From: Tridacna crocea
Taxonomy: Eukaryota; Mollusca; Bivalvia; Cardiida; Cardiidae
Length of the DNA stretch: 64,000 nt
NCBI GenBank assembly: GCA_943736015.1
Contig: OX031070.1
Coordinates: forward strand, 44,044,173 to 44,108,172
Direction of reading: 5' to 3'
Positions 1 to 64,000 of the stretch are shown here, in pieces. The notes under the pieces were generated by a model that saw nothing but the letters and a program-made list of their open reading frames with translations, had not been told where the DNA came from and did no database searches. Every line of letters starts with the position of its first letter. Within the stretch, counting starts at the first letter, position 1. The position numbers and the translations under genes are program-made.

Positions 1-530
1 TTTTTTCATGGAGGTATGAAAAAAAAACCTAATCACACTTTTGCATGAAACCGCTTTCGCGGAAAAGGAAAATGTGGCTCGGTAAAGTAGTACAATAATA
101 CTCATTGTAAATCATAGCAAATTTTGAAGGATAATTTTATCGTGGAAATAGCTGTTATTTTATTACGGGTCCACAACCTTAACGTAGTGTCATTCTAATG
201 GAAAACAGCTGTTTCCACTATAATAACATCCTTAAAAAGTTGCTATGATTGAAAATGAGTACTATTGTGCTACTTTGACCTAGCCACTTTTTCCATTTTA
301 TCTTTCTTAGAATTATCATTTATAAAGTCAGGGCCACTCTGTTCTCATTACGAAGGGATATAATAATTACCTCCCTTTTCTGAAAATTGACAAAAATATC
401 AACAAACAATTTAAAGATGGACATCAAAGGAATTTCTGGTCGGTTAGAAATGTGTAAAAATATTATATCAGTATAAATCCTTATTTTATCAACTAATAAG
501 AAATTTCATTCTTTTCATTTCATTCCATTT
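1..530. repeat. Dispersed repeat H, copy 1
   Basis: Positions 170-500 match 57050-57400 at roughly three quarters identity by eye, in the same orientation, including shared words such as TTTCCACTATAAT and AGAATTATCATTTATAAA. Positions about 66-110 and 245-295 are also inverted copies of one another (GTGGCTCGGTAAAGTAGTAC against its reverse complement). No coding capacity is seen. Family unknown. Confidence 0.6.
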
Positions 531-794
531 TGCACCAGAGGCGTTATATGGTAATACCCTAAGCCCGTTTACATCGTCACATATCCCCCCCACCCACAAC
601 CGTCACTACCAGACTGTGAACCATTTTGTATCTGAATGTTTGCCAAGGTTTATTTAGTCTTTCTAAACTTTATGTTTTACTGGAACGCGGTTTTAGACAA
701 ACATTATACAAGTGCTCAAAACACCTGTTTAACCGTGAGAGAATAGGGCCGTAGCTATAGTATATAGGTTAGTAAGAAGCACTTTTTTGAGGGT

Positions 795-1018
795 TGCAAC
801 ACGCTAAAAGGAGCGTTGGGGCATTAGCGTAAAGAGTTGTCTCATATCAGCCTGCACAGTACGCACAGGATAACCCTAGACGGCGCTTTACGATTACATT
901 AGATGTTGTGCTTACAATATAGACTTCCACAAATCAGAAAATTACATAGAAGAGAAACGTAAAATATTGTTTCGGATAAGCCAGCGCGGAGTTCCAGTTT
1001 TCCTTTTCGCCTGTTGTA
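795..1018 (+). mobile_element. Family D foldback element, diverged copy
   Basis: Begins with the D-family end (GCAACACGC-AAAAGG) and carries two imperfect hairpins related to TCGGATCAGCCTGCGCAG and its complement. It ends in TTTTCCTTTTCGCCTG, the inverted end. More diverged than the copy at 10757. Confidence 0.65.
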
Positions 1019-1139
1019 TATAGGTCTGTTTTAAATAAGCATTTGTTATTTAATTTGACGAACTTCGCCCTGTATAACCAAATACAAGTATATATTATTT
1101 GAAAAGGGGGCTTGATGCATGGATGATTGTAATTATCCC

Positions 1140-1546
1140 CCTTTACATCTCATTTCTGGTAGCCAATGAAATATCGTTTCACAAACAGCTTAAAAATACA
1201 ATAATTCAACATGAAGCAATAACCACAAAGGTACTTAGACATTCCATCTTCAGGTGCTAGGATATAGCCTAAAACCTCTGATAATTGATTGGTCATACTG
1301 AAACTTTCTGTAAATATTGTTATGTCTTTTCGGTAACGAATCATTACATATCGTGCACATATCTACGGAGGTATTCATGTTTACCTTCTATTTTTGTTCG
1401 AAAGGTCGCGACCTTGTTCTATTTTTATCAAAGATGAAATGCTACGAGCGATTTGATACGGTGCAGTTAGAGCTGGCTGCAACCAATGAAAATGCGTATC
1501 GGGGGAATGTAAAATTCAAGCTCGATCCGCCAAGGGTAGTGTAGCG
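1140..1546. repeat. Dispersed repeat G, copy 1
   Basis: Shares long stretches with 19293-19562, for example AGCCAATGAAAT, CGACCTTGTTCTATTTTTAT, GCAGTTAGAGTTGGCTGCA-like and GCGTATCGGGGGAATGTAAA. Both copies run in the same direction. The 75-aa reading frame here is not conserved in the other copy, so I do not call it coding. Confidence 0.6.
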
Positions 1547-1630
1547 TAGATCAAAGTACACAGAACGTGCAGTTTTCCGTCTGAATCGGTTAAAAAACGC
1601 CGTTTCAGATTGCATTAAAAAGTAAATCTT

Positions 1631-1846
1631 AATTTACCCTTTTCCAAACAATGCTGACTTTTAACACCCTTTGAAAACGTTGTGGGAAAAGGAGACAATG
1701 CTGGTTACCAGCATTGTCTCCTTTTCCAACAACGTTTTTTTACCCTATCAAAGAAAAATTGCATCATTTCAGTCATTAAGAAATTGCCATCCGCAAATGC
1801 TTTTAATTTGGATAGTTCTTAAAATTTTTTGTGTGGTACAGGGTTG
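1631..1846 (+). mobile_element. Family A MITE, variant hairpin
   Basis: Hairpin at 1672-1738. It differs from the family consensus at AACGTTG (consensus AACATTG) and GAGACAATGC (consensus GAGAAAATGC). Both changes appear on both arms. The terminal TTAA motifs are decayed. Confidence 0.85.
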
Positions 1847-1935
1847 AATGCCATTATTTATCAAATTGAAGTCACTGTTTTCGATCATCCATATTTAATT
1901 ACCATCGAAATTATTTCTGGTATTTCTTCTCTTGC

Positions 1936-2166
1936 TTAACTCGTTACCAAACGACAATATTTTGTAGGTTTGTCCAAATCGAAAGCATTTGCAGACAACA
2001 AAATAAAAGCGACTGAAAATTTGAAATTTTCTTTGTGAAAGGAAGAAAACATTGTGGGAAAAGGAGAAAAATGGTGGTTACCAGCATTTTCTCCTTTTCC
2101 TACAATATTTTCAAAAGGCTTCTTTATTAGGGTCGTTAAAAGTCGGGATTGTGTGGTAAAGAGTTA
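1936..2166 (-). mobile_element. Family A MITE, full length
   Basis: TTAA at both ends. Order is long arm (CGACAATATTTTGTAGG, GCAGACAACAAAATAAA), hairpin, short arm ending in GTGTGGTAAAGAG-TTAA. Throughout this list minus means the CGACAAAATTTTAGAC arm comes first and plus means the ACAATCCC arm comes first. The right TTAA is shared with the next copy. Confidence 0.92.
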
Positions 2167-2392
2167 ACCCATTACCTCACAATCCCTACTTTTGACACCC
2201 CTGAGAAAGAAGCCTTTTGAAAACACTGTGGGAAAAGAAGAAAATGCTGGTAACCAGCATTTTCTTCTTTTCCCACAGTGTTTTCTACCCTTCCCAGAAC
2301 AAATTTCTATTTTTGAATCACCTTTACTTTGTCGTCTGCAAATGCTATCAATTTGGACCAGTCTAAAATTTTCTCGTGTGGTAAAGAGTTAA
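2163..2392 (+). mobile_element. Family A MITE, abutting the previous copy
   Basis: TTAACCCATTACC at the left and GTAAAGAG-TTAA at the right. The hairpin at 2220-2283 has GAAGAAAA and CACTG in place of the usual GGAGAAAA and CATTG, mirrored on both arms. It shares TTAA 2163-2166 with the copy to its left, giving a head-to-head pair. Confidence 0.92.
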
Positions 2393-2429
2393 ATGATGGA
2401 AACCTAACTGCAGTAGATATCATTCAACA

Positions 2430-2995
2430 TACTGTGACGAATTCAAATGAGCCATGCTCCGGCAAAAGGGGGCTTAATTAATCCATCACCGAAATCCGTG
2501 AGGCCTAGCGAGACATCACATACGTATGTATGGTTGCATTTTATTTCATGCTTTCCGGTAGGATATCGAGAAATAGCAGTGAAAATATTTTTCGATCTTA
2601 CATTGGTACCACCAATGAAAATACCGATTTTCACGTTCTTGTTGCCAAGGTAAATTGCGCGTGCCTAACAACCAGATGGGAAATATGACGTCATATACCT
2701 TACATTTCTCACGCTTGACGTAACGTTGCTGTGCGGGAGGGGTACGCCACGGGGAATAAGGGAAAAGAACTGTACTGAATTCTGATAAAGCTCCACCCAG
2801 AAAGGGTAAAAAGCATGAAATAAATAAAATATTTGTATTTTTCGGTGAAAGATCGAAATTTATTTCATCACGTGAACACCATCGGTAATATTTTCACTCG
2901 TGGCTGCACCACTCGTGAAAATATTACCGATGGTGCCCACTCGATGAAATAAATTTCGATCTTTCACCGTAAAATATAAATATCCTCTACATATC
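2430..2995. repeat. Dispersed repeat E, copy 1, with terminal palindrome
   Basis: Matches 29560-29950 over CATGCTTTCCGGTAGGATAT, CCAGATGGGAAATATGACGT and further. The right end (about 2843-2966) is a palindrome with arms of about 60 bp around CACTCGTGGCTGCACCACTCGTG. Non-coding; family unknown. Confidence 0.75.
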
Positions 2996-3006
2996 CGCTT
3001 TCTCTT

Positions 3007-3240
3007 ATAACCGACTTAATCATGAGGTAGACTTATCCTTGGACATACAAAAAAAATTGACCAAATGGAAAAAAGTTTCGGCCCAGGTCAGCCTGCCCAG
3101 AACGCGCAAGCTGATCTGGGTAGATACTTTTCTCAGATGTATTAGGCCCTCTTTTCACATAGCACAGCTCAAATTCTTTGACGGACCAGCTTGTGAAGAA
3201 CGTGGAGTCTGATGCCACGGACTAACTCGTCACAACTCGG
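3007..3240 (+). mobile_element. Family J short interspersed element
   Basis: Starts TATAACCGACTTAATCATGA and contains GTTTCGGCCCAGGTCAGCCT. Related copies are at 34945-35075 on this strand and, inverted, at 24795-24897, 32830-32945 and 45300-45415. Probably a MITE-like element; class not resolved. Confidence 0.6.
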
Positions 3241-3439
3241 CAGACTCCGTACCTACATCTAATTTTGTGGCTCCCATCACCCGAGGTATGCCGAATGATG
3301 AGGGACCGCGCCCAGCAATATTTTGCAAGATTTATCTCCCTTTGTAGAATCTTAGGTTGTTTTCAGTGCCTAAAAATGTTAATTTCATTTTTTTTTTCAG
3401 CAGTCTGAAGATTAAAAAGAGACAAAATGTTTGACTTCT

Positions 3440-3600
3440 TAAAATTGAAAGCAGACGACAATTTGTATGGGGCTCAAGCGATGAGACTCGAATAAGAAAT
3501 GGGTTGAAAACAACGCGGGAAAAGGATAAAATGCTGGTTATCAGAATTTCCTCCTTTTCTCACGTTGTTATTTAAAAGTTTCTTTCTCAGGGTCGATTAA
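3440..3600 (-). mobile_element. Family A MITE, 5' part eroded
   Basis: AGCAGACGACAA of the long arm, a degraded hairpin (CGCGGGAAAAGGATAAAATG) and a short arm ending in GGGTCGATTAA. It abuts the next full copy. Confidence 0.75.
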
Positions 3601-3824
3601 CCCATTACCACACAATCCCGACTTTTGACTACCCTTAGAAAGAAGCCTTCTGAAAACATTGTGGAAAAAGGAGAAAATGCTGGTAAACAGCATTTTCTCC
3701 TTTTCCCACAAGTTTTCTACCATTCCCAAACCAAGTTTAATGTTTTCAGTCATGTTTATTTTTTCGTCTGCAAATGCTTTCAGTTTGGACCAGTCTAAAA
3801 TTTTCTCGTGTGGTAATGGGTTAA
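3597..3824 (+). mobile_element. Family A MITE, full length
   Basis: TTAACCCATTACCACACAAT at the left and GGTAATGGG-TTAA at the right, with the hairpin at about 3653-3720 carrying a GGTAAACAGC loop. Shares the left TTAA with the eroded copy before it. Confidence 0.92.
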
Positions 3825-4400
3825 ACACAGTATTGTTTGGTACAGACCTATAGAACGTAATGGTAGAATACAAATGCCACAATATACACGTATAAATGCT
3901 TATAGCAAGAAATGTCGACAGTACCTAGCGTAATCTTGATATCCAATATAAAAAGATAGATAGGATCTGTTTAATGGCAGATTTCAATGTGCTTTACTGT
4001 TTTCTAAAGCTGTATAACGATCGCTTAACTTTCGACCGTTGATTTTCAGTGTAAAATCCCTGCTATTAAAAAAATATACAGACAGTTTCACAAGTGATGC
4101 TTTGAATACAAAGTTTTATTGGTCGATTAAGTCACGTGATTTTGATATTTTGATCGGATTGGATACTTATCTGAAGTTCTTTTTCCCGGGGCTTCTTAAA
4201 CACGTAAAATGCTTTTTGACGACTAGAATCGTAAAAAGAATTTTAATAAAAAATCTGGTAATTACACTGACATTTTATGAAACATCAACAATGAAACAGG
4301 AAGTGTATATTCTAAGATTTTAAGATCAGACAGTGTGTACGCGAAGGCTGATCTTGCACTACACATTCGTAAAATACACCCTTGTTCGATTATGTGAAGA
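3825..4400. other. No gene recognised
   Basis: AT-rich sequence with one 94-aa open frame (4039-4323) that lacks compositional or domain support. No repeat recognised within the window. Confidence 0.5.
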
Positions 4401-4406
4401 TAAGGG

Positions 4407-4635
4407 TTAACCCTTTACCCCATAAGGCACTTCTATGGTATCTGTAATTGGCCCTAAATAATAGCAAGGATGAAGCCATCTCTTATGTGTATATGACACC
4501 TTTTGATAGCAAAGAAAACATCGTGACAAAAGGTGAAATTGCTCGTCACGAGCAATTTCACCTTTTGTCACAATGTTTTCCAAAGGCTCTTACAAGCAAT
4601 GCGTAGAAATGAGTATCTATGGAGTAAAGGGTTAA
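4407..4635 (+). mobile_element. Family B MITE, full length
   Basis: TTAACCCTTTACCCCATAAG to GGAGTAAAGGG-TTAA. The hairpin core is GGTGAAATTGCTCGTCACGA and its complement. Arms read GTGACAAAAGG where the other B copies have GTGGCAAAAGG, changed on both sides. Other B copies are at 16014, 18643 and 32942. Confidence 0.9.
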
Positions 4636-4937
4636 TGTTATGCTGGAAATAAATGCATATCAAGGCTTATCAGTTATGGCGGCTATGAACGTATTTTGGC
4701 ACTGGCTCGGGAGACTGAAACATATCGCAGCTAACTTTATAAATACAAAAAAAAAATACAAAAATATTTTTAGCGTGGAGAACTAAATTTACGAGAGGAT
4801 GCAAAAAAATAACTGCCACGAAATTTCTTTTTTCATAGTTTCGTTTGCACACAAATGCAGGAAGGCTTTCAGCCAGGAGGGTTGAAACAGATGTGTGAAG
4901 AAAGGAGGGAAGACGGAAAGACGAGGGACGAAGGATG

Positions 4938-5068
4938 AGAGAGAGAGAGAGAAAGAGAAAGAGAGAGATTGAGGAGAGAGGGAGGGAGGGACGGGGAGAG
5001 GGGGGAACGGAGGATGGGAGGAACAGAGGGAAGGACAGAGAGCGAGAGAGAGAGAGAGAGGGGGGGGC

Positions 5069-5119
<51 letters not shown>

Positions 5120-5122
5120 CAG

Positions 5123-5178
<56 letters not shown>

Positions 5179-5190
5179 GGAGAGAGAGGG
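4938..5190 (+). repeat. (GA)n and (GATA)n microsatellites
   Basis: GA and GGA-rich tracts at 4938-5065, GATA repeats at 5070-5120, then about 25 GA units to 5190. Confidence 0.95.
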
Positions 5191-5517
5191 CGAGGCAGCG
5201 GTAGTATTTATTAAAGTAGTTAGTTATGGGGTTTGGTTAGAGTCTTTTATTACTTCTTTCAGCACTGTAAACATTTATTTAGTAGGTCTATAATAGAGGT
5301 AACAGTTTATAATCTCACATCAGTATCATTAGTTCAAACGGGAAGCACCGATAAAGTGCGGAATGTGCACAAAATGCCAACAAAGATGTTTTTTGTACAG
5401 CATTCTATAAGCTGAGTTGCCCTACTCGGTGCACTTTTGTTGATCTATGGTTTGACTGCATGGTATGTCTTGAATCTACAGATGTCCGCAAAAGCGGTTT
5501 GAGCTACGCTTACCACT

Positions 5518-5734
5518 TCAACCCTTCGGCTGCTAATTTAGACTCTATGACCTATTGCAGACAGTGTAGATCAAGATCAGACTGCACAGAACGTGCAGTC
5601 TGATCTTAGATCTACACTGTCCGATAAGGAAATATTTTGATAAAAAAATACTTTTCATTATTATAGCAAAAATCTGGCTTTTTACTTTGGGCCTGAAAAT
5701 TTCGTTTTATGTATTTTAGCAGGTCAAGGGTTAA
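5518..5734 (+). mobile_element. Family C MITE
   Basis: Hairpin at 5561-5626: ACAGTGTAGATCAAGATCAG, loop around CACAGAACGTG, then the complement. The element runs from TCAACCCTTCGGCTGC to AGGTCAAGGG-TTAA, so it also appears to have TTAA-type ends. Confidence 0.8.
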
Positions 5735-5763
5735 AGGTCAACCTTCTGCTTTACATGACAAAT

Positions 5764-5905
5764 GTTTAACTCGTTACCAGACGACAAAATTTTAAGTTTC
5801 TCCAAATCGAAAGCCTTTCCAGACGACAAAAAAAATAGTAATTGAAAGTTGTTATGTGAAGGGTAGAAAACGTTGTGGGAAAAGGAGAAAATGCTGGTTA
5901 CCAGA
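5764..5905 (-). mobile_element. Family A MITE, truncated at hairpin apex
   Basis: Left long arm intact from TTAACTCGTTACCAGACGAC. The sequence stops matching immediately after GCTGGTTACCAG, so the break lies at the hairpin centre. Confidence 0.85.
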
Positions 5906-6309
5906 CCAGAATCACAAGACCATTTGATACCACGAGGCCGAGTATCACGACTTTGACAGAAATTGATTCTTTTTTCCTGAGACTTTCTTTCTTAGCTAAA
6001 ATTGATCCTTTTTTCCCGATACTTTTTTCCTGATACTTTCTTTCCGATTACCCTCGATGAGAAGTCAATTTTGCTTCGGTAGGAAAAAAAAGAGGTACAA
6101 GTAACCTTTGAAGAAAATGTTTCTTCTGTGTGGATGTAATAGATAATATTGAAGAGTATGAAATTTTGTTGTCTGGTAAAGGGCCGAAACAGTTCTCTTT
6201 ACTCATCCCTATCGGAAATGCGCTCACGTGGGGAGTCCGGGTTTTAGGTATATCCGAATTAAATGCCAGTGTAGTGATTGTTGCACTGCTCTCTCCCTTG
6301 TCATTGAAC

Positions 6310-6540
6310 TCTACCACACAATTCTGATTTTTACAACCCTAAGGAAGTAGCCTTTTAAAAACCTTGTGGGAAAAGAAGAAAATGCTGGTAACCAGCATTT
6401 TCTTCTTTTTCCCACAAGGTTTTCTATACTTTTATAGACGATTACTGATCATCATTTCCGCAGTCACAAATAATTTGTCGCCTGCAAATGCTTTCAATTT
6501 GGACAAGTGTAAAATTTTATCGTTTGGTAAAGATTTAATT
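6310..6540 (+). mobile_element. Family A MITE, variant hairpin
   Basis: Hairpin 6358-6423 carries CCTTG and GAAGAAAA changes mirrored on both arms. Terminal TTAA decayed on the left; GGTAAAGATTTAA at the right. Confidence 0.88.
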
Positions 6541-6606
6541 GAGTAAAATTGAATGTTTGTGTGCGCTGGGTGGTGCCTCCAAGTAACCTTTATCCTGCTG
6601 TATAAG

Positions 6607-6833
6607 TTAACCCTTTACCAAACCACAAAAATTTTAGCTCTGTCCAAATTGAAAGCATTTGCAGACAACAATTTCAATGTGCCTCAAAAGGTGTAACTGT
6701 TTATTGATAGGGAAGAAAACATTGTGGGAAAAGGAGAAAATGCTGGTTACCAGCATTTTCTCCTTTTACCACAATGTTTTCGAAAGGCTTCTTTCCAAAT
6801 GTCAAAAGTCATCATTGTGTGGGAAAGGGTTAA
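6607..6833 (-). mobile_element. Family A MITE, full length
   Basis: TTAACCCTTTACCAAACCAC to GGGAAAGGG-TTAA, with the hairpin at about 6715-6783 and one mismatch (TTTTACCACAATG on the right arm). Confidence 0.9.
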
Positions 6834-6911
6834 ATAAAACTTTAAAACCGAAAAGGAGAACCCGAATAACGTTTTTTTTTCAATCTTATTTTTTGGAGAA
6901 AAAAAATATCT

Positions 6912-7020
6912 GCTTAACGGACAGTGTAGATTCAAGATCAGACTGCACGTTCTGTGCAGTCTGATCTTGATCTACACTGTCCGCAAAAGGTCGGTGAGTC
7001 GATCTTAGCAGCTAACGTGC
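6912..7020 (-). mobile_element. Family C MITE, reverse orientation
   Basis: Hairpin 6918-6986 (GACAGTGTAGATTCAAGATC and complement), followed by the C-family arm GCAAAAGGTCGGTGAGTCG in the opposite orientation to 5518. Confidence 0.75.
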
Positions 7021-7455
7021 TAAGTGCATCACAAAACTAATTACAGGAAACAGTGATTATTCAAACACGCGATTGTACGAGTATAAAGATTAGCTCATTA
7101 CGCCCTGCAGTCGACTTATTATACGTAGCTGCAGAACATTTTGTGAAAACATTGTGACAAAAGGAGAGATTGCACGTATGGAGCCATTTCTCCTTTGAAC
7201 GGAATGTTTTTACATGCATTCATGTTGATTTCCGTCATTCTCAAGACGGTTTTCAATATCGATGTCCGAAAACTTTGTGGATAAAAAATACATGAATTAA
7301 AAGTAATCAGCACTAGCCCTCCACCGAACAATCTTGAGTTTTCATGATCCTCCAAAAAAACATTGTGGGTGAAGGAAGACATTGTCGATAAAGAGCATTC
7401 TGTCCTTTTTTCTCACCATGTATTTTTACCACAAATTCCTCAATTGAGGCTGTAT

Positions 7456-7595
7456 TTAATTAACTCTTTCCATAGCTAAAAGGATACCAGAAGGTTTTGT
7501 GGACGGTGTAGATCAAGATCAGGCTGGACAGAACGTGCAGTCTGATCTCTGATCTACACTCTTCACTGGTTCATTTTAGATTATGACCGAACTGG
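7456..7595 (+). mobile_element. Family C MITE fragment
   Basis: Hairpin 7501-7566 with AGGCTGGACAGAACGTGCAG replacing the usual AGACTGCAC, so the left arm is less well paired. Flanks decayed. Confidence 0.7.
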
Positions 7596-7677
7596 ATCTT
7601 GGTCGGTCTTTCAGAGGAAATGTATTTCCAACGTTTGAGAAAATGCAATTTTCTGAATATATTCAGTATGGAACAAT

Positions 7678-7850
7678 TAACCCTTTGGCTGACAGTGTAG
7701 ATCAAGATCAGACTGCACAGAACGTGCAATCTGATCTTAGATCTACACTGTCCGATAAAGAGATATTACGAAAACATACCTTTGAAATAGAAATATTTGG
7801 GTTTTACTAACGAACAGAAGTTTTCATTTTAGTTACTTATCAGAATACCG
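7678..7850 (+). mobile_element. Family C MITE
   Basis: TTAACCCTTTGGCTGACAGTG, hairpin 7692-7756, then the C right arm (GATAAAGAGATATTACG, CCTTTGAAATA). Confidence 0.8.
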
Positions 7851-7900
7851 GTTAATAAGTCATCTGCAACAGTTTCTAAATTGATTAAGTCTAAAATGAT

Positions 7901-7979
7901 TCGTCGGTTTGCTTTCAAAACCTCGTAACTACAGCTTGTAACAAGCTGTAGTTACGAGGTTTTGGAAGCAAACCGACGA
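7901..7979. repeat. 79-bp near-perfect palindrome
   Basis: TCGTCGGTTTGCTT and GTAACTACAGCTTGT are followed by their complements. One arm mismatch (CTTTCAAAAC against GTTTTGGAAG). Not flanked by A, B, C or D sequences. Confidence 0.85.
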
Positions 7980-8239
7980 TATAGTCGTCTGGTACTGAGT
8001 TAAAATGAAATTTGACTCTTCCATTTGTAATCGCTGATATTGGTGCATGTATACATCAGATTTGTGAATTATAGGAATGACCTGTGTTATAAGTCATGTA
8101 ACAAAATGTATGTGTAAGTTACACACTGACAGCAGGATGAACCTAAACCTGTGGGATGGAGGTCAATTGCTATATGGCAGATGTTCTGCCAGTCTTATAT
8201 AGCATAACGACGGTCATTTTGTGTCCGTTTTCGGGAAGG

Positions 8240-8460
8240 TTAACCCATTACAACACAATCCCTACTTTCGAAGCCCCTGAGAAAGAAGCCTTTAGAAAAT
8301 ATTGTGGGAAAAGGAGAAAATGCTGGTAACAGCATTTTCTCCTTTTCCCACAATGTTTTCTACCCTTCACAAAACAAATTTCCTATCACTTGTATTTTGT
8401 CTTCTGTAATTGCTTTCAATTTGGACCAGTCTAAAATATTGTCATTTGGTAATGGGTTAA
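8240..8460 (+). mobile_element. Family A MITE, full length
   Basis: TTAACCCATTACAACACAAT to GGTAATGGG-TTAA. Loop shortened to GCTGGTAACAGC. Confidence 0.92.
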
Positions 8461-9248
8461 CTCCTCCGTGAACAAATGAACTAAACCGTTTTTTTTTTCC
8501 CTATATACTTAGCGTTTGAATTAAATATATCAGAATTTCAAAGAAAAGATGAATGATTACACAAGCAACAGGTATGTTAGGTATGTTAAAATCCTAGTTT
8601 TGTGTTCTATTGTATCACAAGAGTTCAGACATGCACACAAAATCTGTGCGGAAATTTCATCATTTATTTTCACGATCGTCCCTGAACGCAGACACGAACA
8701 GTCAAAAATTGAAATCGCCTTGGGAAAAGTTATCCGTACTAACATGTAAGCCCGTTTCAGGCTGTATGACTGGAACACTCTGCCGTAGAGGCAGGTCTGT
8801 CAGTCGTTCTTCAGGCTAAATTAGACGCTTGCATCGTATCGAGCCTTCCAACCAATTTCCAGGCAATGTGATTGGTGGGCCTACAATCTGGTATCGCGGA
8901 AAGCCTGCCAGCCGTTTTCAGTCAGGATTATCAAATCCCAGAGAACTTGTAGTCTGATCGTAGATCTAACATCTTCATAGCCCACTCGCTGATTTTACAA
9001 CATGCCAAAAGATCATATTCAATTGTGGAAAGAACATTTTTTCAGACAGCTAAAGAGTTCAGTCAACAAACGAGCATACATTACTATCTTATCACGTAGC
9101 TGTGTCACGAAGGAATCTCATGTTAAAATACGCGCTCTTGCAAATAAAAACATGAAATATTAGAGGTCTAATACCTGTGGGCAATGGCCACCACTGAAAA
9201 TGTGAAAGCGTTACGCTTGTCTCATGTGAAAGTAAAATAAATAATAAT
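8461..9248. other. No gene recognised
   Basis: The overlapping short frames at 8549-8819 lie on both strands and show no family signature. A faint C-like trace (GTAGTCTGATCGTAGATCTA) is at about 8948-8970. Confidence 0.5.
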
Positions 9249-9668
9249 GGCCTTCAACACGCGAAAAGGGGCATTCGGACGTTTACGTAAAAAGAAAACT
9301 TAAAATTCAATTCAAATAGTTTATTTAGCATATATAAGGCCACCGGCCCAAATTACAAAAGAAAAACCCTGAAATGATATATATTTAGAATGACTTTTAA
9401 ATAGTATATTTTTGTGTATAGCAAATACTCAATTAAATGTAGGCTTTTGCTGAGGACGTAAAATGTCATTCCGAATCAGCGTGGGTATCCCGCGTGGACT
9501 AATCCGAGATGACAGATTCCAGACTTACTTGCGCAAGTCTACTGTAGTACAAAATGTAATACGGATCGTAAAGTGCCGTCTCGGATCAGCCTGCGCGAAT
9601 TGCGCAGGCTGATCCGAGACGACACTTTACGCAAGTGACCGGATGCTCCATTTTCGCATGCTGCAAGC
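9249..9668 (+). mobile_element. Family D foldback element, interrupted
   Basis: Left end CAACACGCGAAAAGGGGCAT. About 240 bp of other sequence follows, then an excellent hairpin (9568-9630, GTGCCGTCTCGGATCAGCCT and complement) and the right end TTTTCGCATGCTGCAAGC. Confidence 0.75.
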
Positions 9669-10339
9669 TAAATAAAGATATACTCGCACTTACCTGTATG
9701 TGACAACTGGATATCTGTACCCTTTCGCCTCGGAGTGAGAAACTATAATCAACAAACTAATTATAACAATCCAGCACACGTGAAATCCTAAATGCACACC
9801 TCTCCCCATACTTTTCCTGCGCTGATCTGGCTCAAATTTAATATGAAGAAATAAGTCAAGAATTAGAAGGTTTTAAAGTTTCTTATATCTCATAGTTTGG
9901 CACATATTTCCATCCAAACAAACTACGCACCGATTCATATGAAATGTTACGATGAAATCAGTAATGCGCGTATAATTCATAAAATCATAATTGTTGACAG
10001 TGGCCAACTTTGCTTATATTTATAGATAACAGTCACCAGATTAAAATACGATATTTTCTTTTTCCTTAGAAGAACCAGAAAAAAAGAAAGAGAGACGAAT
10101 AAAATTCCAGCTGTTAGTATATTTCTAAAACATACTCTCCCTCTGTTTGAATGTTCTACTCACAGACCGTTTAACAGTTCAGAATTTTTGAAGTAATTTA
10201 AGAGAGGTACGGTCGAAGTAAAGGTACGGTACAAATAGACACATGACTTCTATACAATAGCTAGAGCCGATATGGACTGAGTCGACCGTACTAAAACAAA
10301 TCCAGAGGTATTTTTGAACTCATTATCTGATTAACGAAT

Positions 10340-10575
10340 TTCCGACAGTGATTGATTGAAAGGCGTTTTATGCCCTTTTCAGTATTACATTTATTTCAGT
10401 CATATATTTACATTTCTGTTCAGATATTTATGTGTGTCATGGGTTACATCGTTACGCGGCACTGGGATGTCTCGTTCAAGGACATTCCCACGAAAAACCC
10501 AGTGCCGCCAGGGAAGCTCGAACCCAAGGCCTCCTGGCTACGAGTCCAGCACTTTATCACCGAGTCGTGCTAGGC
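10340..10575 (-). mobile_element. tRNA-derived SINE, reverse orientation
   Basis: On the minus strand, CTAGCACGACTCGGTGATAA and GGGTTCGAGCTTCCC resemble a tRNA head with a B box, followed by CACTGGGTTTTTCGTGGGAA. Diverged relatives may lie at about 20040-20125 and 59640-59870. Not an intact tRNA. Confidence 0.55.
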
Positions 10576-10756
10576 CCAGGAATTCTGATTTTATTTCAGC
10601 CGAGCTGACCTTTGGCCGGGAAACGTTTTGACGAAAAAAATGTTTATTAACGAACAGTTTTTCTTACGGTATAGATCAAGATCATACCGCACGTACTGTG
10701 TAGTCTAATCTTAGATCTCCATGTCGTCCGCTTATAAAGTCAAGCCTATAATTGGC

Positions 10757-11015
10757 TTGCATCCAGCGAAAAGGGGCATTCGGACATTTGCGTAAAGTGT
10801 CGTCTCGGATCAGCCTGCGCAGTCCGCGCAGGCTAATCCGAGACGGCACTTTACGACTACATTAGATTTTGTTCTTCGGTAGCCTTGCACAAAACAGAAA
10901 ATTACAGTAAAACGGAAAGTGTCGTTTCGGATCAGCCTGCACGGATAGCGCAGGCTGATCCGAAACAACACTTTACGCAAATGTCCGAATGCTTCTTTTC
11001 CCGTCTTGCAGGCCC
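10757..11015 (+). mobile_element. Family D foldback element, best copy
   Basis: Left end CTTGCATCCAGCGAAAAGGG. First hairpin 10797-10855 (GTGTCGTCTCGGATCAGCCT), a spacer with TTACGACTACATTAGATTTT, then a second hairpin 10917-10978 (GTGTCGTTTCGGATCAGCCT). Right end CTTTTCCCGTCTTGCAGGCC is the inverted left end. This copy defines the two-hairpin structure. Confidence 0.85.
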
Positions 11016-11320
11016 TAGGATAGAAAATCTGTCTAACGTTCTGCGTCATGTATTTTCAAGTTTTTTCAATCCTCAAAAAAAGTCAAATTTATACTTTTGG
11101 TTCTCTAGAATTGATAGATAGGAAGGAATTGTGAGAGGAAAGGGTAAGCTTAAAATAAACAAGATTAAAGGTTTTGATATTTATATTCACTTAACGTTTT
11201 TGCATTTTTCCATTTGACCCGGTTTTACACCTTGTAAGCGGGAGGTCTGTAAGTCGCGTCTTAATTTTCATAATTATCTGTGTTTCCGCCGAATGAATGC
11301 TTTCGCCTATTTCGAGTGAT

Positions 11321-11382
11321 TGACTGACTGTCTGACTGACTGACTGACTGACCGACCGACCGACCGACCGACCGACCGACTT
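11321..11382 (+). repeat. (GACT)n/(GACC)n microsatellite
   Basis: GACTGACT repeats pass directly into GACCGACC repeats. Confidence 0.95.
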
Positions 11383-11462
11383 ATAATGAGATATATTTCC
11401 CCCAAACATACCTTTGAAATATTCAAAATGAGGTGGTTTTTACTATGGGCTTGAAATTCCAT

Positions 11463-11695
11463 TTAACCCCTTACATCACAATCCATACTGTTGACGGCCG
11501 ACCATGTGTAAGAAGCCTTTAGAAAACATTGTGGAAAAAGGAGAAAATGCTGGTAACCAGCATTTTCTCCTTTTTCCACAATATTTTCTACCCTTTACAA
11601 AACAAATTTCAAATTTTCAGCCGCTTTTATTTTCTCGTCTGCAAATGCTTTCGATTTGGACAAGCCTAAAGTTTTGTCGTTTAGTAACGAGTTAA
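11463..11695 (+). mobile_element. Family A MITE, full length
   Basis: TTAACCCCTTACATCACAAT to TAACGAG-TTAA; hairpin 11523-11589 with mirrored GGAAAAAGGAG arms (consensus GGGAAAAGGAG). Confidence 0.92.
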
Positions 11696-11924
11696 GGATC
11701 TCTTGTTAGCTTGAATGTTGTAGATTTACAGTTGTAGATTCTTTCCGCGGATACTTGACAGCTATTGTGACAGTTTCATTCATCTTTCAACAACATGATT
11801 AAAGCTCGTTGGCTAGTTTTACCGTGGCGCCGCATGAGCGGCGGCACCATATTTTTATTCGGTTTTGAAAAGTACCTATGGAGGCAGCCATATTGTTTAC
11901 TCGGCTTCCAGTCATTTCGTAATA

Positions 11925-12045
11925 AGATCATTTCTTACCTAGGACATTTCGAATAAATTTTGGTCATTTCGTACCCACCAGTAGTCATTTTGTACTCACT
12001 TTGATCATTTCGTACCAACTGTAGTTATTTCATACCCATTTTTTA
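11925..12045 (+). repeat. Cluster of CATTTCGTA-type words
   Basis: At least five spaced variants: TCATTTCGTAATA, GACATTTCGAAT, TCATTTCGTACCC, TCATTTTGTACTC, TCATTTCGTACCA, TTATTTCATACCC. The same word recurs around SUDS3 exon 1 (52005-52354 and 54269-54385). Confidence 0.7.
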
Positions 12046-12509
12046 ATATCAATTGGTTATGCAGAACGTTTTACTTCTATTTTCTTGTGATGTTTGCCGA
12101 ATGAGTACTGCTTTTGTGCATAGCTCCAATTGAACTTATTTTAAATTTCGCCGAGGAATGGCTTTGACTGTGTCTTACTATACACTATTGCTTCTTTCCT
12201 TCTTAAGTTTTAAGTTGGACTCTAAGGATTAATTACGGCTTCACATTTCATTTCTCACCGATTTCTGCATAAATCAACCTTGAACAATTTGAAATGCTGT
12301 AATGTGCCTTATTTCAGAAACAACTGATTTGCGCCGCCATGGATGTTATGCATCAAAATTTTCTTGTGTTGTACATTAGTAAGGTGGTTGGAATAGAATG
12401 CTCGGTAACAAAACATCAGGATCCCATGGATAAGTGCACTGGTAGCCTTAATGAGGCTAAAATGCTGTTAAAATGGGTATTATTCCAAACCATTTGGATC
12501 CTTTTATCT

Positions 12510-12732
12510 TATTGTTTTTCAAAATTTTAGACTTGTCCAATTTGAAAGCATTTGCAAACGACAAAATAAACGTGACTAAAAAAAAAATTGAAACGTGACT
12601 TTAGAAGAGAAGAAAATTTTGTGGGAAAAGGAGAAAATGCTGGTTACCAACATTTTCTCCTTTTCCCACAATCTTTTCAGAAGGCTTTTTCCTCTGGGTC
12701 GTAACTACCAGGAATTGTTTGGAAAGGGTCAA
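12510..12732 (-). mobile_element. Family A MITE
   Basis: Long arm AAAATTTTAGACTTGTCCAA, hairpin 12617-12677, short arm ending in GGAAAGGGTCAA. Ends slightly decayed. Confidence 0.85.
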
Positions 12733-12804
12733 TAGCTGTATAATAAACCAAATTCTACCTGGACAAATAAATAATCAAAAGGTAAAGCGTTAACCCATAG
12801 CCCC

Positions 12805-13022
12805 TATATCAAGCACATTTTGGCCCGCATTTACCAATCATTCTTGAGAATATTCTTAGTCTTATTCTGCAAGGTTTACTAAACTTGTAAGTAACACTCT
12901 TTCTGATTGGCTAAACCGAATGGTTTGGCCAATCAGGAGTTGTTTTACTTACAAATGTCGAAAATACTGGAGAATATGAAAAAAGAACGTTCTTAAGAAT
13001 GGCTGGTGAATAAGAGCCTTTG
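12805..13022. mobile_element. Family K foldback element
   Basis: Inverted ends ATTTACCAATCATTCTTGAG and CTTAAGAATGGCTGGTGAAT. Internal inverted repeat CTGATTGGCTAAACCGAATGG/TTTGGCCAATCAG, written here as its two arms. A second copy is at 61955-62155 and diverged ones at 29080-29345 and 30905-31100. Confidence 0.75.
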
Positions 13023-13170
13023 TGGATGCATGGGAGTTTGAACAAGATCAGCCTGTTTGCCCATGATGTCTGATCTCAATCTGCACCCACTGGTTATCAA
13101 TTCAATGAGTGAACTTAACTGTAACCTTTTAAAATTAATGGCTTGGTCTCTAACAGTGGTCTATTTAGTT

Positions 13171-13385
13171 AACCCTTAGGACGCTAAGCGCTACTCGCTG
13201 ACCTTTTGCGGACAGTGTAGATCAAGATCAGACTGCACAGAACGTGCAGTCTGATCTTGGCTCTGCACTGCCCGATAAGGAGACAACTTTTTTCCGAAGA
13301 TACCTTTGAAATAACAAAATTTGAGTTTTTCTACCAGCTTGAAAGTTTGATGTTTGTTTTTTGAGCAAGATAAAGGTTTATATAC
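13171..13385 (+). mobile_element. Family C MITE, near full length
   Basis: TTAACCCTTAGGACGCTAAG, hairpin 13204-13270, right arm with CCTTTGAAATAACAAAATTT and GCAAGATAAAGG-TTTA. Confidence 0.82.
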
Positions 13386-13473
13386 ATCAGTGTTAATTCT
13401 ACAGGATAAGGTGTTTTAGTCTGTACCTTGAAGCAGTCTTGCTGTGAACGTCTACGAAAACTTCCTTGTAAAC

Positions 13474-13604
13474 TTAACTTTTTACCAAACGACAAAATTT
13501 TAGACTCCGTCAAATTGAAAGCGTTTGCAGACGACAAAATAACCGAAACTTAAACAATGAAATTTGATTCCTGCAGGATAGAAAACATTGTGTGAAGAGT
13601 TAAG
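13474..13604 (-). mobile_element. Family A MITE, one arm deleted
   Basis: Long arm from TTAACTTTTTACCAAACGAC to GAAAACATTGTG, then directly GAAGAG-TTAA. Most of the hairpin and the short arm are missing, as expected of deletion across a palindrome. Confidence 0.85.
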
Positions 13605-13719
13605 ATACGATTTACAGTACGGTAAACTTTAAAGGTCACACCACTAATATTTATCCGCGCAAATTAAGCCGTTTTTAAACAAACCAAAAACACGTAATCT
13701 ATTTACATATTTCTATACC

Positions 13720-13840
13720 CTTAGGTCCTTCAGGACAATTTTAGCCGCTGTGGCGGACAGTGTACAATATGTGCAGACTGAGATTGATCTGTCATAAACA
13801 CAGTCTGATCCTTGATATGGTACACATTGTCCGATACATT
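13720..13840 (+). mobile_element. Family C MITE, diverged
   Basis: GGCGGACAGTGTACAATATG and a matching GGTACACATTGTCCG arm; the loop is rearranged (GATCTGTCATAAACACAGTC). Confidence 0.6.
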
Positions 13841-14483
13841 TTCAGGATGTGTATTTTGTGTAAGTGTGACCTTCATCTCTGACTTAAAATAAAAAAGGTT
13901 CATCTACAATGAAGTAACGTATATATAGGAAGTTTTATGATACTTGCTCAAACCAAAGTCTACGTATTTTCTTTGCATGGTTTTATATTCCGAAAGCACT
14001 TCTAATATGCTGACTGACTGAGCTGAGCAAAGCAACGTATGTACTAGTATATATCAGCTCAAGTTTAAAGAGAGATAACCAATAAAACGCTAACCAATTA
14101 CATTGCAAGCTGGATGGATTATAATGAAGTAACGGGGTTACTTTTAGGTGTGTGATACCCTACACTATTTATTTCCACAACATGACGTCAAGAACCATCA
14201 AAGTCTGAGATAGGACTGATCTAGAACTCGACTGTTATAGCGCATCAACCTCGTGTCTAGTTAAGTGCAAATTACTGGCAATACCCTTTGCATAGTTATC
14301 GCAGCTGTTTAAAAGTACATTTGTGGACAACGTAGATCGAGATCAGACTACATAAAACGTGCACTATCCGTTTGTTTGAGAGATGTTTCAGTTAAAACAG
14401 CGATCACAATTACAAGATCAACTAATACTGCTACAAATAATTTTTGTCCGCCCAATTTTTTTCATAGCTGGAATAGAATAATA

Positions 14484-14683
14484 TCTTTACTGAACGACAG
14501 AATTTTCAGATTCGCCCAAACCCAAATCATTTGACGACAGTTTAAATGTAGCTTAAAAGATAATGTCTGTCCTTGTAATGGTTGAAAATATCGTGGAGAA
14601 GGGGAGAAACACTAGTTACTAGCATCTACCCCTCTTCTCCTGGTATTGTTAAAACACGAAATAATTGTTGGAAATGGGCTAAA
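14484..14683 (-). mobile_element. Family A MITE, highly diverged
   Basis: CTGAACGACAGAATTTTCAG long arm, a weak hairpin (AGAAACACTAGTTACTAGCA), and GGAAATGGGCTAAA at the right. One of the oldest-looking copies. Confidence 0.7.
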
Positions 14684-14961
14684 TCGCAATACTACGCAAA
14701 ACGAGCTTTATGATTCTTCCAGTAAAGAGATTTTGGTGGCCATTGACAGAAGCTATGCAACTGCTTCTTTTCTACGAAATTGAAAATAATCAAAAACATA
14801 ATATTTTCTTCAACGAAACAGGCTGCTTGTTATTCGTACCCGTTTTCGATTGGTCGGAAATCAGCGAATGCAGCAGTGGGTTACTGGATATCTGAACAAT
14901 ATTATCAGGGCTCTAGATAAGAGGGAGTTATGGCATTTTAAATCCGTTATTTCTCTTCCAA

Positions 14962-15032
14962 ACCCTATGTTGTGGGTAATCATTAGAATCGTCTCGATGA
15001 GACGATTCTAATAAGTACCCACAACAAAAGGT
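14962..15032. repeat. Hairpin
   Basis: GTTGTGGGTAATCATTAGAA and CGTCTCGATGAGACG, followed by TTCTAATAAGTACCCACAAC. About 33-bp arms. No sequence relation to the MITE families here. Confidence 0.8.
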
Positions 15033-15195
15033 TTATTCTAACATGACACGCGACTTTGGCTCTATAAACACAGTGCAAGGAAAACGTGGTAAAATCTGCA
15101 ACAATCCTTGTAGAGTGACGTCATTCAATGAATGAGTTATTCAATGGAACATAATCTTCATCCGCGTTTTTACTCCAAGTTTGAACTTGTTTTCA

Positions 15196-15396
15196 TTTCA
15201 CTAAGAATTGGCCATGTTAGAATCGAAATAATCTTCTTTCTATCGTGGTATATCGTTCAATAAACCACGTTGTGAGTTATGAGGTGCAATGAATAACCCA
15301 CTCGGGCTATCACCCTCGTGGATTATTTATTGTGCCTCATAACTCACAACTGTGGTTTATTGAACGATATACCACGATAGAAAGAAGATTATTTCT
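15196..15396. repeat. 200-bp long inverted repeat (near-perfect palindrome)
   Basis: Left arm GAAATAATCTTCTTTCTATC, GTGGTATATCGTTCAATAAA; right arm is its near-exact complement, ending GATAGAAAGAAGATTATTTC. The centre carries AACCCACTCGGGC/ACCCTCGTGGATTATT. Arms of about 95 bp with few mismatches suggest a recently active foldback element. Confidence 0.9.
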
Positions 15397-15451
15397 TAAG
15401 TAGGAAATAACTAATAATTTTCAATTATGAAATCAAAATCACTCCTTCTAT

Positions 15452-15752
15452 CTGGTACGGTGGCACAAAAGTGACATGGAAGATATATTTTATACTACGT
15501 GCGCACGCAGTAGCTAATACGTGCGCACGTAATAAGTAATACGTGCACACGCAGTAGTATTATTTGTGCACGCAGTAGCTAATACGTGCGCACGTAATAG
15601 TTTAGTTATTACGTGAGCGCGTATTAGCTACTGCGTGCGCACGTAATACTACTGCGTGTGCACGTATTACTTATTACGAGCGCACGTATTAGCTACTGCG
15701 TGCGCACGTAGTATAAAATATATCTTCCATGTCACTTTTGTGCCACCGTAAT
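15452..15752. repeat. 300-bp palindrome built from GCGCACGTA units
   Basis: Outer arms TACGGTGGCACAAAAGTGAC, ATGGAAGATATATTTTATAC and their complements at 15715-15752. The inner part is repeated alternating purine-pyrimidine blocks (TACGTGCGCACG, CAGTAGCTAATA). The centre is near 15605. Alternating GCGCACGT is Z-DNA-prone in principle. No coding frame. Confidence 0.9.
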
Positions 15753-15854
15753 CTGGAGCTCTGAATATTTCTGATGAACATAACAGTCTGTTTTGTTTTT
15801 GCTGTACATAAACTTTATATCTATGAGGAAAAAAATCTTACGCCTTGCGCTGCC

Positions 15855-16013
15855 AAGAGCGACTTAACGCTTTTTTGCAGCCAGTGTACTTTTAGATCAA
15901 GATCAGACTACACAGAGAAGGTCTGGATCTGCGCTATCTGATAAAGAGATAAATATTTATTATTTTCCTCCAAAAAATTAACTTTAGAATTGCAAGTTTA
16001 TGTTTGTTTTTTT
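15855..16013 (+). mobile_element. Family C MITE, diverged
   Basis: TTAACGCTTTTTTGCAGCCA, GATCAAGATCAGACTACACA and a shortened right hairpin arm (GGTCTGGATCTGCGCTATC). Confidence 0.6.
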
Positions 16014-16242
16014 TAACCTTTTACCCCATAAGGCATTTCTATGGTATCTCTAATTGACCCTAAATAACAGCAAGGATGAAACTGTTTCTTTATGCGTACA
16101 TGACACCTTTTGATAGCATAGAAAACATTGTGGCAAAAGGTGAAATTGCTCGTGACGAGCAATTTCACCTTTTGCCACAATGTTTTCCAAATGCTCCTAT
16201 AAGCAATGTGTAGAAATAAGTATCTATGGAGTAAAGGGTTAA
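16014..16242 (+). mobile_element. Family B MITE, full length
   Basis: TTAACCTTTTACCCCATAAG to GAGTAAAGGG-TTAA. Perfect hairpin 16120-16186 with AAATTGCTCGTGACGAGCAA core. Confidence 0.92.
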
Positions 16243-16499
16243 ACCATTTCTTGGACTGTTTTCTTAAGTTTTTTCGGCAGGATAAAGGTTTAAAAATCCT
16301 CTTGGGTAAAGCACAAAGAAGTCTGCATATCAAATAATAATTATAAATAGGGGGGCTGTTGCTGAGTCGGGATCATTTTACAGTGCGAGGCACCTCCAAA
16401 TAATTTATTGTGTTTGACACAGTGACTTAGATTGAATGTTGGCGGCTTAACTTACATGTGACACTCTAAGTCACTAAACCTTTTCATGTTTTCCTGGCA

Positions 16500-16730
16500 A
16501 TGACGGATAGGAAGGTTCTACAGACAGACATACAGACAGACAAACAGACGCATATTATGCTCCCTAATGTAAGGTGTGAATACCATATCAGTCAATTCAT
16601 TCGATTTTTTTAGTAATTGTTTACGGACGGACGGACGGACGGACAGAGGACAGACGGACAAACAGACGACGGAAAACGACCGGTCACAATAGCTCACCCC
16701 GAGCACTATGTGCCAAGGTGAGCTACAACA
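16500..16730 (-). repeat. GACA/GGAC-rich dispersed repeat
   Basis: CAGACAGACATACAGACAGA at the left, (GGAC)n at 16625-16645, then AATAGCTCACCCCGAGC and GTGCCAAGGTGAGCTA. I associate this type of repeat with molluscan genomes. Similar microsatellite-led sequence is at 44500-44590 and 60520-60615. Confidence 0.6.
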
Positions 16731-16826
16731 GGAGAAAATGCTGGTTATTGGCATTTTCTCCTTTTCCCACAATATTCTTTATGAAATACCCTCATTCTCA
16801 GGGTCAATTGTGTGGTACAGTTAACT
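16728..16826 (+). mobile_element. Family A MITE fragment
   Basis: Hairpin apex GGAGAAAATGCTGGTTATTG onward plus a short arm ending GTGTGGTACAG-TTAA. Confidence 0.8.
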
Positions 16827-17210
16827 TAATACCCAGTTCTTATTTGTCAAGACATTCACATTTAAGGTGGCGGTGAATGAAGGTTATTAGAAAAAATCTT
16901 GTCATCAAATGGTTTTAACAGATACGAGAAAACATCTTGATTTATGTATTCCAAAGGGATTTTAACAAGGCCTCGTTGAAGACGTATTCTAATTCTAATT
17001 CTACAGTAAGAAATCTAGAATTGCAAAGTTGTCCGACGGATGACAGATTTTTCGCGTAAGACTTTGATGATAGTTTATTACTTACTTGTTTCTCCTTCAG
17101 ATGTTTTGAGTCTTGTTTAGGAGGTATTTTGAAAAGACTAATTTTGCATGAAAAACAGTGCCCATAAAGAGCTATTTCTCCTGTGATGATTTCATCTTTT
17201 CAATCAAACG

Positions 17211-17430
17211 TTGACTCTTTACCCAATAAACTTAAGTTTTACCAACCCTGGAAAAGTAGGCTTTTTTGAAAATATTGTTAGAAAAGGGAAAAAAAATCTT
17301 TCTCCACTTTTTTTCTAAACCATTTCTAAAGCAATCCCCACCTTTGATTCACTTTAATTTGTCGTCAAATATTGCAACGACTTTGGATAAGTGTGAAATT
17401 TTTCGATTGGCAAAGGGTTAGTCTCCTCTG
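17211..17430 (+). mobile_element. Family A MITE, diverged
   Basis: TTGACTCTTTACCCAATAAA to GGCAAAGGG-TTAG, with the apex of the hairpin lost (GAAAAAAAATCTTTCTCC). Confidence 0.7.
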
Positions 17431-17540
17431 ATAATGCGTTTTTTCTTGATGTTATGTTGGTTTTACTGAGATAGCATGGGCACATTTCGGGCTGCAACAT
17501 TTGATAGTAGGTTCAGCCGCTAAGTTCTTCGGACTACAGT

Positions 17541-17748
17541 CTTAACCCTCAGGCTGCAAAGCCCTTCCCACTGACTTTTTGAGGACAGTGTAGATTCATA
17601 TCAGACTGCACAGAACGTGCAGTCTGATCTTGGGTGTACACTGACCGGTTAGGACTATTTTTTTAGGACTATTTATTTCCTCAAAAAATACCTTTGTTGT
17701 TTTGTATCATTAATTTGAAAAGTTCATGTTACAGATGGAATAAGGGTT
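17541..17748 (+). mobile_element. Family C MITE
   Basis: TTAACCCTCAGGCTGCAAAG, hairpin 17586-17644 with GGGTGTACACTGACCG at its right foot, end near AATAAGGG-TTGA. Confidence 0.78.
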
Positions 17749-18078
17749 GATAAAATACACGAACAATCCAGTAAGCGTCAATGATAAAACATGAACAGTT
17801 ACCTCCCTTGTCTAGGGTATAGTTTGTGACTGTAATCAAGTGTAGAATTTGGAATGATTTACGGTGATATAAGATTGAGAATAGGTCCTTGTAAAAAGAT
17901 AGTAAGTTCTTGACAGATACATGATATCTTTTATCTCGCCGGCTTGTGTGCAATATAACTTTATAACTCTTTGCTAAATAATCTACTTCTAAAAGTCCTT
18001 TAGGAAGGGAGATTTGAAAGCAATGTTTGTAGAGGAGAAAATACTGGTAAAAAGCAAGTTTTCTTTTCAAGCAATGTC

Positions 18079-18255
18079 TTAACCCTTTAGTCCATAGATA
18101 CTCATTTCTATGCATTGCTTGTAGCAGCCTTTGGAAAACATTGTGGCAAAAGGTGAAATTGCTCATGACGAGCAATTTCTCTTTTTCCCACATTGTTTTC
18201 AAAAGACTTTTATTTGAAACACGTAAAAACAAGGGCTTGTTTGAGAAAGGGTTAA
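18079..18255 (+). mobile_element. Chimaeric MITE: B left arm, A-like right arm
   Basis: Left arm TTAACCCTTTAGTCCATAGA with GCATTGCTTGTAGCAGCC is the inverted right arm of family B. The hairpin is B-type (TTGCTCATGACGAGCAA), but the right arm AACAAGGGCTTGTTTGAGAA resembles the copy at 42251. Confidence 0.75.
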
Positions 18256-18344
18256 ACGTTGGTATAGACCTACTGAAGGTGCATATATAACCCTTCGTCG
18301 CCCTCCCCCTCCCCCTTCTCCCCCCCCCCCCCCCACACACACAC

Positions 18345-18552
18345 AGATTTAATAATTCTAAGGAAGAATGCCTTCGAAAACATTGTGGGAAATAGAAAAA
18401 ATGCTGTAAACCAGCATTTTCTCCTTTTCTCACAATATTTCCCACCCTTTCATAGAAAAGTTTTATCAATTCAGTAACACTTAGTTTGTGATCTGCAAAT
18501 GTATTTAATTTGGAAAGGTCTAAGATAAGATTTTGTTGTTTGGTATAGAGAT
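18345..18552 (+). mobile_element. Family A MITE, diverged
   Basis: TAATTCTAAGGAAGAATGCC, hairpin 18376-18448 with indels, long arm ending TTGTTTGGTATAGAG. Confidence 0.75.
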
Positions 18553-18642
18553 AATGTCGTACTTGTATGATAATGGAGTCAAATGTATAATGAGTGTAAC
18601 CGGAATGATGTAACATATTTGCGTACAATGTTTACTGTTTGA

Positions 18643-18878
18643 TTAACTCTTTACCCCGTATGGCATTTCTATGGTGTCTCTGATTGACTCTAAATAACAG
18701 CAAGGATGAAGCCGTTTCTTATGTGTATACAGTATATGACACCTTTTGATAGTGTAGAAAACATTGCGGCAAAAGGTGAAATTGCTCGTGACGAGCAATT
18801 TCACCTTTTGCCACAATGTCTTCCAAAGGCTCCTACAAGCAATGCGTAGAAATCAGTATCTATGGAGTAAAGGGTTAA
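18643..18878 (+). mobile_element. Family B MITE, full length
   Basis: TTAACTCTTTACCCCGTATG to GAGTAAAGGG-TTAA. Has a short insertion (TATACAGTATATGACACC) before the hairpin. Confidence 0.92.
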
Positions 18879-19150
18879 CTAATGAATTCATTTCAGGCAA
18901 GGGGCGGTTGTATACCAACCCTTCCTAAATAAATAAAATTTGCATTTGTTTTTCTTGGGAAAAAATATTAAAATTCCGAACAACCTGGTCTTGATAACAC
19001 TGTCCATAAATACTAGGACGAAAAAGAAACGCAGAAACTGTCGGCATTTTTCTAGCCTGTAAGACTTAAAGTACGTATTTTACGTCATGTTCGCCTTGTA
19101 TCTGGTGATTTTTTCGTTTTTATTACATGTATTTTTGTATTTCATAGATT

Positions 19151-19267
19151 ATGTACAACTGCACCTTCGCCAGCCAAGGTTACGATCACTACGTGGATCT
19201 TACATTGGCTGATGAGCCCGATTTCGAGATTCCTGCAATGCGCCCTCTATTTGATGCTGGTTATTAA
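19151..19267 (+). CDS. Exon-like 38-aa ORF with splice acceptor
   Basis: A pyrimidine-rich stretch ending in TTTCATAG precedes ATT-ATG and an open frame reading MYNCTFASQGYDHYVDLT, then LADEPDFEIPAMRPLFDAGY and TAA. GC content and amino-acid composition look coding and differ sharply from the AT-rich surroundings. It would be a terminal exon, but I cannot find upstream exons on the plus strand and do not recognise the protein. It lies between the inverted repeats at 19011 and 19897, so it may be a captured gene fragment rather than a working gene. Confidence 0.4.
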   Translation: MYNCTFASQGYDHYVDLTLADEPDFEIPAMRPLFDAGY

Positions 19268-19292
19268 CCCCCCCCCCCCCCCACACACACAC

Positions 19293-19562
19293 ACACATTT
19301 ACATCATATTTCTAAAAGCCAATGAAATACCGTTTTACAAAGCGCTTACGAATACACATGAAGCGATAAGCAGACATCCACATGGGTTTCCATGTTTACC
19401 TTCTATTCGAAAGGTATCGACCTTGTTCTATTTTTATCAAAGATGCAATGCTACGAGGGATTTCATTCGTTGCAGTTAGAGTTGGCTGCATCCAATGAAA
19501 AAGCGTATCGGGGGAATGTAAAAATAAAGCTCGATACGCCAAGGGTAGAATAATGTAGTGAT
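19293..19562. repeat. Dispersed repeat G, copy 2
   Basis: Same sequence as 1140-1546 with internal differences. Includes GGTATCGACCTTGTTCTATT and GCGTATCGGGGGAATGTAAA. Confidence 0.65.
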
Positions 19563-20307
19563 TTGTCAGCCTTGGCTTGCGAAGATGGTACAACTGTGTA
19601 CTAGTCGCAAAATAAAATTTGTTCTGTTCTGTTCTGTTCTGGAAACCCTTCAAGTAGTTTAGAGATGTATAACTTGATTGTGAACTCTAAATTATGATTA
19701 TAAGTTTACCACTGATCAGTTTTGAACATTTTGACAAAATTTCATTTCAATGCAGCCAAAAAGAAACGAGAAAATGGCTTCTTATTGACCATACCCCCTT
19801 CTCAGTGAAAAAAAAAAGTAGTGACTGAGTGCATATGGAGACTCGAAGCTTATTCAATATGTCGTATGATACCCTGCGTTTCTTTTTCGTCCTAGTATAT
19901 ATGAGATTTTGCCCGGTGGGTTAATCTTAATACATGCATAATTTTGTTTTAGTTTTCTATATATTCTCGAGTTTTACTTATTTATTATCGTAATTACATG
20001 TACGTGTATTATGATTTCTGACGAAACATGTACGACATTTTGCCAGTCGACAGCAATAATACTGTCTTGCCTATGGACACACCCACGAAAAGCCCCGTGG
20101 ATCAGGTGGGGCTAGAACCTGGGGCCCGTAGTTATATAAAATCCCCCAGGCACGCATGGATAGACGTGCGTGTATGTATCCGAAATATGTATACCCGAAA
20201 TAATGTGGAAAAAGACCTTGATAACCAAACTTGTCTCGATGTGGATAGATACTGTTTTTCTCTTTTTTTATTCCGGAAAGATCACGTCAAGTGACACTAG
20301 TACTATT

Positions 20308-20384
20308 GATGATGATGATGATGATGATGATGGTGATGATGGTGATGATGATGACGGTGATGATGATGATGATGCGGACGATGA
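20308..20384 (+). repeat. (GAT)n microsatellite
   Basis: About 25 GAT/GGT-type units. It produces an Asp-rich reading frame that is not a gene. Confidence 0.95.
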
Positions 20385-20510
20385 TTATCAAGTCAAACAA
20401 ATCTTAACTATATAGATTGGTCTAGTCTTCTGCTGCTCGAATCTTGCTATGCTATTTGATTGCATTGATTCAGTTTTATTTCGAATACATATGAATAGGA
20501 TGCACGTGAA

Positions 20511-20574
20511 AACATCGTGACAAAAGGAGACATTGCTCGTTACGAGCAATGTCTCCTTTTGCCTCGTTGTTTTC
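20511..20574. mobile_element. B-type hairpin without MITE flanks
   Basis: GAAAACATCGTGACAAAAGG, AGACATTGCTCGTTACGAGC and complement. GACATTGC is mirrored as GCAATGTC. Recognisable A or B outer arms are absent. Confidence 0.75.
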
Positions 20575-20874
20575 TCAATGCAGTTTGCTGCAATCCCATG
20601 TAGAGGATATTTGCATTTAATAAAGTAGAAATTGTAGATCTGATTCAGATACTGACAACAGCAAAGAGATACGATGTAGATGTATGGTAAAATACGTGCA
20701 ATAGAAAATGTCCTTAAATTATCAAATTGACGTTTTTATAACGGGGAGTAGGCCCTATATAGATTAAGTTTGCGCATATTTACGAAAATAATATTTCATG
20801 AACCTCATAAATCTTGAGCCGTCTTATCATCACGTGACTTGGGTAAGGGGGCTCCGGATACCGTTGTCTGGGTA

Positions 20875-21232
20875 TGTCATATTCTTCGAAGATTCGACCT
20901 GTCTGCTGTGACGCATCACTCTTCCCGATATCGGGGAGACTGATATAGAGTACCAATGGAGAGCATGGCTTTTGTCAATACGTTTGAGCAAAAATCAGGC
21001 CTGTTTTAGCTCCAGATTTCTCCAAATTGCTGATCATAGCTGAGTTAATCGCGCCAGGTAGCGTTTTATTGAGTAAATGTTTATTTTAGTTTGAAATTCA
21101 AAGTAACGGTTGTCGCGTAGAAATGTGCTTCGGTCCTGTGTACCCAGAATGCCCAAATTTAGATAGATGAGTATTTGTAGAATGCCATCTAGCGGGAGAT
21201 AATGCTCCGAAATACTTGAAGTGATGTCGTCA
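20875..21232. repeat. Dispersed repeat I, copy 1
   Basis: Matches 38928-39275 over CATATTCTTC, GATCATAGCTGAGT, GCGTTTTATTGAGTAAA and AATGCCATCTAGCGGGAGAT, same orientation, about 350 bp. Confidence 0.7.
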
Positions 21233-21254
21233 GATGGTAATTCTTGTAACTGGC

Positions 21255-21375
21255 CTGCAGTACGCGAAAAGAGGTATTCAGATATTGCATAAAGTGTCGT
21301 CTCGGATCAGCCTGCGCAGTCCGCAGGGGAATCCGAGACGGCACTCTACGAGTGCATTACATTTTGTGCTACAGT
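21255..21375 (+). mobile_element. Family D, left half
   Basis: CAGTACGCGAAAAGAGGTAT, hairpin 21293-21351 (GTGTCGTCTCGGATCAGCCT), TACATTTTGTGCTACAGTA. The right half seems lost apart from GCAGAAATTTACATAAAAAC near 21575. Confidence 0.75.
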
Positions 21376-21600
21376 AAACATTGTTGTGGGAGACCACTCC
21401 TTCATGCATGGCTTCACCCTGGTTTAGATACAATACCTCTTTCGCTCAATGGTTATGGTCTTGGACTTTCGTCCGGGCGTTCTACATTCGATCTTGCCCT
21501 GTCCCAGTATTTCGGCTATACATGTATTTGCGCCTTTGTTGCGGACTTTGTTTATAAGAACATTCACAAAGGCAGAAATTTACATAAAAACGGAAATCAT

Positions 21601-21955
21601 TTAATCAATCAATCAATCAATCAACTGATCGATCGATCAATCAATCGATCGATCGATCAATCGATAGATCAATCGATCAATCAGTCAGTCAGATATTTTA
21701 ATACAAGCCACCAATGTTGAACTAAACAGCCATATCATTGATCGTGCACAGTGATACATTATCATGTCAGAAGCATCAATCAATCGATCAATCAATCAAC
21801 TGATCGATCGATCGATCAGTCAATCAATCAATCGATCGATTGATCGATCGATCGATCGATCAGTCGGTCAGATATTTTAATCCACGCCACCAATGTTGAA
21901 CTAAACAGCAATGGCATTGATCGTGCACGGTGATACATTATCATGTCAGAAGCAA
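21601..21955 (+). repeat. 179-bp tandem duplication in ATCA/GATC microsatellite
   Basis: The block GATATTTTAATACAAGCCAC to ATCATGTCAGAAGCA (from 21692) recurs 179 bp later (from 21871) with a few substitutions, each preceded by an ATCA/GATC repeat tract. Confidence 0.9.
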
Positions 21956-22139
21956 GCGATGGTTAGCAGACAGGGTAAATCAAGAACTGATAGAAAAGAA
22001 TGTGTTCTTTTATCTGACAAGTTATCCTTTTTTCCATTCATCACGATAATTTTGATACAAACTGTCCTTCAACCATTTTGGCAGCAAATATGTAAGCTCG
22101 ACCCATTTTGAGGACTGAAAATACGTTCTTTATCCACTG

Positions 22140-22360
22140 AACCTTTTACACTTTACTAAACAATCCCTGGTTCTTACGACTCTACAATATAAGCCTTTTG
22201 AAGATATTGTGAGAAAAGGAGAAAATGCTGGTGACTCCTTTTTCCCACATTTCTACCCTAGTGGAAACAAATTTAAATTTTTGAGTTAAGTTAATTTTGT
22301 CGTCTTCAAGTGCTTTTAATTTGGACCAGTCTAAAATTTTGTCGTTTGGTAAAGAGTTAA
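22140..22360 (+). mobile_element. Family A MITE
   Basis: ACACTTTACTAAACAATCCC to GGTAAAGAG-TTAA. The hairpin apex is deleted (GCTGGTGACTCC). Confidence 0.85.
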
Positions 22361-22387
22361 ACAGATTTTTGCTTTTATCACACAAGA

Positions 22388-22437
22388 CCATCCATCCATC
22401 CATCCGTCCATCCATCCATCCATCCATCCATCCATCC

Positions 22438-22478
<41 letters not shown>

Positions 22479-22495
22479 CCAATCAATCAATCAGC
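22388..22495 (+). repeat. (ATCC)n/(ATCA)n microsatellite
   Basis: ATCC units pass into ATCA units directly after the MITE. Confidence 0.95.
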
Positions 22496-22614
22496 CATTC
22501 AAGTATATCACCAAACTTGGAACATGTTTATAGATACGGTCAATTGTCGCGTGTCACCAAGTCTAAGTTTGCACTCACTGTTTATTGTACAATCACTCAA
22601 GGACAATTTCGTTT

Positions 22615-22700
22615 GTTTTTTAGGACAATATAGATTCATGATCAGACTGCACAGAAGGTACAGTCTGATCTTGTATTTACACTGTCCTCTACTGTATGCG
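22615..22700 (+). mobile_element. Family C hairpin fragment
   Basis: GGACAATATAGATTCATGAT, loop CACAGAAGGTAC, GATCTTGTATTTACACTGTC. Confidence 0.7.
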
Positions 22701-23511
22701 AAGTAGGCTTGATATTTGAAAATTTCAATCTTTTCTATTCTATAACGCGACGGGAAAAGTGTGAGTGTTTACAGATTAGCTGAAGCCTGCATTTTAATGT
22801 GATCCACTTCAACTAGGGATTCTTCTGTCATTGTTATTTAAATTTCTATAATCTAGTAGACTTGGTAGGACACGATTTAATATAGTACCACAACATACTA
22901 TTGTCGTGAACAAACTGTTTACCCGTTAAAAGGTTTTGGAATAATCTTTGAAAATTAAATTATGAGCAAGTAAAATTTGGTGTAACGTTTTACTTTTCAA
23001 TTCTCGGAGGAGTAGATGGTGCTGCTTGAAGAAACCGACTAACGCAAAATGGGAGAAAAAAAGAATTGCGTAATTTTAGAAAATAACTTTTATTAAGCTG
23101 AAAACCTGACATATTTTTGTGGTAGTGATTACTAGGTGAGTTTGGATGACTTTGTGGCAAATTGGTGAGAAGTGACTTGTTTACGGAACGAATGGTTGCA
23201 AGCTACAGAATGAAATAAAGGGAAAAAAAGCTTTTTAATAAACAAAACATTTGGGCTATCTTGCAGAAAGATAAAACGTACCCTTGACTTTGAATCAAAT
23301 GATAAGATACATATAGTTTGAACACAATTTCTTTTATGAGCACTTGTGCATTTCATTTTAATTAGACTTGTTACTCTGTTCGATTAGGGGTAACACATTT
23401 CTTATATTGAACACACAGGCTTTAAATAATTAAATGTTTAGTCACGATGCATGTATCTGGTTGATTTTAAAGTGAAGGTAGTTAACAATCTAACTGAAAC
23501 CTTACAGCAGA
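22701..23511. other. No gene recognised; 5' flank of the 23512 ORF
   Basis: Unique AT-rich sequence. No TATA-like element close enough to place a start site with confidence. Confidence 0.5.
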
Positions 23512-24120
23512 ATGGCGGATTATGATAATTTCAGAGTCTTTTACGATGTACCACTTATTGTTGCGTTAAAGATTAAACATGAACAGTCCCGGCTTCAAGT
23601 CATCTTAAAGCAGATAGAAAAACAGAAGAGAAAGTCGATCGACCAACTAACTGTGAGCAGAGAAAAAACGTTGGACGATTTGAATAATAGAGTACAAAAA
23701 AGATCGACACCTCTGAATCAGCTCTCTAGAGACAAAGAAGTAAAACAATCAATAGCAATATCAATGCGGGAGAGCAAGGAAATCGTACACAACGGCGAAG
23801 GAAATAATATAAAGATGCGCAGACAACATTCTCACACTGAAACTGGAAGTTCTCGTAATACGGAGTCGAAATCTACTACTTCCGGTCTTCCAAAGATTAT
23901 TAAACACGCATCATATGTAACGCTAGCTCAGCTTAAAATGAAACGTGGACAACAAACACACCAGAATCTCAGATCATACCTCAGGCTGACTCAAATACAA
24001 AAGAATAGTGTAAATATCGACTGTTTAAAATCCGAAGGCAATTTACCAATGTGTAAAGCATTATGCTCTTTACCAAAACACGAGCATCATCGTCTAAGAA
24101 ACAGTAGGCAACATGTTTGA
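23512..24120 (+). CDS. Unassigned single-exon basic protein, 202 aa
   Basis: The longest uninterrupted frame in the window not made of repeat sequence. The start MADYDNFRVFYDV sits in a good Kozak context (AGA-ATG-G). Residues about 17-62 (LKIKHEQSRLQVILKQIEKQ and following) are heptad-like and strongly charged, suggesting a coiled coil. The rest is polar, basic and Ser/Thr rich, ending in RNSRQHV. No signal peptide or membrane segment is visible. AATAAA lies 154 bp after the stop, so it may be an intronless gene. Codon use looks less AT-biased than the flanks. I do not recognise the family. It could be a lineage-specific protein, a retrocopy, or an exon of a larger gene. Confidence 0.6.
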   Translation: MADYDNFRVFYDVPLIVALKIKHEQSRLQVILKQIEKQKRKSIDQLTVSREKTLDDLNNRVQKRSTPLNQLSRDKEVKQSIAISMRESKEIVHNGEGNNIKMRRQHSHTETGSSRNTESKSTTSGLPKIIKHASYVTLAQLKMKRGQQTHQNLRSYLRLTQIQKNSVNIDCLKSEGNLPMCKALCSLPKHEHHRLRNSRQHV

Positions 24121-24239
24121 CCTGTGTCTGTAAAGTCAGTAATCAACAGTGACTCAAAAGACCTCTCCAACAGTGGTGAGTTTAAAAGGCAGACTCCCAC
24201 AGAATTTGCGGTCTAAATCCATTTTTCTTGCGAAATTGT

Positions 24240-24660
24240 ACTGATACACAATCTGTTTTGTCATGGTTTTGTAAATAAAGCGAAATCAAAAAACCGAAAC
24301 AGGAAATAGGCGTGGTTTATTTTTATATGAGGGATATCAGAAAAATATTTGTTAAAACAATTTGCCATGTCTGCAATTGACCCGTCAAATAATTGTATTT
24401 TTCATTAAGCAAATAAATCTAGGCAGCAGAAAGAAAGAAGAATTTCGTTAAAAAAGAGAAAGAAGGCTGCTGAACAAGATCATGCGACTTGAAAAAGCGA
24501 CATAAAGGCTTTAAGGATGTAAAGCATAATTATAAGGTTTCTACGCGGCGGCTTTTATACTTGTTTGTTTACATGTACCAAGATGTATTGAAATTAAAAG
24601 CCAGTAAACTATTTGAAAACATTGATGCTGACCTCTCCTGGCTTCTTTTTGAAAGAAGCC
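24240..24660. repeat. Dispersed repeat L, copy 1
   Basis: Inverted match to 30455-30905: GTTTTGTCATGGTTTTGTAA, AGAAGAATTTCGTTAAAAAA, TTGTTTGTTTACATGTAC. It includes the probable poly(A) region of the 23512 ORF, so that transcript end may be repeat-derived. Confidence 0.7.
24274..24279 (+). terminator. Candidate poly(A) signal AATAAA
   Basis: First AATAAA after the 23512 ORF stop codon. Confidence 0.45.
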
Positions 24661-24794
24661 AACTTGTATTCTTCGTGATCATGGCTGGGCCGATTAAGTA
24701 ACTACGCCTCAACAGATCACCTAAGGTTCGCCGCCTAAAATGATATTCTTGGATCATGTTATGAAAAGATGGCTTAATGAATACAAGATATGAC

Positions 24795-24897
24795 AGCTGC
24801 GCAATCGGCTGACCTGGACCGAAACTTTTCGTTATTGGTCGATTTTCTGTATGTTCAAGGACCAGCCTACATCATGGTTAAGTCGGTTGTTATAAAA
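24795..24897 (-). mobile_element. Family J element, reverse
   Basis: GCTGACCTGGACCGAAACTT, GTTCAAGGACCAGCCTACAT, ATGGTTAAGTCGGTTGTTAT: reverse complement of the 3007 copy. Confidence 0.6.
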
Positions 24898-24961
24898 AAT
24901 GGCTGTTTTGGATCGATAAGTTTGTCGTGACTTGCTTGGTAAGATGGATTACAGAGATGCA

Positions 24962-25191
24962 TTAACTCATTACCAAAGGACAATATTTTGGACTTGTCTA
25001 AATCGAAAGCATTTGCAGACGACAAAATAAAAGTAACTGAAAATTTGAAAATTTGTTTCCAGCAGGGTAGAAAACATTGTGGGTAAAGGAGAAAATGCTG
25101 GTTACCAGCATTTTCTCCGTTTCCCACAATGTTTTCAAAAGTCTTCTTTCTAGGGGTGCTTAAAAGGCGGGATTGTAGGGTAATGGGTTAA
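24962..25191 (-). mobile_element. Family A MITE, full length
   Basis: TTAACTCATTACCAAAGGAC to GGTAATGGG-TTAA; hairpin 25070-25137. Confidence 0.92.
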
Positions 25192-25489
25192 GCCCCCTTT
25201 TTGCCAAATCATGGTTCAGAAGATTCTTATAATGTATTCTGAGTTTGATTTAGATTAAACACTTCACCACTTCTGAGACGGTCACTTCAAAATTAAAGGA
25301 GGATATTTAGAATTTTTACATCTCACCAAATTAGAAATATATATATGTATATCACTGAAATTCATATGAAAAAATAATACAAATCATCAATGATTAAGAT
25401 TCATTAAGTTACAAAAAAAAATTTTTGATGGTATTCCCTTAAAAGGCTACGTAGCCTCTTAAGCTATTTTTAGATTTCGCGCCAAAAAT

Positions 25490-25629
25490 CAATAAAGCAT
25501 TGTGGGAATGTCAAGTGACTTGCACGTGACTCATAACGCTTAAATTCCCTATCATAACAAACATGTAGTAATTATTTTCCATAATGTCTTCTTCAGAGGC
25601 TATGTTTGAAGCTTCTTCTGTGTATTACT
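25490..25629 (+). promoter_or_regulatory. Promoter-like segment with possible mini first exon
   Basis: GCATTGTGGGAA (25498-25509) is the complement of a ZNF143/Staf-type site (TTCCCACAATGC). A CACGTGAC E-box follows at about 25523. An ATG at 25584 opens MSSSEAMFEASSVYY and runs into a strong donor (T-GTAAGTAAA) at 25630. I cannot place the following exons, and the protease on the other strand begins soon after. Could be the start of an unannotated plus-strand gene or coincidence. Confidence 0.3.
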
Positions 25630-25971
25630 GTAAGTAAATGAGCGAATTGGTCATCTAAAAATAGAATGTGTCTCCCGTTGGTGTCAACCTGGGCCGTAGT
25701 AAATCTCTAATTTTTCGTGTTGTCGAACGGTTTTCGGTTAGTGGGGTTTTATGAATAAAAATGAAAAGGCTTTCGGAGTATACGGATGATTTCTTTGCAC
25801 TTCTGTAAAATTTTCGTCCCAAAATCTGAAGGGCCACCTTTACCATCAACAACAACAATGATTTAATGCTTTTGAATAAAATGTGTTTTATTTTTGCTTG
25901 TTATTCCTTAGACACAAAAGTGATCACAGTATCTAACATACTGATGGAAACAAATGTTTAATACACGGTTC

Positions 25972-26203
25972 TTAATCCTTTACTACACAATTCCTAAATT
26001 TTACAACCTTGAAAAGGGAGCTTTTTGAAAACATAGTGGAAAAAAGAGGATATGCAGGTAACCGGATTTTTTTAAAAATCTTTTTCTACAGTGCATTCCA
26101 CCCGTCCAAAAGTAAGTTTCAAATTCAAAGTTACATTTATTTTATCATCTGCAATTACTTTCAATTCAGAAGTCTTAAATTTGCTGTTTAGTAAAGGATT
26201 AAA
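25972..26203 (+). mobile_element. Family A MITE, diverged
   Basis: TTAATCCTTTACTACACAAT to GTAAAGGA-TTAA; the hairpin is badly eroded around GGATTTTTTTAAAAATC. Confidence 0.75.
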
Positions 26204-26215
26204 GTGCTATTGTTT

Positions 26216-26320
26216 GTTACAGGCCAAAATGAAACAATTGCACTACAGTTGTTACAGGCCAAAATGAAACAATTGCACTACAGTTGTTACAGGCCAATAT
26301 GAAACAATTGCACTACAGTT
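26216..26320 (+). repeat. Three tandem 35-bp repeats
   Basis: GTTACAGGCCAAAATGAAAC with AATTGCACTACAGTT, three times head to tail; the third has one change (CAATAT). No spacers. Confidence 0.97.
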
Positions 26321-26500
26321 GGCTTACAAGATGATTGAATACATGTGAAAATACAAAAGCAGAACAAAATCCTCATTACGAGCAACTTCTCCGTCTTCTA
26401 CAAAGTTTTCAAAAGTTGCTTGCTGTAAAAGAAAAATAAAGAATGTTGTCGGCGGGCAGACGGTCAGTTCAGGCTGTAAAGTAATCGGTCGATATCGAGT

Positions 26501-31569
<5,069 letters not shown>

Positions 31570-31635
31570 CTGCTGATCGTATGTCCAAGTAAGTTCCAAG
31601 ACGGAGAAGACATAGGAAGTCATGGTTTCAATGGC

Positions 31636-31643
31636 TATTTATA
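31636..31643 (-). promoter_or_regulatory. TATA box of the serine protease gene
   Basis: TATAAATA on the minus strand, 67 bases upstream of the chosen ATG at 31569. The usual spacing puts transcription start near 31605-31612, downstream of the ATG at 31623. Confidence 0.75.
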
Positions 31644-31949
31644 CACTGACCATCTCAATGTCGTGTTAAGTGCCATGAAAACTGACCAGTTGATACTGAC
31701 TTTGGAAAGTCCTTGTATTTCCGAATTGGGCAGTTATGGCTTTATAGTAATACAAGTACCCCTTTTACGCGGCTTTGGACGAAAATTGACCTACGTGACC
31801 GGTATTGAAATTATTTGACTGTTTTAATGTTGTCCTTTTTTTTTTTGTCTACAAGGCTTTTTTTCCATATTGTTAGTTTCAAGTGAAATACTAATTTTTT
31901 TTACCTTTTTCTAAATAACCATGATTTTTTAAATAAAACCCTTATTTTG

Positions 31950-32180
31950 CTTGACTTTTTACCAAACAACAAAATTTTAGACTGGTCCAATTTGAAAGCA
32001 CTTGCAGTGGACAAAATAAACGATGGTCAAAAATTGAAATTTGCCAACAGTACGTTAGAAAACATTGTGGGAAAAGGAGAAAATGCTGGTAACCAGCATT
32101 TTCTCCTTTTCCCACATTGTTTTCAGAAGGCTTGTTTCCCAGGGTCGTGAAAACTAGGGATAGTTTGGGAAAGGATAAAT
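31950..32180 (-). mobile_element. Family A MITE
   Basis: TTTTTACCAAACAACAAAAT to GGGAAAGGA-TAAA; perfect hairpin 32057-32124 except one foot mismatch. Confidence 0.9.
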
Positions 32181-32239
32181 AAGTGAAGTGTAACTATCAA
32201 GACAATAGTAAAAAGACCCAAAGTTTAATACTTCAAAAG

Positions 32240-32370
32240 GTTATTCTTTTGGTAGAATCATCTCCTTATCGGACAATGTGAAACAAAGATCAAACTGCAC
32301 GTTCTTTGCAGACTGATATCGGTCTAGACTGTCTGCAAAAGGTCAGTGAGTCGCGCTTAGCACCCCAATG
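32240..32370 (-). mobile_element. Family C MITE, reverse, diverged
   Basis: GACAATGTGAAACAAAGATC, GTCTAGACTGTCTGCAAAAG, GTCAGTGAGTCGCGCTTAGC, the C left arm in reverse. Confidence 0.65.
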
Positions 32371-32373
32371 GTT

Positions 32374-32602
32374 TTAACCCATTACAACACAATCCCTACT
32401 TTTGACGCCCCTGAGAAAGAAGCCTTTAGAAAACATTGTTGGAAAAGGGGAAAATGCTGGTAACCAGCATTTTCTCCTTTTCCCACAATGTTTTCTACCC
32501 TTCACAAAACAAATTTTAAATTTTCAGTCACTTTTATTTTGTCGTCTGCAAATGCTTTCGATTTGGACAAACCTAAAATTTTGTCGTTTGGTAATGAGTT
32601 AA
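32374..32602 (+). mobile_element. Family A MITE, full length
   Basis: TTAACCCATTACAACACAAT to GGTAATGAG-TTAA. Confidence 0.92.
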
Positions 32603-32704
32603 AATGTTGTTTAATCGACGAAAATGCAGGTAACCAGCATTTAACCTCTTTCCACAATGTTTTCTACTCCTTTAGAGACAAACAACTCTCATTATCTGAG
32701 CCAA

Positions 32705-32830
32705 AATTAACTGTTTAATGAACGACAAAATTTTCGACTGGTCCAAATTGAAAGCATTTGCAGACGACAAATCCAATGTGAATCAAAAATTGAAATTCTA
32801 TTTTGGAAGGGTAGAAAACATCGTGGGAAA
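32705..32830 (-). mobile_element. Family A MITE, left half
   Basis: ATGAACGACAAAATTTTCGA to CATCGTGGGAAAAGGAGAG, stopping before the apex; followed by a J element. Confidence 0.8.
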
Positions 32831-32945
32831 AGGAGAGTGTCAGGCGGCGCATTCAGCGCAGGCTGGCATGGTTACATTTTTGCACCAAGTTTGTAATTAT
32901 TCGGTGTGTTCGAGGACCAGTTTTCCTCGTGATTCAGCCGATTAA
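32830..32945 (-). mobile_element. Family J element, reverse, diverged
   Basis: GCAGGCTGGCATGGTTACAT, TTCGAGGACCAGTTTTCCTC, GTGATTCAGCCGATTAA. Confidence 0.55.
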
Positions 32946-33170
32946 CCCTTTATCCCATGGGACATTTCAATGGTATATCTAATTGACCCTAACTAACAGC
33001 AAGAATGAAGCCGTTTCTTATATGTATATGATACCTTTTGATTGTGTAGAAAACATTGTGGCAAAAGGTGAAATTGCTTGTCACGAGCAATTTCACCTTT
33101 TACCACAATGTTTTCCAAAGGCTCCTACAAGCAATGCGTAGAAATGAGTACCTATGGAGTAAAGGGTTAA
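32942..33170 (+). mobile_element. Family B MITE, full length
   Basis: TTAACCCTTTATCCCATGGG to GAGTAAAGGG-TTAA; hairpin 33048-33116 with two arm mismatches. Confidence 0.92.
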
Positions 33171-34050
33171 TAGACCAAATGTATTTGATGGATCCGTAAG
33201 TCTGAGATGAATTGCCCGGTGTACTGAATCACTTGGATGCAGTAAAACCCCTTTTTATGGTACGTTTATTTGTCTAAGACAATTCCACTATGAGTTCAAG
33301 ATTGAATTTTGATAACCATGTATCTTATTTTGTGCAAAGCCGAAGGAAATAAACCCAGTTAAACTCATTTTTCTCGGGCAAATGAGTTTTACGGTAGCAC
33401 TCAGATCTATATATAATTTGAAATGGCACATTAAAATACATTGGGCGAGGCCATCGATCGTTGAGATATTTATTTTTGATTGAAAATAGCTTCTCTCGCT
33501 CATAGCCTTTTATTGGCGCAATGATACAAATTCGCCAACCTACCCTGGGCTTTTTTGTTCCAAAACCAATTCGTTCCATGGCTTGTTCGTCCAATGATTG
33601 CACGCTACTCCATTTGATTGCTCATGAATATTTGTAGATCGAGGTAATTAATTGTAATGTTGGTAATAAAATGTAAACGGCTAGAGATATTTTAAAATTA
33701 CAGTTTTCAGGAACAAACTTAATTTTGTTCGATATATCAACAGAACTTTTCTCTCTATTCGTCATGCAACTTACTGTTAAGGGGCGTTACTCCTGCTTCC
33801 TCCTAATGATTAAAGGGAGACCACTTATACAAAAATAAACCAAACTTTGTCATGAGCACTCTCCCTTCAACCGAAAAGGTATTCATTTGCTTAGTGGGTT
33901 GACTCTTATGCCAATATTTGAACAATATGTCTGTATCTTTCAAACTATTAATTCCACACTATGGGTTTCCTCGACAAATACCACTTCAGCGTTCTCAACG
34001 CTTTGATTTAATACAGCACGGCTTACGACTTCATTCACATAGAGGGATAA
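33171..34050. other. No gene recognised
   Basis: Minus-strand frames at 33288-33603 have no recognisable family. TTCGTTCCATGGCTTGTTCG near 33570 resembles 48490-48525 (GGCTTGTTCGTCCCGAAACT). Confidence 0.5.
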
Positions 34051-34051
34051 A

Positions 34052-34280
34052 TTAACCCTTTCCCAAACAATCCCTGGTTTTTTACGACACAGGAGAAGAG
34101 TCCCTTTTGAAAACATGGTGGGAAAAGGAGAAAATGCTGGTAACCAGCATTTTCTCCTTTTCCCACTAAGTTTTCTACCCTATCAAAAACAGAAATCATC
34201 ACGAGTGGTACATTTAATTTCTGTTTGCAGACCCTCTGAATTTGGTTCAGTCCAAAATTTTGTGGTTTGGAAAAGGGGTA
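34052..34280 (+). mobile_element. Family A MITE
   Basis: TTAACCCTTTCCCAAACAAT (GGGAAAGG end subtype) to GGAAAAGGGGTAAA. Confidence 0.9.
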
Positions 34281-34499
34281 AACGATTACTTTCTCCAGTG
34301 GATATTTATTGAAATGTTAAAATACTGGAAAAGTGAACAAGAAAGATCTGATTGTAAGACTTCTAGCAGTCTGCAATCTGATCTGATTCGGAACTTTTTG
34401 CCACAGGTAATTTTCTACGTGTCGAAGAGCCATCCTACCATCTGATGTGGCAGTCTCTTGGACAAAATATTCTATATTATGCAAAGAGAGTACTTAGCT

Positions 34500-34736
34500 T
34501 TAACTCCTTACCAAACAATCACCGGTATTCACGACCCTAGAAAACAGAAGCCTTTTGAAAACATTGTGGGAAAAGGAGAAAATGCTGGTAACCAGCATTT
34601 TCTCCTTTTCCCACAATGTTTTCTTACCTGCTGAAAACATTTTTTTTTTTAAATTTTTTAATTAAGTTTATTTTGTCAATCTGCAAGTGCTTTCAATTTG
34701 GACCAGTCTAAAATTTTGTCGTTTGGGAAAGGGTTA
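34500..34736 (+). mobile_element. Family A MITE, full length
   Basis: TAACTCCTTACCAAACAATC to GGGAAAGGG-TTAA; perfect 66-bp hairpin 34557-34622. Confidence 0.92.
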
Positions 34737-34944
34737 AAACACTTTTTTCTTTCCCCACAGCTCTGCACCCATTACAAGTATTTCATTTATTTTCCGGTAT
34801 AAAGTTCAACTAAGCGAATGCTAAGGATTCCTGCTCTGGCAAAAGGTGGCTAAATGCGTCTCTGTGATCCATGGTACCAAGCAATTCATCAAATAATTAT
34901 GGATCGATTTTATCCACTGGTCAAGTTTTTTTTTTTTTTTTAAA

Positions 34945-35075
34945 CGACTTTATCACGAGGTAGACCGGGTCCTTGTATATACAGAAAATTGACCAACAGC
35001 GAAAAGTTTCGGCCCAGGTCAGCCTGCGCGGAATGACAGATACTTTTTCGCAGATGCATGAAAGATCCTTTTTTC
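34945..35075 (+). mobile_element. Family J element
   Basis: ACGACTTTATCACGAGGTAG and GTTTCGGCCCAGGTCAGCCT. Confidence 0.6.
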
Positions 35076-35227
35076 AAACGGAGAATGAATCATCTATGTT
35101 TGTGAAGCCCATCATCTGCTTGGCCTAAGAGGTCACACATTTAGGCTCTTTTTAAAATTTGACTGATCGGTTGTAAATCATTTGACCTTATACCGTTTAA
35201 ATATTACTGGGGAGGATGGGAGAAAGG

Positions 35228-35229
<2 letters not shown>

Positions 35230-35272
<43 letters not shown>

Positions 35273-35300
35273 TCAGACAGACAGACAGACAGACAGACAT
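35230..35300 (+). repeat. (GA)n/(CAGA)n microsatellite
   Basis: GA repeats followed by CAGACAGACAGACAGACAGA. Confidence 0.95.
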
Positions 35301-35358
35301 ACAGTTGCTCTCTTATCTCTGCATCAACATCCACTCAGTCATCATTTTTTCACAATTA

Positions 35359-35673
35359 CCGAGTCCCGTTAGTTCAGTCGGTAGCGTACAGGACTTGTGA
35401 ACAGGGGTTTGTGCGTTCGATTCCTGGTTACGACCCCTGCCTGAGCAAATTTCCTTCAGTGGATTGATGACAGTCACTTTCATTCCTCTCCCATCGCTGA
35501 ACATTGTTTCTTCGATGATTATATGTGAATTCAGCCAGTGGCTTTGAAAGAAAATTGTGCGGAGTACTGGTAAAAGAGACTCCAAAAAAGCATGCATAGG
35601 GGCACTGACCGCCACGATATAATCGAAATATTGTTGACAAGGGCGTCAAACATCATGGATACTATCAATCAAT
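35359..35673 (+). mobile_element. tRNA-derived SINE, most complete copy
   Basis: Head: CCGTTAGTTCAGTCGGTAGC (A-box region) and GTGCGTTCGATTCCTGG (B box). Body: GACAGTCACTTTCATTCCTC, CAGCCAGTGGCTTTGAAAGA, ATTGTGCGGAGTACTGGTAA. 3' end: GAAATATTGTTGACAAGGGC, then (TCAA)n. The tail and body mark it as a SINE rather than a tRNA gene. Partial relatives are at 28195, 42838, 53335 and 53575. Confidence 0.85.
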
Positions 35674-35904
35674 CACTTTTTTCATAATTCTTATTACCCA
35701 CACAAAATGTGTGTGTGTTTTCATTCTGACGGGATGCAGTGGAGGTCGAGAAAAAAAATAAGAAAATCCCTAGTCAGCGGTTTTTCGTTTAATGTTTACA
35801 GTTAATGCCCCAACTTAAGATAGAATTACTTTGAAAAATAGAACGTATTCCTATTATAAAATAATCAATCTAGATCAATAAGTTCTTCAAGTAATTTGAT
35901 AAAA

Positions 35905-36130
35905 ATAGTTTACTAAACGACAAAATTATAAACTTTTCCAAATTAAAAGCATTTGCAGATGACAAAATAAATGTGACTGAAAAACTGTAATTTGATTTGG
36001 GAAGGATAGAAAACATTGTGGTAACAGGAGAAAATGCTGGTTTCCAGCATTTTCTCCTGTTACCACAATGTTTTCAAAAGGCTTCTTTCTCAGGGTCGTT
36101 CAAAGTAGGGATTGAGTGGGAAAGAGTTAA
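35905..36130 (-). mobile_element. Family A MITE with doubly mirrored hairpin variant
   Basis: Hairpin 36009-36076: left arm GTGGTAACAGGAGAAAATGC where the consensus is GTGGGAAAAGGAGAAAATGC. Both substitutions recur exactly complemented on the right arm. Right end GGGAAAGAG-TTAA shared with the next copy. Confidence 0.92.
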
Positions 36131-36324
36131 TACTTTACAAAAGGACAGAAATCCGGACTGGTCCAACCTGAAACATTTGCAGACGAGAAACAAACACGGA
36201 GGAAAACATTGTTGGGGGAAAAAGAAGAAAATACTGATAACCAGCATTTTCTCTTTTTCCCACGTTTTCAAACGCGTTCTTCCTCGATGTTGTTAAAAGT
36301 GAGAATTGTGTTGTAAGGGATTAA
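36127..36324 (-). mobile_element. Family A MITE, abutting
   Basis: TTAATACTTTACAAAAGGAC to GTAAGGGA-TTAA; more diverged than its neighbour despite touching it. Confidence 0.85.
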
Positions 36325-36481
36325 GTGCAAAATAGTCCATTATGTTCACGAACATAAGGCAGGGCTGGTTACAGAGGGGGAATTTTCTGTATTAACATGG
36401 CATGTTTTGGATTAAAGTCTATTACTGTCAGTTACGCTATGACTTCAGTCATTATGTAACAATATTGCTCTTGATTTGATT

Positions 36482-36770
36482 TCAACTCTTTCCCAAACAA
36501 TCCCTGACTTTTACGACCCTGAGATAAAAGCCGTTTGAAAACATTGTGGGAAAAGGAGAAAATGCTGGTAACCGATATTTTCATTGGTCGATCATCGGAC
36601 ACCGTAGCTGAAAATAGCACAAGGGCCACGGCTTCTGTATCATATATGCAAATAATATCACTTTTTAAGATCAGCCAATGAAAACTTCGGCATTCTGTGA
36701 TAGACAAATGTTTTCTGAAGGCTTCTTTCTCAGGGGCGTCAAAAGTAGGGATTGTGCGGTAATGGGTTAA
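36482..36770 (+). mobile_element. Family A MITE with replaced hairpin apex
   Basis: Normal outer arms (CTCTTTCCCAAACAATCCCT; GTAATGGG-TTAA) and left hairpin arm to GCTGGTAACC. About 125 bp of unrelated sequence (TTTCATTGGTCGATCATC to AGATCAGCCAATGAAAAC) then replaces the apex and most of the right arm. The insert itself has short inverted ends (CATTGG/CCAATG). Confidence 0.8.
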
Positions 36771-36999
36771 ACTATTTCGAAGGGACAATACTCATCTACC
36801 TGAGCAACATCTATTTGCGATGTGCAACTGATTCATACTCTGAAACAAGAGCATTTTATGCATCTGCAAACAGTATTGTTCTGCGAGAGCTTGTGCTGTC
36901 CATGCACAGTCCATGCTGACCAACGTTGAAACTTTTGGGGTTTTTTTTGCTGTGGGTGTATTTTCCAAATATCCAAAGCCTTTTCTCCTCACCAGTCTG

Positions 37000-37234
37000 T
37001 TAACCCTTTACCAAACAATCCCTGGTTTTTACAGTCCTGAAATAAAAGCCTTTTGAAAACATTGTGGGAAAAGGAGAAAATGCTGGTTTCCAGCATTTTC
37101 TCCTTTTCCCACAATGTTTTATACCCTGCTAGAAGAAAAATTCAATTTTTGATTCACGTTTATTTTGTCGTCTGTAAGTCTTTTCAATTTTGACTACCGG
37201 TAGTCTAAAATTTTGTCCCTTGGTAAAGGGTTAA
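37000..37234 (+). mobile_element. Family A MITE, full length
   Basis: TTAACCCTTTACCAAACAAT to GGTAAAGGG-TTAA; perfect hairpin 37057-37120 with GGTTTCC loop. Confidence 0.93.
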
Positions 37235-37238
37235 TTGT

Positions 37239-37456
37239 TTAACACATTACCAAACGACAATATTTTAGGCTTGTCGAAATCGAAAGCATTTGCAGACGAC
37301 AAAATAAAAGTGACTTAAATTTTGAAATTCCCAGGGTAGAAAACATTGTGGGAAAAGGAGAAAATGCTGGTTACCAGCATTTTCTCTTTTTCCTACAATG
37401 TTTTCTGAAGATTTCTTTTGGGCGTCAAAAGTAGGGATTGTGTGGTAATGGGTTAA
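37239..37456 (-). mobile_element. Family A MITE, full length
   Basis: TTAACACATTACCAAACGAC to GGTAATGGG-TTAA; separated from the previous copy by only four bases. Confidence 0.93.
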
Positions 37457-37689
37457 TGAAAAAGGATTTAATAAATTTAGAATCCTGTAATGATGTGCTA
37501 AGTATTATACAAGACTGACGTGCATTTAACCCCATTTTGCCAGAATGTGACTCAAATGCTTTCAAATGGGAAAAATCTAAAATGTTGTATTGTTGTCAAG
37601 AGCAAAATGGTTGATACTTGAGCGAGTTCCTTACAAGTAACAATACATCTTTCATGAACTCATGGTTTTATGTATACTTGACAAATCCA

Positions 37690-37960
37690 CCGTTTCTGTG
37701 TATAATCTGATGAACACATCAAGAATTATAACCCATTCATGTATATATTTATAAATATCTATTTAACACTCGTTCAACTTTCTCCAGAAAGACATAAAAT
37801 TTAAACTACCAATAATACACATTTTCCTACCAATAATACACATTTTCCTAATAGAAGAGTGAATGACCACAGACAACTGAACTATTCTCTATGAAAGGTA
37901 TTTCTGTGTATAATCTGTTGAACACATCAAGAGTAATTGCCTATTCATGTAAATATATAT
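37690..37960 (+). repeat. Local 210-bp-spaced duplication
   Basis: TTTCTGTGTATAATCTGATG-AACACATCAAGA and CCATTCATGTATATA recur about 210 bp later with small changes. CCAATAATACACATTTTCCT is tandemly doubled at about 37806-37850. Confidence 0.8.
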
Positions 37961-38054
37961 ATAGAAAAGGGTTCTTTCTCAAGGTCATTAAAAGTTGAGA
38001 TTGTGAGGTAAAGGGTTAAAGGTAAAGGCATATTTAAACTTTGTGTATCTATTA

Positions 38055-38520
38055 CAAGGCTTGCAACACACGAAAAGAGGCATTTGGACATATGCATAAA
38101 GTTTTATCTGGGATCAGCCTGCGCAGTCCGCGCAGGCTAATCAAAGACGACACTTTACGATATTATTAGATTTTGTGCCACAGTGGACATGTGCAAAACA
38201 GAAAATTTCATTACAACGAAAAGTGCCATCTTGGATTAGTCTGTGCAGACTGCCCAGACTGATCTGAGACGACACTTTAACCCTTTCCCAAACGGCAAAT
38301 TTTGGACCACACCAAACTGCTACAGTTACTAAAAAGATGATTTTTCTATATGATTGGGTAGAAAACATTGTGGTAAAAGGAGAAAATGCTGGTTACCAGC
38401 ATTTTCTCCTTTTCCAACAATGTTTTCAAAAGGCTTCTATTCCTGACCCATAAAAACCAGGGGTTGTTTGGGAAAGGGTTAAGCAATTGTCGTAATGCCC
38501 CTTTTTGTGTACTGCAAGCC
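38055..38520 (+). mobile_element. Family D element split by a family A MITE
   Basis: Left end GGCTTGCAACACACGAAAAG, hairpins 38098-38155 and about 38216-38275, right end AATGCCCCTTTTTGTGTACT-GCAAGCC after the inserted MITE. Confidence 0.88.
38277..38482 (-). mobile_element. Family A MITE nested in D
   Basis: TTAA-CCCTTTCCCAAACGGC to GGGAAAGGG-TTAA, with D sequence ACACTT on its left and GCAATTGTCG on its right. Uninterrupted D copies read ACACTTTACGCAA-TGTCCG there, so one TTAA-like site was duplicated. Confidence 0.92.
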
Positions 38521-38837
38521 ATATAATGTAGACATTACAAAATCCTTATCTGACAAAGATTCTGAACACCAGCATATAGGAATATCTTAGAAGTTAAAAG
38601 CTTTGCTAAACATGCCTGTTGATATGAATAATGAAAGTCAAGAATGTTTACGATATATCTGTATAACGGCTGCAGGTTTTAATGTTACCTTTATGTTTTG
38701 AGTGGGGGTAAGGGGGGGACACAGCAACTTTCTTGTACAATTTGGCTCTGAATGCTCTCAATGCTATATCAGACTTATCCACTCTGAAAGCAATTGAAGG
38801 AACAAAAGAAACTTATATGTTTCAAAATAACAGGTTT

Positions 38838-39336
38838 TACCTATGAAAAGAAATAAAATATTGTAGGGAAATGGAGAAAATGCTGGTTACCAGCATTTCT
38901 CCTTACCTACAACATTTACGTTGTCTGCACATGTCATATTCTTCCAATTCGACCGTCTTATATGATGCATCACTAGACCCGAAAAATAGCAGACAGTAAC
39001 ATTACGCTCTATAAAGTAGAAATGTTGAGAATAACTTTTATCAATACATTTGAGGAGAAATGAGTCATTATTGAGACCTTCTTTAGGTCCAGATTTCTCT
39101 AAACTGCAGATCATAGCTGAGTGAATTGCACGAGGTGGCGTTTTATTGAGTAAACCTTTATTTAGTTTGAAATTCTAAGTAACTGTTGTCGCGTAGGAAA
39201 GTGGTTCAGTTCTGTACCCAGGGTGCCCAAATTAGATAGATGAGTTTTTATAAAATGCCATCTAGCGGGAGATAATAACAATGTTTTCAAAAGCTTTCTT
39301 GCTCAGGATCCTGAGGGTTCTATGGTAAAAAGTTAA
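38838..39336 (-). mobile_element. Family A MITE interrupted by repeat I
   Basis: Left part ends in the right hairpin arm (CTCCTTACCTACAACATT). The arm resumes at 39279 (CAATGTTTTCAAAAGC) after about 350 bp of repeat I. Ends GGTAAAAAG-TTAA. Confidence 0.7.
38928..39275. repeat. Dispersed repeat I, copy 2
   Basis: Same sequence as 20875-21232. Sits inside a family A hairpin arm just beyond the DERL2 stop codon, and carries two AATAAA words on the minus strand (39147-39142, 39162-39157) that could serve the DERL2 transcript. Confidence 0.7.
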
Positions 39337-39367
39337 CACAATCACTTGTAGCCAGCTGTAAGCATTC

Positions 39368-42300
39368 TTAGTCTTGATCGCCATTACGCCTACCAACCTG
39401 CTGACCCTCACCCCAATCAAAACCTCCAGGTCTTTCTTCTGGTAATGGATTGTAATCTGAATTTTCTTCGTGTGGGTCAAACACATATTTTCTGAAAGAG
39501 TTAAAGAATATGAATACACTCTATGAATACAATATACAACTTGTGAACAATTTTCTTAACCATGTAAACTGTAGGCAATATAAAGATGAGAAGAACTGAA
39601 AACTTTATTTCTGTTTCAACAGAAAGTGAAGAAATAGAGTTTATTCTATCAGCTTGTGGTTTATATTGGGAAATATTTGCCGAAAAAGGGAAAGGTATGC
39701 GAAAATAATGAGCGCCGTAAGGCACAAGTTGTTTTCGCAGACCTTTCCCTTTTGAGGAAAAAATTTCCCCATATTAATCACAAGCTGATGAAATAAATTA
39801 TGCATTATATTTTCTCTGATTATTTTGTCAAGGAATACCACTTTTAACACTTTTAACATTAGAAGAAAAAAAGTAGTTCCAGATTTTCGGCAGGAGGAAA
39901 ATATTCACTGTGACAGGGAAATAATTCCCCACAGCTTAAATTAGACAGTTCTTTACCCATAACATTTCTAAAAGAAGACACATGAAATAAAATATATTAT
40001 GTTAACAGTGACAAAATCCATATTAAAGCATTTCCTTTTGGTCATTCTCTTATTCTGTCTCTAAGATAATCATAAAATGCACTCTGATCTTACAGTCTTA
40101 TATTTTTCAAGTTATTCCAGCTAAAAGAGGACAAAAATAGCAGTACATGTAGTTTGGTCTTTCATACCAATCAAAACATCCTGATAGGTTAGTGCAACAC
40201 TATTCTAAGTGCCTGTACATTGTACAGGCACTTAGAATAGTGTTGCACTCACCTATCAATCCATCCTTTTTCTTATTTTGCAACTGGCTGCTGAACTCTT
40301 TACCACATGACAAAATTTTAGACTGGTCCAAATTGTCTTTACCAGACAACAAAATTTTAGATTGGTCCAAATTGAAAGCACTTGCAGATGACAAAATAAA
40401 CGCAACTCAAAACTTGAAATTTGTTCCCAGCAGGGTAGAAAACATTGTGGGAAAAGGAGAAAATGCTGGTAACCAGCATTTTCTCCTTTTCCCATGATGT
40501 TTTCCAAAGGCTTCTATCTCAGGGACGTAAAAACCAGGGATTGTTTGGGAAAAGGTTAACTCTTTACCAAACGACAAAATTTCAGATTGGTCCAAATTGA
40601 AAGCACTTGCAGATGACAAAATAAACACAACTCTAAATTTGAAATTTGTTTCCAGCAGGGTAGAAAAATTGTGGGAAAAGGAGAAAATGCTGGTAACCAG
40701 TATTTTCTCCTTTTCCCACAATGTTTTCAAAAGACTCCTAATTCAGGGTCGTTAAAAACTCCGAATTGTGTGGTAAAGAGTTAACCGAGAGATAACGCTT
40801 GTAATGTAGCATAAAACTATATCCGACGGTTACATGAAAAGAGAGGGAATACCACATTACATGTACTTACAGTATACTTGGAGTTTTCAATATTCTAAAT
40901 CCACCTTGTTGTTGAGGGAAAACATCTTCTAAGAAGTAATAAATATGACCTATTGCAATACCTGAAATTAAAGAACCAAAAAAAAAATAAACCTTTGCCA
41001 GATGACATAATATCAAACTTGTCTGATTTGGAAGCTATTAACCCATTACCACACAATCCCTACTTTTCAAGCCCCTGAGAAAGAAGCCTTTTGAAAACAC
41101 TGTGGGAAAAGGAGAAAATGCTGGTAACCAGCATTTTCTCCTTTTCCCACAGTGTTTTCTACCCTTTCCAGAACAAAGTTCAATTTTTCAGTCACCTTTA
41201 TTTAGTTGTCTGCAAATGCTTTCAATTTGGACCAGTCTAAAATTTTCTCGTGTGGTAAAGGGTTAAAGATGACACATTTAACATGGGTGGAAATGATGGA
41301 ACTTACCTGAGAAATGTAAGAAACCATTTTAGGGATAGGAGAAAATGCTCTTCACTTGCATTTTTCCTTTTCCCATTATGTTTTTTTTAAAAACCTGTTC
41401 TTATCAGGGTCATGAAATTTTTTACCAAATCATTGCCAGCACTAATGACACTGACGAAAAACACTCTTGAGAAAATGATCACCATCATTTTCTCCAGTTC
41501 CATTTTTTTTTTTTTCTCTGATCCATTACCACACAATCCCTGCTTTTCACGACCCTGAGAAAGAAGCCATTAGAAAACATTGTGGGAAAAGGAGAAATGC
41601 TACAGGTCTGCAAATGCTTTCAACTTGATTATGTCTACATTTTTGCTCTTTGGTAAAAAGATAAACTCAGGAAAGCAGTAATTACTTCCTGAGATTCATT
41701 TGTAAACAACTTTGAAAACATTTACGTAGAATCAGATTAACAAACATGGAACCAGATCTTGACCCCGAAATGTAGCTCAAATGATTGCATTTGCCTTTAA
41801 AATGGTAGAAAACATTGTGGGAAACAGAGACGCTGTGTTCTTTTCTGCTTTTTCCAAATGTTTTCAAAAGTCTTCTTTCATAAAACATGAGAATGTCGGG
41901 TAAATGGTTAATATAATCTTAACTTACCCATTAAATCAACCATAACAGAATTTCCTAACAGTAATGAGAAGGCAAGTAACACCCATGGCAGATAGGGCGC
42001 CTGAAAATTCATAAGCCCAAAAAAGTTCATCCTCACATATGGATTCCTTCTGCTCCAAACATAAACTAACATGATGGTGAATGCACTTCCTAAAAATACT
42101 AAATTTACAAACAATGCCGTGATCTGAAGAAACAGTTAAGGAAATGCCATGATTCTTGACTATTTTTCTTTTGGGAAAAGGGGGGGGGGGGGGGGGTTGC
42201 ACTTGTTGGATCAAGAAATGATGGACTTTATTTCTAATCTTCAGTAGCTATTAACCCTTTCCCAAACGTAGTGTTTTGGACTCTTCCAAAACGAAAGAGT

Positions 42301-45300
42301 TTGCAGACGACTATTTTAGATTTGGAGATAATGGCAGAAAGTTCTCAAAAAGGGTAGAAAACAGTGTGGGAAAAGAAGAGATTGCTCGTTACGAGCAATT
42401 TCTGCTTTTCCAACACTATTGTCAAAAGACTTTTACTGCAGACACATAAAAACCAGGGCTTGTTTGGGAAAGGGTTAATGTAGGAAATACTGAAATTCTA
42501 TCATCTGGCAAAAAAGATACAATATAAACTGGGATGACTATAAAACAGTATACTGCCTGGTCTGGTCCCTGGCTCTGGCAATTTCTTTCTCAGGATTCAT
42601 TAACACTTTACCACACAATCCCAACTTTTAACGACCCTGAGAAAGGAAGCCTTTGAAAACATTGTGGGAAAAGGAGAAAATGCTGGTAACCAGCATTTTC
42701 TCCTTTTCCCACAATGTTTTCTACCTTTTCCAATTCAAAATTCAATTTTTGATTCACATTCATTTTGTCATCTGCAAATGCTTTCAATTTGGACTAGTCC
42801 AAAATTTTGTCATCTGGTAAACAGGTCAAGTCATTGTGACAGGATTCAGTCCTCTCTCACCATTGTTTAGATGATGGTTATGTGGGAAAGCAGCTGGTGC
42901 AATGGAAAAAATACCATGAGGAGTATTGGTAGAGAAACTCCAGCTGTCCCTGGCTGTAAGGTAGAGCATCGGCCTCGTAACCAAAAGGTCCTCAGTTTGA
43001 TACCTGGGAGCGGGTGTCAACTTGGGATTTCTCATTGGCCCACACATTTGGCGCGAGTACTGGTGTAGTTCCCAGGAAGCAGATTCGAGAGAAGTTAATA
43101 AAAGTTGTAAGAACTTGTTTCTCAATCAATGTAAAATAAATATGTTTAAACTAAACTCCAGGAAAGCATGGATAGGTGTACTTGCTGCCACAAAATAAGT
43201 GAAATGTTGAAAACAGTGTTAAACAACAATCAATCTGAATCAATCAATCAATTAAATAGGATACAATCATTAAAGTCCCTCCAAACAGAAACATAAAAAA
43301 GAAGTCTGCTGTTTTCCCCCGAAATGACCCTTCCTCTAGCATACGACAGTACCGGTATGTGAAAATGAGGTTAAACAGGAAGTTGAAACCTATGGGACCA
43401 AAGTATAAAAAGTTTGTGACCAGTCTCCAGATCTATAAATAGAAGAGAATGAAAAATATATATATACAAGTAGTTGATTAATCTTTTTTTTTGAACAAAA
43501 TTCTTTACTTGTCAAAACTGATACCATTTGCAAGGAACAAATCAATTGTTTACCCTTTACCATACAATCCTGAGATTTAAAGACCCAGAGAAAAGAAGCC
43601 TTTTGAAAATATTATGGGGGAAAAAAAAGGAGAAAATACAGTTAACCAGCATTTTCGCCCTTTCCCACCACAATGTTCTCTGCTAATCAAATGATAGAAC
43701 TTATCTTTGAAAGGGTTGAAAACACATTTTCCGCAAGGCTTTCTACCATGTCAGAGACAGCTTCCACAATTTGAGCAACGCTGAATTTATAGTCTCCAGA
43801 TACTTTAACCCTTTACCCAAATTTTCAGTCACTTTTATTTTGTCGTCTGCAAATGCTTTCAATTTGGACCAGTCCAAAATATTGTTGTTTGGTAATGGGT
43901 TAAGTCTTAGACAAGTCTAAAGTTTAGACGTGTTGTACAGGTTTAACTCTTTACCAAAGAAAAAAATTTTAGAAGACTGCTCCAAACTGAAAGCAGCTGA
44001 AAATGAGAAAATAAATGTAACTTAACAATTCAAATTTGTTTCCGTCATTGTGGAAAAAGGAGGAAATGCTGGTAAGAAAAGGCTTCAATCTCAAGGTCTT
44101 AAAAACCAGGGATTGTTTTGTAAAAGTTTAGGGTGTAGACAGGTGAAGGACAAGTATGCACAAACCAGCTGGTTCTGTAGCAACTTGGCAGAGTGTAAAT
44201 GGATTTAGACTCCTAGGTTTGTCATTCCATCAGATTCAAACATATATACACATTCAGAGAACTTAGATGACTTAACCCTTTACCCCAAGACAAAAATTTC
44301 ATCTGTGATAAAAATAGATCATGGTCGTGATAAAAATAGAAGGTAAATATGAATACCTTCATGGTTCACTGGAAGATAATTCCACAACAAATCCCAGCAG
44401 GGTCATGAAAATTGCACATGCACAATTTTATATATACAGGAACTATGTGTGCATATTCAAGTTCAGTATGTGACAAACTGTTGGAGTATTGCTCCAAACA
44501 AATATGTGTCTACGGACAGACGTATTGACAGACAGCCATGGCGATTCGAGTATACCCCCTCCCCTTCGTTGTGCGGAGGTATAACTAAGATACTGTTCTA
44601 ATTGAGAGCAAAAAACCTATCCAGAGCTGTAAGTTAGCAACAGAAAATGAACTCACTTGGTAGTGTCTGATGATCAAGTCTGGGTTGAAGTAAATCTGAA
44701 ATGGGGTAATGACATCGAGTTGCTGCAATGTAAAGAAAAACCTTATTTTTATACATGTAGCACATGTAAAAAGTATGCTTCTTTAACCCACAACCAAACA
44801 ACAATATTAAAGGCTTATCCAAATTGAAAGCATTTGCAGAGGAAAAAATTCTAGTGACTGGTAATTTGACATTTGTTTTGTGAAGGGTAGAAAACATTAT
44901 GGGAAAAGGAGAAAATGCTGGTTACCAGCATTTTCTCCTTTTCCCACAATGTTTTCTAAAGACTTCGTTCTTAGGGCCGTCAAAAGTAGGGATTGTGTAG
45001 TAATGGGTTAAGTCAATATTAGACTGAGCAATGTGCTTTGAAAAAAGGGTTAAATACATCTTCCAAAAGATTTAACCCATTACCACACAATCCCTACTTT
45101 TGACGACCCTCGGAAAGAAGCCTTTAGAAAACTTTGTGCGAAAAGGAGAAAATGCTGGTAACCAGCATTTTCTCCTTTTCCCACAATGTTTTCTACTCTT
45201 CACAAAACACTTTTCAAATTTTCAGTCATTCTTATTTGTTGTCTGCTAATGCTTTCGATCTGGACAAGCCTAAAATATTGTGGTTTGGTAATGAGTTAAT

Positions 45301-48300
45301 CCAGATCACCCGGCACAGTCTGCAGACATTGACCTGGGTCAAAAAGTTTGGCTTTTATTAATTTTTTTGCATGCCAAAGGACCAGTCTATCCCATGATTT
45401 AGCTGGTTATAAAACAAAACAGATATCATGTATCCCTAATTGTATAATGCCTTGCCTGGTATAATGTACCCTAGAAATTCATTTAACAAAGCAAAGCTCA
45501 TATAATAACATAGTGTTAACATTCTGTGAGGATAAACCCACTAACCCTTTACTCAACATTTTTGCTTAGTCCAAACTGAAAGTTAAAATTATAGTCCATT
45601 TGGTTGGTATAAAAACTTATGTCTGGCTCAAAATATAAATCTAATTAAAAATCTTTAGGGGAAATTTCTTTTTCACATATTGATTTTCCCCCTTTTGGAA
45701 ATGGGGAGAAATGACTTCATCCGTTATAAAAAGTTATTTCCCCTGATTAATGTTTAAATTGAAGTGACTGTTATTATGAAGCCCATGTTAAACTTGTGAT
45801 CCCTGGAATGGAGAGATTCATTATTTGTCAACATCATTGAGATAATAAAAAAATCTCAGATATCGTAGGATAGATCTAGATTTGTGCCCTATCTATATAT
45901 TTATAGGCATTTGATAGGAAATCTATGCATACTTTGTGAAAGTAGCAAAAACTTGCAGCGCTGCTCGCCTTTCGGCTTTGCCTATATGGGTGACAGATGT
46001 TTCGGTAACAGACGAGTTCGGTAACATAGACTTATAGAGTAAATCGATTGGATGTTTCGGTAACAAAGCAAATATATAGTGTTTATGTACCGTGACGTTC
46101 TTTACACCCATTATATAGGATCTTTTGTTCACCCTTCCACCTTTTTATCCCTTGGTCATAATAAATTACTGAATGTGGCAAATACTGAGGTAGACACCGA
46201 GACTGCAGCAAAGACTTCTTCAAACTGCATTAGCGAGCCGTGTATTGAACTGAATGTGCGTTTGTGTGCACTCTTTTTCGCAATTTTATCCTCTTTTACA
46301 GTTTAACCCATTACCACACAATCCCCTAAGAAAGAGCCTTTTGCTATGTGAAAATGAGGAAATGCTGGTAACACTGTGGTAAAAGTAGAAAATGCTCCTG
46401 ACCAGCATTTCCTCCTTTTCCCACAGAGATTTCTACTCTTCCCAAAACAAATTTCTATTTCTTAGTCACCCTTATTTGTTGTCTGCAACTGCTTTCAATT
46501 TGGACCAGTCTAAAATTTTCTCGTGTGGTAAAGATTTAAGGATTTATATAACCGTATATAAACTTATACAACCTTATATCAGCTCTTAACCCTTTACCAA
46601 TCCAGAATTTTAAGGAGAAAATGCTGGTCCGGACCATTTTCTCCTTTTACTACAATGTTTTCTACCCTTCCTTTTCTCCTTTTACCACAATGTTTTCTAC
46701 CCTTCCTATATCAAATTTCAATGTTTCAGTTATTTTAATTTCTTACACTTTAAGGATTTATTTAATCTTTTATAAACTTATAACCTTATATTGTCTCATA
46801 ACTCTTTACCACGCAATCCAGACTCGCTCACTTTGAGGAGTGTAAGAAAGAAGCCATTTGAAAATATCATGGAAAAAGGAGAAAATGCTGGTAACCAGCA
46901 TTCTTTCATTTTACCACAGTGTTTTCTTCCTAAATCAGTTTTCAATTTTCAGTTACAATTATTTTGTTGTCTGCAAATGCTTTCAATTTAGACCAGCCTT
47001 TAACGTTAACAATTATGCTGATCCAGATTGAAAGCTCTTGCAGACGCCAAAATGAACGTAACTCAAACATTGAAATTTGTTTTCAGCAGCTTAGAGAACA
47101 TTGTCTGAAAAAGAGAAAGGGAGAAAGAGCAGTGCTCCTTTTTCCCACCTTCTTTTCGAAAGGATTTTACTTGTGGGTCCTAAAAACCAAGTATTAAAGG
47201 GTTAATCTTGAATAGTCTAACTAAATGTAGCTCAAAAATTGAAATTTGTTAGAAAACTTTGTGTGAATATGCTTGTCTTTTTTTCAAGGCTTCTATGTCA
47301 GGGACGTAAAACCCGGCGATTTGTTGGTAAAGGGTTAATCCTAAATAGTCGAAACGTGATGGACAGCCCGATCTGAACATGCCGTATCCCCCTCAATGTT
47401 TTGCAGTCTGATCTGCATGTTCTATCTCATCTGTTAAGATAATTCATGGTATATAAAACACTTTCGGTTATTCCATCTCCCGCACCCGTCACAAGCTATA
47501 GCATGAGATCGGCCTGTTATATTAATGTTGCATGTGATACATGGATGTTGATCGGACATTCTTGTTTCAGAAACTGATTTTATGTCGCTTGACAGTAATT
47601 ATGGTCTAACGAAGTCAAGTGAATGCTTTATTTGGGTTTTGGGTATAAAAGGAAACTGTCGTGTAACATCCATGAATAACTGTGAACAAAAAGTGCTAAA
47701 ATTTGAGGCTTAATTGTGATCGATCACATATACTATTGTTTTTATGTAGATATGTGAGAAATTCTTTATCTTATGGGTAACGGGAGGTGTGAAAACAGGC
47801 TGTTAAAGACACACACCTATACAATAGAACAGTAAATCATTCGCTCACGTGGTGTAAGAAAAGGGACTTAAAAAATATGATCTTTGTGCGTTGTGAAATG
47901 CTGAAAACATCAAGTATCGTTGTAAACCGAAAATTTTATTCATTTCAGATATTTCATACATAAAACAAAGAATAGAGGACGTAACAAACATATTATTTGT
48001 GAAACATTCATTTCATAATTTTTACACGTAAAACATGGAATAAACAACGTAACAAACATATCATTTATTAAACACAGTGGGAATTATAAAAAAAGGTGAT
48101 ACATAATGATTTTTTTGACAAAACAAAGGCAGGCAAGGGATATAAAGAACGACAAGGTACGTACACACTATAATTGCTTTGTTACCCGAACATCCAATCG
48201 ATTTACTCTGTAAGTCTATGTTACCGAACTCGTCTGTTACCGAAACATCCGTAAATCGCCTATATAGGCTATATTCATATTACTACTTCAAGAGATATTC

Positions 48301-48405
48301 AAAATAAGATCTTACAACAGCAACAGTAGTTAGAACACAAGCTGTGGTATAGGTTCTTGTCATTGGTGGCATCTGCCAGTATTCCTGTTGAAATGATTGT
48401 GCCAT
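39368..48405 (-). CDS. DERL2: Derlin-2 orthologue (ERAD membrane protein), 6 exons, 244 aa
   Basis: Minus-strand coding exons: 48405-48316, 44722-44657, 43432-43265, 42123-41928, 40961-40871, 39491-39368. All introns are GT-AG with phase-consistent joins. The product starts [20 protein letters not shown] and contains the derlin signatures [72 protein letters not shown] and [20 protein letters not shown]. These match human DERL2 (239 aa) as I recall it. Derlins are rhomboid-fold, multi-pass ER proteins without protease residues that help move misfolded proteins to the cytosol. The WR motif is at residues 54-55, and the C-terminal [11 protein letters not shown] is the SHP box that recruits p97/VCP. 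Intron 1 is 3.6 kb and holds a 2.3-kb inverted-repeat element; the other introns are packed with family A MITEs and a nested SINE. Complete and apparently functional. Confidence 0.97.
39641..39801. repeat. Foldback element in DERL2 intron 5
   Basis: TATCAGCTTGTGGTTTATAT and AGGGAAAGGTATGCGAAAA pair with GTTTTCGCAGACCTTTCCCT and ATTAATCACAAGCTGATGAA. Arms about 65 bp around GAGCGCCGTAAGGC. Unlike the A-D families. Confidence 0.8.
40192..40251. repeat. Perfect 58-60-bp palindrome in DERL2 intron 5
   Basis: GTGCAACACTATTCTAAGTG-CCTGTACA followed by its exact complement. No flanking family sequence. Could encode a short hairpin RNA if transcribed. Confidence 0.9.
40292..40559 (-). mobile_element. 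Family A MITE with internal arm duplication
   Basis: The outer segment CTTTACCACATGACAAAATT-TTAGACTGGTCCAAATTG is followed by a second version (CTTTACCAGACAACAAAATT). Right TTAA shared with the next copy. Confidence 0.88.
40556..40784 (-). mobile_element. Family A MITE, full length, abutting
   Basis: TTAACTCTTTACCAAACGAC to GGTAAAGAG-TTAA. Tandem with the previous copy, same orientation, one shared TTAA. Confidence 0.92.
41038..41266 (+). mobile_element. Family A MITE, full length (DERL2 intron 4)
   Basis: TTAACCCATTACCACACAAT to GGTAAAGGG-TTAA; perfect hairpin 41095-41158 with mirrored CACTG/CAGTG. Confidence 0.93.
41515..41663 (+). mobile_element. Family A MITE, hairpin deleted (DERL2 intron 4)
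   Basis: CATTACCACACAATCCCTGC to GGGAAAAGGAGAAATGC, then directly GTCTGCAAATGCTTTCAACT. The right hairpin arm is missing. A further decayed A copy lies at about 41290-41430 and another at 41770-41912. Confidence 0.82.
42251..42478 (-). mobile_element. MITE with A-type arms and B-type hairpin apex (DERL2 intron 3)
   Basis: TTAACCCTTTCCCAAACGTA to GTTTGGGAAAGGG-TTAA. Hairpin 42357-42421 has ATTGCTCGTTACGAGCAAT instead of ATGCTGGTTACCAGCAT. Confidence 0.85.
42600..42826 (+). mobile_element. Family A MITE, full length (DERL2 intron 3)
   Basis: TTAACACTTTACCACACAAT to CATCTGGTAAACAGG; perfect 66-bp hairpin 42655-42720. Confidence 0.92.
42838..43258 (+). mobile_element. SINE interrupted by a second tRNA-headed SINE (DERL2 intron 3)
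   Basis: Outer SINE: GACAGGATTCAGTCCTCTCT, GATGGTTATGTGGGAAAGCA ... AGGAAAGCATGGATAGGTGT, GAAATGTTGAAAACAGTGTT, (ATCA)n tail. Inner element, about 42946-43145: CTGGCTGTAAGGTAGAGCAT (A box), CCTCAGTTTGATACCTGG (B box). AAACTCCAG flanks the insert on both sides, as a target-site duplication. Confidence 0.75.
43805..43904 (+). mobile_element. Family A MITE, internal deletion (DERL2 intron 2)
   Basis: TTAACCCTTTACCC joins directly to AAATTTTCAGTCACTTTTAT; right end GGTAATGGG-TTAA. The whole hairpin is gone. Two more eroded A copies lie at about 43549-43720 and 43942-44133. Confidence 0.85.
44783..45011 (-). mobile_element. Family A MITE, full length (DERL2 intron 1)
   Basis: TTAACCCACAACCAAACAAC to GTAATGGG-TTAA; hairpin 44892-44955. 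Confidence 0.92.
45072..45299 (+). mobile_element. Family A MITE, full length (DERL2 intron 1)
   Basis: TTAACCCATTACCACACAAT to GGTAATGAG-TTAA. Opposite orientation to the copy 60 bp to its left. Confidence 0.92.
45300..45415 (-). mobile_element. Family J element, reverse
   Basis: ACATTGACCTGGGTCAAAAA, CCAAAGGACCAGTCTATCCC, ATGATTTAGCTGGTTATAAA. It begins immediately at the end of the A copy. Confidence 0.6.
45981..48268. mobile_element. 2.3-kb element with 111-bp terminal inverted repeats (DERL2 intron 1)
   Basis: 45981-46091 is the inverted counterpart of 48157-48268: CCTATAT-, ATGTTTCGGTAACAGACGAG, TTCGGTAACATAGACTTA, AGTAAATCGATTGGATGTT, CGGTAACAAAGCAA. TTCGGTAAC occurs three times within the repeat. 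The interior contains several decayed family A MITEs (46302-47330) and AACGTAACAAACATAT repeats near 47970-48065. No transposase found; target duplication not identifiable. Confidence 0.7.
46302..47330. mobile_element. Cluster of decayed family A MITEs
   Basis: Partial copies at about 46302-46541 (ends GTGTGGTAAAGA-TTTAA), 46585-46750, 46795-47010, 47010-47205 and 47215-47336, with rearranged hairpins and a duplicated CCTTTTACCACAATGTTTTC. Apparently repeated insertion and deletion in the same kilobase. Confidence 0.75.
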
Positions 48406-48410
48406 CGTGG

Positions 48411-48485
48411 ATATTTTTTTGACATTTGTTTACGTTTCTTGAGCGGAAGTTGGATAAGACACGTAGCTACGCATGCGTCATTGGT
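48411..48485 (-). promoter_or_regulatory. DERL2 proximal promoter
   Basis: Read on the minus strand toward the ATG at 48405: CCAAT (48484-48480), the NRF1-like palindrome ACGCATGCGT (48478-48469), and an ETS-like ACTTCCG (48450-48444). No TATA. This combination is typical of animal housekeeping promoters. Confidence 0.6.
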
Positions 48486-48829
48486 TCAGGGCTTGTTCGT
48501 CCCGAAACTAGTTCGTTACAAAATTGTTCGTCCCTCGGCTTATTCGCCTTAAATTGATCATCCTTGGGCTCAATATGACTAAATACCGAAAATGACTTTT
48601 CCTTTTGCGAAAATAGCTTTCCGTATGGCATTTTATGTTTTTTCTTGAATATTTATGAGATATTTTTATGTGATTATGATATAAGTTATCAAAAAATATC
48701 ATTGTTTTCACATTAGGGGCAATGTTCTTGTAAGTCAATTTAATTATCAACAATAAGAAAAAATAAAAATGGCATCTATCGGTGTTTATTTCATCAGAAA
48801 ACAAAGTTGAGGGTCACTGTGAATTTTTT

Positions 48830-48832
48830 TTT

Positions 48833-48865
<33 letters not shown>
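48830..48865 (+). repeat. Poly(T) tract
   Basis: Long T run, next to CTCCTTTTCCAACAATAGTTT, a family A remnant (48890-48915). Confidence 0.9.
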
Positions 48866-48868
<3 letters not shown>

Positions 48869-48915
48869 AAGAAAATAGGATATTGAGTGATTTCTCCTTT
48901 TCCAACAATAGTTTT

Positions 48916-50117
48916 TAAACTGGAAAAAGCTATACTTCCCTAGCTCTAAAATAATTTTGATTTCTTTTTTTTAACTTTAAACTATATATCTCGGATCCAC
49001 CAGTTTCATTTTGCTAGGAAAACGACATGCATAGGAAATGAAACGAACAAGATTCCTCCTACAATTAAGACAGTCTATAGTGTGGTAAAACATCCCCTTC
49101 ATTCACTCATTTATCTAGTACTATGTTGGGTTTTAGAATTTTTGAACACTTTTACTCTCGATCTACACTGTTTACCCTGATGTACCTCTATGGGATGTCC
49201 TGTGTGGCAAACCAGCTGAAATTCCGGAAACCAGCTGAAATTAGAACTGATTTCTATCCATGGTCAAAGGGGAAAAACTCGTACATACTGACTTACTTTC
49301 TTCATGGCAGAGTTACAGCCCCTTTTTGTGGACAGCATAAAACCGAAGACGAATCAACATCATTGCAGTTTGTGAGACGATCTGTATCGGAGAAAAAAAA
49401 GTTCACACAGCTCTTATAATTTCTGGTAAACTTTTTTAAGACATCACTGCAGATGCTGACACTACGTCTGACATCAATATCAGTACAGTAGACAAAAGAA
49501 AGGTGGAGCCTTAATTACTTTTTGGTAGACAGGTGGTAGTCTCCCTTGTATTTCGTCACATTTGTAAACAAGGCGACCGCCAAAATTTAAACTTGAAACT
49601 AACAATTCAGTTATCAAAGTAAAAGCTCACGTAGAATTAAAACTTATCTATTTATTTATTTTTTATTGTAGTAGTATTTATTAACTAATAAATGTACTCG
49701 AAAAATAAGCTTTTATTATACTAAAAATGAACGACATGTTTTCGATCAATTAGGTTTTGGGTGTTATCAACAATTGACGGTAAAGAACAGGGGAAAGAAA
49801 GTCAAAGTATGCCCGAATCTTCCAAGCTAATAAATAAAGGTGAAAACTATGTTTTTCCCGATATTATTGATATTGATTTAGCATAATGTAACAGCATTTA
49901 TCCTGCCTTTGACTGAAATATACCAGCGGGAAAACCATAACTTTAAGAATTAGCACAGACTAAACTCGGGTGTACATATGAACGTGCAGTCTGATCTTGA
50001 ATCTGCACGGCCCAACCAAAACATTTTTTTCCAAAATTTAACTCATTTGAAATAGCTAAAGTTGTTTTTTGCAAATCTGTTTAAGAACTTCATTTTACTT
50101 ATTTAGCAGGATAAGGA
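48916..50117. other. No gene recognised; C remnant at the right
   Basis: Unique sequence with a 98-aa frame (49123-49419) of no recognisable family. AACGTGCAGTCTGATCTTGA at about 49981 is half of a family C hairpin. Confidence 0.5.
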
Positions 50118-50346
50118 TTAACTCTTTACCACACGAGAAAATTTTAGACTGGTCAAAATTGAAAGCATTTGCAGACGACAAAATAAAGTTGACTGAAAAA
50201 TTGAAATTTGTTCTGGGAAGGGTAGAAAACACTGTGGGAAAAGGAGAAAATACTGGCTACCAGCATTTTCTCCTTTTCCCACAGTGTTTTCAAAAGGCTT
50301 CTTTCTCAGGGGCGTCAAAAGTAGGGATTGTGTGGTAATGGGTTAA
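50118..50346 (-). mobile_element. Family A MITE, full length
   Basis: TTAACTCTTTACCACACGAG to GGTAATGGG-TTAA; hairpin 50225-50290 with mirrored CACTG/CAGTG feet. Confidence 0.93.
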
Positions 50347-51529
50347 CAGAGTGTGCGTTTCCTTTTTTTTAAAGACCGTATGGGTATAAATTTACCCCGT
50401 GCACCGGTTCTTAAAGTTTCGGTGTGACTGTAATGGTTGGAAAAAAGACTATTCCGAAAGTGGGGGGGGGGATACAATAAGGGAGAGTACTCTTCGTTAC
50501 AAAGGGGTAAACATATCGTACGAGTTTTGTCCCTTTGACCATAAAATCGCAATGGAATCTGACTGACTGTTTCCAGACCCGAGATAGATCAACATTGGTA
50601 AAAAGCATTTAATTTTCTTTCGTTTTCTTTATTCAAGTCCATTTTTGATTTATCAAAACGTGTATTTCTTCGCCTAGATCTATTGCCAACTCTATCAATT
50701 TGCAATTTTGCTGTAGTTTCAGATTGGTTAGAATTTGATTTTCTTATTACAATACATAAGGCTGGCTGATTAGACAAGAGGTCTACTTCCGATTTGGAGG
50801 GTAGTTCTGTTGTTATTATAATTATTAATTGCTTTGTCTGGAGTGCTCTACGCTCTGGCCCTTAGCGATTAAACAATCACAAGTATAATATTACTGTTAC
50901 CCTTAGTTTTGAAGGTTGAGAGGGTTTTTTTGACCAAATTTCGAATGAGATTCGGTGGAATTACCTCTTGAAAAAATCAAATTTTGAAACATTTTGAGAC
51001 CGTATATGCTTGTGAAATGCAAATAAATTGGCAAGATCTTTTTTTTTCCCTATTTTTTTGATAAATATACCTGCTGAGTCACGTAGATCTACATGTATAT
51101 ATTTAGATCTACTATAATCGGTCGAAAGAGTGGACCAGCCTTGGCCGGACTACACTACAGCCTTGATCAGAAAACCCGGACTGAAATTATTTTGCATTGA
51201 TATTACTCCATACAGACATAAATTTTGCTCATAATTTTACTCATTTTCGCTTGTAAGGATGATGTGCAGCTGATATATGGCTTTCCCCTTTTCGTGTGTT
51301 GCAAGCCATATAATTCCAGAGCTGTATCCGTGTCAAGAATGAAACAGAAAACAGACAGAAACCGGTCAATCATAGGTCACCGGCTATACATAGAAGACTG
51401 TGATAATTACAATTTGGCAGAATGTCCTCACAATGATATCCATTTCAAAGCAAGCTCCCAAAAAATAAGATAGCTCGGGCATGCCAGGAATTAATGGGGT
51501 CGGACAAAGGAACCCATTGGGAAGCTAAC
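50347..51529. other. No gene recognised
   Basis: Unique sequence apart from a family D end fragment (CCCCTTTTCGTGTGTTGCAA at about 51286-51310). Confidence 0.5.
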
Positions 51530-51753
51530 CGTTACCCAAACATAAAAATTTTAGACAAGCCAAATTGAAAGTACTTGCAGACGACAAATTAGACGTAACT
51601 ACTCAAAATTGCAATTTGTGTCTAGCAGGGTAGAAAACAATATGGGAAAAGGAGAAAATACTGGTTACAAGCATTTTCTCCCTTTACCACAATGTTTTCA
51701 AAAGTCTTCTATCACAGGATCGTCAAAACCAGTGATTGTTTGGTAAAAGGTTC
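51530..51753 (-). mobile_element. Family A MITE, ends decayed
   Basis: AACATAAAAATTTTAGACAA to GTTTGGTAAAAGG-TTCAA; hairpin 51635-51703. Confidence 0.85.
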
Positions 51754-52192
51754 AATATGATGAACCTTACTAATTGAAGAGAAAATTTCCATCTCGGAAA
51801 AAAATCCATTTAGACCCCCATTTTTGTTATCGAATATTAAAGGATAAAAAGAACACAGAGAGGCTAAATTATTTTAAAAAGGTACACTCATAAGTCGTGC
51901 AGTATTCATTGAAAAATTATTGAAATGATATTATTTAATCTTATGTGAATATTTTGATAATAGTTATGGCTGGTATCAAATTAAGTCAAGTGATTTCAGT
52001 TTCGTGGAAACGATGACCATTTCGTGATAAAAATTCCATTTCGTATTTCAGGCCTATAAATACGAAATGGTAATGGTGCGAAATGACTACAGACTGTCTT
52101 TTTCACGCAACATTTGAATGGAACGGTCACCGGCTTAATCAAAGCAACAACTACAACGATAACAACCTGGGGAAATTTTGATGTTTTGAACG

Positions 52193-55100
52193 ATGGCATC
52201 GAGCTATTCCTCATCTCCGAAAATGTATAATGACAACGATTTAGACGAACTAGAGAGCAATGGATTTTCGGACAAGGATTATTCTGACGAAGGTATGTAC
52301 GCGTTGATACTTCGGTCGAATTACGGAATTTCGTACTATGACCATTTCGTACCAGGCAGTGGCTAGAGATACGGTACCGTACCTCTAGCCTATATCAAAG
52401 AAATGGCTAGAGATACGGTACCGTACCTCTAGCCCCGGAGTCTCAAGATACGGTACCGTATCTTTAGTCATTCTTATGATATAGGCTAGAGGTACGGTAT
52501 TTTGTAGATACATGTAAGAAATTATAAATTTATTTCAGTTTTGATTATTATCGTTATTAGTATGTATTTGTAGTAATTGATCGGCATCAAAGGACAGAAT
52601 TAAACTCGTTGCTGTGTGCGAGTTTGCATCGATGCGCGAAAATAATAATTGCGCTGATTAGTTAGGTGAATTTAATTGCTTAAGATATAAGCGGATCTTA
52701 CATTATTTTAACTTTTGTTGTTCTTTAATTGATTATGGAAAGCGACATAATTAATCAATCACGGAAATTGATAATTAATCTATTACTCAATCACGGAAAT
52801 TTTTTCTGAAAGCACTTTCAAGCCAATTTTGTATCATACGGTCAAAATGGCTCATAGTATTCACGTCGGGAAGAAATTTGAAGATTTTCAAACATTTAAA
52901 AGCGCAACAGAGTGCTATCAAAGTGCAGAAAGTGTGCAGTTTTACAAGAGGGATTCTAGGACTATACAAAAAGCCCAGCCGCGCGTACAAACAAAAATAA
53001 AAGAAAGGATAAAGTATTACTGGATATCGCTGTACTGTATTCATTGTGGCAAGAATTTCAAAGCCAGAGGGACAGGAGTGAGAGAACAAAGGTTATCTAT
53101 CTGTCTGTCTGTCTGTCTGTCTACCATCCATTTATACTTATTAAGTTATTTTATCTTGGGTTGGGAGCGGTGGATAGAGTTGAGCGTTTAGGTTCGGGTC
53201 TGGTAAGCACGATTCGAACTGAAATTTGATGTGGGCTTTTTCTTATGTATAGTAGAAGCAGAATTTTACGGCATAAATTATACATAACTATTTAGGGCAA
53301 ACATTAAGGCCACAAAATAATGTGAACAATGGGTTCTTTTAACCAGTTCTCCGCACAATATTCTTTCTAAGCCACTGGCTGCTTTCCCACATAACTATCG
53401 TCGAAACATTGGACAGCAGTGAGAGAGAAATGAATCCTGTTGCAATGACTGTCATCAATCCTCGGAGAGTTAATTGGCCGAGCCGTGGATCGAACGGCGA
53501 TCTCCTGTTCTCAGTTACGGAACGCTATACTGACTGAGCTATGGGGCTATGCCTGCACATTGTTGTAAATAAATTTAGGAATTTGATAGAATGAATGGTG
53601 TTTAACGCCGTTTTCAACAGTATTTCAGTACTTCTGCATCGGCCAGTGCACCTATTCATGCTTTCCTCGAGTTTTTATAACCAGTACTCGGCACAATATT
53701 CTTTCTAAGCCACTGACTGCTTTCTTACATGCAGTACAAGTCGTTTGAAAACACTGTAGGAAAAAGAGAAAATGCTAATTTCTCATTTTCCAACAGTGTT
53801 TTCTACCCTTTTGGATGACCATTTTCCACCATTTTTCATCAAAATTTAAATTGTTTACAAATTCTTTGAGTGTAAAATTTGTCTTTCGAGAAAGGGTTAA
53901 GCAGGGATAATACATATGTTATATAGAATCCCTGGTTAAGTAATCAAGTTCACCTAATAATCAACGCAATTATTATTTTCGCTCTTCAGTGCACATTCGC
54001 ACACTGTGCACAACTTGATGAGTTTCTGTCCTTTGATGCCGATCAATTACTACAAATACATACTAATAACGATAATAATCAAAACTGAAGTAAATTTATA
54101 ATTTCTTACATGTATCTACAAAATACCGTACCTCTAGCCTATATCATAAGAATGACTAAAGGTACGGTACCGTATCTTTAGTCTCCGGGGCTAGAGGTAC
54201 GGTACCGTATCTCTAGCCATTTCTTTGATATAGGCTAGAGGTACGGTACCGTATCTCTAGCCACTGCCTTCGTACCAGTCACTTCATACCATAATTTGAA
54301 CAATATTCATACCACATTTATACCATTTCGTACCCTAATTCTATCGCTTTGCACCATTATTGATCCATTTTGTACCATATTTCTCGGACCTACGACAAAG
54401 TATGGAAAGTGCCTATTATGACGATTTTGAAAGAAGAAAAACAATCAAAAAGCATTTTCCTTGAGCTCTTGAATTGTCAACATTTTGAAATAAATGAGGT
54501 TTTAATGTAATATAAAATAGGTAAGCACAATCTGGAAATGACCCAATAAGGACAGCATTACATTTTATGTTTTAGGTATTTAATTTGTTTTAGCCTGGGT
54601 ATTGGCATGAGCATCACCTTCAGTCTGAAGGTGTCTGCTCCGATGCTAGTTTTGTGACTGGTCTTTGCATTCAAGATAGCATCAGAGCAGACACCTTCAG
54701 ACTGAAGGTACATTAACATGTGAGCCTCACCTTGGGCTTCAAGCAAGTATTGGAATAAAACCATTCCAAATGTGCATTTGGAGTGTTCTTTTGTGTGTGG
54801 GCAAAGAAACTGGGCATGACTTCTTTTAACAGACTACATTATTTGTGGATTCATTTTGAATTTTGCAGGTGTAATAACGGCTTCTTAAAATATTGCCACA
54901 ATGTTTTCATCAGTCTGATTTATCAGCCCTGAGGGTTGTTGAAACTCTGGAATGTGTGATAATTGGTTGATATGAGAATAAATTTCTATTTGAAGATACA
55001 GAAGATGCAAGTGAAACTGACGCTGCCAAGCAAGAAACACAGTACACAGAGATTAAAGAACAGTAAAATTTTAGTTTTCATACTTTTTGGCTCCACCTAT

Positions 55101-58100
55101 GGTAGGCTAGAAGATCTGTTGACATTGTATGGTTGCCTCTGACTTTCATTTTGTCTGTTTTGTTGGTCTTATTCTTGTTTAACTCTTTACCAAATGACAA
55201 AATTTTGGACTTGCTAAAATTGAAAACATTTTCAGACAATAAAATGAATATTACTCAGAAATTGAAATCTGATTTGGGAAGGGTAGAAAACATTGTGGGA
55301 AAAGGAGAACATGCTGGTTACCAACATTTTCTCTTTTTCCCACAATGTTTTCAAAAGCCTTCTTTCTCGGGGTTGTTAAAAGTCGAGATTGTGTGATAAA
55401 GAGTTAAAGGGGTCTGTAATTTTGTTTAGAATATCAATTGTTCTAAGCCTATTGATTTTGAAGAACACTGGGAAATTTCACATGGAAAAATTAAAAAAGT
55501 TGCCATTTAAAATGAGAATGCCGAATAAGTTCTTGTTTATCTGATGAACTTTGAATTTTGTATTGCATTCTTTTAAAACATTTGCAAAATATTTGTATTG
55601 TCAAGGAGACAAAGTCTTTTTAAAATGAAGAAAATCCAATCATTGGCTTTGGAAAAGAAGTCATTTGATATTTTTTTGTTATTTTAGCAGTATAAAATGG
55701 GTATGTTAAACATTAAGGGAAAAAAGGAAAATCCTGGTAACCCGCATTTTCTCTAATTTCCATAATGATTCGTATTTTCATAAACAACTTCCATCGTTTG
55801 AGCAACAATTTTGTCTGCAAATGCTTTCGAATTGAACAAGTCTAACCAGCCAATAACATACTGTGCAAGGATAGGTTTTTGTAAATTTCTTCTTTTCCAT
55901 TAATTTAAAGGATGTACCAAGATAAGTTAGCATTTCTGAAGAAACAACTAAAACAGCTTGAAGAAGGAACTTTGCCGGAGTATCAGAAAAGGAACAAGAA
56001 GATTGACCAGCAATATCGAGAGAGACTTAAACTGACTGAAGTGTTCAAAGAATATGAGGTAAAGATCTGTCTTCTCAACCCATTACTGTATGAAGACATG
56101 TACAGTTGAAATCTTTCGATAAAACATTGTAGGAATAGGAGCAGTTTCTTGTTGCAAGAATTGCTCCTATAATGTCAAAAAAAGTTTGAGGAAGAAGGGT
56201 AGCATGCACAATTAAGCTGTTCCAGTGACACCCTCCTTTTTTCCCCTATGATTGGTTGGGGGAAGGAACCTCTTAACCCTTTACCAGAGGACAAAGTTTT
56301 AGCCCTGTTCAAATTGAAAGCATTTGCAGACGACAATTTCAATATGGCTCAAATGGTGCAACTGTTTATTGTTAGGGTAGAAAACACTGTGGGAAAAGGA
56401 GAAAATGCTGGTTACCAGCATTTCCTCCTTTTTCCACAATGTTTTCATAAGGCTTCTTTCAAAGGGTCGTCAAAAGTCATCATTGTATGGTAAAGGGTTA
56501 ACTCTTTACCAAACAATCCTTTGTTTTTACGACCCTGAGATAGAAGCCTTTTGAAAACATTGTGCAAAAAGGAGAAAATGCTAGTTGCCAGCATTTTCTC
56601 CCTTTCCCACAATGTTTTCTTCCCTGTTGAAAACAAATTTCAATTTTTGACTTGCTTTTATTTTGTCGTCTGCAAGTGCTTTCAATTTGGACCAATCTAA
56701 AATTTTGTCGTTTGGTAAAGAGTTAATGAGATGCTGCCTTTGATGTGAAACAGTAGGACTCATAGGTAGGTCAGGCCCTGTTGATGAAACTCACTCCAAG
56801 CCTTGGGCTTCTCATGGGAGCCTAATTCAGCAAGACACTCCAGAGCGCTGGCATAGTAATGGATAGGACACACATAAACAAGGATGCTAGTACCTTGATA
56901 TAATTAATATAATTTTGAAAGCGACATAAAAATCTTATTTGATCATTCAATTCTGTTGAAAACATTGACTTGGAAACGGAGAAGAGTGGCAGCTGGAACC
57001 AAGCATGTCTGAATGAAAAGTGTTCTAATCTGGGAAATGGCATCTGTCAGACTTAACATAGTGGACCCATAATAGAAACAGCTATTTCCACTATAATATC
57101 ATCCTGAAAGTGAAAAATTGATATGATTAAAAACAAGTCTTATTGTACTACTTCAACCGATCTACCTTTTCCTCTTTTTCTTTCTAAGAATTATCATTTA
57201 TAAATCTAAAACAACTACCGGTATATTCTCATTACAAAAGAAGATGATAATTATCTCCCTTTTCTGGAAACTTACAAAAATATCAACAAATGATTTGAAG
57301 ATAGACATCCAAGACATTTCTGACCAGTTGAAAATATGCAAAAGTATTATATCTGTATAAATTTGTATTTATCAGCTATCAAAAAATTGCATTAGAAGTA
57401 TTTCAGGTCTACTACCTTAATCATCACTTCATTTTCATTGTCAAAGAATGACATTTGTACATGTATTTTTGCAGATGGAAGTTATTGAGAGGGAGTACAA
57501 GAAGGAGAAGAAATTAGCAGCAAGAGACTTCGAGGTGCAGACATTTTTATGCCCCTCCCATTTTTTCTGCCAGTCAACTTGTCTCACAGCTAAGTTTTTT
57601 TGTAAAGATGGTGGAGAAAGCAGGATTTGCTTGGACTTTATTTACACATTTGCTTGGACTTTATCAGGGGGAAAAATTTTTTTTTTTTCAAAATGACACT
57701 TTATTTGATATCTTTTATTCATTTATGGACTTTATTTACACATTTATCAAATTTACATGTACCTCTTTTACCAGATAGTAGTTTTGATACCTGTTCATCT
57801 TGAAAACATTTCAAGAAGACAAGTGTGGCTCATGGTAGGGATTTGTCTTTTAACTCGATACCAAACGACAAAATTTTAGACTGATCCAGATTGAGACTAT
57901 TTGCAGACTACACTTTAAATTTATCTGAAATGATTATAATTGTCTGTGAAAATGAAGGAAACCTTGTGGGAAAAGGAGAAAATGCTGGTTACTGGCATTT
58001 TCTCCTTTTACCACCTTTTTCTAAGGCTATTTCCTCAGGGTTGCTAAAACTTCGGGATTATGTGGTAAAGAGTTAAAGAGAAGAAAACTTTATTGGAAGA

Positions 58101-61100
58101 GGAGAAAAAGCTGCTTGCCAGCATTTTCTCTTTTTCCCAGAATGTTTTCAAAAGACCTCCTCTTCTGGATTCTCTATACTCAAGACTGTTTGATGGAGTG
58201 TAAATAAATCTAGATTATTGATGTATTTTACATGCAGGTTTTCAAAGATGTCTGGTACAAAGTAGGTCTAAACCAAATTCTTGGAACTCTTGTGTGTATT
58301 TCACGGTTTGAGCCCATAATTTTAAAGTTGAAGGGGTAAAAATGCTTTCTAGAAATGTTAATTCTTTGGTACACAAAACCCAAATTTTAACGACCATGAG
58401 GTGAGAAAACTTTCAAAATATAGTGGGTAAAGCAGAAAATGCTGGAAACTAGCCCTTTCTCCTAGTCCTTGTTAGTTTTCTACTCTTTCAAAAATAATTT
58501 TCCCCTTTTGAGCCACTTACAATTTGTTGTATGGAAATACTCAACAATCAGAAAAGTTCAACATTTTTATGGTAAGGTAATAGGTTGCAAAATATGTAAA
58601 TAAAGTTTTGCCATTTTCAGGAGAAAAAGATCGACTTGAAGGAGAGTATTATATCTGACTTGGAAGAGAAGAAAAGAAGTATAGAGTTGGAGAGAAGTCA
58701 ACTGGAGCTGACAGGAGGTCATTCAAACTTTCTTTTGTCCGCATCTCTTGGTATGTATTCTACCCTCTTCATGCACTTGTTTGCTAGGTTGCCGCAAAGG
58801 TTTTTTTCAGTTCGATTGACTGTTTGCTTAATGACAAAAAAAAAAAAATTTTCATACCCATTGGAAAAAAATTATATATAACAGACACTGAGAATGTTTT
58901 ATTTTGTTAAATGATTTAAATGTAGTTTGATTAACGTAATCACAGTAATTTTGACGAGACTCCTAGGTGACTGCTTTGGAGTAGATTTATTTTTGATCCA
59001 ATATTTCATGAAGGATGACAGGTATGTTATACTCAGTCATTTGTATCCATTATTTCCAATGATTGATTACATATCTGTAGCCTAGTACCTTCATAGTTTT
59101 TTTTTTTCTTTAAAATATGTATGTTACGTATTAAATTACTATATGGTAGAATGCTGTATTTCTTTTTTCATTATTCTGACAGACACAATTGAAATAAAGC
59201 CAATGTCCACCAGAAAACTTAGACGGCGGCCAAATGACCCGGTGCCTATACCAGAGAAACGACGAAAACCATCACCAGATATCCTTGTCTTTGAATTTAT
59301 GTCATACTAATGGGTTGTGTTGCCATTGTTAATTACTAGTATATCAATTATTTCTTTATCATTATGGTTAGCGTATCTAACCTTGTTTTGCCTGATGTTT
59401 TTCAACCAGTACCATTTACAGTTGTTTCAGGCACGCTATAGTTATGACTGGTACATACCGGTATATTCTCTATCACTTGACAAAGTCTCAAACTGTCCAA
59501 AAGAATAGATCAAAATTAGACTTCACATCATACACAGTCTCATCTTGATCTACTTTGTCAGAAAAAGCACTTTATTTTTCCCTTATCCCTTACTTTAAGG
59601 GTTAAAACAGTAAGAGGCTGAAACATTATACATGACTGAATGCCATTTTAGGCCATTTTCAGTGTTATTTCAGTCATATCACATTGACAGCTCACATGTT
59701 CGTATATGTCTTCGTTTTCACTAGAAATAGCCTCAAATAGGCAAGGGCTTTGATTGACTTGCCTAGGAACATTTCCATGGAAAACTAAGTGCTTGCACTG
59801 AGGATTGAAACTGGGCTTTCAGGTTTGACAAGCTATACTGTACCACAGAACTGTGTAGGAGCTAGAAACTTTGTTTTTGTGAAATTTTGCTTATTAATTC
59901 TGAAACTAGAAATCAAAGTTTTGAAATCCTTGACTTTGTTGTACCTCAAATTAATTTTTTCCTGGAGGAGAATGAAGTAATGGATGACCTAAGGATCATT
60001 AACAAGGTCAGCGGAAAGCCACTAGGGCGTAAACCAATACCAGCCATTAGCACTGTCGACATAATCATGGAGGTCAAGATAGATGATGGGAGACTTTATT
60101 ATGATAAAAGATGGTAAGTTTATAATTCTTTGTTTGTTTTTCATAAAATTAAAAGGAATTCGCTTTTCCAAACGGCAAAATTGCAAACTTAAGGGGATAC
60201 AGAACAGCAAGTGATCTTGACTCACTGCATTCATGCAGAAGGCAGCTCTTTACCAAACGACAATATTTTAGACTGGTCCATATTGAAAGCATTTGCAGAC
60301 GACAAAATAAAAGTGACTGAAAATTTGAATTTGTTTCGTGAAGGGTAGAAAACACTGTGGGAAATGGAGAAAATGCTGGTTACCAGCATTTTCTCCTTTT
60401 CCCATAGTGTTTTCCAAAGGCTTCTTTCTCAGGGGCGTTAAAAGTAGGGATTGTGTAGTAATGGGTTAATTCTTTGTTTGTTTCTCATAAAATTAAAAGG
60501 AATTCTCTAACTCCTTATGATACCCCCGCAAAACAAATGTTTTCGGGGGGTATACTGGAATCAGCCCGTCTGTCTGCGCATCCGTCCGTCCGTCCATGTG
60601 TCTGTCTGTGCACAAAATACTAGTAATTTTGTGTCACGTACTCTTCCTACTGTTTTCCTTCAGTTGTATTGAAATTTTGCACATATACTGATCATAAATT
60701 GAAGATTTGCAAGACACAATTTTCAAGTGTCAACTCTTCCTGTTTGAGGTATTATCCCCCCCTTGAACTTGACACTTTTTTCTTTCAAAGCGCTGGCGGA
60801 GGTATTAAGTCACATTCAGTGACAGCTCTAGTTTCAAAAGGCTTAAACAGTGAAGTGCTGGATCTAACTTAACTCTTTACCAAATGATAACATTTTAGAC
60901 TTGTCCAAATTGAAAGCATTTGCAGACAACAAAATAAATGTGAAAAAAAAAACTGACTTTAGAAGTGCAGAAAACCTTGTTGGAAAAGGAGAAAATGCTG
61001 GTTACCCTTTCCCAAACGTCAAATTTTTGGACTAGACCAAATTGAAAGCATTTGCAGATGACAATTCAACTCTTGTTGAAAAGATGATTTCTGTCTATGA

Positions 61101-62572
61101 TAGGGCTTGTTTGGGAAAGGGTTAAAAAAAGAAGTTAAATGAGCTGTAATGCTCCTATTAAGCTTTTACTGCTTTACATGCATTGTTTTTTCAAAGCACT
61201 GCACAGTGGCCAGAGCATAGAAATTGATATTTGTGTGGTTATGATTAATATCATTTCATGATGGTTATCTCTACTTTCTGACATTTTTGCAGGTTTCACA
61301 GAAATCAACCTGTTATAGTAGAGTGTAAAGAGACAGGCAAATTTGGTGGTGTAATTACAGCTATAGGAACTCAAGAGGTTAGTTTTGAATATGCTTTGCC
61401 TGAATCTACAGTATTACATGACTGACTGTATCCTGAGTTTAACTCTTTACCAAACAACACTATTTCAGACTTGTCCAAATCGAAAGCATTTGCAGACGAC
61501 AAAATAAATGTGAATCAAAAATTGGAATTTCATTTGGGAAGGTTAGAAAACATTTTGGGAAAAGGAGAAAATGCTGGTTACCAGCATTTTCTCCTTTTCC
61601 CACAATGTTTTTGAAAGCTTTCTTTCTCAGGGTCGTTAAAAGTCGGGATTGAGTGGTAAACAGTTCAACAAACCTGAAAGAATACTATGAAAAGTATAGA
61701 GTCTTCTCCTATAGGCACAATCTGTTCTACCCATCCAGAACAAGTTTCAATGTTGAGTTGAGATTATTTTATCAATCTGTAAATTCTTTCAATTTGGACA
61801 AGTGTAATTTTTTTTTTTTTTTTTTCATTTTTGAAAGAGCTACCCATGGAATAATATGAAATAAGTATTATTGCATACAATAATACTCAGGGGATAAAGA
61901 GAATGGATCATTATCCAATCACAGAACAGGTTTCAACAGGTCTGAAATCAGGGCTCGTATTTACCAACCCTTCTTACGAATGTTCTCAGTCTTATTCTCC
62001 AGAGTTTTATTTTCTAAATTTGAGAATAACACAACTTCTGATTGGCTAAACCATTTCGTTTAGCCAGTTAGAAGTTGTGTTACTTTCAAATTTAGAAACT
62101 CTTGGAGAAAAAGACCAAGTATTCTTAAGAATGGCTGGTGAATACAGGCCCATATTCAACAGCTTCACTCTTTACTATACACTCCCAACTTTTAATGACC
62201 GTGAATAAGAAGCCTTTTGAAAACATTTTAGGAAAAGGAGAAATTTTATTTTTTCGTCTTCGAAATGCTTTCAGTTTGGACTAGGCTACAATTTTATCTC
62301 TAATTGACTGAAGCATTTTTTGACTTGCTCAAGCAAATAGTGTAGGCATTTTTTTCTGGTAGAACTTTGAAAATGCATTGTTTGTGTTTTATACTATTGG
62401 TTGGAAATTTTTCTTCGATATTTTAAGCAGTTCATGGATTAACTTTAGATGCATTTAACTTTTATTTTCATTGCAGATTTGGATTAGAAAAACAGCAGAC
62501 AGTACAAAAATCAAAATATACTTGTCACAGCTGCAGAAAGGGAAGTTTGTTTTAAGGCGAAAACAAACATGA
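52193..62572 (+). CDS. SUDS3: SUDS3/SDS3 orthologue, Sin3-HDAC complex subunit, 9 exons, 305 aa
   Basis: Coding exons: 52193-52292, 54996-55062, 55911-56058, 57475-57534, 58621-58717, 59183-59278, 59945-60113, 61293-61377, 62477-62572. All joins keep the frame. SUDS3 is a nuclear scaffold that joins SIN3 to HDAC1/2 and stimulates deacetylation. Residues 1-56 are acidic ([31 protein letters not shown]). [20 protein letters not shown] from residue 57 starts the long coiled coil that dimerises and binds SIN3 (through [18 protein letters not shown]). Then come [37 protein letters not shown] and a C-terminal globular part ([35 protein letters not shown]). These match human SUDS3 (328 aa) as I recall it. 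Every intron is GT-AG except intron 6, which is AT-AC (see separate entry). ATG 52193 is preceded by an ATG at 52181 with an immediate stop. Introns contain a MULE and about ten family A MITEs. Complete. Confidence 0.97.
52847..53095 (+). pseudogene. MULE transposase N-terminal fragment
   Basis: Open frame [20 protein letters not shown], then [36 protein letters not shown] and RGTGVREQR. The pattern of an aromatic/basic block followed by C-x2-C-G-K-x-F is that of the zinc-binding N-terminus seen in ZSWIM/FAR1-type MULE-derived proteins. The frame then runs into (CTGT)n and no catalytic DDE domain follows. Confidence 0.6.
53098..53121 (+). repeat. (CTGT)n microsatellite
   Basis: Six CTGT units where the transposase frame ends. 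Confidence 0.9.
53335..53560 (-). mobile_element. SINE, reverse, head and body
   Basis: On the minus strand TAGCTCAGTCAGTATAGCGT (A box) and CCGTTCGATCCACGGC (B box), then GACAGTCATTGCAACAGGAT and CAGCCAGTGGCTTAGAAAGA. Same family as 35359. Within the MULE. Confidence 0.8.
53575..53735 (-). mobile_element. SINE, reverse, 3' half
   Basis: On the minus strand AAGCAGTCAGTGGCTTAGAA, GGAAAGCATGAATAGGTGCA, GTTGAAAACGGCGTTAAACA. A second SINE copy within the MULE. Confidence 0.75.
53745..53900 (+). mobile_element. Family A MITE, partial, inside the MULE
   Basis: Starts within the short arm (CAAGTCGTTTGAAAACACTG), hairpin with shortened apex, ends GAGAAAGGG-TTAA. Confidence 0.8.
54597..54735. repeat. 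Inverted repeat in SUDS3 intron 1
   Basis: CACCTTCAGTCTGAAGGTGT (itself palindromic) occurs at 54616 and, inverted, near 54690 with GTCTGCTC/GAGCAGAC neighbours. TTGGCATGAGC and GTGAGCC lie further out. Confidence 0.75.
55179..55406 (-). mobile_element. Family A MITE, full length (SUDS3 intron 2)
   Basis: TTAACTCTTTACCAAATGAC to GATAAAGAG-TTAA; hairpin with an unpaired GAGAACATGC change. A decayed copy follows at about 55695-55845. Confidence 0.9.
56273..56500 (-). mobile_element. Family A MITE, full length (SUDS3 intron 3)
   Basis: TTAACCCTTTACCAGAGGAC to GGTAAAGGG-TTAA. Shares its right TTAA with the next copy. Confidence 0.92.
56497..56725 (+). mobile_element. Family A MITE, full length, abutting (SUDS3 intron 3)
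   Basis: TTAACTCTTTACCAAACAAT to GGTAAAGAG-TTAA. Tail-to-tail with the previous copy, so the pair can form a larger inverted repeat of about 450 bp. Confidence 0.92.
57050..57400. repeat. Dispersed repeat H, copy 2 (SUDS3 intron 3)
   Basis: Matches 170-500; ends about 75 bp before exon 4. Confidence 0.6.
57850..58075 (-). mobile_element. Family A MITE, full length (SUDS3 intron 4)
   Basis: TTAACTCGATACCAAACGAC to GGTAAAGAG-TTAA. A decayed partial copy follows at 58076-58165 and another at about 58365-58590. Confidence 0.9.
59279..59944 (+). other. U12-type AT-AC intron of SUDS3 (intron 6)
   Basis: 5' splice site ATATCCTTG at 59279, branch-site TCCTTGAC at 59927-59934 and terminal AC at 59943-59944, with the branch adenosine 11 nt from the end. 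ATATCCTT and TCCTTRAC are the minor-spliceosome consensus elements. This splice restores [18 protein letters not shown], aligning with PAPAQLNYLL in human SUDS3. No GT-AG pair here gives that alignment. The intron contains a diverged SINE at about 59640-59870. Confidence 0.9.
60245..60469 (-). mobile_element. Family A MITE (SUDS3 intron 7), flanked by a duplication
   Basis: CTCTTTACCAAACGACAATA to GTAATGGG-TTAA. TTCTTTGTTTGTTT-TCATAAAATTAAAAGGAATTC occurs both at 60125-60162 and immediately after the element (60468-60506), so a larger duplicated flank surrounds it. Confidence 0.88.
60520..60850 (+). repeat. Dispersed repeat with TCCG/TCTG microsatellite head (SUDS3 intron 7)
   Basis: TATGATACCCCCGCAAAACA, GGGGGGTATACTGGAATCA, CCGTCCGTCCGTCC, GCGCTGGCGGAGGTATTAAG. 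An inverted relative of the head is at 44500-44590. I recall this type as common in marine invertebrate genomes. Confidence 0.6.
60869..61125 (-). mobile_element. Family A composite of two partial copies (SUDS3 intron 7)
   Basis: TTAACTCTTTACCAAATGAT to GCTGGTTACC, then a second left arm CCTTTCCCAAACGTC to GGGAAAGGG-TTAA. The junction is at the hairpin apex of the first. Confidence 0.8.
61439..61668 (-). mobile_element. Family A MITE, full length (SUDS3 intron 8)
   Basis: TTAACTCTTTACCAAACAAC to GGTAAACAGTTCAA; hairpin 61548-61612. Begins about 60 bp after exon 8. Confidence 0.9.
61955..62155. mobile_element. Family K foldback element (SUDS3 intron 8)
   Basis: GGGCTCGTATTTACCAACCC and GGCTGGTGAATACAGGCCC ends, inner arms ACACAACTTCTGATTGGCTA and TAGCCAGTTAGAAGTTGTGT. 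Better conserved than the 12805 copy. Confidence 0.8.
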
Positions 62573-62659
62573 TTCAACATCTTAATAATCACAAATATAA
62601 CTTATTATCATCATGAGTGTCTCACCATCTTCAACATCAACAAACTCATCAACTACATC

Positions 62660-62690
62660 ATCATCATCATCATCATCATCATTATGAAGC
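62660..62690 (+). repeat. (ATC)n microsatellite in SUDS3 3' region
   Basis: CATCATCATCATCATCATCA, followed by a poly(A) run at about 62720. Confidence 0.9.
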
Positions 62691-62872
62691 TATCATTATT
62701 ATTAGTGCCACACCCATGCAAAAAAAAAAAAAAAATGTGTTCAAGTTTATGATGAAAAGGAGTACAGTAGTTGCTTGTTAGAAGTAAGAGCTCCTTCTCC
62801 CTCTGTGTTCTAAATCATGAAATCCTTTGTCAGTGCCATTGTTGGAAACAAGGACATTTATGGATGCATGGA

Positions 62873-63101
62873 TTAACCCATTACCACACAATCCCTACGT
62901 TTGATGCCCCTGAGAAAAAAGCCTGTAGAAAACATTGTGGGAAAAGGAGAAAATGCTGGTAACCAGCATTTTCTCCTTTTCCCACAATGTTTTCTACTCT
63001 TCACAAAACAAATTTCAAATTTGCAATCACTTTTATTTTGTCGTCTGCAAATGCTTTCAATTTGGATCAGTCTAAAATATTGTCGTATGGTAATGGGTTA
63101 G
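62873..63101 (+). mobile_element. Family A MITE, full length, in the probable SUDS3 3' UTR
   Basis: TTAACCCATTACCACACAAT to GGTAATGGG-TTAG; perfect 66-bp hairpin 62929-62994. It lies between the stop codon (62572) and the first AATAAA (63232). Confidence 0.92.
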
Positions 63102-63231
63102 GATAAGCTCCAACATAATGGTGTGGTCTGATCATGTATCCATGCCAATGCTTGTTTAGTGAAGCCTATAAGATAAAGATCTTTCTTTGTTTTGTCAGAA
63201 TGTATTTTCAAATGGCAAAAGAAGATGAGAT

Positions 63232-63237
63232 AATAAA
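63232..63237 (+). terminator. Candidate SUDS3 poly(A) signal AATAAA
   Basis: The first AATAAA after the stop codon, 660 bp downstream. Confidence 0.45.
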
Positions 63238-63261
63238 CAAATGTTGTCATGAAATAATCGT

Positions 63262-63485
63262 TTCTTTACCACATGTTCTTCAGTTTTAAAAAACTGTAAG
63301 GAAGAAGCATTTTGAAAACATTTTTAGAAAAGGAGAAAATGCTGGTTACCAGCATTTTCTCCTTTTCCAGCAATGTTTTGTAGTCGATCAAAAACAGAAA
63401 TCTTTATTTGAACCTCGTTTAATGAATGTCTGCAAATGCTTTCAGTTTGGTCGGGCCCAAAATTTTGTCATTTGGTCAAGAGTTA
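63262..63485 (+). mobile_element. Family A MITE
   Basis: TCTTTACCACATGTTCTTCA to TTTGGTCAAGAG-TTAA; hairpin 63313-63379 with AACATTTTTAGAAAAGG foot. Confidence 0.85.
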
Positions 63486-64000
63486 AGATCAAAATGTTTT
63501 CTGTCCATCAAATGTTTATACAGGACATGAAAAGGTATGGTTCATGTATGTAAGTATCTGTTTTGTCTAAAATCAGCCCATTTGCAGAAGGGGTAAGGAT
63601 TGATGGTTTTAGACATTAGGCCAGGGGTGTGCAATTTTGGAATTTTCCCACTTGCCCATGAACAAGTTGGACTGAATTTCCTATTTGTCCGCATTTAAAG
63701 TTTACTTGTCCTTTTTTCCCCCACCAACAACTGCATGTAGGGAGAGGCTTCACACGGGGTCAATACATTTACTTTGTACCTTTTTGGTGTTTATTTCAAC
63801 ACTGTACCTTTTTGGTGTTTATTTCAACACGGGTTATGCAAAGCTTGAAATAAATGGAGCATTTGAGGATCGTCATTTATGTAAATATGACATTTCCTCA
63901 TCTGGTTGGGCTTGAAAATTCACTTGCCCACGGACAAGTGCTCTGGAAAAATTCCCTTGTCCCCAGGCAAAAAGTCCCGAGTCGGGCAAGTCGGGCATAG
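63486..64000. other. No gene recognised; small tandem repeat
   Basis: ACCTTTTTGGTGTTTATTTC-AACAC is duplicated in tandem at about 63777-63830. TTGCCCATGAACAAGTTGGA (63653) and ACTTGCCCACGGACAAGTGC (63912) recur in modified form. Confidence 0.5.

Follow-up and report, generated by a model that had tools for sequence, protein, structure and literature searches.

The hairpin repeats of Tridacna crocea described here are, judged from their ends and layout, non-autonomous MITEs of the piggyBac type, the conserved internal region of which is a 67-bp palindrome. The halves of this palindrome change together between lineages, whereas single copies degenerate mostly in one half or the other and not in both; pairing therefore looks maintained in the spreading copies rather than repaired in each insertion. 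We consider it probable that the core is kept in spreading lineages by a role in transposition, that insertions decay arm by arm and that template switching makes the mirrored changes, i.e., those found on both arms. All counts refer to one stretch of DNA (the window; 64 kb, 37% GC), which has the appearance of animal non-coding DNA, includes some repeats similar to those of bivalves, contains four open reading frames (ORFs) of at least 120 codons and yielded no tRNA.

The consensus of family A was derived from the 39 best full-length copies and has a length of 229 bp, comprising 107 bp of left outer sequence, the palindrome (33 + 1 + 33 = 67 bp) and 55 bp of right outer sequence. It starts with TTAA-CTCTTTACCA and finishes with TGGTAAAGGG-TTAA; the tips read CYCTTTACC at one end and GGTAAAGGG at the other, with TTAA outside. 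In the alignment of the 39 copies the TTAAs are the limit of sequence conservation. They are present on the left in 27/39, on the right in 30/39 and at both ends in 23/39 copies, and at both ends in all four aligned copies of family B. With TTAA excluded, the terminal inverted repeat measures about 14 bp with one mismatch in B and about 15 bp with three mismatches (thus imperfect) in A, within the 12-19 bp of piggyBac-type MITEs. The tip motif of this type has been given as CC[C/T]T at both ends (PMC2872659), and CCCAT has also been named as a piggyBac tip (PMC10813416). The consensus of B carries CCCT at both ends. Regarding A, the commonest forms listed were CCCT (10/39), CTCT (8/39) and CCCA (4/39) for the left tip and TGGG (14/39), AGGG (8/39) and AGAG (7/39) for the right tip, the others being varied. 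The consensus layout, its TTAA ends and the limit of conservation together give the anatomy of a piggyBac-type MITE and not that of a free hairpin repeat. A Pfam scan of the four window ORFs of at least 120 aa found no transposase (one match, ZSWIM3_N); ends of the piggyBac type would suffice for transposition. An assignment as Kolobok MITEs was rejected: Kolobok and T2-MITE elements are likewise MITEs with a TTAA target site, but the Kolobok tips described begin with RR (AGGRR in T2-MITE), and the consensus here with CCC or CTC (PMC6004289).

A profile search seeded with the focal locus yielded 94 non-redundant hits, from which 69 hairpins (at most 6 gaps) and, more strictly, 58 hairpins (47 of type A and 11 B-like; no more than 3 gaps, 1 inserted base and 20 differences) were obtained. 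Full A copies (n = 39) were defined by a score of at least 130 bits, model ends at or below 10 and at or above 190, and at most 3 hairpin gaps. The consensus of B was built from 4 of the 11 B-like copies. Groups of A copies were hand-picked from a weakly supported tree of the flanks (5 of 36 inner branches starred) and included 26/39 copies for rates of private changes and 29/39 for the comparison of consensuses; copy 46799, which stands beside the T6 group on the tree, and four rows under the fork that holds most A centres were left out. The elements and hairpins referred to below are the following (hairpin changes numbered along the arm).

35902..36130, + strand: focal family-A element, left TTAA degraded, right TTAA at 36127-36130, delimited by sequence and by alignment with 38 other full copies
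36009..36075, + strand: focal palindromic core, mirrored G14T and A17C 3 bp apart, 32/33 pairs, only the innermost pair beside the centre unpaired
36156..36325, + strand: damaged second A copy adjoining the focal one, hairpin with a 3-nt gap and 4 inserted bases
34557..34623, - strand: hairpin matching the A consensus in full, 33/33 pairs, flanks differing by 18.8%
42655..42721, - strand: second hairpin identical to the A consensus
1673..1739, - strand: A hairpin, mirrored A7G and A24C, centre A
2219..2285, - strand: A hairpin, mirrored T8C and G20A, arms without mismatch
About 6358..6424 (approximate ends), - strand: A hairpin, mirrored A7C and G20A, one inserted base
11522..11588, - strand: A hairpin, mirrored G14A, with TA...TA extension (11520-11590)
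41093..41159, - strand: A hairpin, member of the T8C group, 33/33 pairs
50225..50291, + strand: A hairpin of the T8C group
60348..60414, + strand: A hairpin, T8C on both arms, placed by the flank tree outside the T8C group of four copies
16013..16242, + strand: family-B element, TTAA at both ends, hairpin at 16121-16187 with all pairs formed
32942..33170, + strand: family-B element, hairpin at 33049-33115, centre C
18643..18878, + strand: family-B element, hairpin at 18757-18823
4407..4635 (right end from the alignment), + strand: family-B element, hairpin at 4514-4580, mirrored G13A, centre C, one unpaired position
20508..20574, + strand: B-like hairpin, mirrored T9C and A24C, three unpaired positions
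42357..42423, + strand: copy 42279, B-like inner hairpin in family-A flanks, mirrored T8G, A26T and G31C, five arm mismatches
26874..27064, + strand: two 94-bp units in tandem, each with a B-like hairpin, differences within the hairpins single-arm (by eye)

The original prediction, made from the letters of the window, had named mirrored pairs in four of these A hairpins (36009-36075, 1673-1739, 2219-2285 and about 6358-6424), and all of them (G14T and A17C; A7G and A24C; T8C and G20A; A7C and G20A, respectively) exist. Regarding the B-type arms at 4514-4580 and 20508-20574, the mirrored changes were found as proposed, along with one and three unpaired positions, respectively. Some hairpins are lengthened by TA...TA beside the core (8293-8362, 11520-11590, 29198-29268, 32427-32497, 44888-44958, 45125-45195 and 62925-62997). 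All but one of the seven are members of the T6 group, the consensus of which has a fixed T in the right flank, an extension of the palindrome at the lineage level. A coding function was considered and rejected; the right part of the focal element is stop-free over 43 codons, and the one other stretch tried (other strand, frame) contains stops.

Identical changes on both arms occupied 17 hairpin cells in the 39 A copies, whereas 3.0 were expected when right arms were dealt among copies (0 of 3000 shuffles reached the observed count), which confirms the mirrored substitutions noted earlier. When the arms were slid by 1-3 columns, 3-7 both-arm differences were obtained, compared with 21 in register. 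A separate count of pairs in 35 of the 39 hairpins (two were without an ungapped string, and one sequence common to three copies was entered once) gave 15 cells changed on both sides against 3.3 expected (0/500). The excess persisted without copy 42279 (14 mirrored, 2.8 expected), in the 35 hairpins of low divergence (13 and 2.1) and in the 31 that were left after removal of the T8C group (9 and 1.4). The same change on both arms thus occurs beyond chance, as an origin by template switching implies. It is extremely improbable that chance, mutational hotspots or CpG decay struck both arms independently. Positions 6, 8, 10 and 14 do vary in many copies, yet the arm shuffles preserve such hotspots and still yield 3.0 instead of 17. 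As to CpG decay, the mirrored A7G in 1673-1739 creates a CpG, so that the state of most copies could at this site be the product of decay, but the consensus core is devoid of CpG and transversions make up 8 of the 17 mirrored pairs.

Most changes within copies are nevertheless unpaired: 99-100 single-arm changed letters stand against the 34 letters of the 17 mirrored pairs, and at least one arm mismatch was present in 34/39 A copies, which contradicts the earlier statement that the arms usually match within a copy. Single-arm changes numbered 35 on the left and 56 on the right arm, an imbalance that weighs against our main reading. Six mirrored variants were private to one copy, compared with 0.31 expected (four and 0.25, respectively, without copy 42279); an example is A17C beside G14T in the focal copy. 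Because the 39 copies are sampled from a total that is probably very large, a variant confined to one copy in this sample may be that of a founder elsewhere. The four to six private changes also imply that a part of the mirrored changes may have arisen in place, which again weighs against the main reading. These private variants favour a neutral homogenisation of the arms in place, i.e., template switching or cruciform-mediated conversion in each insertion, with a hairpin that has no role in spreading. Also in its favour are the focal copy, in which two mirrored changes lie 3 bp apart and a single mismatch (the innermost pair) is left, and the flank tree, which places all mirrored changes other than T8C on single terminal branches. 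The mismatches kept in 34/39 copies argue against it, as do the comparisons between groups that follow, and we regard it as unlikely.

Mean divergence among the 39 A copies was 17.6% in the flanks and 5.2% in the hairpin; the outer arms are thus more diverged, as had been claimed. That they are unpaired is true over most of their length, but not for the roughly 15 imperfect bp at the tips. When the consensuses of five A groups (29/39 copies) were compared with that of the family, the flanks differed in 77 of 770 cells (6, 10, 15, 11 and 35 of 154 positions per group, the 35 stemming from a group of three copies), whereas only 2 of 330 letters differed in the hairpin arms, which represent one mirrored pair, T8C, in one group. 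Arm-to-arm copying spreads changes as often as it erases them and cannot by itself lower the total of changes in the hairpin below that of the flanks, which counts against homogenisation in place as the cause of this difference. Within its group of four copies, T8C is present on both arms in three and on one arm in the fourth; it is also mirrored in two copies outside. Since T8C is mirrored outside the group and requires at least four changes on the weak flank tree, it is not a clean marker of a single founder.

At the level of single copies, the 21 closest pairs of copies showed 7 mirrored positions and 73 single-arm differences. The mirrored share by flank distance (0.087, 0.169, 0.113 and 0.130) did not rise steadily, which weighs against the main reading. 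In the tightest group (four copies), private changes affected 9/264 hairpin and 21/616 flank positions (ratio 1.0). In three wider groups the ratio of private changes in hairpin to those in flanks was 0.46, 0.52 and 0.47 (Fisher p 0.002, 0.007 and 0.02); this deficit, too, weighs against the main reading and favours homogenisation in place. It can be due to unsampled history of the flank lineages or to maintenance or protection after insertion. Rates of singletons are alike in hairpin and flanks (1.5-2.1%). We do not claim that hairpin and flanks mutated at equal rates once inserted, given the ratios of about 0.5 in the three wider groups despite similar singletons and of 1.0 in the tightest one. 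Conversion within copies after insertion, as previously suggested, is not needed to explain the data and is at most minor, most changes being unpaired and only 7 positions against 73 being mirrored in the closest pairs; an origin in place may apply to the four to six private changes. The evidence regarding subfamilies falls between the outcomes that had been envisaged: some mirrored variants mark lineages, and four to six are private in the window (0.25-0.31 expected).

Family B has TTAA ends and the same layout as A (107 + 67 + 55 bp), and its hairpin is 88% identical to that of A. Eight arm letters differ between the two hairpins, which constitute four mirrored pairs (G14C, A21T, A26T and G31C), none of them broken. 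The view that mirrored variants founded subfamilies accordingly fits these four A/B pairs, but T8C only in part (three of four copies in the group, two copies outside). All four A/B differences (positions 14, 21, 26 and 31) are complement swaps, G-C to C-G or A-T to T-A; among the A copies, such swaps account for 24 of the 99 changes on single arms and for 2 of the 17 mirrored pairs. The interior of the left outer part is 38.7% identical between A and B in register, compared with 17.6-31.9% at 16 other offsets and up to 35.2% in reversed or complemented controls. The right outer interior (31 bp) gave 38.7% in register and 42.9% at another offset and thus gave no signal in register; with gaps allowed, the interiors aligned no better than shuffled sequences did (403 and 131 of 1000). 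With the tips included, the score of the outer parts was reached by 7 (left) and 0 (right) of 1000 shuffles. According to these alignments, tips and core are common to A and B, and the homology of the remaining outer sequence is weak at most. The outer parts of B may be those of A after long drift, or a different filling of equal length. The comparisons of families and of groups taken together indicate that the core is conserved in sequence and pairing between lineages and the outer sequence is not.

Relative to the flanks, the centre base of the palindrome is T in 30, A in 8 and C in 1 of the 39 A copies, and the weakly supported flank tree requires at least five A/T changes; the centre is G or C in the four strict B copies. 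Flips of the centre to its complement are what an inversion of the spacer by template switching would give, and they can be counted in favour of homogenisation in place. On the other side, six of the eight A centres stand under one weakly supported fork of 12 copies, mixed with six T centres, so that the centre represents few events.

Amplification through a hairpin intermediate has been proposed for some MITEs. In a self-primed replication through a foldback or hairpin of DNA, each round would use one arm to rewrite the other; this would yield mirrored founders and flipped centres in one step, and the strand of 36009-36075 is predicted to fold very stably as DNA (-37 kcal/mol, z -16). The outer 107 and 55 bp are, however, unpaired save for the tips and would therefore not be copied by a foldback of the whole element, whereas tips and TTAA sites fit piggyBac transposition; such an intermediate appears improbable, and a special amplification of this kind is not needed. 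An amplification mechanism that acts on the hairpin itself, as suggested earlier, may exist, but ends of the piggyBac type would do without it. Selection in source copies on an RNA hairpin with a miRNA- or siRNA-like product would agree with the long perfect hairpin and with mirrored changes between lineages. Single-arm changes that keep a G-U pair showed no clear preference for a strand, though (29 on the + and 21 on the - strand), and no Rfam family reached its gathering score within the window, and we consider selection of this kind highly improbable. A preferential breakage at the palindrome was rejected, 21 of 56 internal fragment ends lying in hairpin columns (67 of 204 model columns), which is no enrichment.

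In the reading that we prefer, maintenance of the core in spreading lineages, the elements would move as piggyBac MITEs and hairpins, once inserted, would decay mainly through ordinary point mutation. The core would be a putative cis-acting element, either a dyad-symmetric protein site or a hairpin/cruciform, that makes good transposition substrates, and copies with a well-paired core would found new subfamilies. If the core matters for spreading in this manner, lineages are expected to keep its sequence and pairing. A mirrored change would usually be made in one step, by a template switch in an imperfect palindrome that copies one arm onto the other; a copy with such a change could become a founder, the change being inherited by its lineage. 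A more specific version, which we put forward tentatively, is that the core may be a selected transposition enhancer, that template switching in it may repeatedly turn one-arm into two-arm mutations, that lineages may be born with new, perfectly paired cores and that the sequence between core and tip may drift or be replaced at fixed spacing. It is made less likely by the outer parts, which are alike in register on the left side only.

The window contains further palindromic repeats. A second, unrelated family with the stem CGTAAAGTGYCGTCTCGGATCAGCCTGCGC is found at 9457-9514, 9567-9653, 10791-10877 and 10913-10999, and the copy at 10913 shows a mirrored C-to-T change (by eye); mirrored changes may thus not be peculiar to the piggyBac-type family. 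A third, small family with the stem AAGATCAGACTGCAC (5573-5607, 6932-6970 and 13223-13259) has the loop AGAAC in two copies and its reverse complement GTTCT in one, which may be mere orientation. The region 15478-15728 is a near-perfect palindrome of 251 bp (arms of at least 120 bp, 6 mismatches) with tandem units of the TACGTGCGCACGTAGTAGCTAA type. An inverted repeat of about 335 bp (52354-52683 and 53936-54269, 92% identical), each arm of which contains an imperfect palindrome of 125 bp, encloses the ORF with the ZSWIM3_N match (52829-53191); the whole is perhaps a larger mobile element.

Judged by description, the closest known kind of element is represented by the CMITEs of the coral Acropora, piggyBac MITEs with a conserved internal region of 75 bp for which a role in transposition was suggested (PMC2872659). 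Both share the TTAA duplication, piggyBac-like tips, tandem copies and an internal region that is more conserved than the ends and shared across families; the CMITEs are shorter (about 100 bp vs 229 bp), and the very tips are shared between A and B here, unlike in CMITEs (PMC2872659). The terms 'palindrom', 'hairpin' and 'secondary structure' are absent from the main text on CMITEs, and the cores were compared by description only (PMC2872659). Template switching has been proposed to create and keep mirrored changes in the stems of RNA genes (PMC8794818), and to homogenise arms and invert spacers in coding genes of yeast (PMC8604942). The present hairpins resemble these cases of quasi-palindrome correction in their mirrored stem changes and may share the homogenised arms and inverted spacers, but in the elements of the window such changes also distinguish lineages of a transposon, and the majority of within-copy changes are unpaired (PMC8794818, PMC8604942).

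That the inside of a piggyBac MITE can be more conserved than its outer parts is already known; new, as far as searched, is the nature of the conserved region, a palindrome whose letters change in pairs from lineage to lineage. Angel and other fish MITEs reportedly have a foldback structure, for which amplification as hairpins has been proposed; unlike in these, the outer parts are unpaired here and the tips resemble those of piggyBac. Among the matches listed by the literature search (titles and openings of abstracts, with few subscription journals covered), none described mirrored substitutions in a MITE, and literature queries with parts of the core or with its chance translation gave no match. 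Collections of viruses, prokaryotes, phages and plasmids yielded no relatives of core or element (exact patterns of the core in viral and genome contigs, blastn of the element against phages and plasmids; a protein-style query gave 13 pattern matches, 0 confirmed). This search, restricted to those collections, is silent on the distribution in animals.

The finding bears on the odd conservation of the internal regions of some piggyBac MITEs, for which no reason was known (PMC2872659). Paired change between lineages, as opposed to arm-wise decay in copies, is of use in distinguishing selection that acts while lineages spread from repair at the site of insertion. With dozens of copies in 64 kb and the flanks as a yardstick, the family is a natural assay for template switching at palindromes, and the copy number opens the part played by the core in transposition to direct tests. 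Should the core of the coral CMITEs prove to be a palindrome of this type as well, the design put forward tentatively above would be widespread among piggyBac MITEs of animals.
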